A stretch of DNA of 41,635 nt from Ilumatobacteraceae bacterium (GTDB lineage: Bacteria; Actinomycetota; Acidimicrobiia; Acidimicrobiales; Ilumatobacteraceae): contig JAFMMJ010000012.1 of the NCBI GenBank assembly GCA_017859785.1, positions 1-41,635 on the forward strand, given 5' to 3'. This document shows, one piece after another, positions 1 through 41,635 of the stretch (positions are counted from its first letter, which is position 1; the number at the start of each line of letters is the position of its first letter). Both the position numbers and the translations under genes were made by a program. A model generated the notes under the pieces. The model saw nothing but the letters and a program-made list of their open reading frames with translations. It ran no database searches and was not told the DNA's origin.

Positions 1-967
<967 letters not shown>

Positions 968-996
968 TCTTACGCTCGTGCTTGCTCTGGAGTCCT

Positions 997-1010
997 TGGG
1001 TGCAAACCCA
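997..1010 (+). other. Small hairpin in the 23S-5S spacer
   Basis: The 53-base spacer between 23S and 5S carries a 5-bp stem, TGGGT/ACCCA, closed by a GCAA (GNRA) tetraloop. It may be part of the pre-rRNA processing structure. No tRNA gene lies in the spacer. Confidence 0.4.
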
Positions 1011-1020
1011 TTGACAATAA

Positions 1021-1138
<118 letters not shown>

Positions 1139-1148
1139 TTTCGCACTC

Positions 1149-1187
1149 GAGAGGCGCTGGACTTCGGTCCGGCGCCTCTCGTCGTTT
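1149..1187 (+). terminator. rRNA operon terminator with UUCG tetraloop
   Basis: A 14-bp stem (left arm 1149-1162, right arm 1167-1180, one G-U pair) closes on a TTCG tetraloop at 1163-1166 with a C-G closing pair, the very stable cUUCGg loop. A short T-run follows at 1185-1188. It lies 10 bases after 5S, the expected place for the rRNA operon's intrinsic terminator. Confidence 0.85.
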
Positions 1188-1240
1188 TCGACTCGAACGC
1201 TGATCGTGGTGGTGCCTGTGCCGTCGGGAGTTGCTCGCCT

Positions 1241-1246
1241 TAGCCT
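1241..1246 (+). promoter_or_regulatory. Leaderless-type -10 hexamer TAGCCT
   Basis: TAGCCT (TANNNT) ends 7 nt before the ATG at 1254, and no Shine-Dalgarno is present. This spacing puts the transcript start on or next to the start codon. Confidence 0.5.
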
Positions 1247-1253
1247 CGGTGTA

Positions 1254-2561
1254 ATGCCAGAACAGCGCGGTCCCTCCCGTCGTCCCGGTCGGGGTCGCCC
1301 CGGTTCAGGCGAACCTGGACGGGGCACGTCCGGCGGTGCCGCCCGCGGCGGTCGCCGGGGAGGCCCTAGTCGTGGAGCGGGTTCAGCCTCCTCAGGTGGT
1401 TCTCGTGGGACTGCTGGTCGACGAGATGGTGGAGGCGAGCGATCTGGCACCGGCCGAGCTTCGGTGGGTCGTGGCGCAAATCCGCGCCCGTCTGGTCGCG
1501 GTCGCGGGGATGGCGACAGTCGTCTCGGTGGTGAGAGTCGCGGTGGCGGTCCGAGCCGTGGTGCAGCAGGTCGTGGGGGAGCAGGTCGCGCCGCATCCGG
1601 TCGGGGCGGAGCGAGTCGAGGTGGCGCTGGTCCACGTGGCGCCGGACGTCCCGGAGGCGGCGGGCGCTCGGGGCCGCCAAGAGCTGGGCGTCCGGATGGT
1701 GGCGGACGGGGGGCAGGCGCGGATCGCCGTCTTCCTGCTCGGGAGCCGCGCAACGAGGCGGAGCGCCGGGCCGCTGAGGTACGCGCTCGCGGTGGCGGGT
1801 TCCGACGTAAGGGTGGAATCGGCCAAGACTCCCCACCGGAGCCGCAGGCAGAGTGGATTGACGAGGGCCCGGTTCGGGAGGAGGCCGTCGCCGCGGTAGA
1901 GCGCGCGGAACGTCGGCGCGCTCCATCGGATCTCTCACCCAACCTCGTTGCCGAGGTCGACAGCGCGAGCGGTGGCGGCCAGCGCTCCGCTCGTCTTCGG
2001 GAACGCCTACTGAACGCCTACGAAGCGCTCGAGCGAGAGCGGTTCGGTGATGCGCGACGTATGGCCAATGCTCTGGTCCGGGAACTCAGTTCAGTGGCGG
2101 CAGTCCACGAGATCATTGGCCTCGCGAACTATCGGATGGGCAACTGGCGGCCCGCCGCCGCCGCGCTTGAACGCTCCCAGAACCTGCGACCGGAGCCCTC
2201 CACCCTGCCCGTGCTCATGGATTGCCTCCGAGCGCTCGGTCGTCATCGTGAGGTCGCGTCCGTGTGGAATGAATTAAAGAGCATGTCCCCCGCACACGAG
2301 ATCATGGCCGAGGGCCGAATCGTGGCTGCCGGCTCGTTGGCGGACAGTGGCGACCTCGGAGGGGCCATCGCTCTGATGGAGCCCGCTACCACCCGACCGA
2401 AGCGGGTTCGAGACCACCATCTGCGCCAGTGGTACGTCCTGGCTGACCTTCACGATCGTGCTGGCGATGTGATCGCGGCGCGCCGTTGGTTCGAGCGAAT
2501 CCTGTCCCATGACGACGACTTCGTCGATGTGCGGAGCCGCCTCCGCCAACTCGGTCGCTGA
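1254..2561 (+). CDS. Arg/Gly-rich N-terminus with TPR-like C-terminus, function unknown
   Basis: This protein of about 435 residues has two parts. Residues 1 to about 165 are almost only Arg, Gly, Ser, Pro and Ala, with many RGG and SRGG units, like eukaryotic RGG-box RNA-binding tails. Residues from about 243 to the end are helical and look like TPR-type repeats, for example RLRERLLNAYEALERERFGD and NYRMGNWRPAAAALERS. The frame stays open upstream through the 5S gene, but the ATG at 1254 is the first start after the rRNA terminator and has a -10 hexamer 7 nt upstream. It directly follows the rRNA operon. An RNA or ribosome-linked role is only a guess; the TPR part suggests protein-protein contacts. 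Confidence 0.8.
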   Translation: MPEQRGPSRRPGRGRPGSGEPGRGTSGGAARGGRRGGPSRGAGSASSGGSRGTAGRRDGGGERSGTGRASVGRGANPRPSGRGRGDGDSRLGGESRGGGPSRGAAGRGGAGRAASGRGGASRGGAGPRGAGRPGGGGRSGPPRAGRPDGGGRGAGADRRLPAREPRNEAERRAAEVRARGGGFRRKGGIGQDSPPEPQAEWIDEGPVREEAVAAVERAERRRAPSDLSPNLVAEVDSASGGGQRSARLRERLLNAYEALERERFGDARRMANALVRELSSVAAVHEIIGLANYRMGNWRPAAAALERSQNLRPEPSTLPVLMDCLRALGRHREVASVWNELKSMSPAHEIMAEGRIVAAGSLADSGDLGGAIALMEPATTRPKRVRDHHLRQWYVLADLHDRAGDVIAARRWFERILSHDDDFVDVRSRLRQLGR

Positions 2562-2589
2562 CGAGACAAGCTTCCGATCCGGCGCCGAA

Positions 2590-2595
2590 TACCCT
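2590..2595 (+). promoter_or_regulatory. Leaderless-type -10 hexamer TACCCT
   Basis: TACCCT ends 6 nt before the GTG at 2602. It supports that start over an upstream ATG at 2509 that lies inside the preceding gene. Confidence 0.55.
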
Positions 2596-2601
2596 GATCG
2601 C

Positions 2602-3039
2602 GTGGCGGGTCCCCATTTTCGAGCAGGGGTGATCCTCGTGATCCGGCGAGGTGATGGGCAGGTGCTTGCTTTCGAGCGCGTCGATGTACCCGGTGCCTGG
2701 CAACTCCCGCAAGGCGGGATCGACAATGACGAGAGCCCCGAGCAGGCGGCTTGGCGTGAGCTCTCCGAAGAGACTGGGCTTCGGTCGGACATGGTTCGCT
2801 GCACGGGTTCCTCGTCGAGTTGGACGGTCTATGAGCTCCCGGCCGAGCACCAGCGTCCGGGCCGACTCGGCCAAGCGCACCGGTGGTTCTACTTCGATGT
2901 GGTGGATGACTTGGTTGAACCAACCCCTGATGGCGTGGAGTTCTCCGCCTGGACATGGATGACCGCGGAGGACCTCATCGAGGTGGTGGCCCCATTCCGC
3001 AGGCCGGGCTACGAGGAGATGTTGCGTGGACCACACTGA
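2602..3039 (+). CDS. Nudix hydrolase
   Basis: The protein of about 145 residues has a complete Nudix box, G-x5-E-x7-REL-SEE-TGL, spanning GGIDNDES to WRELSEETGL at about residues 38-60, so the Mg2+-binding glutamates are present. The preceding WQLPQGGI stretch is typical of the RppH/diadenosine-polyphosphate hydrolase branch, which removes pyrophosphate from RNA 5' ends or cleaves ApnA. The exact substrate cannot be told. The frame extends upstream to 2509, but the GTG at 2602 begins just before the first strand (AGVILVIRR) and has a leaderless -10. Its end overlaps rarA by 14 nt, so the two are probably translated from one mRNA. Confidence 0.88.
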   Translation: MAGPHFRAGVILVIRRGDGQVLAFERVDVPGAWQLPQGGIDNDESPEQAAWRELSEETGLRSDMVRCTGSSSSWTVYELPAEHQRPGRLGQAHRWFYFDVVDDLVEPTPDGVEFSAWTWMTAEDLIEVVAPFRRPGYEEMLRGPH

Positions 3040-4288
3040 CCTGTTCAGCGCGGCGGCTCGCGACCGGCTGAGGTCCAAGGCGCCCCTCGCAGCGAGGCTT
3101 CGCCCGAAGACCATCGACGACGTGGTCGGCCAGACGCACCTCGTTGGTCCGGGACGGCCGTTGCGACGTCTGGTCGAGCAGGATCGGCTCACCTCGGCCA
3201 TTCTCTGGGGACCCCCGGGAACCGGCAAGACCACCCTCGCGTTGGCGATCGCGGGCTCGACATCGCGGGCGTTCGAGCAACTGTCGGCGGTTACCGCCGG
3301 GGTCGCAGATGTGCGCTCGACCATCGCCCGGGCGACGTCACTGCTCGGTGAGCAGGATCGGGGGACGATCCTCTTCCTGGACGAGATCCACCGGTTCTCC
3401 AAATCGCAGCAGGACGCCTTGCTTCCCGCGGTAGAGGACGGGACCCTGACGCTGATCGGCGCTACGACCGAGAATCCGTTCTTCGAGGTCAATGCCCCTC
3501 TGCGGAGTCGGTCAACGCTCTTTCGACTCGAACCACTCGGTCGAGATGACATCCAGATTCTGGTGGTGCGCGGGCTCGCGGCCGAGGGCGCGACGGCATC
3601 TGATGAGGCGGTCAACCTGCTAGTCGATCGCGCCGGCGGCGACGGACGCCAAGTGCTCACGGCTCTCGAGGTTGCGTGCGCGCTCGCGGGGTCGGAGTCC
3701 GTCGGACTTGAACACGTGGAAGCGGCCCTTGGAACGAGCGCCCTTCGCTACGGCCGCGATGACCACTACGACGTCATCAGCGCGTTTATCAAGTCGATGC
3801 GTGGCTCGGACCCCGATGCGGCCGTCTACTGGCTGGCTCGCATGCTCGAGGCGGGGGAGGACGCGCGATTCATCGCCCGTCGAATCGTGATCGCCGCGAG
3901 TGAGGATGTGGGCGATGCCGATGACTCCGTGCTCGGTGTTGCGGTGGCAGCCGCTCGTGCTCTGGAGTTCGTCGGATTACCGGAGGCGCAACTCAATCTT
4001 GCCCAGGCAGCGATCGCCGTGGCTCGAGCACCGAAGAGCGCCGCGGTCTCGAGAGCGATCTGGGGCGCGCGGGCCGACGTCCGGGCCGGCTCAGTTGGTG
4101 AGGTGCCCGCACATCTCCGGGATGCGCACTATTCCGGTGCCGCCGAGATCGGGCATGGATCTGGCTATGTCTCGCCCCACGACGATCCGGCGAAGGCGGC
4201 GCAACAGCGTTATCTGCCCGATGAACTCGCCGATCATGGCTGGTACCGTCGGCGCGGTTCGAGCGGAGGATCCGAGGAGGTGGAGTGA
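3026..4288 (+). CDS. rarA: Replication-associated recombination protein A (clamp-loader-like AAA+ ATPase)
   Basis: This is a RarA/MgsA/WRNIP1 family protein of 420 residues, the usual length. Walker A is GPPGTGKT at 62-69, Walker B ILFLDEIHRF is around 115-124, and sensor 1 IGATTENP follows. The N-terminal motif RLRPKTIDDVVGQTHLVGPG is a family hallmark. The C-terminal half carries the tetramerisation region with ALRYGRDDHYDVISAFIKS and YLARMLEAGEDARFIARR-like sequence. RarA acts at stalled forks with single-stranded DNA-binding protein and recombination factors. The GTG start at 3026 lies inside the Nudix gene. The order rarA then a DUF948 protein is common in Actinobacteria, usually followed by alaS, which is absent here. 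Confidence 0.95.
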   Translation: MDHTDLFSAAARDRLRSKAPLAARLRPKTIDDVVGQTHLVGPGRPLRRLVEQDRLTSAILWGPPGTGKTTLALAIAGSTSRAFEQLSAVTAGVADVRSTIARATSLLGEQDRGTILFLDEIHRFSKSQQDALLPAVEDGTLTLIGATTENPFFEVNAPLRSRSTLFRLEPLGRDDIQILVVRGLAAEGATASDEAVNLLVDRAGGDGRQVLTALEVACALAGSESVGLEHVEAALGTSALRYGRDDHYDVISAFIKSMRGSDPDAAVYWLARMLEAGEDARFIARRIVIAASEDVGDADDSVLGVAVAAARALEFVGLPEAQLNLAQAAIAVARAPKSAAVSRAIWGARADVRAGSVGEVPAHLRDAHYSGAAEIGHGSGYVSPHDDPAKAAQQRYLPDELADHGWYRRRGSSGGSEEVE

Positions 4289-4290
4289 CG

Positions 4291-4713
4291 ATGACGACCG
4301 GTGAAGTGGTGTTGGTGGCCGCGATCGTGCTCTGCGCGATCGGCCTCGCCGCGCTCGCTGTCGCGCTCGTTCGGGTGCTTGACGCGTTGGCGGCCCTGCG
4401 CATCGAGGTGCGAGAGCTTCGCGACCAGTCGAACCGGATGATCAGCGAGCTTCGCGTCAGTACCGACCAAGCGCGAGACGCTGTTGGAGCGGCCCGTGAG
4501 GATCTCGTTCGCTTCGATCGGGTGCTCGGCTCCGCCGAGGCCATTTCATCAGCCGTGGGTCGCAGCGGAGGGGCAGCTCGGCGCGTGTTCGCCACCCCGG
4601 TGATCAAGGGGGTCGGTGTGGTGACCGGTGTGAAGCGCGCGGTGGATCGACTGCGAACGGGTGGTGAGCGCTTCGAGCTGGTCTCTGGTGAGTCGAAGAG
4701 GCGGAGAGCATGA
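4291..4713 (+). CDS. DUF948-like small membrane protein
   Basis: The protein of about 140 residues has one N-terminal transmembrane segment (about residues 4-27, rich in Val/Ala/Leu), then a predicted coiled coil with ELRDQSNRMISELR and a basic tail. Length, topology and place after rarA match the DUF948 family of general-stress-like proteins. The role is unknown. Two starts are possible: a GTG at 4285 overlapping the rarA stop, or the ATG at 4291. The ATG was chosen because AGGAGG at 4275-4280 is 10 nt away, against only 4 nt for the GTG. The stop overlaps the next start as ATGA. Confidence 0.8.
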   Translation: MTTGEVVLVAAIVLCAIGLAALAVALVRVLDALAALRIEVRELRDQSNRMISELRVSTDQARDAVGAAREDLVRFDRVLGSAEAISSAVGRSGGAARRVFATPVIKGVGVVTGVKRAVDRLRTGGERFELVSGESKRRRA

Positions 4714-5048
4714 TCAAGCGGTTGACCTGGTTCGTCGCCGGTGTCGTGACCGGTATCGGCGCAGCTCGCTCCGCTCGTCGACGGGTGGTTCGCACAGCTC
4801 GTCGCCTGTCTCCCGTGCACGCGGCTGAACGGCTTCGACGGCGAGCCGAGCAGGGTGTCGACACCGTCGCAGGTGCGGTGCGCGAGGGTCGGCTGGCCAT
4901 GGCGAACCGGGAGCGGGAGCTTCGCGCTCGGTTGGAACGTCGGGTGGATCCAATCGACGGGCGACTCGCCGAGGATGAGACGCTGCTCGTCGACGGCGCC
5001 CCCGTGGAGCCCGGTCGAGTTGTTGTGATGCGCTCAGAGCGCGACTGA
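4710..5048 (+). CDS. Small basic hypothetical protein following DUF948 gene
   Basis: The protein has 112 residues. A short hydrophobic stretch (WFVAGVVTGIGAARSA, about residues 7-22) is followed by a strongly basic helical region and an acidic C-terminal third ending in MRSERD. A protein of this type commonly lies between the DUF948 gene and alaS in Actinobacteria, where its job is unknown. It is coupled to the upstream gene by an ATGA overlap. It is probably membrane-associated with a cytoplasmic helical tail. No catalytic motif is visible. Confidence 0.75.
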   Translation: MIKRLTWFVAGVVTGIGAARSARRRVVRTARRLSPVHAAERLRRRAEQGVDTVAGAVREGRLAMANRERELRARLERRVDPIDGRLAEDETLLVDGAPVEPGRVVVMRSERD

Positions 5049-5052
5049 GACG

Positions 5053-5955
5053 ATGATCCCGGCTCGCTGGGAGCGCCCCTACGTCGACCGTCCCGTGGCC
5101 GACGCCGATCGAGCGGACCTTCTCGCTCGATCCTCGGCGGCTCACTGGGGTCTTCCAGAGCCAACACTGCTCCGCTCGTCGATGAACCGCGTCTATGTGG
5201 CGGGCGAGGTCATCGTGCGGATCGGTCACGTCAACGGTCGCGGTGAGTCCCAACTCGATCTCGCCGCGCGGCTCGCAGCCCTCGAGATCGCGGTTCCACA
5301 GCCAGCCCGTCAGGAAACGCTCGCTGATGGGGATCTGGTCGTCACAGCCTGGCGGCGCGCCACCGGCGCTGGCTCGGTTGATTGGGAGTCGGTCGGCCGA
5401 GCGGTCGCGCGTCTGCACCGTGTGTCTCCGGCCGAGGTGGTGCCGAGCGATCACCCGATCGCCGACCCACGCCGGTTCCCTTGGTGGAACTTCGAATCAC
5501 TTCTCGCGGAGTGCGCCGGCGAGATCGATGCTCGGGCGCTGTCGTCAATCGAGCGGGTCCTCGACGGGCATTCGGGTTGGGATGATTGGCGCGATGAGGA
5601 CCTCGTTCTTTGTCACGGTGATGTTCATCCCGGCAACGTCGTCGTCGATCTGAGCGGGCCTCTCCTCGTGGACTGGGACCTCATGTGCTTGGCCCCCCGC
5701 GAGTGGGATCTCGCCCCGTTGTCGGTCTGGTCGAGGAACTGGGGTGGCGACGCGGCGTGGTTCGATTCGTTCGAACGCGGTTACGACAGGGAGGTCGACG
5801 TCCGTCGTCTGCGTGCTCTCGGCGATCTTCGCGACCTCGCGGCCACGCTGATGGCGGTGCGGGCCGGTCGCGGTGACGCCGAACGGGCCGCCGAGGGCCG
5901 ACGACGCCTCGCGTTTTGGCGAGATGGCACTGGTCCTCCTTGGACGAGCGCCTAG
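5053..5955 (+). CDS. Phosphotransferase, APH/choline kinase fold
   Basis: The 300-residue protein has the kinase catalytic loop CHGDVHPGN at about 187-195 (Asp190, Asn195) and the metal-binding LLVDWD at about 203-208 (Asp207), as in aminoglycoside phosphotransferase and choline/homoserine kinase-like enzymes. It should move a phosphate from ATP to a small hydroxylated substrate, which cannot be named from sequence. It starts 4 nt after the preceding gene, in the slot where alaS often lies. It meets the convergent aldehyde dehydrogenase with a 4-nt overlap. There is no reason to call it an antibiotic-resistance gene. Confidence 0.82.
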   Translation: MIPARWERPYVDRPVADADRADLLARSSAAHWGLPEPTLLRSSMNRVYVAGEVIVRIGHVNGRGESQLDLAARLAALEIAVPQPARQETLADGDLVVTAWRRATGAGSVDWESVGRAVARLHRVSPAEVVPSDHPIADPRRFPWWNFESLLAECAGEIDARALSSIERVLDGHSGWDDWRDEDLVLCHGDVHPGNVVVDLSGPLLVDWDLMCLAPREWDLAPLSVWSRNWGGDAAWFDSFERGYDREVDVRRLRALGDLRDLAATLMAVRAGRGDAERAAEGRRRLAFWRDGTGPPWTSA

Positions 5956-7343
5956 CCGGTGAGTCGTCGAAGAAGTCGTTGAGCGACTCGCCCGTACGGC
6001 GGATAGGCAATTCGCGGATCCGGGCGCGTCGGGCGCTGGAGCACCGAGCGAAGATGGCTCAGACGGTCAAAGCCCGCGCGGCCGTGATACGAGCCGTGTC
6101 CGCTCTCGCCTTTACCTCCGAAGGGGAGCTCATGCACGGCCAGGTGCAGCAGCGTGTGGTTGACGACCGCGCCACCACTCGGTACCAACTCGAGCACCTT
6201 CCGCGCTCGTTCATCGGAACCGGTGAACACGTACAGCGCGAGCGGAGTGGGGCCCTTGGTCAACATTGTCAACTCAGCATCGAGATCCTCGACCACGACG
6301 ATCGGCAGTACCGGTCCGAAGATCTCATCGGCGAGCACCGATGAGGAGGCGTCGGGCTCGACCAGCACCGTCGGCGCGATGTAGCGCGCGTCACGATCCA
6401 CCTGTCCGCCGATGACCGCCGAAGCACCGGAATCGCGGATGAGGGCCGTGAGCCGATCGACGTGATGGGTATTGACGATTCGTCCGTAATCGGGGCTCGT
6501 CGAGGCATCCGCACCGAAGGCGGCTTCGATCTCATCGCCGATGAGCGAGATCAGGCGATCCGCGACCTCGCGCTCCACGAGAACGTGGTCGGGAGCTACG
6601 CAGGTCTGACCGGCGTTAACGAATTTGCCCCACACGATTCGCCGGGCCGACACCGACAGATCGGCGTCAGCGCAGACGATCGCCGGACTGCGGCCGCCGA
6701 GCTCGAGGGTGACGGGAGTGAGGTGCCTCGAGGCGGCCTCCATGACGATCCGTCCGACCCGTCCGCCTCCGGTGTAGAAGATGTGGTCGAAACGTTCCTG
6801 AAGCAGCGCCGAGGTGATTTCGGCGCCGCCGGTGACCACCTCGCAAATATCGGTGCCGAGCACGGTCGGAAGATGCGACGCAATCAGATCGGCCGTGCGC
6901 GGAGCGAGTTCGGAGGGTTTGACCACCACCGTGTTGCCGGCGGCGACGGCGGCGACGACCGGTGCCAGCGCGAGGTGGAGCGGATAATTCCACGGGGCGA
7001 TAACACACACCACCCCGAGCGGGGTCGGCACGACCCGGCCACGACCGGGCCGAGCGACAGCCGGGAGTGAGACCCGGCGCGGACGCATCCACTCGCGCAG
7101 ATGACGGCGGGCGTAACGAGATTGCCCGATGATGAATCCGATTTCAGTCAGCCACGCCTCTGTTTCGCTCTTGCCGAGATCGGCGTTCAGCGCCGCGGCG
7201 TATTCGGCTTCGTGCTCCCGAAGGTGATCCTCGAGGCGCTTCAACCGTTCGGCTCGTGCGCTCGCCTCCCGCAGAAGCGGCGTCGCGTCGCGGAGCGCGC
7301 CAATTCTCGCGCTCCACTTACCCTCGTTCGGCTCGGCGCTCAT
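5952..7343 (-). CDS. NAD(P)-dependent aldehyde dehydrogenase
   Basis: This aldehyde dehydrogenase superfamily protein has 463 residues, close to the class 3 (ALDH3/coniferyl-type) length of 450-470. The general base Glu214 lies in VTLELGGRSP, and the catalytic Cys248 in NAGQTCVAPDHVLV. The cofactor-binding APWNYP (about 116-121) and VVVKPSE are intact. The C-terminal PFGGKGESGHGSYHG stretch is characteristic of the class 3 group. It oxidises aliphatic or aromatic aldehydes to acids; the substrate is unknown. The ATG start has TAGGCT 6 nt upstream, part of a promoter shared with the small gene on the other strand. Confidence 0.92.
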   Translation of the reverse strand: MSAEPNEGKWSARIGALRDATPLLREASARAERLKRLEDHLREHEAEYAAALNADLGKSETEAWLTEIGFIIGQSRYARRHLREWMRPRRVSLPAVARPGRGRVVPTPLGVVCVIAPWNYPLHLALAPVVAAVAAGNTVVVKPSELAPRTADLIASHLPTVLGTDICEVVTGGAEITSALLQERFDHIFYTGGGRVGRIVMEAASRHLTPVTLELGGRSPAIVCADADLSVSARRIVWGKFVNAGQTCVAPDHVLVEREVADRLISLIGDEIEAAFGADASTSPDYGRIVNTHHVDRLTALIRDSGASAVIGGQVDRDARYIAPTVLVEPDASSSVLADEIFGPVLPIVVVEDLDAELTMLTKGPTPLALYVFTGSDERARKVLELVPSGGAVVNHTLLHLAVHELPFGGKGESGHGSYHGRAGFDRLSHLRSVLQRPTRPDPRIAYPPYGRVAQRLLRRLTG

Positions 7344-7349
7344 GCCGCG

Positions 7350-7359
7350 AGCCTACGAT
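7350..7359. promoter_or_regulatory. Overlapping divergent -10 hexamers sharing TA
   Basis: On the minus strand TAGGCT (7350-7355) ends 6 nt before the aldehyde dehydrogenase ATG. On the plus strand TACGAT (7354-7359) ends 8 nt before the ATG at 7368. The two share the TA at 7354-7355, and the whole intergenic region is 24 bp. Confidence 0.5.
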
Positions 7360-7367
7360 GGAGGCCG

Positions 7368-7583
7368 ATGGAGGACCGGATCGATCCCGCGATCGCCTCG
7401 CGTCTCGACACCTTGGCCGAGCGCCTCGTTGACGTCGCATCTGAACTCGACGACGTCATGTTCGACCTGTTGCGGCGCGCAAGTGCTGATGGCGCGGATC
7501 GCCCCAGGCTTGATCGGGAGTTGCAGAAGGTGCGCCGTTCGATCGAGAAGGCGGTGAGCCTCCTCCGATCCCAAGCAGCGTGA
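7368..7583 (+). CDS. Small helical hypothetical protein
   Basis: The 71-residue protein looks like one or two amphipathic helices: DTLAERLVDVASELDDVMFD, then RLDRELQKVRRSIEKAVSLL. It is acidic in the first half and basic in the second. The frame is open upstream, inside the opposite-strand gene, but the ATG at 7368 is preceded by a -10 hexamer at the leaderless distance. No family was recognised. Its end lies 6 bases from the end of the convergent LOG gene. Confidence 0.65.
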   Translation: MEDRIDPAIASRLDTLAERLVDVASELDDVMFDLLRRASADGADRPRLDRELQKVRRSIEKAVSLLRSQAA

Positions 7584-7589
7584 ACGCGC

Positions 7590-8609
7590 TCAGGCCGCGT
7601 TGAGTCGGTCGATGAGTAGGCGGAGGCCCGCGGCATGACGGGCGTCGTAATCGACAGAGAGTCGCGCGAGCGAGAGGTGGTCACCGTCGGCGACTTCGGC
7701 TGCGGTTGGCTCGACCGCCTCGATCACCCCACCTCGCGAGAGCGCGGCGAACTGCTGGCGGAGGTCGTCGAGGCGGGCCGGGCTGGGGAGATCCCTGAGC
7801 CGGATGATCAGGCGGTCACCAACGAATCGGATGCTGTGAAAGTTCGCGTAGAAGCTCTCAAGTTCCGCAGCGACTCCCTCGGCGTCGTGTCGAATCCGAT
7901 AGAGCGAGACGTCGTCTGGGTCGACCATCGAGCGGGCGACGAGGTGATCGCGGATGAAGGTGTCGACCGCCTCCCAATACGGGTCGTCGGGGGTGTCGAG
8001 TAGGACGATCGGCACTGGTACGCCTTTCCCGGTCTGGGTCAGCGTCAAGAGTTCGAAGGTTTCGTCGAGGGTGCCGAATCCACCGGGAAGGCAGACGAAG
8101 CCGACCGACTCCTTGATCAGCATGAGTTTTCGGGTGAAGAAGTATTTCATGCTCACGTACTTGGCGTCACCAGCGATCACCGGATTCGCACCCGTCTCGA
8201 AGGGCAGGCGAATCGACACGCCGATACTCGCCTCGCGCCCGGCCCCTTCCATACCTGCCTGCATGATCCCCGGTCCGGCACCTGTGACGACCATCCAGCC
8301 TCGTCGGGCGAGCTCGGCCGCGACGCGTGCCGTCTGCTGGTACACCGGATCATCGGGGCCGGTGCGCGCCGAGCCGAAGATGGTGACCTTTCTCCGATCC
8401 CGAAACGGAGCGAACATCTCGTAGGCCTCACGCATCTCCTTGAGCGCGTTCGCGGCGATCTTGAGGTCGAGCGGATGCGGACCATCACCGAGCAGGCCGA
8501 GGGCTTCGGTCAAGAGGGAACGAGCGACCTTGCGATCGATCGGGGGGTTCGCCCCGTCGAGTTGATCGAGTGCTGTCTCGATCAGGGAGTCAACTGGTGG
8601 GACACTCAC
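7590..8609 (-). CDS. LOG family protein (TIGR00730-type, nucleotide phosphoribohydrolase fold)
   Basis: The Rossmann-fold LOG protein has 339 residues. The signature LPGGFGTLDE is at about 174-183, and the phosphate-binding TGAGPGIMQAGMEGA is at about 109-123. Relatives cleave cytokinin riboside monophosphates or other nucleotide monophosphates to base plus ribose 5-phosphate. It is longer than the minimal enzyme (about 190 residues), with about 70 residues added before the fold and about 100 after it. It is the last gene of the transketolase-transaldolase operon, joined by an ATGA overlap. Release of ribose 5-phosphate next to pentose-phosphate enzymes is a sensible link, but inferred. Confidence 0.88.
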   Translation of the reverse strand: MSVPPVDSLIETALDQLDGANPPIDRKVARSLLTEALGLLGDGPHPLDLKIAANALKEMREAYEMFAPFRDRRKVTIFGSARTGPDDPVYQQTARVAAELARRGWMVVTGAGPGIMQAGMEGAGREASIGVSIRLPFETGANPVIAGDAKYVSMKYFFTRKLMLIKESVGFVCLPGGFGTLDETFELLTLTQTGKGVPVPIVLLDTPDDPYWEAVDTFIRDHLVARSMVDPDDVSLYRIRHDAEGVAAELESFYANFHSIRFVGDRLIIRLRDLPSPARLDDLRQQFAALSRGGVIEAVEPTAAEVADGDHLSLARLSVDYDARHAAGLRLLIDRLNAA

Positions 8610-9694
8610 CGCAGCGCTACGGCTTTGGCCTCGAGTGCAGCGATCAGGTCATCGAAACTCGTGGCGAATGAGGCGAGCCCCTCGGCTTCGAGTAGATCGG
8701 CCACCTCGACAAGGTCGATGCCGGCGGCATCGAGGGCGGCCAACAAACGATCATCGGCCGCGGTGTCGCGATCAACCGTGCGTTCGAGGGTGCCGTGGTC
8801 AAGGAACGCCTCAAGGGTCGCTTCGGGCACGGTGTTGACGGTGTCGGGCCCGATCAGGCCGTCCACGTAGCAGACGTCGGAATAGGCGGGATCCTTTGTG
8901 CCGGTGCTCGCCCAAAGCGGCCGTTGTGGCCGCGCACCGAGAGCGGCAAGGCGGGCCCACCGCTCGCCGGAGAACAGTTCCTGATACCGGCGATAGGCGA
9001 GGCGACCTTGGGTGAGCGCGGCTGCTCCACGAAGATCTGAATCGACGCCGAGTCGCCGATCGATCTCGGTATCGACTCGCGAGATGAAGAAACTGGCGAC
9101 CCCAGCGACATCGGACAGGTCAACCGCTCCATCGGCGACTCGATCTTCGAGCCCAGAGATGTACGCCTCGGCGACGGCGGCGTACCGCTCGATGCCGAAA
9201 ATCAAGGTCGTGTTCACAGAGATCCCGGCGCAGATCGCTCCGCGAATCGAACTCAGGCACTCCACCGTGGCGGGAATCTTGATCATCACGTTCTGACGGT
9301 CGACCTTGGTCGCGAGGTCACGTGCCGCCTCGAGGGTGCCGGGACCGTCGTGGGCCAAGGCGGGAGAGACCTCAACCGACACGAAGCCGTCGGTACGATC
9401 GGAGGACTCGTACAGGTCGGAGAACGCATCGCACGCGGCTCGAATATCGTCGACGACCATCACCCAGTACGCGCCCTCGGTATCTAGACCATCGGCGATG
9501 AGCCGCGAGAACTGGCCGTCGTAGTCGTCGGAGCCGCCGATGGCCTTCGCGAAGATCGTCGGGTTGGAGGTGAGCCCACGGACACCGCGAGCGATCCACG
9601 CGTCGAGTTCACCGCGCACCAACATGGCGCGGCTGAGGTTGTCGAGCCAGATGCTTTGGCCGAGTTCGGAATGAAGACGGGTGAGATCAGCCAT
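8606..9694 (-). CDS. tal: Transaldolase
   Basis: The enzyme of the non-oxidative pentose phosphate pathway moves a dihydroxyacetone unit from sedoheptulose 7-phosphate to glyceraldehyde 3-phosphate. The protein has 362 residues, the length of the long actinobacterial/cyanobacterial class. The Schiff-base lysine is Lys139 in NVMIKIPAT, and the N-terminal signature GVRGLTSNPTIF is at 37-48. The frame runs on upstream, but the ATG at 9694 matches the known N-terminus and joins the transketolase stop as TGATG. The pairing with transketolase is typical. Confidence 0.95.
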   Translation of the reverse strand: MADLTRLHSELGQSIWLDNLSRAMLVRGELDAWIARGVRGLTSNPTIFAKAIGGSDDYDGQFSRLIADGLDTEGAYWVMVVDDIRAACDAFSDLYESSDRTDGFVSVEVSPALAHDGPGTLEAARDLATKVDRQNVMIKIPATVECLSSIRGAICAGISVNTTLIFGIERYAAVAEAYISGLEDRVADGAVDLSDVAGVASFFISRVDTEIDRRLGVDSDLRGAAALTQGRLAYRRYQELFSGERWARLAALGARPQRPLWASTGTKDPAYSDVCYVDGLIGPDTVNTVPEATLEAFLDHGTLERTVDRDTAADDRLLAALDAAGIDLVEVADLLEAEGLASFATSFDDLIAALEAKAVALR

Positions 9695-11664
9695 CAGGAC
9701 GCTCCCACCATGTCTCGGGCTGCCGCGACCACCGCGTCGACGGAGATCCCGAGGTACTGGAGAGCGACACCACCGGGTGCGCTGACACCAAAGGAGTCGA
9801 TGCCGATGCTCCTGTCCGCCCACTCGGACCAGCCGAAGGTGCTGGCGGCCTCGACGGAAAGCACCGGGACACCGGCGGGTAGAACCGCGGAGATCGCCTC
9901 GGGTGGCTGGGCGCGAAACCGGTCCCACGAGGGCATGGACACCACTCGCGCGCTGACGCCGCCCTCGTGGAGACGCTCTGCCGCTTGAACAGCGAGGCTG
10001 ACCTCGGCTCCGGTTCCGACGATGACCAGTTGGGGCGAGGGGCGGTCGACAACCGTCGCGGCCCCGGTGCACACAGCGGAACCATCGGTCACCACCTCGA
10101 CGTCTTGCCTCGACAGCACAAGCACGGTGGGGCCGTCGTGCGCGACGGCGTCGGCCCAGGCTGCGGAGGTCTCATTCGCGTCGGCCGGGCGGATGACGTG
10201 AAGGCCGGGAACCGCGCGAAGCGTGGCGAGGTGCTCGACCGGCTGATGGGTCGGTCCGTCTTCTCCGACCGCGACGGAGTCATGGCTGAACACGAAGACG
10301 CATCGGGCGCCGGAAAGGGCGGCTAAGCGAACGGGCGGACGCATGTAGTCCAGAAACACCAAGAAGGTGCCTCCAATGGGCAGCGCGCCACCATGGAGGG
10401 CGAGTCCGACCATCGCCGAGCCCATCGCGTGTTCCCGAACTCCGTAATGCACCTGTCGACCGGTCGGAACAGCGACCGACTGCACCTCGAGACCGGCGAC
10501 TTTCGTGCCCGTGTTTCCGGTGAGGTCAGCCGATCCGGCGACGAGACCAGGAAGAAGATCCGACGTGGCATCCAAGGTCACCTGGATCGCTTTGCGAGTG
10601 GCGACCCGTGCTCCTCGCTCCCATGTCGGCAGCGCAGGGGACAGGGCCTCGACGGAGGGTTGGAAGGTCGCGGACCATTCAGGTGTGGCGCGCGCAGCGG
10701 CGCTCGACGACTCCCAGGCCGCACGGCTCACCGCGGCCCGAGCTGACGTATGCGCTCGGTAGGCCTCGACCAGTTCGGTCGGCACGTGGAACGGCTCGTC
10801 GGGGATACCGAGCACCGCTTTGGTGCGTGTGACGTCCTCAGCGCCGAACGCCAAACCGTGTGCCGCGTGGCTGTCGGTGTGGTCGGGCGAGGGGAAGCCG
10901 ATGTGGGTCCGCAGTACGAGCAGGGTGGGTCGACCATCGCCGTCACGGGCGGCAAGGAGCGCCGACTCAAGCGCGTCGAGGTCCTCGCCGATGTCGCCGA
11001 GTTCGATCACCCTCCACCCGTAGGCGTTGAACCGGGCGCTCACGTCGTCATCGCAGGCGAGAGCGGTGCCGCCGTCGATTGTGATTCGATTGTCGTCGAA
11101 TACACAGATCAGTCGATCGAGACCGAGATGGCCGGCGAGTGAGGCCGCCTCGTGGCTCACGCCCTCCATCAAGCAGCCGTCGCCCGCGATCACCCAGGTG
11201 TGGTGCGAGACCGCCCCAATGCCGAAGCGCTCCCTCTGGAGGCGCTCGGCGAGCGCCATTCCGACAGCGTTGGCGAAGCCTTGGCCGAGCGGGCCGGTGG
11301 TGACCTCGACCCCTGGCGTGTGGCCCGTCTCCGGGTGGCCCGGGGTCGACGAACCGAGTGAGCGAAAAGCGCGGAGGTCGTCGAGTTCGAGCCCGAGGCC
11401 ACTCAGCATGAGCAGGCTGTATTGGAGAATCGAGGCGTGACCCGCAGAAAGGATGAAGCGGTCGCGGTCGGTCCAATGGGGATCGGCCGGGTCGAACTTC
11501 ATGACTCGGCTGTAGAGCACGTGGGCGAGAGGAGCGAGGGCCATCGCGGTGCCCTGATGCCCGCTGTTCGCGGCGAGCGGAGCGTCCATTGCGAGCCCCC
11601 GGATCACGGCGACGGCCAGTCGGTCGAGGTCCTCGCCGAGCGGCGGCGGTTCGTCGTTCAGCAC
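9694..11664 (-). CDS. tkt: Transketolase
   Basis: This thiamine-diphosphate enzyme moves two-carbon ketol units between sugar phosphates. It has 656 residues and all three domains. The diphosphate/Mg2+ motif starts GDGCLMEG at 161-168 and ends with FDDNRITIDG. Substrate-site residues include SGHQGTAM (34-41), PGHPETGHTPGVE (108-120) and the domain II segment FSHDSVAVGEDGPTHQP. A Gln stands where most family members have Pro (SGHPG). The GTG start has TAGTGT 7 nt upstream. It leads the operon with transaldolase and the LOG protein. Confidence 0.96.
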   Translation of the reverse strand: MLNDEPPPLGEDLDRLAVAVIRGLAMDAPLAANSGHQGTAMALAPLAHVLYSRVMKFDPADPHWTDRDRFILSAGHASILQYSLLMLSGLGLELDDLRAFRSLGSSTPGHPETGHTPGVEVTTGPLGQGFANAVGMALAERLQRERFGIGAVSHHTWVIAGDGCLMEGVSHEAASLAGHLGLDRLICVFDDNRITIDGGTALACDDDVSARFNAYGWRVIELGDIGEDLDALESALLAARDGDGRPTLLVLRTHIGFPSPDHTDSHAAHGLAFGAEDVTRTKAVLGIPDEPFHVPTELVEAYRAHTSARAAVSRAAWESSSAAARATPEWSATFQPSVEALSPALPTWERGARVATRKAIQVTLDATSDLLPGLVAGSADLTGNTGTKVAGLEVQSVAVPTGRQVHYGVREHAMGSAMVGLALHGGALPIGGTFLVFLDYMRPPVRLAALSGARCVFVFSHDSVAVGEDGPTHQPVEHLATLRAVPGLHVIRPADANETSAAWADAVAHDGPTVLVLSRQDVEVVTDGSAVCTGAATVVDRPSPQLVIVGTGAEVSLAVQAAERLHEGGVSARVVSMPSWDRFRAQPPEAISAVLPAGVPVLSVEAASTFGWSEWADRSIGIDSFGVSAPGGVALQYLGISVDAVVAAARDMVGAS

Positions 11665-11671
11665 GGCGTTG

Positions 11672-11677
11672 ACACTA
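11672..11677 (-). promoter_or_regulatory. Leaderless-type -10 hexamer TAGTGT
   Basis: On the minus strand TAGTGT ends 7 nt before the transketolase GTG at 11664. There is no Shine-Dalgarno between them. Confidence 0.5.
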
Positions 11678-11709
11678 ACCGTGACCCCGACGTCGGCGAG
11701 GGAGTGGAA

Positions 11710-12111
11710 TCAGGCGGCAGGAAGCAGCGTGAGTGGCACCGTGGTCCACGACCCGCGATCGATTCGGCAGTGGGCGTAGACCGTCGTGAAGTCGTCGAAC
11801 GCGATCTCCGCGCGAACCAGTCGATAGGTGAACTTGCCGGGCTCAACCTGGAAGGGACTGACGTTCCGCGCGATCTGCTCAGCCTCGGCGTTCGGATTGG
11901 AGTCGGCGGTGACGATCACTTCGAAGACCCCCGATCCGCCTTCCTCGGGAGGGCAGTGGATGAGCGCGACCAGGTGGGGCTCGATCGTGACCGGGGGAGG
12001 GGACGGCGTAACGAGGGAGAACATCACGCCGGAGAGATCGAGTCGGGTCGAGGGTCCATCAACCTGACGCATGTTGAACTCCTCCACGAACAAGGCTGAG
12101 ATCACCTGCAT
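11710..12111 (-). CDS. Hypothetical protein, beta-rich, possibly DUF6941-like
   Basis: The 133-residue protein begins MQVISALFVEEFNMRQVDG and alternates hydrophobic strands with turns, with no signal peptide or membrane segment. The opening pattern and length recall the DUF6941 family of small beta-sandwich proteins of unknown function; this is only a resemblance. The frame is open further upstream, but the ATG at 12111 follows a TAGGGT hexamer at the leaderless distance. It appears to be its own transcription unit between the alanyl-tRNA editing gene and transketolase. No catalytic residues can be named. Confidence 0.7.
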   Translation of the reverse strand: MQVISALFVEEFNMRQVDGPSTRLDLSGVMFSLVTPSPPPVTIEPHLVALIHCPPEEGGSGVFEVIVTADSNPNAEAEQIARNVSPFQVEPGKFTYRLVRAEIAFDDFTTVYAHCRIDRGSWTTVPLTLLPAA

Positions 12112-12118
12112 GGAGTGA

Positions 12119-12124
12119 ACCCTA
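12119..12124 (-). promoter_or_regulatory. Leaderless-type -10 hexamer TAGGGT
   Basis: On the minus strand TAGGGT ends 7 nt before the ATG at 12111, and it fixes the start of that gene. Confidence 0.5.
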
Positions 12125-12148
12125 CGGTAGGGGTCGAAAATTCGGTTC

Positions 12149-12883
12149 TCAGTGGGGGAATGGGCCCGCGGCGCTGAACCGAATACGGCGATTCCGACGC
12201 CCCTTGTTCTCGATCTTGTCGATAGACAGGGGAGGCGACTGCGCGGTGTTCGTGAGGTGCGTGCCGCCGCAGGCCTGACGGTCGATGCCCTCCACGATGA
12301 CCACGCGAAGTTGTCCGTCCGGGGTTGGCGGCGGAGCGACGGAGAGACTCCGGACGAGTCCGGCTGTCGAAGCCGACTCATCGGCGGAGACGTAGTCGGT
12401 GGCGACGTTCACACCGTTGGCGATGATCATGTTGAGGGGATCGGCGAGGGCGCGAAGACGGTCGTTGTCGACCTCGCTGAGATCGAAGTCCATCCGTCCA
12501 GTCCCGTCGTCGTTGATCTGCGCGCCCGTCACCAAGGTTCCGTCGAACTCGTCGAACACGAGGGCGTTGAGCACGTGGCTCATGGTGTGCAGGGCCGCGA
12601 TCCGGCGGCGACGTTCGCCGTCGACGCTCACCAAGACCTCTCCATCGATCTGTGCCATCGGATCATCGAGAAGGTGCCACCAGCGTCCCTCCGAGTCGAT
12701 CTCGATTCCGGTGATCCGTCGTTGGCCGGACAGGGTTCCGAGTAGTGCTGTGTCGCCGAGCTGACCGCCGCCGCCGGGATGGAGGGCGCTGTGATTCAGA
12801 AGCACGGCGCCCGGTCGCGATTCGACGACGACTGCCTCATGCTCGAGCAGGTCGGGTTGTTCGTGGCACAGGTAGACGGCCAT
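12149..12883 (-). CDS. Stand-alone alanyl-tRNA editing protein (AlaX type)
   Basis: This homologue of the alanyl-tRNA synthetase editing domain hydrolyses Ser (or Gly) mischarged on tRNA-Ala. It has 244 residues, the size of AlaX-M. The zinc ligands are present: HTMSH at 99-103 and CGGTH at 205-209. The substrate-pocket motif HPGGGGQLGD lies at about 35-43. The ATG has TAGCGT 6 nt upstream. It is noteworthy that alaS itself is missing from its usual place after rarA. A cis-editing remnant is unlikely, because both metal-binding halves are intact. Confidence 0.9.
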   Translation of the reverse strand: MAVYLCHEQPDLLEHEAVVVESRPGAVLLNHSALHPGGGGQLGDTALLGTLSGQRRITGIEIDSEGRWWHLLDDPMAQIDGEVLVSVDGERRRRIAALHTMSHVLNALVFDEFDGTLVTGAQINDDGTGRMDFDLSEVDNDRLRALADPLNMIIANGVNVATDYVSADESASTAGLVRSLSVAPPPTPDGQLRVVIVEGIDRQACGGTHLTNTAQSPPLSIDKIENKGRRNRRIRFSAAGPFPH

Positions 12884-12889
12884 GGCGAG

Positions 12890-12895
12890 ACGCTA
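12890..12895 (-). promoter_or_regulatory. Leaderless-type -10 hexamer TAGCGT
   Basis: On the minus strand TAGCGT ends 6 nt before the ATG at 12883, in the 32-bp gap after sodX. Confidence 0.5.
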
Positions 12896-12915
12896 GGGCG
12901 TCACGCACGGATCGG

Positions 12916-13236
12916 TCACATCAACCGGAGGGGAACGCGAACGATCACCAGGTAGCTCCCGGCAACCTCGACGGAGCCGAAGTGCCGGGAGTCGACTGCG
13001 TTCTCGGGGTTGTCGCTGGCGAGTTCCATTCGATCGCCATCGACCGCGGCCACCCTTTTGACGACCCAGCGATCCTCGCCTGGTTGGCGCGCGCAACGGA
13101 GCTGGCCCACGCGGGCGGGGATGCCTCGTAGCCCGATGAGCCCTTGGCCGGGGTGAAGGGTGGGTTCCATCGAGATGTCGGCGACGGTGAACCGTCGCAG
13201 GACGGAAAGCCTTCGTGGTCGACCGTGCGGCGGCAT
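12916..13236 (-). CDS. sodX: Nickel-type superoxide dismutase maturation protease (S26 family)
   Basis: The 106-residue S26 (signal peptidase-like) protein has the catalytic Ser in ISMEPTL (about residue 22) and the general-base Lys in WVVKRVAAVDGDR (about residue 59). It has no clear membrane anchor beyond a possible hydrophobic C-terminal strand. It is divergent from sodN, the arrangement seen for SodX, which removes the SodN propeptide to free the N-terminal His that binds nickel. The start with MPPHG has TACCCT 7 nt upstream. Naming rests mainly on the neighbour and the small size. Confidence 0.88.
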   Translation of the reverse strand: MPPHGRPRRLSVLRRFTVADISMEPTLHPGQGLIGLRGIPARVGQLRCARQPGEDRWVVKRVAAVDGDRMELASDNPENAVDSRHFGSVEVAGSYLVIVRVPLRLM

Positions 13237-13243
13237 CGGGCGG

Positions 13244-13253
13244 AGGGTAGTGT
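13244..13253. promoter_or_regulatory. Overlapping divergent -10 hexamers between sodX and sodN
   Basis: Minus-strand TACCCT (13244-13249) ends 7 nt before the sodX ATG. Plus-strand TAGTGT (13248-13253) would start sodN with a leader of about 47 nt. They share the TA at 13248-13249. It is the same layout as at 7350-7359. Confidence 0.45.
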
Positions 13254-13305
13254 CAGCCCGGCCAACCCACCGCGCGGCTCGTCCGCGCCCGTCCGAGGAG
13301 ATCCA

Positions 13306-13728
13306 ATGCTCTCACGACTCTTCAGCTCCGCCACCGTCGCGCACGCACACTGCGACCTCTACTGCGGGGTCTACGACCCGGCGCAGGCCAAGATCGAGGC
13401 GCTGAGCGTCGTCAAGACCGCTCAGAAGTACCACGAGTCCGATGACGAGGCGTTCCGGCAGCGTTGCGTCCTCATCAAGGAGCAGCGCGCCGAGGAGGCG
13501 AAGCATCACCTCATGGTGCTGTGGGCCGACTTCTTCGCTCCTGCTCACTTCGAGCAGTTCCCGCAACTCCACGATCTCTTCTGGAAGGCCACCCACCAGG
13601 CTGGCGAGGCCAAAAAGTCGATGGACCCCGCCGTCGGCGAGCAGCTCGTCGCCTACATCGACGAGATCGCTGACATCTTCTGGCAGACCGACAAGGGTCG
13701 CCAGATGGGCGTCTACCCGCCGAACTGA
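13306..13728 (+). CDS. sodN: Nickel superoxide dismutase
   Basis: Disproportionates superoxide using one nickel per subunit, as a homohexamer of four-helix bundles. The protein has 140 residues. A 14-residue propeptide (MLSRLFSSATVAHA) precedes the nickel hook HCDLYCGVYD, where His1, Cys2 and Cys6 of the mature protein bind nickel. The core helix motif KEQRAEEAKHHLMVLWAD and the terminal IFWQTDKG stretch match the family. The hook has Tyr where Pro5 is the usual residue. Unlike most genes here it has a leader and a Shine-Dalgarno, GAGGAG at 13295-13300. The 3' end overlaps the convergent desaturase by 16 nt. Confidence 0.96.
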   Translation: MLSRLFSSATVAHAHCDLYCGVYDPAQAKIEALSVVKTAQKYHESDDEAFRQRCVLIKEQRAEEAKHHLMVLWADFFAPAHFEQFPQLHDLFWKATHQAGEAKKSMDPAVGEQLVAYIDEIADIFWQTDKGRQMGVYPPN

Positions 13729-14480
13729 GCGAGTCGGGTGCGTCTCGGATCGAGGCGCACCCGCGCGAGCCCGAGCAGGGTCAGCGCTCGAACAACCCAC
13801 CATCCCGGATCGATCTCGTACCAACGGTGGGAGAGTTTTGCCGAGGTAGGTGCGGCGTGATGGTTGTTGTGCAGCCCCTCTCCTGCGGTCAGCAAGGCGA
13901 GCCATTGCAGATTGGTGGCGCTGTTCGCATACGGCCGTCGGCCAAAGTGATGGCCGATGGCGTTAACGGCCGCTGAGGCGGCCAAGTAGTAGTTGATGTG
14001 CACGGCTGCGGCGACGACAGCTGCTATCGGACCGAGCACCACGACGAGCGTCGCGACCCCGAGACCCAGCCCGAGCATCGGTCGGTCGAGCACCCGCCGA
14101 TCGAAAGCCGTTGGGGGCAGGTCGCGGGCGTACTTCGCGACGAGTTCTGTGTCGCGGGCAGCACGGCGATACATCCGGTAGTTGCCTCGTTGCACCGCCC
14201 ACCATCCATGGACGGCGGGTGAGTGCGGGTCCTCAGGAGTGTCCGTGTGCGCGTGGTGCTTGCGATGCACCGCCACCCACTGCCGTACGCGGATTCCGGT
14301 GGAGAGCCAGAGGGTGACCCGGAACGCGAGATCGGCGGGGCGTCGGAACTTGATCGCGCGATGCGCGACGCCGCGATGCAAATACACCGTGGTGCACACG
14401 TTGGCGAGTGTGGTGACGGCCAATCCCGCGGAAACGCCGACCAGGAGTTGGATGAGCAGCCCGGACGATGTGAGGAGCAC
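13713..14480 (-). CDS. Membrane fatty acid (acyl-CoA/acyl-lipid) desaturase
   Basis: The di-iron membrane desaturase has 255 residues. The three histidine boxes are complete: HRGVAH near residue 35, HRKHHAHTD near 73, and HNNHHA near 209. Hydrophobic segments at about 5-30 and 140-170 fit a four-helix topology. Relatives insert a delta-9 double bond into acyl chains. The GTG start has TATGGT 6 nt upstream. The gene is divergent from a TetR regulator, with an inverted-repeat operator between them, so repression by that regulator is likely, perhaps with acyl-CoA as ligand. Electron partners are not evident here. Confidence 0.9.
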   Translation of the reverse strand: MLLTSSGLLIQLLVGVSAGLAVTTLANVCTTVYLHRGVAHRAIKFRRPADLAFRVTLWLSTGIRVRQWVAVHRKHHAHTDTPEDPHSPAVHGWWAVQRGNYRMYRRAARDTELVAKYARDLPPTAFDRRVLDRPMLGLGLGVATLVVVLGPIAAVVAAAVHINYYLAASAAVNAIGHHFGRRPYANSATNLQWLALLTAGEGLHNNHHAAPTSAKLSHRWYEIDPGWWVVRALTLLGLARVRLDPRRTRLAQFGG

Positions 14481-14486
14481 GTCGCG

Positions 14487-14492
14487 ACCATA
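14487..14492 (-). promoter_or_regulatory. Leaderless-type -10 hexamer TATGGT of the desaturase
   Basis: On the minus strand TATGGT ends 6 nt before the GTG at 14480. The operator begins 6 bp upstream of it, covering the spacer and -35 area. Confidence 0.5.
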
Positions 14493-14497
14493 GCAGT

Positions 14498-14521
14498 CCT
14501 ACCTACTGGTCGGTAGGTAGG
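14498..14521. promoter_or_regulatory. 24-bp inverted-repeat operator for the adjacent TetR regulator
   Basis: Two perfect 9-bp arms, CCTACCTAC (14498-14506) and GTAGGTAGG (14513-14521), are separated by 6 bp. The size and symmetry suit a TetR dimer or pair of dimers. The site lies between two divergent -10 hexamers, so binding would block both the desaturase and the regulator gene. Confidence 0.75.
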
Positions 14522-14531
14522 TGGGCGCCGT

Positions 14532-14537
14532 TAGATT
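14532..14537 (+). promoter_or_regulatory. Leaderless-type -10 hexamer TAGATT of the TetR gene
   Basis: TAGATT ends 6 nt before the GTG at 14544 and lies 10 bp downstream of the operator. Confidence 0.5.
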
Positions 14538-14543
14538 GTCGCC

Positions 14544-15164
14544 GTGTCGCGCCACCCCGCGGCGACCACTCGGTCGCTCATTCTCGACGAAGCAGTCAGG
14601 TGCTTCGCCGAATGGGGTTACGAGGGCACCTCGCTGAACGACATCGCCGCCGGTGTCGGAATCAGGCGGCCGAGCCTGCTTCACCACTTCCCGTCGAAAG
14701 AGGTGCTCTACCAGGAGGTCTTCGAACGACTGCTCTCCGATTGGCTTGAGCGCGTTGAGTCCGCTGCCGCCGTCGACCACCGAGGTTGGGCGAAGGTGGA
14801 GGCGGTGCTCCGGGCGGGCTTCGACTACTTCGCTGACAACCCCGACTACGTGCGCCTGGTCCGTCGCGCGGCCATCGACGGTGGCAACCATCTCGTGATC
14901 GATCTTGCCGGCGTGCTCCGACCGATGTTCGACCTGGCCGCTGAGTACTTCGAACGGGAGATGGCGGCCGGGACGTTCGCCCAACATGACGCACGGCACT
15001 TGATGATCTCCGGCTACGGCGCGCTGCTCTCGTACTTCTCCGATGCTGCGCTTCTTGAGGGCCTGCTCGATAGCGATCCATTCAGCTCCGACGAGTTGAA
15101 GCGTCGAGCCGATCACGTGATCGATCTCTTCGCCTCCGCCCTCGGCGTTCGCCACGACCCCTGA
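14544..15164 (+). CDS. TetR family transcriptional regulator
   Basis: The regulator has 206 residues. The N-terminal helix-turn-helix reads ILDEAVRCFAEWGYEGTSLN then DIAAGVGIRRPSLLHHFPSK (about residues 14-53), a textbook TetR DNA-binding domain. The remaining helices form the ligand-binding and dimer domain. It is divergent from the desaturase and next to the 24-bp inverted repeat, so it very likely represses both genes. The ligand may be an acyl-CoA or fatty acid, inferred from the neighbours (desaturase, acyl-CoA synthetase downstream). The GTG start matches the leaderless -10. Confidence 0.93.
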   Translation: MSRHPAATTRSLILDEAVRCFAEWGYEGTSLNDIAAGVGIRRPSLLHHFPSKEVLYQEVFERLLSDWLERVESAAAVDHRGWAKVEAVLRAGFDYFADNPDYVRLVRRAAIDGGNHLVIDLAGVLRPMFDLAAEYFEREMAAGTFAQHDARHLMISGYGALLSYFSDAALLEGLLDSDPFSSDELKRRADHVIDLFASALGVRHDP

Positions 15165-15204
15165 GGCGACGCCAAGCTGCCGGTCGGTGGCCAACCTCGC
15201 TGAG

Positions 15205-15210
15205 TACGGT
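15205..15210 (+). promoter_or_regulatory. Leaderless-type -10 hexamer TACGGT
   Basis: TACGGT ends 6 nt before the GTG at 15217 and favours that start over the GTG at 15187. Confidence 0.55.
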
Positions 15211-15216
15211 GATGTT

Positions 15217-17379
15217 GTGACCTCCCCGGGACGAACCCTCTCCGAGGCCGATTCCAAGTCGTTCGTCCGCAACTACGGCGTTCCGGTAGCCGATGAGCGG
15301 GTCGTCGACCAGCCCGAGGCGGCCGTGGAAGCGTCTCGCCTCATCGGTCTCCCAGTCGTGATGAAACTGGTGGGCGACACGATCGCCCATAAGAGCGAAC
15401 GCGGACTTGTGCGACTCAACCTTGGGGACGAGACATCGGTCGCGGTGGCGGCGCGAGAACTTCTGGCCGCCGCTCGACCCGACGACGGGCCCGTCGCACT
15501 GCTCGTGGCACCGATGATCCGAGGAAACCGCGAGCTCATCGCTGGAGTGGTGCGAGATCCGACGTTCGGACCAATGGTGATGCTCGGCCTTGGCGGCGTG
15601 CTCGCGGAGGCGGTCGGAGACGTCGTGTTCCGACCGGCTCCGCTCGACCTCGCTGAAGCGCAACGCCAGATCGACGCGCTCGAATCCCAAGCCCTGTTGG
15701 GAGCCTTCAGGGGGGAACAGGCGGTGGATCGCCAGTTGCTCGCGGAGACGCTCGTTGGCCTCGGGCGCCTCGCGATCGAGCACCCCGAGGTGGCGAGTGT
15801 CGACATCAATCCCATGATCGTCACCCCTGAGGGTCGCGCCGTGGCGGTCGACGCGCTGATCGAGATCGGATCGATGTCGTCGGAGCCCGAGGCTTCACCA
15901 GGGGAGAGGGCTCAGGCCCGGTCCGGATTCGACGCGTTATTCGACCCGAAGGGGGTCGTGGTGACCGGGGCGTCCACTCACCCGGGCAAGTTCGGCTTCG
16001 TCGCACTTCACAACATCCTCGCGTCTGGCTACACCGGGCGTGTTGCGGCGACGAATCTTGGTCGTGAGGAGGTGCTCGGCGTAGAGACGGTGGCCTCGGT
16101 GTCTGAGCTTGATCCGGGTCAGTTCGACCTGGCCGTGGTCTGCACGCCTGCTTCCGCGAACCTCGAACTCCTTCGTGAGTGTGCTGCGATCGGCGTTCGG
16201 GCGGCGTTCCTCACCTCGGCCGGTTACGGGGAGGCGGGCGTCGAGGGCGCCGAAGCGCAGCGGCAACTCGTTGCAGTAGCGAACGAACTCGGCATCCTGC
16301 TGGCTGGCCCGAATGGTCAGGGCGTCGTGTCGACCCCCGCATCGCTGTGCGCCCAGATCGTCGCTCCCATGCCTCCACGCGGGAGTATCGGTGTCGCCTC
16401 GCAGTCCGGCAATCTCGTGTCGACCTTCCTGAATCTGGCTCGGGCTGCCGGGGTCGGCGTTTCACGCGCCGTCTCCGCGGGCAACGCGGCCGATGTCGGT
16501 GTCGGTGACTATCTCGCCTACTTCGCCGCTGACGACGAGACCACCGTCGGTCTCGCCTATCTCGAGGGGATCACGGATGGCCCGCTCCTCATGGACGCGC
16601 TCCGACGGGCGGCGGCTGAGAAGCCGATGGTGTTACTGAAGGGCGGAGCCACCGAGAGTGGTGCTCGAGCCGCCGCCAGCCACACCGGCGCCCTCGCCGC
16701 GAACCATCGCGTGTTTGCCGGCGTGGCCGACGCGCTTGGGGTGACCCGAGTCGAGTCGGCGCAGGAGGCGTTTGAGACCGCAGCGACCTTCGCGACCCAA
16801 CCGCTACCGCGTGGGCCGCGGGTGGCCGTGCTCACCACCGCGGGCGGGTGGGGAGTGCTCACCGCCGACACCATCGCCGAGGATCGCCATCTCGAGTTGG
16901 CGACACTTCCCGCCGATCTGATGGCGGCCATCGATGAGCGTTTGCCGTCGCGTTGGAGTCGAAACAACCCCGTCGACTGCGCGGGGGGTGAGACCCGCGA
17001 CACGATCCCTGAGGTCCTCGAGTTGCTCGTCGCTCACGAGGCCGTCGACGCGGTCGTGTATCTGGGCATCGGCATCCAGTCGAATCAGGCGCGTTTGATG
17101 AGAGAGGGGGGCTTCCACCCCGACCACGGACTGGATCGCATCGTCGACTATCACGAACGGCAGGACAGGCGATTCGCGGAGGAGGCTGCTCGACTCTCGA
17201 ATCTGCACGCGAAGCCGGTACTCGTTGCGACTGAGTTGGCGACCGCCGACCCCGACAATGCCGCGGTGCGCGCGGTGGTTGACTCGGGCCGCCTGTGTTA
17301 CTCGGGAGGGGATCGTGCCGCGCGCGCCCTTGGCCATCTGTATCGGTACGCCCGCTTCCGGGGGTTGGCCGCGCGGTGA
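15217..17379 (+). CDS. Acyl-CoA synthetase, NDP-forming (fused beta-alpha subunits)
   Basis: The 720-residue protein has an N-terminal ATP-grasp (beta) domain, residues 1 to about 225, and a C-terminal CoA-binding/succinyl-CoA-ligase-like (alpha) part beginning FDALFDPKGVVVTGASTHPG. The conserved phosphohistidine is His489 in SHTGALA. Such enzymes interconvert acyl-CoA + ADP + Pi and acid + CoA + ATP, with acetate or other short or branched acids as substrate. The order beta-alpha is the reverse of the archaeal acetyl-CoA synthetase fusion. The start at 15217 was chosen from the -10 position; 15187 would add 10 residues. The stop overlaps the next start as GTGA. Confidence 0.9.
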   Translation: MTSPGRTLSEADSKSFVRNYGVPVADERVVDQPEAAVEASRLIGLPVVMKLVGDTIAHKSERGLVRLNLGDETSVAVAARELLAAARPDDGPVALLVAPMIRGNRELIAGVVRDPTFGPMVMLGLGGVLAEAVGDVVFRPAPLDLAEAQRQIDALESQALLGAFRGEQAVDRQLLAETLVGLGRLAIEHPEVASVDINPMIVTPEGRAVAVDALIEIGSMSSEPEASPGERAQARSGFDALFDPKGVVVTGASTHPGKFGFVALHNILASGYTGRVAATNLGREEVLGVETVASVSELDPGQFDLAVVCTPASANLELLRECAAIGVRAAFLTSAGYGEAGVEGAEAQRQLVAVANELGILLAGPNGQGVVSTPASLCAQIVAPMPPRGSIGVASQSGNLVSTFLNLARAAGVGVSRAVSAGNAADVGVGDYLAYFAADDETTVGLAYLEGITDGPLLMDALRRAAAEKPMVLLKGGATESGARAAASHTGALAANHRVFAGVADALGVTRVESAQEAFETAATFATQPLPRGPRVAVLTTAGGWGVLTADTIAEDRHLELATLPADLMAAIDERLPSRWSRNNPVDCAGGETRDTIPEVLELLVAHEAVDAVVYLGIGIQSNQARLMREGGFHPDHGLDRIVDYHERQDRRFAEEAARLSNLHAKPVLVATELATADPDNAAVRAVVDSGRLCYSGGDRAARALGHLYRYARFRGLAAR

Positions 17380-18809
17380 CGAGCGACCGTCGACCGGGTC
17401 CCGTGCTGGTCCTCGGTGTGCTCGCGGCGATTCCGACGCTTCTCCTCGCCGCGACCGCGTCATGGGCGGCGGGCCGCGCCGGTGGCGAGCCGACCCCGGT
17501 GGAGGTCGTCGTCGACCCAGCACCGGTCGCGACTTCGGCGAGCGCCGTGCTGACGCTGAGACGTCAGGCGGCCGTGCTGTCGCGTCGTGCAAATCAGAAC
17601 GTCCTGGCGCAAAGCCTCACGGGTCTCGTCGACTCATTGCCGGGAACCAGTTGCCTGTCGGTCTCGGTCGACGGTGTGCCGGTGCTGAGCGCGGGTGCGC
17701 CCTCGGTCATTCCGGCGAGCAATCAGAAAGTGTTGGTTGCCTCCGCCGCGCTCGGGGTGCTCGGTGATGCCCACACGTTCACGACGACGGTGGTTGGCGC
17801 CGAGCCGGTCGACGGCGTTGTCGACGGTGACATCACCCTCGTTGGAGGAGGCGATCCGCTGCTCTCATCCGACTGGTATCCCGAGTCGTCCCTTGACCGA
17901 TTCCCTGTTTTCAACGCCACCTCCCTCGACTCCCTCGCTGACGCGGTGGTCGCGCGCGGTGTGCGTGCCGTCACCGGCGCAGTTGTCGGGGATGGCTCGC
18001 GCTACGACGACGAGTGGTACGTCCCCGAGTGGGCCGAGGGCATAGCGGGCATCGAAGCGGGCCCGATCGACGCCCTCCTCGTCAACGACGCGCGGGTACT
18101 CGGTGACGACTACCGCGGCTCGGACCCCGCCCGGGCGGCTGCACGCGAGTTCCAGCGCCTGCTTGCCGAACGTGGAGTCAGCATCGCCGGCGAGGCACGT
18201 CCAGGCGCATCCTCCGGTGGGGTGACACTGGCGACGATTTCGTCGATGACCCTCCCGTCGGTATTACGGGAGATGTTGGTGAACAGCGACAACAACACGG
18301 CTGAGATGGTCCTGAAGGAGATCGGGTTGGTCGCATCGGGTTCGGGGAGTCGCGCCGCGGGAGTCGCCGCCCTGTCCGATCACGTTCTCGCTCTCGGTGG
18401 CGTCGCCACACCGGTCGACGGGAGCGGCCTCGCGGCCTCGAATCAGGTGTCGTGTGAGCTCTTGGTGGCCGCGATCGACCGCGATCGCGACTTCTTCGAG
18501 CAGTCGCTTCCGGTGGCTGGCGCCTCCGGAGCCCTCGCTGACGCGTTCGTCGGCTCGTCAGTCGAGGGACGCCTCTTCGCGAAGACTGGAACCCTCGGCA
18601 ATCCCCCCTACGACAGAGATCCTCCGGCGGTGAAGGCGCTCGCTGGGGTAGTCGCGGCGCCGAGCGGCGAACGGTTGACCTTCGCCTTGGTTCTGAACGC
18701 GCCCACCATTAACGATCAGCGCGAGTACCGACCGCTCTGGGACCTGCTGGCCAACGCGCTTGGAGCGCACCCGACCGGGCCCGGGGTGAGCCTCCTGGGG
18801 CCGGAATGA
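17376..18809 (+). CDS. dacB: D-alanyl-D-alanine carboxypeptidase/endopeptidase, S13 (PBP4) family
   Basis: Trims or cuts peptidoglycan stem peptides outside the membrane. The protein has 477 residues, with an N-terminal signal or anchor segment at about 9-35. All three penicillin-binding motifs are present: SNQK at 115-118 (Ser115, Lys118), SDN at 304-306, and KTG at 403-405. The VGGGDPLLSS and GDGSRYDDEWYVPEW stretches are typical of S13. The GTG start overlaps the upstream stop. It is followed by a diverged paralogue lacking these motifs. Confidence 0.92.
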   Translation: MTSDRRPGPVLVLGVLAAIPTLLLAATASWAAGRAGGEPTPVEVVVDPAPVATSASAVLTLRRQAAVLSRRANQNVLAQSLTGLVDSLPGTSCLSVSVDGVPVLSAGAPSVIPASNQKVLVASAALGVLGDAHTFTTTVVGAEPVDGVVDGDITLVGGGDPLLSSDWYPESSLDRFPVFNATSLDSLADAVVARGVRAVTGAVVGDGSRYDDEWYVPEWAEGIAGIEAGPIDALLVNDARVLGDDYRGSDPARAAAREFQRLLAERGVSIAGEARPGASSGGVTLATISSMTLPSVLREMLVNSDNNTAEMVLKEIGLVASGSGSRAAGVAALSDHVLALGGVATPVDGSGLAASNQVSCELLVAAIDRDRDFFEQSLPVAGASGALADAFVGSSVEGRLFAKTGTLGNPPYDRDPPAVKALAGVVAAPSGERLTFALVLNAPTINDQREYRPLWDLLANALGAHPTGPGVSLLGPE

Positions 18810-20101
18810 GCGCGAGGCGGTCGGGGGCGCCGCGAACGGCGGCGGTGGTGACCATCGCACTCATCCCAGCTCTCGGTCTTGCTGCCGTGTGGAACTGGGC
18901 CCGCGACGAGGTGCGGTCGATCCCAGTGGTGACGGTCCCGTCGGTCGTACCCGGCGACGGCTCGTCGGTGGTTGGCGTCCCAGAGGTGCAAGCCCTGTCG
19001 TTCCGCAGAGTGCCCACCGCCGTGATCGCCGAAGTCCAAGAGCAGGAGAGTGCAGCGCGGCTCGCTGGAGTCGTCGACTCGGTGCCCGAGGGCGCCTGCC
19101 TGGCGGTCGGTGGACAGCCGGGTATCCGTGTGGAAGCCGACGGTGGAGTGAATGCCGGGGCGTTGCAAAGGATCATCGTGGCGGCAGCCGCCCTCGAGGT
19201 GCTTGGAGCGGATCACCGCTTCTCGACCTCCCTCCACGCTGATGGCCTAGAGGGGCCAGTGATCGGAGACCTGTACATCATCGGAGGCGGAGACCCGATG
19301 CTCGCGACTTCCTCATTCGCCGACGCCATGAGGTCGGTACCTCACTGGTGGACTCCCGTGGAGGCATTAGCTGACGCCTTGGTTCTCCTCGGCGTCGAGC
19401 GCATCGCGGGTGACGTAGTCGCCGATGGCAGCCGTTACGACGACGACCTGCGGCCGAGTGACTGGCCGGCGAGTGTCAGCCTCACTGAGGCGGGCCGTGT
19501 TGACTCGCTGGTCGTCGACCGAGGGCGCCTCTCGACGAGTCCGAGGAACGTGGCGTTCGATCCTGTTCAGGCCGCCGCTCGCACGCTGGTTGATCTTCTC
19601 CGCGCCCGCGGGGTGGTGGTCGAAGGCTTCCCGAGAACAGGAACCATGCCGCCCGACGTGCCGCCGGTCGCCACAGTTCGTGGTGAACCACTGTCGCGTG
19701 TGCTGGCCGGCATGCTCAACACTGACGACGCGGATATCGCTGAGTTCGTCCTCAAGGAGATCGGGGTCCGGGTGTCCGGGCGCGGGACGCGTATCGCCGG
19801 GGTCGAGGCGATCGCCGATGTGGTGGCGTCGTGGGGCTCCGCTGGGGTCGCGATGACGGATGGTTCCGGACTCGGTCCCGAGAATCGGGTGTCCTGTGGT
19901 GCGTTGCTTGCCGCGTGGGAGCGCGCCCGCGATTTGCTTCCTGACGGGAACGTCCCGTTCGCCGCCGCGGGCGACGTGTTGGGTGCCATCGACGATCGCC
20001 CCCCGGTCGCGGCCGTGGGCTCAGCCTCGGTGATCGCTGACGCGCTTAGGCTCATCTCAGAGCCCGTCGACCGATTGTCCATCGGAGAACTGTCTCCCTG
20101 A
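18806..20101 (+). CDS. Degenerate S13 (PBP4-like) paralogue, probably without enzyme activity
   Basis: The 431-residue protein has an N-terminal membrane segment (about 13-30) and clear similarity to the preceding protein along its length: AAALEVLGADHRFSTSL, IIGGGDPMLATSSF, VADGSRYDDDLRPSDWP, AEFVLKEIG. The SxxK site is replaced by ALQR (Ser to Ala, Lys to Arg), SDN by DDA, and the KTG region is missing at the shortened C-terminus. The frame is intact and codon use is like its neighbours, so it is not simply decaying. A structural or regulatory partner of DacB is plausible but inferred. It starts in an ATGA overlap. Confidence 0.85.
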   Translation: MSARRSGAPRTAAVVTIALIPALGLAAVWNWARDEVRSIPVVTVPSVVPGDGSSVVGVPEVQALSFRRVPTAVIAEVQEQESAARLAGVVDSVPEGACLAVGGQPGIRVEADGGVNAGALQRIIVAAAALEVLGADHRFSTSLHADGLEGPVIGDLYIIGGGDPMLATSSFADAMRSVPHWWTPVEALADALVLLGVERIAGDVVADGSRYDDDLRPSDWPASVSLTEAGRVDSLVVDRGRLSTSPRNVAFDPVQAAARTLVDLLRARGVVVEGFPRTGTMPPDVPPVATVRGEPLSRVLAGMLNTDDADIAEFVLKEIGVRVSGRGTRIAGVEAIADVVASWGSAGVAMTDGSGLGPENRVSCGALLAAWERARDLLPDGNVPFAAAGDVLGAIDDRPPVAAVGSASVIADALRLISEPVDRLSIGELSP

Positions 20102-20134
20102 CTGCACCGTTCCGCCGATGACCGGTCGGACACC

Positions 20135-20140
20135 TAGGGT
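20135..20140 (+). promoter_or_regulatory. Leaderless-type -10 hexamer TAGGGT
   Basis: TAGGGT ends 6 nt before the GTG at 20147. Confidence 0.5.
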
Positions 20141-20146
20141 CATGGC

Positions 20147-20737
20147 GTGGTCCCGACACCGATGTTTCCTCTCGGTCTCGCTCTGCTTCCCGGTGCCGTG
20201 CTGCCGCTCCATGTCTTCGAGCCTCGCTATCGGCGCATGATCGGTGACCTTCTGGCGCGCGATGACGACATGGAGTTCGGGGTGGTGTTGATCGAACGTG
20301 GTCGAGAGAGCGGTGGAGGCGAGACGCGCTCGGAGGTCGGTACGTTCGCCCGTGTTCTGGATCTCCGTGTGCTCGAAGACGGTCGATACACCTTGATCAC
20401 GGTGGGCACGGATCGTTTCGAGGTGGTCGGGTGGTTGCCCGACGACCCCTATCCCGTCGCACGAGTGCGCAGGCTCGTCGACGTTCCGCCGAGTATCCCC
20501 GTCGACGGTGAGGCGCTGATCGCGCGCGCGGTCGACCTCGCGAGGCGCGCGGGTCATGAGATTGAGCATCCGGGAGAAACCGCGGTATGCCCAACCTTCG
20601 CGGCCGGAGCCATCGCTCCCATCGCCGAGGTTGATCGTCAGCGGCTGTTGAGATTGGCCGATCCGGGGGAGCGAGCCGTGGCGATCGGTGAGGCGTTGGA
20701 CGACCTCGAGGCGGTGTTGCGCTTCTCACAGGAGTGA
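20147..20737 (+). CDS. LON N-terminal substrate-binding domain protein
   Basis: The 196-residue protein consists of the N-terminal domain of Lon protease without the ATPase and protease parts. The opening MFPLGLALLPGAVLPLHVFE and RYRRMIGDLL are the family hallmark, followed by GTFARVLDLRVLEDGRY. Stand-alone proteins of this kind are common in Actinobacteria, and their role is not settled; binding of peptide or protein substrates is a reasonable idea. The GTG at 20147 follows a leaderless -10. It probably leads the transcript running through the small proteins to trmI. Confidence 0.88.
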   Translation: MVPTPMFPLGLALLPGAVLPLHVFEPRYRRMIGDLLARDDDMEFGVVLIERGRESGGGETRSEVGTFARVLDLRVLEDGRYTLITVGTDRFEVVGWLPDDPYPVARVRRLVDVPPSIPVDGEALIARAVDLARRAGHEIEHPGETAVCPTFAAGAIAPIAEVDRQRLLRLADPGERAVAIGEALDDLEAVLRFSQE

Positions 20738-20788
20738 GCGGGTCGCCCTCAGGGGGCATGTCCTCCCCTGGCTGGTAGGAATATGGGC

Positions 20789-21127
20789 ATGTCAGAGCGC
20801 CGGAACCCGAGCGTGAATGAGGTCGTCGACACGATCATCGCCTACGCGAAGGATCAAACGATCGGCCCGTTGCGTGGAGCGGGTCGATGGGTCCTCTGGG
20901 GTGCGATTGGCGCTGTGCTCCTTGGTTCGGGTGCTCTCCTCGTTCTTCTCGGAGCGCTTCGAGCGATCCAGACGGAATGGAACGCTGTTGGAGACAACTG
21001 GTCGTGGTCGTGGGTGCCATATCTCATCGTGCTCGTCCTCGCGATCGCCCTCCTCGTCGTCACCCTGACGCGCATCAATCGCGACCACCTCGCTCGTACC
21101 GACCGGGAGGACGACCATGGCAGCTGA
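20789..21127 (+). CDS. Small two-helix membrane protein
   Basis: The 112-residue protein starts MSERRNPSVNEVVDTIIAYA, with transmembrane segments at about residues 30-53 and 68-90 and a charged C-terminal tail (TDREDDHGS). It resembles small holin- or stress-type membrane proteins widespread in Actinobacteria, without an assignable function. Two ATGs lie 6 nt apart. The second (20789) was preferred because a TAGGAA hexamer lies at the distance seen for other starts here; the first, at 20783, adds two residues. It overlaps the next gene by 11 nt. Confidence 0.7.
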   Translation: MSERRNPSVNEVVDTIIAYAKDQTIGPLRGAGRWVLWGAIGAVLLGSGALLVLLGALRAIQTEWNAVGDNWSWSWVPYLIVLVLAIALLVVTLTRINRDHLARTDREDDHGS

Positions 21128-21332
21128 TACCGACACCAACACCTCGAAAGACGACCTTCGGGAGACGCTCCAAGGATTCCAAGACGGCCTTCGTGGCGCG
21201 ATCGACGATCGTCGACAGACCCTCGTCACAGTTGGCGCCGCAGTTGGCGTGGCGTTGGTTGTCGTCGCATACCTGCTCGGACGTCGGGTGGGTCGTCGAC
21301 GGACCACCTTCGTCGAGATTCGACGGGTCTGA
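21117..21332 (+). CDS. Small single-pass membrane protein
   Basis: The 71-residue protein has a hydrophilic helix (about 10-33, DDLRETLQGFQDGLRGAIDD), a transmembrane segment (about 36-54), and a short basic tail. The layout is like YtxH/DUF883-type small membrane proteins, but no family is firmly recognised. It overlaps the preceding membrane protein gene by 11 nt, so the two are probably translated together and may act together. Confidence 0.7.
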   Translation: MAADTDTNTSKDDLRETLQGFQDGLRGAIDDRRQTLVTVGAAVGVALVVVAYLLGRRVGRRRTTFVEIRRV

Positions 21333-21340
21333 CTGGCGCC

Positions 21341-21553
21341 GTGGCTCTGCCGTCGCCGAGAACACTTGCGAGGACCGCTGTCCGTCGTGGCGTGGTGCGC
21401 GCGGAGCATGGTTGGCGATTTCTTGGGTGGACTGTCGTCATCGGTCGGTTCGTCGGCCGAGCGGTGCGTCGTCGTCCCGAGAAGGTAACGGTGCAGCGAC
21501 TCCGCCGCGGCCAAGGCCTCGACGTTCGGACCTCTCGGAGACGGCCCGCGTGA
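21341..21553 (+). CDS. Small basic hypothetical protein
   Basis: The 70-residue, strongly basic protein (about one quarter Arg/Lys) has a short hydrophobic stretch, FLGWTVVIGRFVGRAV. No family is recognised. Support comes from position: it begins 8 nt after one gene, and its stop overlaps the GTG of the sulfur carrier gene as GTGA, so it fits the tight operon. It may be a membrane-surface protein, but nothing more can be said. Confidence 0.55.
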   Translation: MALPSPRTLARTAVRRGVVRAEHGWRFLGWTVVIGRFVGRAVRRRPEKVTVQRLRRGQGLDVRTSRRRPA

Positions 21554-21744
21554 TCGTTCGCCTGCGCCAACCGAGGCGCGAGGTGGAGATGGCCGGGGGA
21601 AGGGCGGCCTATGCCGTGCTCCACGACCTCGGACTCAGCCGGGAAGGACACCTCATCATCCGCAACGGCACGCTCGTTCCCTCCGACACCATGCTCGAGG
21701 ACGGTGACGTCGTCGAGATCCGACCCGTCATCTCGGGGGGCTGA
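21550..21744 (+). CDS. ttuB: Ubiquitin-fold sulfur carrier, TtuB/ThiS/MoaD-like
   Basis: The 64-residue beta-grasp protein ends in ISGG, the diglycine tail that is adenylated and thiocarboxylated. The body (IVRLRQPRREVEMAGGRAAY, then VLHDLGLSREGHLIIRNGTL) follows the ThiS/TtuB pattern, and the SGG end is like Thermus TtuB. It lies directly before ttuA (no gap), so it should deliver sulfur for tRNA 2-thiouridine formation. An activating E1-like enzyme (TtuC/MoeB type) is not in the window. The GTG start overlaps the preceding stop. In Thermus the carrier also tags proteins, which is notable beside the Pup system. Confidence 0.85.
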   Translation: MIVRLRQPRREVEMAGGRAAYAVLHDLGLSREGHLIIRNGTLVPSDTMLEDGDVVEIRPVISGG

Positions 21745-22728
21745 GTGTCGAAGTGTCGGTCGTGCGGTGAGGCGGCGGTGGTCGACCTCCCGCGTCACAA
21801 CGCCAACTTCTGCGCGACTCATTTGCAGCAGCTCTGCGTTCGTCAGGTCCAACGGGCTATCTCGGACTTCTCGATGTTCGATGATTCGGCTCGGATCCTC
21901 GTGGCGGTGAGTGGCGGTAAGGACTCTCTCGCGCTGTGGGACATGCTCGTCGAACTCGGCTACCGCGCTGACGGCCTCTACATCGGACTCGGAATCGGGG
22001 AGTACAGCGAGGAGAGTCATCGCATCACCTCCGCATTCGCGACCGAGCGGGGGCTCACACTTCACACGGTTGACCTCCGAGACGAGCACGGCTTCGACAT
22101 CCCGACCGCGGCTCGAGCCACACGCCGGGTGCCCTGTTCGGCCTGCGGCCTGTCGAAGCGGCACATTTTCGACCGTGAGACGACACGTCTCGGGTACGAC
22201 GTCCTCGCGACCGGACACAATCTCGACGATGAGGCCGCGGTACTGCTCGGCAACACGATTCGGTGGGATGTCGACTACCTCACCCGGCAGTACCCAGTGC
22301 TCGAGGCCGGACACGGCTTCCCGCGCAAGGTCAAACCGCTCGCGCGGCTCACCGAGCGGGAGATGGCCGCCTGGTGCGTCATACGGGGTATCGACTACGT
22401 CGTCGAGGAATGTCCAATGGCTATCGGCAACCGGCACTCGGGGTACAAAGAGACCTTGAACGAGATGGACGAGCGTTCCCCGGGAACGAAGGCGTCCTTC
22501 TACCTCGGGTTCCTCGACCGCATGGCTCCGCTCATCAGATCCACGCCAGCAAGCCAAGGCGCGCCGGAGGCCTGCCCGTCGTGTGGCGCCCCGTCGTCCA
22601 GCTCGGAGACACCCTGCGCGTTCTGTCGTCTCGAGTCCACAGCGTCCGCCCATGAGCCGGTGCCCGTTCGCATGGTGTTGAATCGGACTGCCCGTCGAGC
22701 CTTCGACGCGCAGTGGGGAGAGGAGTGA
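21745..22728 (+). CDS. ttuA: tRNA 2-thiolation enzyme, TtuA/Ncs6 family
   Basis: The 327-residue adenylating sulfurtransferase acts on tRNA. The PP-loop SGGKDS is at 56-61. Two zinc knuckles are visible: N-terminal C4-C7-C23-H26 and C-terminal C277-C280-C291-C294. The iron-sulfur ligands known from Thermus TtuA match Cys131, Cys134 (PCSACG) and Cys223 (EECP). The ATGHNLDDEA motif (155-164) is also typical. TtuA makes s2U/s2T at position 54 of the T-loop; related Ncs6 proteins act at U34. The neighbour trmI, also a T-loop enzyme, favours position 54. The start is GTG. Confidence 0.9.
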   Translation: MSKCRSCGEAAVVDLPRHNANFCATHLQQLCVRQVQRAISDFSMFDDSARILVAVSGGKDSLALWDMLVELGYRADGLYIGLGIGEYSEESHRITSAFATERGLTLHTVDLRDEHGFDIPTAARATRRVPCSACGLSKRHIFDRETTRLGYDVLATGHNLDDEAAVLLGNTIRWDVDYLTRQYPVLEAGHGFPRKVKPLARLTEREMAAWCVIRGIDYVVEECPMAIGNRHSGYKETLNEMDERSPGTKASFYLGFLDRMAPLIRSTPASQGAPEACPSCGAPSSSSETPCAFCRLESTASAHEPVPVRMVLNRTARRAFDAQWGEE

Positions 22729-22730
22729 CC

Positions 22731-23537
22731 ATGTCGGATCGTGTCTTCGCCATCGGCGACCGCGTTCTGCTACTCGATGTGAAACGACGCCGGTATCTCG
22801 TCGAGTTGCGCGAGGGCGGTGAGTTCCACAGCCACGCGGGCTTCGTTCCTCACGCCGAGATCATCGGGCGCTCTGAGGGAGTCACGGTGGAGAGCACGAA
22901 GGCGGCCGAGTACACGGTGCTGCGGCCCACCCTCGAGGATTTCGTGCTCGAGATGCCGAGAGGTGCACAGGTCATCTACCCGAAGGATCTCGCGCCGATT
23001 CTGATGTTGGCCGACATCGGTCCCGGCATGCGCGTCTTCGAAAGCGGGCTCGGTTCGGGGGCGCTGTCGACGGCGATGCTCCGGGCGGGAGCGGAAATCG
23101 TTGGCTATGAGGTGCGTGAGGACTTCGCCAATCGGGCGAGAACGAACGTCCGCTCATTTCTCGGTGAGGCGGCGCTCGACCGATATCACGTCAACATCGC
23201 GGACTCGTACGCGGATATCGACGCCGAACTCGGGCCGTTCGACCGGATCGTGCTCGATTTACCCGAGCCATGGCAGGTCGTCCCCCACGCGGAGCGGGTG
23301 CTCCGTCCGGGAGGGATACTGCTCGCGTATACGCCTTCGATCATGCAAGCCTCACAGACCCGCGAGGCACTCCGAGGACGTTGGATCGAGAACCGCACGA
23401 TCGAAGTCCTCCACCGCGGTTGGCACGTTGAGGGCCAAGCGGTTCGACCGGATCACCGGATGGTGGCGCACACCGGCTTTCTCACCGTGGCGCGATTCCT
23501 CGGCCGGTCCAACGAGCGCATCGCCCGTGACGGCTGA
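22731..23537 (+). CDS. trmI: tRNA (adenine-58-N1)-methyltransferase
   Basis: This SAM-dependent enzyme methylates A58 in the tRNA T-loop. It has 268 residues. The N-terminal small beta domain begins with FAIGDRVLLLD, and the AdoMet motif is FESGLGSGALS followed by GYEVREDFANRA. The catalytic region is VLDLPEPWQ, and the linker motif PRGAQVIYPKDLAPI is a family hallmark. The ATG at 22731 has GGAGAGGAG just upstream and starts 2 nt after ttuA. In Thermus, m1A58 and s2T54 depend on each other, so the linkage with ttuBA makes sense. Confidence 0.94.
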   Translation: MSDRVFAIGDRVLLLDVKRRRYLVELREGGEFHSHAGFVPHAEIIGRSEGVTVESTKAAEYTVLRPTLEDFVLEMPRGAQVIYPKDLAPILMLADIGPGMRVFESGLGSGALSTAMLRAGAEIVGYEVREDFANRARTNVRSFLGEAALDRYHVNIADSYADIDAELGPFDRIVLDLPEPWQVVPHAERVLRPGGILLAYTPSIMQASQTREALRGRWIENRTIEVLHRGWHVEGQAVRPDHRMVAHTGFLTVARFLGRSNERIARDG

Positions 23538-23551
23538 GCTTCAGTGAGGGA

Positions 23552-23797
23552 TCAGGGCTCGATGAAGATGCACTCGCCGGGGCATTCCTCGGCGGACTCG
23601 ATCACGCCGTCGAGTTGACCCTCGGGGATCTCGGCGAGACCGTCGGCGCCCTGCGGGTTGCCCTTCGCGGTCGCGAAAATCTTGTCGCCTTCCTTCACGT
23701 AGGCGAGGCCGTCGTCGAGGAGGGTGAAGACGTCAGGGGCGATCTCTTCACAGAGTCCATCTCCCGTGCACAGATCCTGATCGATCCAGACCTTCAT
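23552..23797 (-). CDS. Ferredoxin, 3Fe-4S or Asp-ligated 4Fe-4S type
   Basis: The 81-residue ferredoxin has first-cluster ligands C10-T-G-D13-G-L-C16 and a C-terminal ECPGECIFIEP segment with two Cys. The CxxDxxC pattern has Asp where a 4Fe-4S protein usually has Cys, so the cluster may be 3Fe-4S, or 4Fe-4S with an Asp ligand as in Pyrococcus ferredoxin. It could serve a monooxygenase or other redox enzyme. No partner is adjacent. It has a leader with AAGGAG (plus-strand 23808-23813), and is divergent from mpa. Confidence 0.9.
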   Translation of the reverse strand: MKVWIDQDLCTGDGLCEEIAPDVFTLLDDGLAYVKEGDKIFATAKGNPQGADGLAEIPEGQLDGVIESAEECPGECIFIEP

Positions 23798-23839
23798 GTC
23801 GTTGGGGCTCCTTGTGGGGGTCCGATAGCTGGCCCCCGC

Positions 23840-23845
23840 ATCCTA
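23840..23845 (-). promoter_or_regulatory. Possible -10 hexamer TAGGAT of the ferredoxin gene
   Basis: On the minus strand TAGGAT would give a leader of about 36 nt holding the AAGGAG Shine-Dalgarno. Confidence 0.4.
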
Positions 23846-23901
23846 ACGGACCCTCCGTCCGGACGCAGGATGCTCCGTGGGACTCCGAACACGACCCGGT
23901 G

Positions 23902-23907
23902 TAGGGT
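23902..23907 (+). promoter_or_regulatory. Possible -10 hexamer TAGGGT of the proteasome operon, with RBS
   Basis: TAGGGT is followed by GGAGG at 23915-23919, 6 nt before the GTG at 23926. The leader would be about 12 nt. Spacing to the RBS favours 23926 over the GTG one codon earlier. Confidence 0.45.
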
Positions 23908-23925
23908 CCGAAATGGAGGTGCGTG

Positions 23926-25596
23926 GTGAATCAAGAACGCGATGACTCGTCCGACGTCGCCCAGAACGGCGCGCCAAGTCCCGAAGCGCAACGTCTCCGG
24001 GTGCTCGAGGATCGACTCCTTGAGGCGAAGGGCCGGCTCGCTGCGGCGACCGCTCAGAACGAGAAACTCTCTTACACGCTGCGTGAGTCGCGCGAGCACA
24101 TCGCCGCTTTGCGTGACGAGGTCGACAAGTTGACCCGCCCGCCGAGCCCGTATGGGGTCGTTGCGTCTCGAAACGATGATGGCACCCTCGACATTCATTC
24201 GATGGGGCGCAAGATGCGCGTCGAGGTTGATCCGACCCTCGAGATGGACGACATCGAGCCTGGCGACGAGGTGTATCTGAACGACTCGTCGGCAGTTATC
24301 GGCCACCGTCGCTCCGATCCAGTTGGTGAGGTCGCGACCCTGCAGCATCTGCTCGAGGACGGCGTTCGCGTCGTCGTGACGGGTCGCGGTGATGAGGAAC
24401 GGGTCTGCGAACTGGCCGGCTCGTTGCGGGGAACGCGGCTCCGTCTCGGCGATCGAGTTCGGATCGATCCCAGGGCGTCGGTCGTCCTTGAAGTCCTTCC
24501 TCGCCCCGAGGTTGACGAACTTCTGTTGGAGGAGATTCCCGACGTCGGCTACGACGACATCGGCGGACTCGGCACGCAGATCGAAGCGATCGCTGATGCG
24601 GTCGAACTTCCGTTCCTTCACCAAGAACTCTTCGCCGAGCACCGCCTCCCAGCGCCTAAGGGCATCTTGTTGTACGGCCCTCCTGGCTGCGGCAAGACCC
24701 TCATCGCGAAGGCGGTTGCGAACAGCCTGGCGCGCAAGGTCGCCGCCCAGATAGGCGAAGGTAAGGGCCGCAGCTACTTCATCAACATCAAAGGTCCCGA
24801 ACTGCTCAACAAGTACGTCGGAGAGACCGAGCGACAAATCCGCCTGATCTTCCAGCGGGCTCGTGAGAAGAGCGAGGAGGGCTGGCCGGTCATCGTGTTT
24901 TTCGATGAGATGGACTCGATGTTCCGCACGCGCGGCACGGGCATCTCGTCGGATATGGAGTCGACGATCGTCCCCCAGCTCCTCGCTGAGATCGACGGCG
25001 TCGAAGGGCTTCGCAACGTGATCGTGATCGGCGCGACCAACCGCGAGGACCTCATCGACCCCGCGATTCTGCGTCCGGGTCGACTCGACGTGAAGATCAA
25101 AATCGAGCGACCCGACGCGGAGGCGGCAGGGGAGATCTTCGCGCGATATCTGACCGACGAGATCCCGATCGCTGAGGGTGTTTCCGTTCCCGATCTCATC
25201 TCGGCGACGGTGGAGGCGATGTACGCCGATATCCCCGAGAACCGGTTCCTCGAGGTGACCTATCAGAACGGCGATCGCGAGGAACTGCACTTCAAGGACT
25301 TCGCCTCCGGAGCGATGATCGAGAACATCGTTCGACGCGCGAAGAAATCCGCGATCAAGCGGGTGATCGCCGGTGGTGAGCGCGGTGTCGCCCTCGAGGA
25401 CCTCCTCGGCTCGATTCGCCAGGAGTTCAAAGAGCACGAGGATCTTCCGAACACCACGAACCCGGACGACTGGGCGAAGATCTCCGGGCGTAAGGGGGAG
25501 CGGATCACATTCATCCGGACGCTCATGAACGACGACGAGCGATCGGGAGCAGGCGGTCGGGCGATCGAGCGGTCGTCGACCGGTCAGTACCTCTAG
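23926..25596 (+). CDS. mpa: Mycobacterial-type proteasomal AAA ATPase (Mpa/ARC)
   Basis: The hexameric unfoldase feeds pupylated proteins into the 20S proteasome. It has 556 residues. The N-terminal coiled coil that binds Pup is at about 20-72, two OB-fold parts follow to about 200, then the AAA module with Walker A GPPGCGKT at 252-258 and Walker B FFDEMDS near 325-331. The arginine-finger region [20 protein letters not shown] is present. The C-terminus ends GQYL, with the penultimate Tyr that docks into the proteasome alpha ring. It leads the operon with dop, 8 nt downstream. Confidence 0.97.
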
Positions 25597-25604
25597 GTCG
25601 ACAG

Positions 25605-27098
25605 ATGGCGCTACCGAAGGTCTGCGGCATCGAGACCGAGTACGGCATCTTCGTGCGTGGTGCCGAGAACGACCCGGTAGCCGCCTCGTCGTTGTTGGTC
25701 AACGCCTACGCGGACCGCCTCGGACCGCGCCCAGGTTGGGATTACGAACACGAGCGCCCGAGCTCGGACGCCCGCGACCCGGAGCCGCCCGCTTTCGACG
25801 GCGGTCTCGACCCCGAACTTGAATCGCGGCTCGTGAATACCGTCCTTCGCAACGGCGCGAGGTACTACGTCGATCACGCGCACCCTGAGTTGTCGACGCC
25901 CGAAGTGCGTACGGCTCGAGACGCGGTGCTGTGGGATGTGGCTGGAGAGCGAATCGTTCGCCGGTCGGTGGAGATGGCGCTCGGTCACCTGCCTTCCGGG
26001 GCCGAGATCGTGATCCACAAGAACAACTCCGACGGCAAAGGCAACTCCTATGGCTGCCACGAGAACTACCTCGTCGACCGCGAGGTGCCATTCGGTCGTG
26101 TGGTCAATGGTGTGATGGCTCATTTCATCAGTCGCCAAGTGATTTGTGGTGCCGGCAAGGTCGGCTCGGAGTTCCCAGGACAGTCGCCCGACGCGGTCCC
26201 GTACCAGATCTCGCAACGCGCCGATTTCTTCGAGGAGCAGGTCGGCCTCGAGACCACCATCCGACGCCCCATCGTGAACACGCGCGATGAGCCGCACGCG
26301 GATCCTCTGGTTTACCGACGTCTTCACGTCATCTGTGGTGACGCCAACATGTCGCAGGTCTCCACCTTCTTGAAAGTTGGTTCCACCTCGATTCTCCTGG
26401 CCATGATCGAGGACGGAGCACTGAAGGATGACTTGTTGCCGGCGAACCCGGTGACCGCTGTGCGACAGATCAGCCACGACCCGACCCTTCGTGCGACGAT
26501 CCTGCTTGACGACGGCCGTCGCCTGACCGCGCTCGACTTACAAGAGGCCCTCCTCGAGCAGGCTCGTGCCTGGGCGGATCGGCACGGCCTGGAGTCGGTG
26601 GGCGTTGAGGTGGGCCGGGAGGTACTCGAGCGCTGGGCCGAGGTGCTGTCCTCCCTTCGTGCCGATGACGGGCGCGCCGCCCGATGGGTCGACTGGGTGG
26701 CGAAGGCGCGCATTCTCGACGCCTACGGAGCTCGGCACTCGGTCGCTGAGGGCTCCCCTCGGATGCGAGCGATCGACCTGCAGTATCACGATCTCCGACC
26801 CGAGCGCTGTCTCGCCACCCGCGCCGGTCTCGATGAGATCGTCGAGGAGGCCGAGGCGGCGCGAGCGGTTGATGAACCACCCTCTGACACCCGCGCCTAC
26901 TTCCGGGGGAGGTGCCTCGGCAAGTTCGGGGATTCCGTAGTCGCAGCCAACTGGGATTCGATGGTCTTCGACCTCGGCCGCGACCCTCTGCGCCGCGTTC
27001 AGATGTCCGAACCGTTGCGCGGGACCGCCGACCTCGTCGCTAACGTGATCGACGAGAGTTCAACCGTCAGCGAGCTCCTCGAGCGTCTCGGATCCTGA
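25605..27098 (+). CDS. dop: Pup deamidase/depupylase
   Basis: This glutamine-synthetase-like enzyme converts the C-terminal Gln of Pup to Glu and removes Pup from substrates. It has 497 residues. The nucleotide/metal motif GIETEYGIF is at 8-16, and [18 protein letters not shown] near 139-156 is shared with PafA. The longer region around 46-70 (WDYEHERPSSDARDPEPP) corresponds to the Dop loop and separates it from PafA, found further downstream. Pup here ends in Gln, so Dop is needed before ligation. It starts 8 nt after mpa. Confidence 0.96.
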   Translation: MALPKVCGIETEYGIFVRGAENDPVAASSLLVNAYADRLGPRPGWDYEHERPSSDARDPEPPAFDGGLDPELESRLVNTVLRNGARYYVDHAHPELSTPEVRTARDAVLWDVAGERIVRRSVEMALGHLPSGAEIVIHKNNSDGKGNSYGCHENYLVDREVPFGRVVNGVMAHFISRQVICGAGKVGSEFPGQSPDAVPYQISQRADFFEEQVGLETTIRRPIVNTRDEPHADPLVYRRLHVICGDANMSQVSTFLKVGSTSILLAMIEDGALKDDLLPANPVTAVRQISHDPTLRATILLDDGRRLTALDLQEALLEQARAWADRHGLESVGVEVGREVLERWAEVLSSLRADDGRAARWVDWVAKARILDAYGARHSVAEGSPRMRAIDLQYHDLRPERCLATRAGLDEIVEEAEAARAVDEPPSDTRAYFRGRCLGKFGDSVVAANWDSMVFDLGRDPLRRVQMSEPLRGTADLVANVIDESSTVSELLERLGS

Positions 27099-27138
27099 GC
27101 GCCGACGGGCCCGTCCGGATCGAAGCTGAGGAGACGAG

Positions 27139-27336
27139 ATGGCCGAGCGAACACACCGTGAACCCCAGCGACGCGACGACGAGGCGTCCGAGGTCGATGA
27201 GGGGGTCCCGGCTCGCTCCGAGGACGGGACGCGTCTTAAGGCCGAGCTCGACGATCTCTTGGACGAGATCGACGAGGTGCTCGAGTCGAACGCTGAGGAA
27301 TTCGTGAAGTCCTACGTGCAAAAGGGCGGGCAGTGA
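27139..27336 (+). CDS. pup: Prokaryotic ubiquitin-like protein Pup
   Basis: The 65-residue, intrinsically disordered, acidic modifier ends in KGGQ. The Gln form must be deamidated by Dop before PafA joins it to lysines. The central helix that binds the Mpa coiled coil is [20 protein letters not shown] (about 32-51), followed by [10 protein letters not shown]. It has a clear Shine-Dalgarno, GAGGAG at 27128-27133, in a 40-nt gap after dop, unlike most genes here. It is followed by prcB after one base. Confidence 0.97.
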
Positions 27337-27337
27337 G

Positions 27338-28126
27338 ATGGCACTCCCCGTCTTCGACTCCACTGACGACCCAGGGACCGACTTCTCGCGGCTGTTGAGC
27401 CGAACAGGGGTCGCCCAGCCATCCGTCACCGGTCTTCGCGCCGAGGACATTCCCCACGCGACGACCTGCGTCGCGCTTCGGTTCGACGGCGGAGTTGTCA
27501 TGGGTGGGGATCGGAGAGCCACATCGGGTCACCTCATCTCGCACCGCTCGATGGAGAAGGTGGTGCAGGCGGACTCGCACAGCGGCGTGGCAATCGCTGG
27601 AGCGGCGGGCCCCGCGGTCGAGATGATCAAGCTCTTCCAGGTCCAACTCGAGTACTACGAGAAGGTCCAGGGAACGGCCCTCAGTCTTGAGGGCAAGGCG
27701 AATCAACTGTCCTCGCTGGTCCGCTCAAACCTTCCCGGCGCGATGCAGGGCATGGGCGTCGTGCCAATTTTCGCCGGATACGACCAGCGCCGCGAGACCG
27801 GGCGCCTGTGGGACTACGACCTCCTCGGCGGGCGCTACGAAGAGCGCGACCACGTCGCGACAGGATCTGGCAGCCTGCATGCGGCCACCGTCATGAAGAT
27901 GGGGTTCCGCTCGAGACTCGACCGCGATTCGTCGGTCGCACTCGTGTGCCGCTCGCTGTGGGAGGCGGCCGAGGCCGACTCGGCAACCGGGGGACCGGAC
28001 ATGGTGAGGGGGATCTTCCCCATCGTCGCGGTCATCGACGGCGAGGGATGGAACCGTGTGACCGACGAGGAACTCGAGGCCGTGTTCACCGGCATCGTCG
28101 CGAGCGCAAGGGAGTCCTCGTCATGA
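27338..28126 (+). CDS. prcB: 20S proteasome beta subunit
   Basis: The catalytic subunit has 262 residues. A propeptide of 41 residues precedes Thr42, the expected nucleophile, in PHATTCVALRFDGGVVMGGD. Lys33-equivalent and the C-terminal SATGGPDMVRGIFP stretch match mycobacterial PrcB. The residue before the cleavage site is Ala rather than the usual Gly, so self-processing may be slower or differ. The ATG lies 1 base after the pup stop, and the stop overlaps prcA as ATGA. Confidence 0.96.
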   Translation: MALPVFDSTDDPGTDFSRLLSRTGVAQPSVTGLRAEDIPHATTCVALRFDGGVVMGGDRRATSGHLISHRSMEKVVQADSHSGVAIAGAAGPAVEMIKLFQVQLEYYEKVQGTALSLEGKANQLSSLVRSNLPGAMQGMGVVPIFAGYDQRRETGRLWDYDLLGGRYEERDHVATGSGSLHAATVMKMGFRSRLDRDSSVALVCRSLWEAAEADSATGGPDMVRGIFPIVAVIDGEGWNRVTDEELEAVFTGIVASARESSS

Positions 28127-28803
28127 GCATGCCGTATTACGTCGCGCCAGAACAGGCGATGAAGGACCGCGCGGATTTCGCGCGCAAGGGCATCGCCCGT
28201 GGCCGCGGGCTGGTAGCGCTCCGGCATTCCGGGGGCGTGGTGATCGTGGCCGAGAACGCCTCACAGTCGTTGCGCAAGGTGAGCGAGATCTACGACAGGA
28301 TCGCATTCGCCGGGGTGGGCAAGTACAACGAGTTCGATCAACTGAGAGTCGCGGGAATCCGTCAGGCGGAACTCACCGGCTATCAGTACTCGCGAGACGA
28401 CGTGGACGCGCGCACGTTGGCGAACGACTACGCGCAACTCCTCGGCAATTCGTTCACCCATGGGATGAAGCCGATGGAGGTTGAGATTCTCGTGGCTGAG
28501 GTGGGCCTAAACGGCGGTGGCGACGACCAGATCTTCCACATCATGTACGACGGCACGGTCGTCGACCATGTCGACGCCTGCGCACTCGGCGGCGACGCCG
28601 ACGCCGTGACCGCCCGACTCACGGAGGGATTCACCGAGGGCCTTGACCTCAGCGCGGCGGTGAATCTCGGTGCATCGTCACTCGGCGGCGAACGGTCGTT
28701 GACAGCCTCTGATCTCGAAGTTGCGACACTCGAGCGCGGTGACGACCGGCGGTGCTTCCGCCGCCTGACCTCCGATGAGGTCGCCAACCTCCTCGGTGCC
28801 TGA
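28123..28803 (+). CDS. prcA: 20S proteasome alpha subunit
   Basis: The alpha subunit forms the outer rings and gate to which Mpa docks. It has 226 residues. It begins MSMPYYVAPEQAMKDRADFA, typical of actinobacterial PrcA, followed by RKGIARGRGLVALRHSGGVV and KVSEIYDRIAFAGVGKYNEF. The frame is open far upstream, but this ATG overlaps the prcB stop (ATGA) and matches the family N-terminus. pxpA follows after one base. Confidence 0.95.
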   Translation: MSMPYYVAPEQAMKDRADFARKGIARGRGLVALRHSGGVVIVAENASQSLRKVSEIYDRIAFAGVGKYNEFDQLRVAGIRQAELTGYQYSRDDVDARTLANDYAQLLGNSFTHGMKPMEVEILVAEVGLNGGGDDQIFHIMYDGTVVDHVDACALGGDADAVTARLTEGFTEGLDLSAAVNLGASSLGGERSLTASDLEVATLERGDDRRCFRRLTSDEVANLLGA

Positions 28804-28804
28804 G

Positions 28805-29563
28805 ATGCCCGCTGTCGATCTCAACGCCGACCTCGGAGAGGGATATGGCGTTTGGTCGCTCGGGGACGACGAGTCGCTGCTGTCGATCGTGACGTCGGCG
28901 AACGTCGCCTGCGGTTTCCACGCCGGCGATCCGAGCACGATACGACGAACTTGTCTGGCGGCGGCCCGCGGCGGGGTGCGCATCGGTGCGCAGGTCTCGT
29001 ATCCGGATCTCCCCGGCTTCGGCCGACGGGCCATGGCGATCCCGCCCGAAGAGTTGAGGGACATTGTGCTCTACCAGCTCGGTGCCCTCGACGCGTTCGC
29101 CCAGGTGGCCGGCACCGAGGTGGCGTACGTCAAGCCGCACGGCGCGCTCTACCACGCCTGCTGGGATGACCGCGTTTCGGCGCGCGCTGTTGTGGAGGCC
29201 GCGATCGAGTACGACCCGTCGCTCGTCGTCCTTGGCCCGTCGGGATCGCAGCTTCTCGCCGAAGCCGAGCGCATTGGGTTGGAACAGGCCGAGGAAGTGT
29301 TCGCCGACCGGTCGTACACACCCGATGGGCATCTCGTGGCGCGATCGCAGCCGGGATCCGTGCTGCACGACGCCGAGACGGTGATCTCTCGAATGATCCG
29401 TCTCCTCGACGAGGGATCTCTTACCGCGGTCGACGGGACGGAGTTGCGACCGGCGGTCCGATCTATTTGCGTGCACTCCGACACTCCGGGGGCGGTGGAG
29501 TTGGCTCGAGGGCTGCGCGGCGCGCTCGAGTCGTCGGGAGTCGGCATCCATTCGTTTTGCTGA
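28805..29563 (+). CDS. pxpA: 5-oxoprolinase subunit A (LamB/YcsF family)
   Basis: With PxpB and PxpC it hydrolyses 5-oxo-L-proline to L-glutamate at the cost of ATP. It has 252 residues, the family length. Hallmarks are VDLNADLGEGYG at the start, SANVACGFHAGDP near 34-46, GAQVSYPDLPGFGRR, VKPHGALYH, and VHSDTPGA near the end. The ATG at 28805 is one base after the prcA stop, so it is almost surely on the proteasome transcript. This placement between prcA and pafA is unusual. Confidence 0.95.
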   Translation: MPAVDLNADLGEGYGVWSLGDDESLLSIVTSANVACGFHAGDPSTIRRTCLAAARGGVRIGAQVSYPDLPGFGRRAMAIPPEELRDIVLYQLGALDAFAQVAGTEVAYVKPHGALYHACWDDRVSARAVVEAAIEYDPSLVVLGPSGSQLLAEAERIGLEQAEEVFADRSYTPDGHLVARSQPGSVLHDAETVISRMIRLLDEGSLTAVDGTELRPAVRSICVHSDTPGAVELARGLRGALESSGVGIHSFC

Positions 29564-29582
29564 CTGGCCTGATCGACAAACC

Positions 29583-30203
29583 ATGGGCGCACTCCTTCCT
29601 TACGGCGACCGAGCGGTGCTCTTCGAGTGCGATGACGAGCATCCCGGTCGTCTCGCCGAGCGGCTCAGGGGTCGTGAGATGTGGCAGGGCGACGGGCCGA
29701 TCGAGGTGGTTCCCGGGGCCCGAACCATCCTCCTGTCTTTCGCTCAGTCAGTGGATTCCATCGACATCCTCGGCGTCCTCGATCGCGCGCGCGAGGGGGT
29801 GGGGGCCGAGGCGGCACGGACGCCCGAGGTCGTTGAGATTCAGGTCGTCTACGACGGCGACGACTTGCCGGCTCTCGCTGAGGAGACCGGGCGAGCAGTG
29901 GAGGAGATCATTGCGAGCCATAGCGCCGCCGCTCACGTGGTGGACTTCTGCGGCTTCGCTCCCGGTTTCGCCTATATGTCTGGGCTCCCTGAATGGATGC
30001 ATGTCGCGCGTCTCGCGACGCCGAGAACTCGGGTGCCAGCCGGCTCCGTGGCCATCGCGGCAGGTTGGAGCGCGGTCTACCCCGGTGAATCGCCGGGTGG
30101 ATGGCGCCTGATTGGCCGCACGGACGCAGTGATGTTCGACCCGGATCGGGCGAAACCAGCACTACTTCCTCCGGGCACCGAGGTCAGGTTCGTGCCCCGA
30201 TGA
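29583..30203 (+). CDS. pxpB: 5-oxoprolinase subunit B (KipI family)
   Basis: The 206-residue protein carries the family motifs YGDRAVLFEC near the N-terminus and FCGFAPGFAYMSGLP near the middle, then TPRTRVPAGSVAIAAGWSAV and YPGESPGGWRLIGRT. KipI of Bacillus inhibits the sporulation kinase KinA, but beside PxpA and PxpC the enzyme role is the right reading. It starts 19 nt after pxpA, and its stop overlaps pxpC as ATGA. Confidence 0.94.
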   Translation: MGALLPYGDRAVLFECDDEHPGRLAERLRGREMWQGDGPIEVVPGARTILLSFAQSVDSIDILGVLDRAREGVGAEAARTPEVVEIQVVYDGDDLPALAEETGRAVEEIIASHSAAAHVVDFCGFAPGFAYMSGLPEWMHVARLATPRTRVPAGSVAIAAGWSAVYPGESPGGWRLIGRTDAVMFDPDRAKPALLPPGTEVRFVPR

Positions 30204-31006
30204 GCCTCGTCGTTGTCTCGCGCGGAGTGGGCACCACCATTCAGGACCGGGGGCGTGCGGGCTTCGCGCACCTCGGTGTCGCGGCCTCCGGCGCTGTCGA
30301 CCCCACGACGGTGCGTCGAATGAACCGTGCGCTCGGAAATCCGGCTGAAGCGGCCGTGTTGGAGACAGCCGGCGGTCTTCGGCTGCGCGCGGAGGCTCCG
30401 ACCACGGTGCTTCGTGACGGCGATATCGGCCCCGTCGCGCTGCTCCCTGGTACGGAGCTCACCGTGAATCCTCGTCCCGGTCGAGTCTGGGGCTACCTCG
30501 CGGTGCGCGGAGGTGTCGAGGCGCGATTCGTCCTCGGCTCGAGGAGCAACGATGTGATGTCTGGCCTTGGCCCCGAGGCCATCGTGGACGGGTGCGTGGT
30601 GCGCGGCGAGGCAAGCGATTCGGGGGCGATCAGCGATGTCACGGTGCCACCGGAGGAGTCGCCGGCCCCGTTGCGAGTGAGGGTCGGACCGCGGGTCGAC
30701 TGGTTTGCAGCCGGCGCGTTGGATCGCCTCACGGAAGTCACCTGGGCGGTGACCGAGACCGGGCGTGTCGGCGTCCGACTCGGAGGCGGGGCGCTCGAGC
30801 GATCGGTTGATCGCGAGTTAGCCAGTGAGGGCCTCGTGCCTGGAGCGATTCAGATTCCCGCCTCCGGTCAGCCGTTGGTGATGGGGCGCGACCATCCGAC
30901 AACCGGCGGGTACCCGGTGATCGCTGTCGTGGATTCGGCGGACCTCGCGTCCCTGATGCAGCGGCCCGTGGGCAGCCAAGTGCGGTTCGCGCTCGCGCCG
31001 ACCTGA
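30200..31006 (+). CDS. pxpC: 5-oxoprolinase subunit C (KipA/biotin-dependent carboxylase-like)
   Basis: The 268-residue protein has the family motifs GVGTTIQDRGRAGFAHLGV and ASGAVD near the start, YLAVRGGVEA in the middle, and EGLVPGAIQIPASGQPLVMG toward the end. The domain also occurs in urea carboxylase and allophanate-linked enzymes, but the pxpAB neighbours settle the role. A stretch of 27 bases separates it from pafA, which has its own -10 hexamer. Confidence 0.94.
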   Translation: MSLVVVSRGVGTTIQDRGRAGFAHLGVAASGAVDPTTVRRMNRALGNPAEAAVLETAGGLRLRAEAPTTVLRDGDIGPVALLPGTELTVNPRPGRVWGYLAVRGGVEARFVLGSRSNDVMSGLGPEAIVDGCVVRGEASDSGAISDVTVPPEESPAPLRVRVGPRVDWFAAGALDRLTEVTWAVTETGRVGVRLGGGALERSVDRELASEGLVPGAIQIPASGQPLVMGRDHPTTGGYPVIAVVDSADLASLMQRPVGSQVRFALAPT

Positions 31007-31021
31007 GACGGGGAGCGTCGT

Positions 31022-31027
31022 TACCAT
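31022..31027 (+). promoter_or_regulatory. Leaderless-type -10 hexamer TACCAT of pafA
   Basis: TACCAT ends 6 nt before the pafA ATG at 31034, so pafA may be transcribed apart from the upstream operon. Confidence 0.5.
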
Positions 31028-31033
31028 GCCCTC

Positions 31034-32404
31034 ATGGGGAGCGGCGACGGTCGGCGCATCTACGGGCTCGAGACCGAATACGGGGTCACTTGCACGCTGA
31101 AAGGGGTGCGACGCCTCAGCCCGGACGAGGTGGCTCGTTACCTCTTCCGCAAAGTGGTGTCGTGGGGTCGATCGTCCAACGTCTTCCTCCAGAACGGATC
31201 ACGGCTGTACCTCGATGTCGGATCCCACCCGGAGTACGCGACACCCGAATGCGACTCCCTTGTCGACCTGGTGACCCACGACCGCGCTGGTGAGCGCATC
31301 CTCGAGTCCCTCGTGGAATCGGCGGAGGAGCGCCTCGGAGAGGAGGCGATCCGGGGCACGGTCTACCTCTTCAAGAACAACACCGATTCAGCGGGAAACT
31401 CCTACGGCTGCCACGAGAACTACCTCACGTCGAGGGTTGACGACATGGAGCACTACAGCCAAGTGCTCATCCCGTTCTTCATCAGCCGCCAGATCTACGC
31501 CGGAGCGGGCAAGGTGCTCCAGACCTCGCGTGGGGTTCGTTACTCCATGTCGCAGCGCGCCGATCACATTTGGGAGGGGGTGAGCTCGGCAACCACGAGG
31601 AGTCGGCCCATCATCAATACCCGCGATGAGCCGCACGCGGATGCCGACCGGTATCGCCGACTTCATGTGATCGTCGGCGATTCGAACATGAGCGAGTACA
31701 CGACCTATCTCAAGGTCGGTGCCGCCGCATGCATGCTCCGCATGCTGGAGTCTCGGTCGGTCGTGCTTCGTGACATGACCCTGGAGAACCCGATCCGGGC
31801 GATCCGTGATATCAGCCACGACCTGACCTGCCGCCGAACCGTTCGGCTAGCTAACGGCCGCGAGGTCAGCGCCCTCGACATCCAACGCGAGTACCTCGAC
31901 CGGGCGCTTCGCTTCGCCGCTATCGAGGGATTCCCCGACGAAGAGCAACGCGCGCTCGAGATGTGGGAGCACACGGTCACCATGCTCGAATCGGATCCAA
32001 TGAAGCTGGACACCGAAATCGATTGGGTGATCAAGCTCAACCTGTTGGAGTCGTTTCGCGAGCGTCACGGCCTTGGGCTCGGCGACCCGAAGGTGCAGGC
32101 TCTCGACCTCCAGTACCACGACATCACCCGCTCCAGAAGTCCCTTCCATCGGCTTCAAGACCGCGGGATGGTCGCTCGAATCTGCGATGACGATGCGATC
32201 GAGCAGGCGATTGAGACTCCACCGCAGACGACACGAGCCCGGCTGCGTGGCGAGTTCATCAAGCGCGCCAAGGAGCGACGGCGTGATTACACCGTCGACT
32301 GGGTCCATCTCAAGGTCAACGATCAGGCTCAACGAACGGTGCTCTGCAAGGACCCGTTCGCCGCGACCGATGAGCGCGTCGATCGCCTGATGGAGCAACT
32401 CTGA
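31034..32404 (+). CDS. pafA: Pup-protein ligase
   Basis: Ligates the C-terminal Glu gamma-carboxyl of Pup to substrate lysines through a gamma-glutamyl phosphate. It has 456 residues. The metal/nucleotide motif [11 protein letters not shown] is near residue 10, [20 protein letters not shown] follows, and [18 protein letters not shown] matches Dop. It lacks the Dop loop, which separates the two paralogues. In mycobacteria pafA is followed by pafB-pafC; here lepB follows, although the more distant tat-helY order is kept. Confidence 0.96.
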
Positions 32405-32417
32405 TCCGGGTCACCGA

Positions 32418-32423
32418 TACGGT
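32418..32423 (+). promoter_or_regulatory. Leaderless-type -10 hexamer TACGGT of lepB
   Basis: TACGGT ends 8 nt before the GTG at 32432. Confidence 0.45.
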
Positions 32424-32431
32424 TTGAGACG

Positions 32432-33022
32432 GTGAGCGCCGAATCAAACCTCGAGATAGAGGCGGAGGTGGATGCATCCCGAGGTCAACTAGGACGCGGA
32501 GCCCGGGCCTTCGGAGAGTGGGCGCTGGTGGTGGCGGTCGCTCTCTTCGTCGCGATCGTGGTGCGCACGTTCTTCCTTGCGCATTTCGTTGTGGAGGGAT
32601 CCTCGATGTACTCGACGCTGACCACCGGCGACCGGGTCTTCGTCAACAAGATGTCGTATCGGCTCCACGATCCGAACCGCGGGGACGTCGTGGTGCTGCA
32701 CGAGATCACTGGAACCGCTGAGAGGGACCTCATCAAGCGCGTCATCGCCCTGCCGGGTGAGGAGGTCGAGAGCCGAGCCTGCGAGATCCGCATCGAGGGC
32801 CGACTTCTCGTTGAGCCGTACCTCGACCCGACAGTCGTGACCCCAGGCAACTGCGGAGGGGACTTCGGCCCGATCGTGGTGCCAGATGGAACGGTGTTCG
32901 TGCTTGGCGATAACCGGGCGGGCAGCCAAGATTCTCGGGCACTCGGGCCAATCCTCGAGGACGACATCGTCGGGCGTGCCTTTGTGGTCTTTTGGCCGCG
33001 CGCCGATTGGCAGTGGCTCTAA
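32432..33022 (+). CDS. lepB: Signal peptidase I
   Basis: Cuts signal peptides from exported proteins at the outer face of the membrane. It has 196 residues. One transmembrane segment (about 29-48) is followed by the catalytic Ser58 in VEGSSMYSTL and Lys102 in LIKRVIALPGEE. Box E, GDNRAGSQDSR, is present. It sits upstream of tat genes, so the block groups protein export functions. The stop is 6 nt from the end of the convergent phosphodiesterase. Confidence 0.95.
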   Translation: MSAESNLEIEAEVDASRGQLGRGARAFGEWALVVAVALFVAIVVRTFFLAHFVVEGSSMYSTLTTGDRVFVNKMSYRLHDPNRGDVVVLHEITGTAERDLIKRVIALPGEEVESRACEIRIEGRLLVEPYLDPTVVTPGNCGGDFGPIVVPDGTVFVLGDNRAGSQDSRALGPILEDDIVGRAFVVFWPRADWQWL

Positions 33023-33028
33023 GCGACT

Positions 33029-33748
33029 TCAGCCGCTTCCGCCCACCTCTCGAGCCGCGACCTCGACCATGAGGTCAACGTGGTCGCTATAGACCGCGTC
33101 GAGTCCCATTCTCAGGCCCGCCTCGAGAATGTGAGCATGTTGGAGGTCCCACCCAAAGGCGAGCAGCCCAAATCGGTGGGCGAGGGTCACCAGTCCGCCG
33201 CTCCAGTCATCGTGGCGAAGGTTCACCGCGTCGACACCCCACCCAGACAGCGTGGCCATCCACCGTTCGGGCCCGCCAGGCATCTTGTCGACTCGGGTCG
33301 AATGCACGACGCGAAATCCAGCGTCACGAGCGCGCATCTCCTCGATCACGTCCCTCGACGGGTGGCACAACCACAACCGTTCGGGGCAGCGGCCCCGCAG
33401 CGCGATGATCACGGGCTCTACAGCTTGCGGATCCTTCAAGTCGAGTGAGAGCGGAAGGGCGTCATCGACGAGGTCGAGGAGATCGTTGAGGGTTGGGATG
33501 TGCTCGGGGAGGTCGTCGCGATTGACCTCGTTGATTCTCGTCCGGCGAACTCCGCGTCGAATCACACCGTCGTGGTCGAGAACCGCGACACTGTCGCGAG
33601 TCACCCAGACATCACTCTCGATTCCCCCGGCTCCGAGCCGCAGCGCCAGCGAGAATGCCTCCAGGGTGTTCTCTGGCGCGTGAGCACGGGCGCCCCGGTG
33701 CGCGAACAGGATCGGCGGATCGAGCAGGGAGGGGAGACGCTGCTGCAC
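33029..33748 (-). CDS. Glycerophosphodiester phosphodiesterase family protein
   Basis: The 239-residue TIM-barrel protein has the metal and catalytic motifs FAHRGARAHAPENTLEAF (His and Arg, then Glu), GIESDVWVTRDS, and VLDHDG. Such enzymes split glycerophosphodiesters to glycerol 3-phosphate and an alcohol, recycling phospholipid headgroups. No signal peptide is seen, so it is probably cytoplasmic. The frame extends to 33898, across the tatB start on the other strand; the GTG at 33748 is a better start, about 14 residues before the first strand. Confidence 0.88.
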   Translation of the reverse strand: MQQRLPSLLDPPILFAHRGARAHAPENTLEAFSLALRLGAGGIESDVWVTRDSVAVLDHDGVIRRGVRRTRINEVNRDDLPEHIPTLNDLLDLVDDALPLSLDLKDPQAVEPVIIALRGRCPERLWLCHPSRDVIEEMRARDAGFRVVHSTRVDKMPGGPERWMATLSGWGVDAVNLRHDDWSGGLVTLAHRFGLLAFGWDLQHAHILEAGLRMGLDAVYSDHVDLMVEVAAREVGGSG

Positions 33749-33771
33749 GGCCCCTGATCCTGCCAGCCATT

Positions 33772-33777
33772 TAGACT
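33772..33777 (+). promoter_or_regulatory. Leaderless-type -10 hexamer TAGACT of the tat genes
   Basis: TAGACT ends 7 nt before the GTG at 33785. Confidence 0.5.
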
Positions 33778-33784
33778 CGCCAAC

Positions 33785-34099
33785 GTGTTCAACCTGCAGG
33801 GCGGCGAAGTGATCATCATCGCCTTGCTCGCCTTGGTGGTGCTCGGCCCCGAGAAACTGCCCGAAGCGATGCGTCACGTCGGAAGGCTCTATCGACAACT
33901 CCGGTCAGTACGCGACACCTTCCAACGGGAGTTCAAACAGGCGCTCGACGAGCCGATGCGTGATCTTCGCAAGGCGACGAGCGAAAGCGCGAGCACACTT
34001 CGCGAAGCCGCGCAGTCGATGGTCGAGCCACCGGCCGAAACGGCCGAGCCCGACGATCCGCCCGACACCTCGGCCCCCGATGCCGCGGAGAATCAGTGA
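33785..34099 (+). CDS. tatB: Twin-arginine translocase TatA/TatB family subunit
   Basis: The 104-residue protein has a short N-terminal membrane helix (about 7-21), the hinge VLGPEKLPEAMRHVG, an amphipathic helix, and an acidic, Pro-rich tail. The length and the GPEKLPEA hinge resemble TatB more than TatA, which usually has FGPKKLPELG. Only one such gene is here, so either a second lies elsewhere or this protein serves both roles. The stop overlaps tatC as GTGA. Confidence 0.9.
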   Translation: MFNLQGGEVIIIALLALVVLGPEKLPEAMRHVGRLYRQLRSVRDTFQREFKQALDEPMRDLRKATSESASTLREAAQSMVEPPAETAEPDDPPDTSAPDAAENQ

Positions 34100-34896
34100 G
34101 GTTGCGACGACGCCGGGCGCCGGTTGATCCGGCGGCCACCATGACGCTCACTGAGCATCTTGGCGAGTTGAGGATGCGGATCATCCGGAGCGCGCTGGCG
34201 GTCCTCCTCGGGGCGCTGCTGGTGGTCTCGTTCTACGACTGGGTCCTCGCCACGCTCACCCGGCCCTACCTCGACCTGTGTCGCAGGTCAGTTCCCGGCT
34301 TCTGCGGCCTGTCGTACGACTCAACCCGAGACGAGGTCGCCCTCTTCACCCTCGACCCGATCGAGGGATTCTCGACTCGGCTACGAATCGCCACATACGG
34401 CGGAATCGTGCTCGCACTCCCGGTCTTGCTCTGGCAACTCTGGAAGTTCATCGTTCCCGCGCTCCACAAGCAGGAGCGCCGTTACGCGGTCGGGTTCGTC
34501 GCAAGCAGCGTGCTGCTCTTTGTTGCTGGTGGCCTCATCGCCTTCCGGACCCTGGGCCGCGCTCTTGAGTTTTTGATCTCTTGGGCAGGGGAGGGGGTCG
34601 ACCAGGCGTTTCAAGTGAGCAGCTATATCCGTCTTGTCACCCTCATGGTGGTCGCGTTTGGCGTCGGATTCACGATCCCTGTCCTTTTGGTGTTCCTGCA
34701 GCTCCTCGGAGTCATCGCCCCTCGAACTCTGCTTCGGGCCTGGCGTTACGCGGTGGTTGGGACCGTCGCCCTCGCTGCGGTGATCACGCCGTCGGGCGAT
34801 CCGATCTCGCTGTTCAGTCTGTCGATCCCGATGGTGGTGCTCTACTTCGTGGCGATCGGTGTCGGGCATCTCCTCACGCGCGGTCGCGACCGTTGA
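34096..34896 (+). CDS. tatC: Twin-arginine translocase subunit TatC
   Basis: The receptor for twin-arginine signal peptides has 266 residues and six transmembrane segments. The N-terminal cytoplasmic motif LTEHLGELRMRI carries the conserved Glu that contacts the signal peptide. The FTLDPIEGFSTRLRIATYGG region and the PALHKQERR loop are typical. VITPSGDPISLFSLSIPMVV is the sixth-helix signature. The start is a GTG overlapping the tatB stop, and its stop overlaps the helicase start as TTGA. Confidence 0.96.
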   Translation: MRLRRRRAPVDPAATMTLTEHLGELRMRIIRSALAVLLGALLVVSFYDWVLATLTRPYLDLCRRSVPGFCGLSYDSTRDEVALFTLDPIEGFSTRLRIATYGGIVLALPVLLWQLWKFIVPALHKQERRYAVGFVASSVLLFVAGGLIAFRTLGRALEFLISWAGEGVDQAFQVSSYIRLVTLMVVAFGVGFTIPVLLVFLQLLGVIAPRTLLRAWRYAVVGTVALAAVITPSGDPISLFSLSIPMVVLYFVAIGVGHLLTRGRDR

Positions 34897-37469
34897 GGTC
34901 CGACCGTTCAGACCTCACGGCGCGTTTCTCGTTCGAGCCCGATCGATTCCAAGTCGCCGCCTTCGACGCTCTTGATGAGGGCTACCACGTCGTTGTGTCG
35001 GCCCCTACCGGAAGCGGGAAGACCGCCGTCGCGGAGTACGGCATCGCGGCTGCCCTCGCCGACGGCCGACGCGCCTTCTACACCGCGCCCCTGAAGGCGC
35101 TCTCGAACCAGAAGTTTCGAGATCTCATCGCCGATCACGGAGCGGAGCGAGTCGGCCTCCTCACGGGGGATAACTCGGTGCGACCAGAGGCGCCGGTGGT
35201 GGTCATGACCACCGAGGTGCTGAGGAACATGATCTACGCCGGCTCTGACGCCCTCGATGATCTCGCCCTCGTCGTGCTTGACGAGGTCCACTTCCTCCAG
35301 GACGCTTACCGGGGTCCTGTATGGGAGGAGGTCATCATCCACCTCCCGCCCGAGGTGCAGTTGGTGTGCTTGTCGGCCACGGTCTCCAACGCCGATGAGC
35401 TTGCCGAGTGGATGTCGACGGTTCGGGGGCTCACTCGTACGGTTACCGAGGCACGGCGTCCGGTGGAACTCCTCGACCACTACCTCGTCTCCGATCGCAG
35501 CAACGATCGTTTGCAACTGATGCCAACGTTCGTCGATGGCTCGGTGAACCGCGACGCGCTTCGCCTCGATGAATTACGCCAGCGCGGACCGATGCGAAAT
35601 CGTCGGGGCCGACCGACCGGTGCCTCGGGAAGACGCCTCGCGACACCTGATCGCGTGGAGACCGTCACCCACCTCGGTGGACTCGACATGCTGCCGTGCA
35701 TCATCTTCATCTTCTCGAGAGCGCAGTGCGAGGCGGCAGCGCAGTCCTGCCTTGACGCGGGTCTGGTGCTGACCGATCCTGACGAGGCCGCCGAGATCGA
35801 TTCCATCCTTGAGGATCGAATCGGATCTCTCGATGATGCCGACCTCGACGCACTCGGCATCGAGAATCTGCGCGCGCAGATGATGGCCGGGTTCGCCCCA
35901 CATCACGCCGGGATGGTGCCACCATTCAAGGAGGCGGTCGAGGTCTGCTTCACCCGCGGACTCATTCGCGCGGTCTTCGCGACCGAGACCCTCGCTGTCG
36001 GGGTCAACATGCCGGCCCGAACCGTCGTGATCGAGAAGACGACGAAGTTCAACGGTGACCACCACGTCTCCCTCAGTCCCGCCGAGTTCACCCAACTCAC
36101 CGGCCGTGCGGGACGTCGAGGAATCGACACGATCGGCTACGCCGTGGTGCTCTGGAGCCCTTGGGTTCGCTACCAGCAGGTCGCCGATCTCGCTTCCAGT
36201 CGCACCTTCGGATTGCGGTCGGTGTTCCGACCCACGTACAACATGACTGCCAACCTCGTGCGGAGACATTCGCGCGAACGCGCGAGGGAACTGCTCATGA
36301 TGTCCTTCGCTCAGTTCCAAGGCGACCGTGAGGTCGTCCGTTCGCAAGGCCGGCTCAGTCGTCGTCGCGAGCAACTGCTTGCGGCTGAGAGACGTGCATC
36401 CTCGCCCTTCGGCGACATCGATGAGTACCGGGCCCTCAGCGCGCAGGAGCGGCGAGCGGAACAGGTTCCGACCCTTCGACCCGGGGATGTGATCGATGTT
36501 CGTGTGAAGGGGTATCGGGGTCACGTGGCGGTCGTCGCCACCGCTCATCGCTCCGATGGACTACGTGTTTCCGCTGTTTCACCGGCCGGGCGTCCGCTGA
36601 CGTTGACCGCAGGCGACATCGCGAAATCGAGTGTCGTGGGTCGTATCGCCGTCCCTGATGGTCAGAGCCCGAACCGAAAGGATGTTCGTCGGGAGGTCGC
36701 CCGGCGGCTTCGCCGCGCTGAGTTCCCATCTCAACGAGGACCGCGTAGGTCCTCCGACCGTCATCCCGTCGAGGACGACCCAGATCTCCGCGATCGTCTT
36801 CGCGCCGCCGCCGAGGCGGATCGCTTGCGGTCCGAGCTTCGGCGGCTCGAGGAGCAGGTGGACGACCGACGAAGCTCTCTCGGTCGAGAATTCGATTCGG
36901 TGACCGCCGTGCTTGTGGAGCTCGGTCACATCCACGCCGATGCCTGGGAACTCACCGAAGCAGGGGAGTTGCTCGCCGCGATCTTCCATGAAAGCGATCT
37001 TCTGGTGACCGAAGCGTTGCGCCGCGGCGTGTTCGATGGTCTCGATGCCGTGCAGCTCGCGGCGATCGTCTCCTGCTTTGTGTACGAGCACCGAAGCCCG
37101 GATGATCCTCCGCCGCCCGCATTCCCCGACGCGACGGTGCGAGAGCGGTGGCGCAAACTCGAGGCCGTGAGCGAGGAGATATCGAGACTCGAGGAGCGGC
37201 ATGAGCGCTCGCACCACCGCTCTCCCGACCCGGGGTTCATGGCGGCAGCCGCCGAGTGGGCGGCGGGAATGGACCTCTCCGAGGTGCTCGAAGACGACCT
37301 TTTAACGGGGGGCGATTTCGTCAGGAACATCCGTCAGGTCATCGACCTCACGCAACAGATCGCTGACGTCGCGCCGAAGGCTGAGACGGCCCAGGTCGCA
37401 TCGAAAGCGGTTGAGGCGTGTCTCCGAGGTGTCATTGCCGATTCGGCGGCGATCGGAGAGACCTCGTGA
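34893..37469 (+). CDS. helY: DEVH-box helicase, Ski2/Mtr4-like (HelY)
   Basis: The superfamily 2 helicase has 858 residues, likely acting on RNA. Motif I is APTGSGKT at 37-44, motif II DEVH at 130-133, motif III CLSATVSN, and motif VI QLTGRAGRRGID at about 401-412. The middle beta-barrel insertion and a C-terminal DSHCT-like helical domain follow, as in Mtr4/Ski2. Mycobacteria carry helY directly after tatC, as here. The start is the rare TTG at 34893 overlapping the tatC stop; the frame is open upstream inside tatC, but no other start suits the N-terminus. The next gene overlaps it as GTGA. Confidence 0.93.
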   Translation: MRSDRSDLTARFSFEPDRFQVAAFDALDEGYHVVVSAPTGSGKTAVAEYGIAAALADGRRAFYTAPLKALSNQKFRDLIADHGAERVGLLTGDNSVRPEAPVVVMTTEVLRNMIYAGSDALDDLALVVLDEVHFLQDAYRGPVWEEVIIHLPPEVQLVCLSATVSNADELAEWMSTVRGLTRTVTEARRPVELLDHYLVSDRSNDRLQLMPTFVDGSVNRDALRLDELRQRGPMRNRRGRPTGASGRRLATPDRVETVTHLGGLDMLPCIIFIFSRAQCEAAAQSCLDAGLVLTDPDEAAEIDSILEDRIGSLDDADLDALGIENLRAQMMAGFAPHHAGMVPPFKEAVEVCFTRGLIRAVFATETLAVGVNMPARTVVIEKTTKFNGDHHVSLSPAEFTQLTGRAGRRGIDTIGYAVVLWSPWVRYQQVADLASSRTFGLRSVFRPTYNMTANLVRRHSRERARELLMMSFAQFQGDREVVRSQGRLSRRREQLLAAERRASSPFGDIDEYRALSAQERRAEQVPTLRPGDVIDVRVKGYRGHVAVVATAHRSDGLRVSAVSPAGRPLTLTAGDIAKSSVVGRIAVPDGQSPNRKDVRREVARRLRRAEFPSQRGPRRSSDRHPVEDDPDLRDRLRAAAEADRLRSELRRLEEQVDDRRSSLGREFDSVTAVLVELGHIHADAWELTEAGELLAAIFHESDLLVTEALRRGVFDGLDAVQLAAIVSCFVYEHRSPDDPPPPAFPDATVRERWRKLEAVSEEISRLEERHERSHHRSPDPGFMAAAAEWAAGMDLSEVLEDDLLTGGDFVRNIRQVIDLTQQIADVAPKAETAQVASKAVEACLRGVIADSAAIGETS

Positions 37470-38050
37470 GTCTCGACGACTGGGGCCGAACGCTCCGAGC
37501 AGACGAGATCGTCGTGAACTGCCGAGACGACGCCGGGCTTGCCACGGCGGCCAAGCAGGGGGTGGTCCTCGCGGCCCGGTCCGGAGATATCCACCGCAGT
37601 CTCGGGGCTCCGGTCGCGGAACGGGCCACCAGCGCCGTGACGCTGGACCTCATCGAGTGCCGGGTCGATGGACAGCTGTACCGCGCGGCCGCCCACGTGG
37701 TCGCGCGCCGTCCAGGAAGGTCGGGATGGTGGCGTGGACCCATCGTCATGGTCATGGTGAGCGGACATCTCGGACGTTTCGAGCCCGCGCCTCGAGCGCA
37801 TCCTGGAGACGGGCTGCTCGACGTGATCGAGGTATCCGAGTCGATGAACACGCGACAGCGGATGATGGCGAGACGGCGCTCGCGAACCGGCTCACATCTT
37901 CCGCATCCCGATATCTCCACCACGCGGGTGAGGGATCTGCGTCGCTCGTTCGACGAGCAACTCACCGTTTTCGTCGACGGAGCGTCAGTGGGTGCCACTC
38001 GTCATCTCGACGTCGCGGTGGTGCCAGCCGCCTACGAGCACGCCGTCTGA
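37466..38050 (+). CDS. Protein resembling the C-terminal domain of diacylglycerol kinase/YegS-type lipid kinases
   Basis: The 194-residue, beta-rich protein has the pattern of the C-terminal beta-sandwich of lipid kinases: HPGDGLLDVIEV near 115-126, and a closing stretch with LTVFVDGASVG and VAVVPAAYEHAV. The N-terminal nucleotide-binding domain with GGDGT is absent, so kinase activity on its own is unlikely. It may bind lipid or pair with a separate catalytic protein; both are inference. The GTG start overlaps the helY stop. Confidence 0.72.
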   Translation: MSLDDWGRTLRADEIVVNCRDDAGLATAAKQGVVLAARSGDIHRSLGAPVAERATSAVTLDLIECRVDGQLYRAAAHVVARRPGRSGWWRGPIVMVMVSGHLGRFEPAPRAHPGDGLLDVIEVSESMNTRQRMMARRRSRTGSHLPHPDISTTRVRDLRRSFDEQLTVFVDGASVGATRHLDVAVVPAAYEHAV

Positions 38051-38083
38051 GTCAACATCCACGCTCGCCTCGGGCGGTCCTCC

Positions 38084-38089
38084 TACGAT
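38084..38089 (+). promoter_or_regulatory. Leaderless-type -10 hexamer TACGAT
   Basis: TACGAT ends 8 nt before the GTG at 38098, which sets the start of the ThyX-like gene. Confidence 0.5.
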
Positions 38090-38097
38090 CACACGTC

Positions 38098-39699
38098 GTG
38101 ACCTACGTGGCGGAGGACTTCACACCTGAGGAATCAGACATCCTCCGCCGGTACTTCACGAACCTCGACCGCCCGGTCTTCGCATTGGTGAATCTGCCGG
38201 AGGTCGTGAAAGGCGCGCTGTTCGCTCGGTACAGCCGGAGCCCGAAGAGTCTCCGCCGACTGTTCCTCGACGAGTTTGTTGGCGACCTCGACATCGGTGG
38301 CGATGAGACGGTCGACGCGACGATGGGGCTGTCCCGTGCGGAGGAGCTCTACGAGCGAGTCTTCCTCGAGTACGGCGATGATTCGGTGGCTCAGCTCGGT
38401 GGGGTTCATCTCGCCTGTGAACAGGCCTCGAACATGCTCACGAAAATCCTCGAGCGCGGCCGGCTGATGAGCTACCTCGAGCAGAGCACGAGGTACATCT
38501 CCTACGACTCCCGCTTCGGCGGACGTTACCGATATCACCGCGACCCAGCGCTCCTCGCGAGCCGTCACGGCACGAGGTACATCGGCGAGATGGACCGCAT
38601 GTTCGACGCGTATTCCACGGCCGTGGATCGGATGACCGAACATGTCCGGAGGGTGGTTCCCCAAGGACCCGAGGACAGCGACCTCGTCTACCGGCAGGCC
38701 ACTCGCGCGAAGGCGCTTGACGCGGTCCGAGGAATGCTTCCGGCTGGTGCCACGTCAAACGTCGGCATCTACGGCAGCGGTCAGGCGTTCGAGGCGCTCC
38801 TGCTCCGTATGCGAGCGCATCCACTCCCGGAGGCGCGTGCCTACGCCGACGAGATGCTGGTCGAGTTACGCAAGGTCATACCAAGTTTCCTTCGGAGGGT
38901 TGATCTCCCTGAGCGGGGCGGTCGGTGGGTGGAGTACCTCTCGTCGCGACGCGACCGAACCGAGCAACTCGTCGATTCGTTGCTCGGCGGAACTCCGGTA
39001 CCACCGAGCGATGAGGTAACGCTGACCGAATTCGATATGGACGGCGAGGAGCGTCTCGTCGCGGCAATCTGCTATCCGTACTCCGACCTGCCGGATGCGG
39101 AATTACGCCGCCGCGTCGCCGCGATGTCCACCGATGATCGGATTGCGCTGATCGCGGCGGAAGTCGGTGACCGCGGAAACCGTCGACACCGGCCCGGGCG
39201 GTCGTTCGAGACCACCGGCTATCGGTTCGATGTGCTGAGCGACTACGGGGCCTTCCGAGACCTGCAGCGCCATCGGATGCTGACGGTCGAGTGGCAAGAC
39301 CTCACACCGAACCATGGTTTCCTTCGGCCCGAGTTGGTCGAGGAGGCCGGTCTCGTCGACCTCTTCGACTCCAATATGTCGCGGTCGGCGGAGTTGTTTG
39401 ATCTGATCCGGGAGGAGTTCCCCCGGCAGGCGTCCTACGCGGTCTCGATGGCATATCGGATCCGCTACACGATGCAGTTCAACGCCCGTGAGGCGATGCA
39501 CATGCTCGAGTTGCGCTCCTCGCCGCAAGGCCATCCCTCGTACCGCCGGGTGGTCTTGGAGATGCACCGACTCATCGCCGAGCAGGCCGGGCACCGCGCT
39601 ATCGCGGGCGCGATGTCGCACATGACGACCGAGGCCCCAGAGTTAGAACGCCTCGAGAGCGAGCGCAGGTCTGAGGCTAGACGTCTCTCCGACGGCTAG
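38098..39699 (+). CDS. Two-domain ThyX-like protein
   Basis: The 533-residue protein contains two regions like flavin-dependent thymidylate synthase ThyX (normally 220-250 residues). The N-terminal half has RGRLMSYLEQSTRY at 120-133, matching the ThyX motif RHRxxSxxxxSxRY with His changed to Gly. The C-terminal half has QRHRMLTVEWQDLTP starting at 390, keeping RHR but losing both Ser and the final Arg. It ends with ELRSSPQGHPSYRRVVLEM, like the ThyX C-terminal signature. It may form a pseudo-tetramer with mixed active sites. Whether it makes dTMP is uncertain. The start is set by the -10 at 38084. Confidence 0.82.
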   Translation: MTYVAEDFTPEESDILRRYFTNLDRPVFALVNLPEVVKGALFARYSRSPKSLRRLFLDEFVGDLDIGGDETVDATMGLSRAEELYERVFLEYGDDSVAQLGGVHLACEQASNMLTKILERGRLMSYLEQSTRYISYDSRFGGRYRYHRDPALLASRHGTRYIGEMDRMFDAYSTAVDRMTEHVRRVVPQGPEDSDLVYRQATRAKALDAVRGMLPAGATSNVGIYGSGQAFEALLLRMRAHPLPEARAYADEMLVELRKVIPSFLRRVDLPERGGRWVEYLSSRRDRTEQLVDSLLGGTPVPPSDEVTLTEFDMDGEERLVAAICYPYSDLPDAELRRRVAAMSTDDRIALIAAEVGDRGNRRHRPGRSFETTGYRFDVLSDYGAFRDLQRHRMLTVEWQDLTPNHGFLRPELVEEAGLVDLFDSNMSRSAELFDLIREEFPRQASYAVSMAYRIRYTMQFNAREAMHMLELRSSPQGHPSYRRVVLEMHRLIAEQAGHRAIAGAMSHMTTEAPELERLESERRSEARRLSDG

Positions 39700-39760
39700 C
39701 CTCCGGCGAGCCGCGGAGCGGAACCCTCTCGCTCGACGAGCGGAGGCGGTTCGGTCCGTC

Positions 39761-39766
39761 TACTAT
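39761..39766 (+). promoter_or_regulatory. -10 hexamer TACTAT with a leader and RBS
   Basis: TACTAT is a good -10. The leader would be about 22 nt and contains GGAG at 39786-39789, 5 nt before the ATG at 39795. Confidence 0.5.
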
Positions 39767-39794
39767 CCCCCCAACCACTTCGGACGGAGTACAC

Positions 39795-40268
39795 ATGGCC
39801 CAGGACGACATCGACTCGGAGGACCTCGAGGAACTCGAGGTTGAAGGCGGAGACGACGACGAGGACCTCGAGGACGAGCCCGAGGATCTCGACGACGACG
39901 AGGAGTTCGAGGAGGAGTCCGATGAGGACGCCGCCGACGACGAGGCTGATGAGGACGACTCCGAGGAGGAGTCGAGCAGCCGTCGCAAGGCCAAAGACGA
40001 CGACGATGACGACGACGAGATGCTGTCGCCGGACGATGTTGAGGCCGATCTTGACATGATTCTCAAGGACCGCATGGTGGCGGCCGACGAGCAAGGCGAG
40101 GACGAAGAAGAGGAATCGGCACCCAGCACCGACGAGAAGGCTGAGGCGATCGACGGGATCCAGCCCAAGCGTGCGGATGAGCAGCTCTGCACCTCCTGCT
40201 TCCTGCTGGTTCGCGCGAACGCGCCGTCGTGTCCCGTGGGCGACGACGACTGTCCCGTCTTCTCGTGA
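39795..40268 (+). CDS. Highly acidic DUF4193-like protein with C-terminal Cys motif
   Basis: The 157-residue protein has a first half that is nearly all Asp and Glu. A central segment, DVEADLDMILKDRMVA, and the C-terminal CTSCFLLVRANAPSCP followed by DDDC match the actinobacterial DUF4193 pattern (an LD.vL..R segment and a Cys cluster that may bind zinc). The function of the family is unknown. The acidic tract here is longer than in most members. It has its own promoter with a Shine-Dalgarno. The stop overlaps the next gene as GTGA. Confidence 0.85.
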   Translation: MAQDDIDSEDLEELEVEGGDDDEDLEDEPEDLDDDEEFEEESDEDAADDEADEDDSEEESSSRRKAKDDDDDDDEMLSPDDVEADLDMILKDRMVAADEQGEDEEEESAPSTDEKAEAIDGIQPKRADEQLCTSCFLLVRANAPSCPVGDDDCPVFS

Positions 40269-40696
40269 TCGACCCGGTCGTCCGGGAATTCACAGCGGCT
40301 GATGAGCCCGCCGTCTGCGAGCTCGCTGACATCGCCCGCGAGTCGATTCGTGAGGCCCGCGGCGGGGCTCGGTGGATCGAGACACACCCACTACCCGAAT
40401 GGACGAATCCTGAGGTCAGTGTCCTCGTCGCCGATCTCGACGGTCTCGTCGTCGGCTATCTGGTCGGACGCTTGAGCTCAGGCGACGTTCTGATGGTCGA
40501 CGAGGTGTTCGTGCTCGAGGAGGCGCGCGAGCTCGGTTTCGGCGACGCGCTCGTCGAGGAGATTCAACGGATCGGCCGGCAGAGGGGCGCTCAGCGCATG
40601 GAAGCCGAGGCGTTGCCCGGAGATCGCGACACCAAGAACCTGTGGGAGCGTGCCGGTATCACAGCGCGCCTCATCACGGTCTCGGTCGAGCTTTGA
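40265..40696 (+). CDS. GNAT family N-acetyltransferase
   Basis: The 143-residue protein has a GNAT fold: an N-terminal helix after VVREFTAADEPAVCELADIA, core strand VSVLVADLDGLVVGYLVGRL, strand 4 VLMVDEVFVLEEARELGFGD (the acetyl-CoA pyrophosphate loop, R-x-x-G-x-G/A type), and LWERAGITARLI near the end. The acceptor is unknown; small molecules, proteins or tRNA are all possible. The GTG start overlaps the stop of the acidic protein gene. It ends 1 base from the convergent crotonase gene. Confidence 0.85.
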   Translation: MIDPVVREFTAADEPAVCELADIARESIREARGGARWIETHPLPEWTNPEVSVLVADLDGLVVGYLVGRLSSGDVLMVDEVFVLEEARELGFGDALVEEIQRIGRQRGAQRMEAEALPGDRDTKNLWERAGITARLITVSVEL

Positions 40697-40697
40697 C

Positions 40698-41483
40698 TCA
40701 GCGACCCTTCCATTCGGGAGGGCGCTTCTCGATGAAGGCTTCAAGACCCTCCTTCGTGTCCTCCGATGCGAGGACGGCGCCGAAGGCCTGATCGGTCATC
40801 GAGCGAAGGGTCTCGTCGTCCGCCCAAGCAGATGCGAGAACCACCTCGCGACTCGCCCAGACCGCGAGCGGGGCACAGGCGGTAATTTGTTCGGCAAGCC
40901 GTTGAGCCTCGGCGACCGCCTCGCCAGGCTCTACCAAACGAGAGACGAGGCCGAGGGCGAAGGCCCGCTCGGCGGGGATCGGCTCGCCGGTGAGGATGGC
41001 CTCCATTGCCGCGGCCTGGCCGATCGCGCGGGGTAGGCGGAACAAACCGCCAGCACCAGCGACGAGGTTCCGCTTGACCTCAGCCAATCCGAAGGCGGAA
41101 CGGGTGGTCGCCACCACGAGGTCGGCCGCGAGCACGATCTCACATCCTCCCGCGGTGGCGAGGCCATCGACGGCGACGATGATGGGCTTGCGACGCTCGC
41201 GGTACACAAACCCAGCGAAGCCACCGCGCGCCGTGCCGAGCGAACCCGCTTGGCCTGAGTTGATGGCCTTCAGGTCTGCTCCGGCACAGAAAACGGGACG
41301 TTCTTGTCCCTGCGTCTCAGCCGTCAGGATCCCCACCCACACGTCTGGATCGTCCTCGAGGCGGTCGATCGCGGCTTCCAGTCCGCTGGCGACCTCGCCG
41401 TTCACCGCGTTGCGCGCCTCGGGGCGGTTCAAAGTGATGGTCGCGACGCGACCCTCACTGGAGTATTTGACGATCTCGCTCAT
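40698..41483 (-). CDS. Enoyl-CoA hydratase/isomerase family protein
   Basis: The 261-residue crotonase-fold protein has oxyanion-hole segments FCAGADLKAI near 66-75 and ATAGGCEIVLAADLVV near 111-126. The Glu in FGLAEVKRNL is in the place of a catalytic acid, but the second Glu of classic hydratase (in the P-x-x-GG stretch) is replaced by AGAGG. It may therefore be a hydratase with one acid, or another crotonase reaction. Substrates are acyl-CoA thioesters. The ATG has TAGCAT 6 nt upstream. Confidence 0.92.
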   Translation of the reverse strand: MSEIVKYSSEGRVATITLNRPEARNAVNGEVASGLEAAIDRLEDDPDVWVGILTAETQGQERPVFCAGADLKAINSGQAGSLGTARGGFAGFVYRERRKPIIVAVDGLATAGGCEIVLAADLVVATTRSAFGLAEVKRNLVAGAGGLFRLPRAIGQAAAMEAILTGEPIPAERAFALGLVSRLVEPGEAVAEAQRLAEQITACAPLAVWASREVVLASAWADDETLRSMTDQAFGAVLASEDTKEGLEAFIEKRPPEWKGR

Positions 41484-41489
41484 CTCGCG

Positions 41490-41495
41490 ATGCTA
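41490..41495 (-). promoter_or_regulatory. Leaderless-type -10 hexamer TAGCAT
   Basis: On the minus strand TAGCAT ends 6 nt before the ATG at 41483. Confidence 0.5.
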
Positions 41496-41520
41496 CGAAC
41501 CGCGGAAGGTGACCGACGAG

Positions 41521-41635
41521 TCAACCGGCTGGCTCATCCTCCGCCGAGGACTCGTGCTCGGCGGATTCGGCATCGCTCGGGAGTTCGGCAACCGGCTCTA
41601 CGACGTCCGCAGGGTTGTCGGAGGCAGTGTTCTCG
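41521..41635 (-). CDS. C-terminal end of a further protein (partial)
   Basis: On the minus strand, the frame from the window edge to the TGA at 41521-41523 reads as an acidic, Ala/Glu/Ser-rich tail that ends SSAEDEPAG. Composition fits the disordered tail of a cytoplasmic or secreted actinobacterial protein, but the product cannot be told from about 37 residues. The gene continues beyond the right edge. Confidence 0.5.
   Translation of the reverse strand, partial: ENTASDNPADVVEPVAELPSDAESAEHESSAEDEPAG

Follow-up and report, generated by a model that had tools for sequence, protein, structure and literature searches.

A conserved ttuB-ttuA-trmI operon with predicted tRNA T-loop modification functions in a presumably mesophilic member of the Ilumatobacteraceae

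Gene organization of the ttuB-ttuA-trmI locus

The window, a stretch of 41,635 nucleotides, has its closest named genomes in the Acidimicrobiia, family Ilumatobacteraceae. It carries a plus-strand run of genes that starts with those for a LON substrate-binding-domain protein and a small membrane protein and goes on to ttuB, ttuA and trmI (Table 1). The intergenic gaps are 0 nt (ttuB/ttuA) and 2 nt (ttuA/trmI), and the first-pass annotation of this DNA had both the gaps and the gene coordinates exactly right. On the 3' side, trmI is followed by a ferredoxin gene on the opposite strand and then by Pup-proteasome genes, including one that we infer to encode ARC/Mpa because genes for Dop, the proteasome and PafA lie nearby. 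When compared with the three closest relatives (L082, L083 and L084), ttuB, ttuA and trmI each showed dN/dS values of 0.03-0.10 (0.03-0.06 for ttuB alone), and all three are genuine genes under purifying selection.

Table 1. Features of the ttuB-ttuA-trmI locus and its flanks (window coordinates)
Gene	Position	Strand	Features
LON substrate-binding-domain gene	20147..20737	+	PF02190, 91.9 bits; upstream in related loci too
Small membrane protein gene	20783..21127	+	Weak Holin-X match (PF07332, under cut-off); left flank of the ttuBA site
ttuB	21550..21744	+	GTG start; 64-aa ubiquitin-like sulfur carrier; free C-terminal diglycine (...RPVISGG)
ttuA	21745..22728	+	GTG start; 327-aa predicted [4Fe-4S] tRNA U54 2-thiolase; two zinc fingers, PP-loop SGGKDS, K138
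trmI	22731..23537	+	ATG start; 268 aa; tRNA m1A58 methyltransferase by homology
Ferredoxin gene	23552..23797	-	Fer4_15, 61.5 bits; between trmI and the putative ARC gene; same place in relatives
Putative ARC/Mpa AAA ATPase gene (Pup-proteasome)	23923..25596	+	Position kept in relatives; adjoins trmI with or without ttuBA

The Pup-proteasome cluster also contains the pxpABC 5-oxoprolinase genes (LamB/YcsF, CT_C_D and CT_A_B; window positions 28775-31006), located between the proteasome alpha gene and the PafA gene. The same placement was observed in L082, L087-L089, L091-L093, L095 and L133, and the genes are absent there in L107, L114 and L119.

Sequence and structural features of TtuA

The Pfam domains of the ttuA product are PP-loop and TtuA_LIM_N (30.7 bits, cut-off 27). 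Against proteins of solved structure (phmmer), it scored 271 bits with Thermus TtuA (5gha) and 213 bits with Pyrococcus PH0300, sharing 48% and 40% sequence identity with the Thermus and Pyrococcus TtuA, whereas Methanococcus NcsA and TilS reached 82 and 25 bits. The NCBIfam models of TtuA, NcsA and TtcA returned 228, 107 and 63 bits, TtuA scoring highest of all models and each staying under its curated cut-off; the TtuA cut-off of 450 bits belongs to a narrow, Pyrococcus-based model and corresponds to no defining biochemical feature. The protein contains five CXXC/H motifs and two zinc fingers, with zinc ligands C4/C7/C23/H26 and C277/C280/C291/C294 and Fe-S ligands C131/C134/C223. All eleven residues are identical in Thermus and Pyrococcus TtuA, in agreement with the initial description of a TtuA thiolase with its complete set of iron-sulfur and zinc ligands.

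The PP-loop S56 G57 G58 K59 D60 S61 (SGGKDS) is invariant, as are the three Fe-S cysteines across 111 aligned proteins, and K138 is retained in 108 of the 111, with arginine in the NcsA row and two TtcA rows. This lysine is equivalent to K137 of Thermus TtuA, which carries TtuB, and is replaced by arginine in eukaryotic Ncs6 (PMC3980101). The AlphaFold model of TtuA has a mean pLDDT of 90.2, and in a ranking of PDB structures against it positions 1-15 were all occupied by TtuA, with NcsA at 16 and TilS at 18.

The PP-loop and the three-cysteine Fe-S site are common to TtuA, NcsA and TtcA, so that action on U34 (as in NcsA/Ctu1) or C32 (as in TtcA) has to be weighed against action on U54. In a 55-row tree with one NcsA row and two TtcA rows as outgroup, the window protein grouped with Thermus and Pyrococcus TtuA, and NcsA and TtcA fell outside. 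A phylogenetic check had been proposed in the first pass; the protein was placed beside characterised TtuA, but in AU tests, with few, long-branch outgroup rows, a clade uniting the TtuA of actinobacteria with the single NcsA (p 0.19) or with the two TtcA rows (p 0.30) was not rejected. Viral contigs yielded no further NcsA sequences, and a plasmid collection searched for more TtuA and NcsA gave one useful addition, a TtuA copy on a Thermovirga plasmid. Given the single NcsA row and the long branches, we base the assignment not on the tree but on the scores, the residues, the fold and the partner genes.

NcsA/Ctu1 U34 thiolases resemble the window protein in the PP-loop, Fe-S cluster, zinc-finger architecture and use of a ubiquitin-like sulfur donor, but none of the distinguishing NcsA features (an NcsA-type score, a CXXC first finger, arginine at the K138 position) was found in it; its first zinc finger has a histidine (CxxH), as in TtuA and unlike NcsA. 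Action on C32 is also contradicted by the absence of zinc fingers from the two TtcA rows of the alignment, and action on U34 by the presence in the same genome of MnmA, the usual bacterial enzyme for this position. With trmI as the partner gene in addition, a U34 or C32 target appears improbable, and sequence score, ligands, K138, predicted fold and partner genes support the identification of the window protein as a probable TtuA.

Proteins with 31-35% identity from families f28 and f41, along with a second copy from the small same-phylum genome G180, branch separately and were not included as TtuA. The TtuA-like thiolases of f28 and f41 (L176, L177, L180 and L182) have TAHTLED replacing TGHNLDD, and no TtuB or TrmI was detected beside their genes.

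Sulfur carrier, methyltransferase and other pathway genes

TtuB showed a ThiS match in Pfam (37.8 bits, cut-off 22.5) and matched SAMP2 (5lda), PF1061 and Thermus TtuB (5ztb/5gha) in the PDB. This beta-grasp match and the C-terminal VISGG bear out its earlier designation as a sulfur carrier with a diglycine end. TrmI, with the Pfam domains GCD14 and TrmI-like_N, matched Rv2118c (1i9g, 220 bits), a tRNA (adenine-N1) methyltransferase (2pwy, 148 bits) and TrmI (5c1i/5c0o, 144 bits).

The only strong ThiF-family protein in the host genome is a rhodanese-ThiF fusion (G000:C40; MoeB model 532.7 bits, cut-off 449), which, judging from its domains, would be an E1 uniting the roles split between TtuC and TtuD in Thermus. 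The genome also encodes three ThiS-family carriers above cut-off, TtuB included, a JAMM protease and MnmA (for U34). Neither TrmFO nor a TrmA-like protein (PF05958) was found in the host genome, which is 98.8% complete, or in a same-genus genome, and control genomes were positive. An anticorrelation between TrmA-like proteins and TtuA was considered and rejected: PF05958 is present in 4 of 13 TtuA-containing and 7 of 14 TtuA-lacking Acidimicrobiia, with no clear pattern.

Most of the tRNAs read in the host genome (28 of 30) have a TTCRA T-loop with U54, C56 and A58. The determinants of TtuA in tRNA are C56 and m1A58 (PMC7912444, PMC6418473). By our own reading of the loops, tRNA-Phe(GAA) and tRNA-Val(CAC) have an apparent A54 (ATCGA), and with A54 in place of U54 these two could not be TtuA substrates at this position.

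A different arrangement was observed in G180, where a ThiF E1, a GG-ending carrier, TtuA and MnmA are encoded in a row (L178; G180:C13, 6648-9534). TrmFO is encoded elsewhere in this genome, which also has the second, divergent TtuA-like gene (L179).

Conservation and patchy occurrence of the operon

We compared 65 related loci from named genomes: TtuB is encoded just upstream of TtuA in all 61 with enough upstream sequence, and TrmI just downstream in 64. For 29 loci drawn across the phylum, TtuB was found upstream in 28 and TrmI downstream in 27; the one locus lacking TtuB stops at a contig edge, as does one of the two lacking TrmI. Other classes of the phylum show the ttuB-ttuA-trmI order as well. 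The contiguous module first noted in the window is thus kept in nearly every related locus, and its conservation over several classes indicates that the linkage of the predicted s2U54 and m1A58 functions is no accident of one contig.

Within the Acidimicrobiia, TtuA is present in 13 of the 27 genomes sampled, and this patchy occurrence suggests that ttuBA is dispensable. The 14 TtuA-lacking genomes have trmI and the adjoining genes in their usual places, and no TtuB-like sequence was detected at this site. The left-flank gene, where detected in these relatives, ends approximately 385-800 nt before trmI, compared to 1607 nt in the window, and most of them have a small membrane protein gene upstream of trmI. 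In this phylum trmI adjoins the ATPase gene of the Pup-proteasome whether ttuBA is present or not, so the variable part is ttuBA. On the TrmI tree, the ttuBA trait shows 8 changes, at least three of them on well-supported branches, a pattern that would fit repeated loss. A patchy trait with this many changes could also be a relic that is kept by linkage and makes little or no modification, which is extremely improbable in view of the low dN/dS values relative to the closest relatives and the invariant Fe-S cysteines.

The location of the proteasome genes directly downstream, the JAMM protease in the genome and the conjugation of Thermus TtuB to proteins (PMC3980101) suggest another role, in which TtuB would be mainly a protein modifier tagging for the neighbouring Pup-proteasome, with tRNA thiolation secondary. 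However, the adjacency of trmI and the ATPase gene persists in genomes without ttuBA and is therefore not specific to ttuB, which itself accompanies ttuA and in some lineages is fused to it. We consider a primary role in protein modification unlikely.

Growth temperature of the host

The relatives of the host include Desertimonas and Ilumatobacter, and the record names of relatives (names only) refer to lakes, estuaries, the Caspian, Baikal deep water, a fen and desert soil. The G+C content of the host genome is 57.5% for 16S rRNA and 63% for tRNA; 16S G+C in thermophiles is usually above 60%. A literature search for growth temperatures of Ilumatobacter gave nothing usable. The names of the relatives and the 16S G+C content point to a mesophilic host, so that the presumption of mesophily made in the first pass is supported, though not proven.

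The IVYWREL value of the window (0.42, nominally 60 C) would suit a moderate thermophile using the operon for heat stability, as in Thermus. However, the same values were obtained for relatives whose names refer to Lake Baikal deep water and to Kiruna, which makes the index uninformative here, and it was rejected as a thermometer. As the 16S G+C content and the aquatic and soil names of the relatives also speak against it, a thermophilic host is very unlikely.

Proposed T-loop modification and comparison with known systems

The locus is best explained, with high probability, as an operon for T-loop modification in a mesophile of the Ilumatobacteraceae, with s2U54 accompanied by m1A58 as the predicted product. 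The reaction, position, product and role are proposals drawn from the observed genes and their homology, the ligands, the predicted fold, the conserved gene order and the partner genes. The original reading of the locus as a T-loop module outside thermophiles is thereby strengthened by the TtuA identity, the separate MnmA for U34 and the conservation of the operon over classes.

In the proposed pathway, the lone E1 (rhodanese-ThiF protein) would adenylate the C-terminal glycine of TtuB, which would then be converted to a thiocarboxylate, a cysteine desulfurase supplying the sulfur. Using its three-cysteine [4Fe-4S] cluster and ATP site, TtuA would adenylate C2 of U54 and insert the TtuB sulfur, and TrmI would produce m1A58. 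In Thermus, m1A58 accelerates sulfur transfer by TtuA (PMC6418473, PMC7912444), and for this reason a single operon may keep s2U54 and m1A58 together. Because TrmA and TrmFO were undetected, the predicted product is s2U54, which on sequence grounds is more likely than m5s2U54. Its probable benefit here would be a stiffer tRNA elbow at ordinary temperatures, in bacteria that appear to lack m5U54. No tRNA modification measurements from Acidimicrobiia were found in the literature.

The TtuA/TtuB/TtuC/TtuD system of Thermus thermophilus, which produces m5s2U54, agrees with the window in the TtuA ligands, lysine and fold, the diglycine carrier, the E1 and rhodanese functions and the presence of TrmI in the cell. 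In contrast to Thermus, the window host is presumably mesophilic, lacks detectable TrmFO and TrmA, has the E1 and rhodanese in one protein and a single operon for carrier, thiolase and TrmI, and its thiolation substrate is probably U54. TtuA from Pyrococcus horikoshii (PH0300) has the same ligands and fold, but is from a hyperthermophilic archaeon with methylated U54. A parallel in the product is Sulfolobus acidocaldarius, which has TtuA and TtuB genes, no TrmA, and s2U54 without an identified m5U methylase (PMC7668247, PMC7912444); thiolation of position 54 is known there and predicted here, and S. acidocaldarius differs in being a hyperthermophile.

Previously, m5s2U54 was described from several thermophiles "but not from mesophiles" (PMC6313347), and position-54 thiolation as a hallmark of hyperthermophilic archaea (PMC7668247). 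A search for literature naming TtuA together with actinobacteria, conducted mostly outside subscription journals, revealed only work on an archaeon. The conserved and selected TtuA operon in bacteria from lakes, estuaries and soil suggests that thiolated position 54 has a use beyond heat resistance. The linkage of ttuBA and trmI gives the biochemical coupling of these two marks, s2U54 and m1A58, the form of a genetic unit. Relatives are in culture (Desertimonas and Ilumatobacter) in which tRNA mass spectrometry could address the question directly.

Carrier-thiolase fusions and carrier C-termini

In 21 of 120 loci, TtuB and TtuA are encoded in one frame through ...SGG-AG...C, which supports the pairing of the two proteins. 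No ATG, GTG or TTG is present between the GG and the first TtuA cysteine in 19 of them (L020, L030, L032, L033, L142, L184 and L197-L209), and the other two (L022 and L027) have an internal ATG. The fused loci of known kinship are all outside the Acidimicrobiia, with at least four changes on the tree, and one of the fusions comes from a genome consisting of a single contig (G118), making an assembly error unlikely. No prior description of a TtuB-TtuA fusion was found in a search of titles and abstracts mostly outside subscription journals, so an earlier report is possible.

Because carrier function depends on a free glycine at the C-terminus, the fusion implies proteolytic release of TtuB. A diglycine inside a longer protein is also found in MoaX, the MoaD-MoaE fusion of M. 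tuberculosis, whose carrier is freed by cleavage after the second glycine, between Gly82 and Ser83 (PMC4326299); MoaX differs in being a molybdopterin synthase, and TtuB of the window is a separate protein. Another MoaD-MoaE fusion is cut by DRJAMM (PMC8832034). JAMM genes are present in all 21 genomes of other classes tested and in 25 of 27 Acidimicrobiia, and by analogy we infer a JAMM protease to be the candidate cutter of the TtuB-TtuA fusions. A broader proposal, for which we see the case as evenly balanced, is that non-thermophilic actinobacterial classes use unmethylated s2U54 with m1A58 as the normal T-loop, replacing ribothymidine, and that several lineages make a carrier-thiolase polyprotein cut by JAMM at the diglycine.

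The TtuB C-termini were compared in 95 related loci. In 30 of them, as in the window, TtuB ends exactly in GG, and in 50 it has one to three extra residues, as in L103 (GGMQ), L106 (GGC) and L013 (GGAL), which would require C-terminal trimming; in other loci it runs in frame into TtuA.
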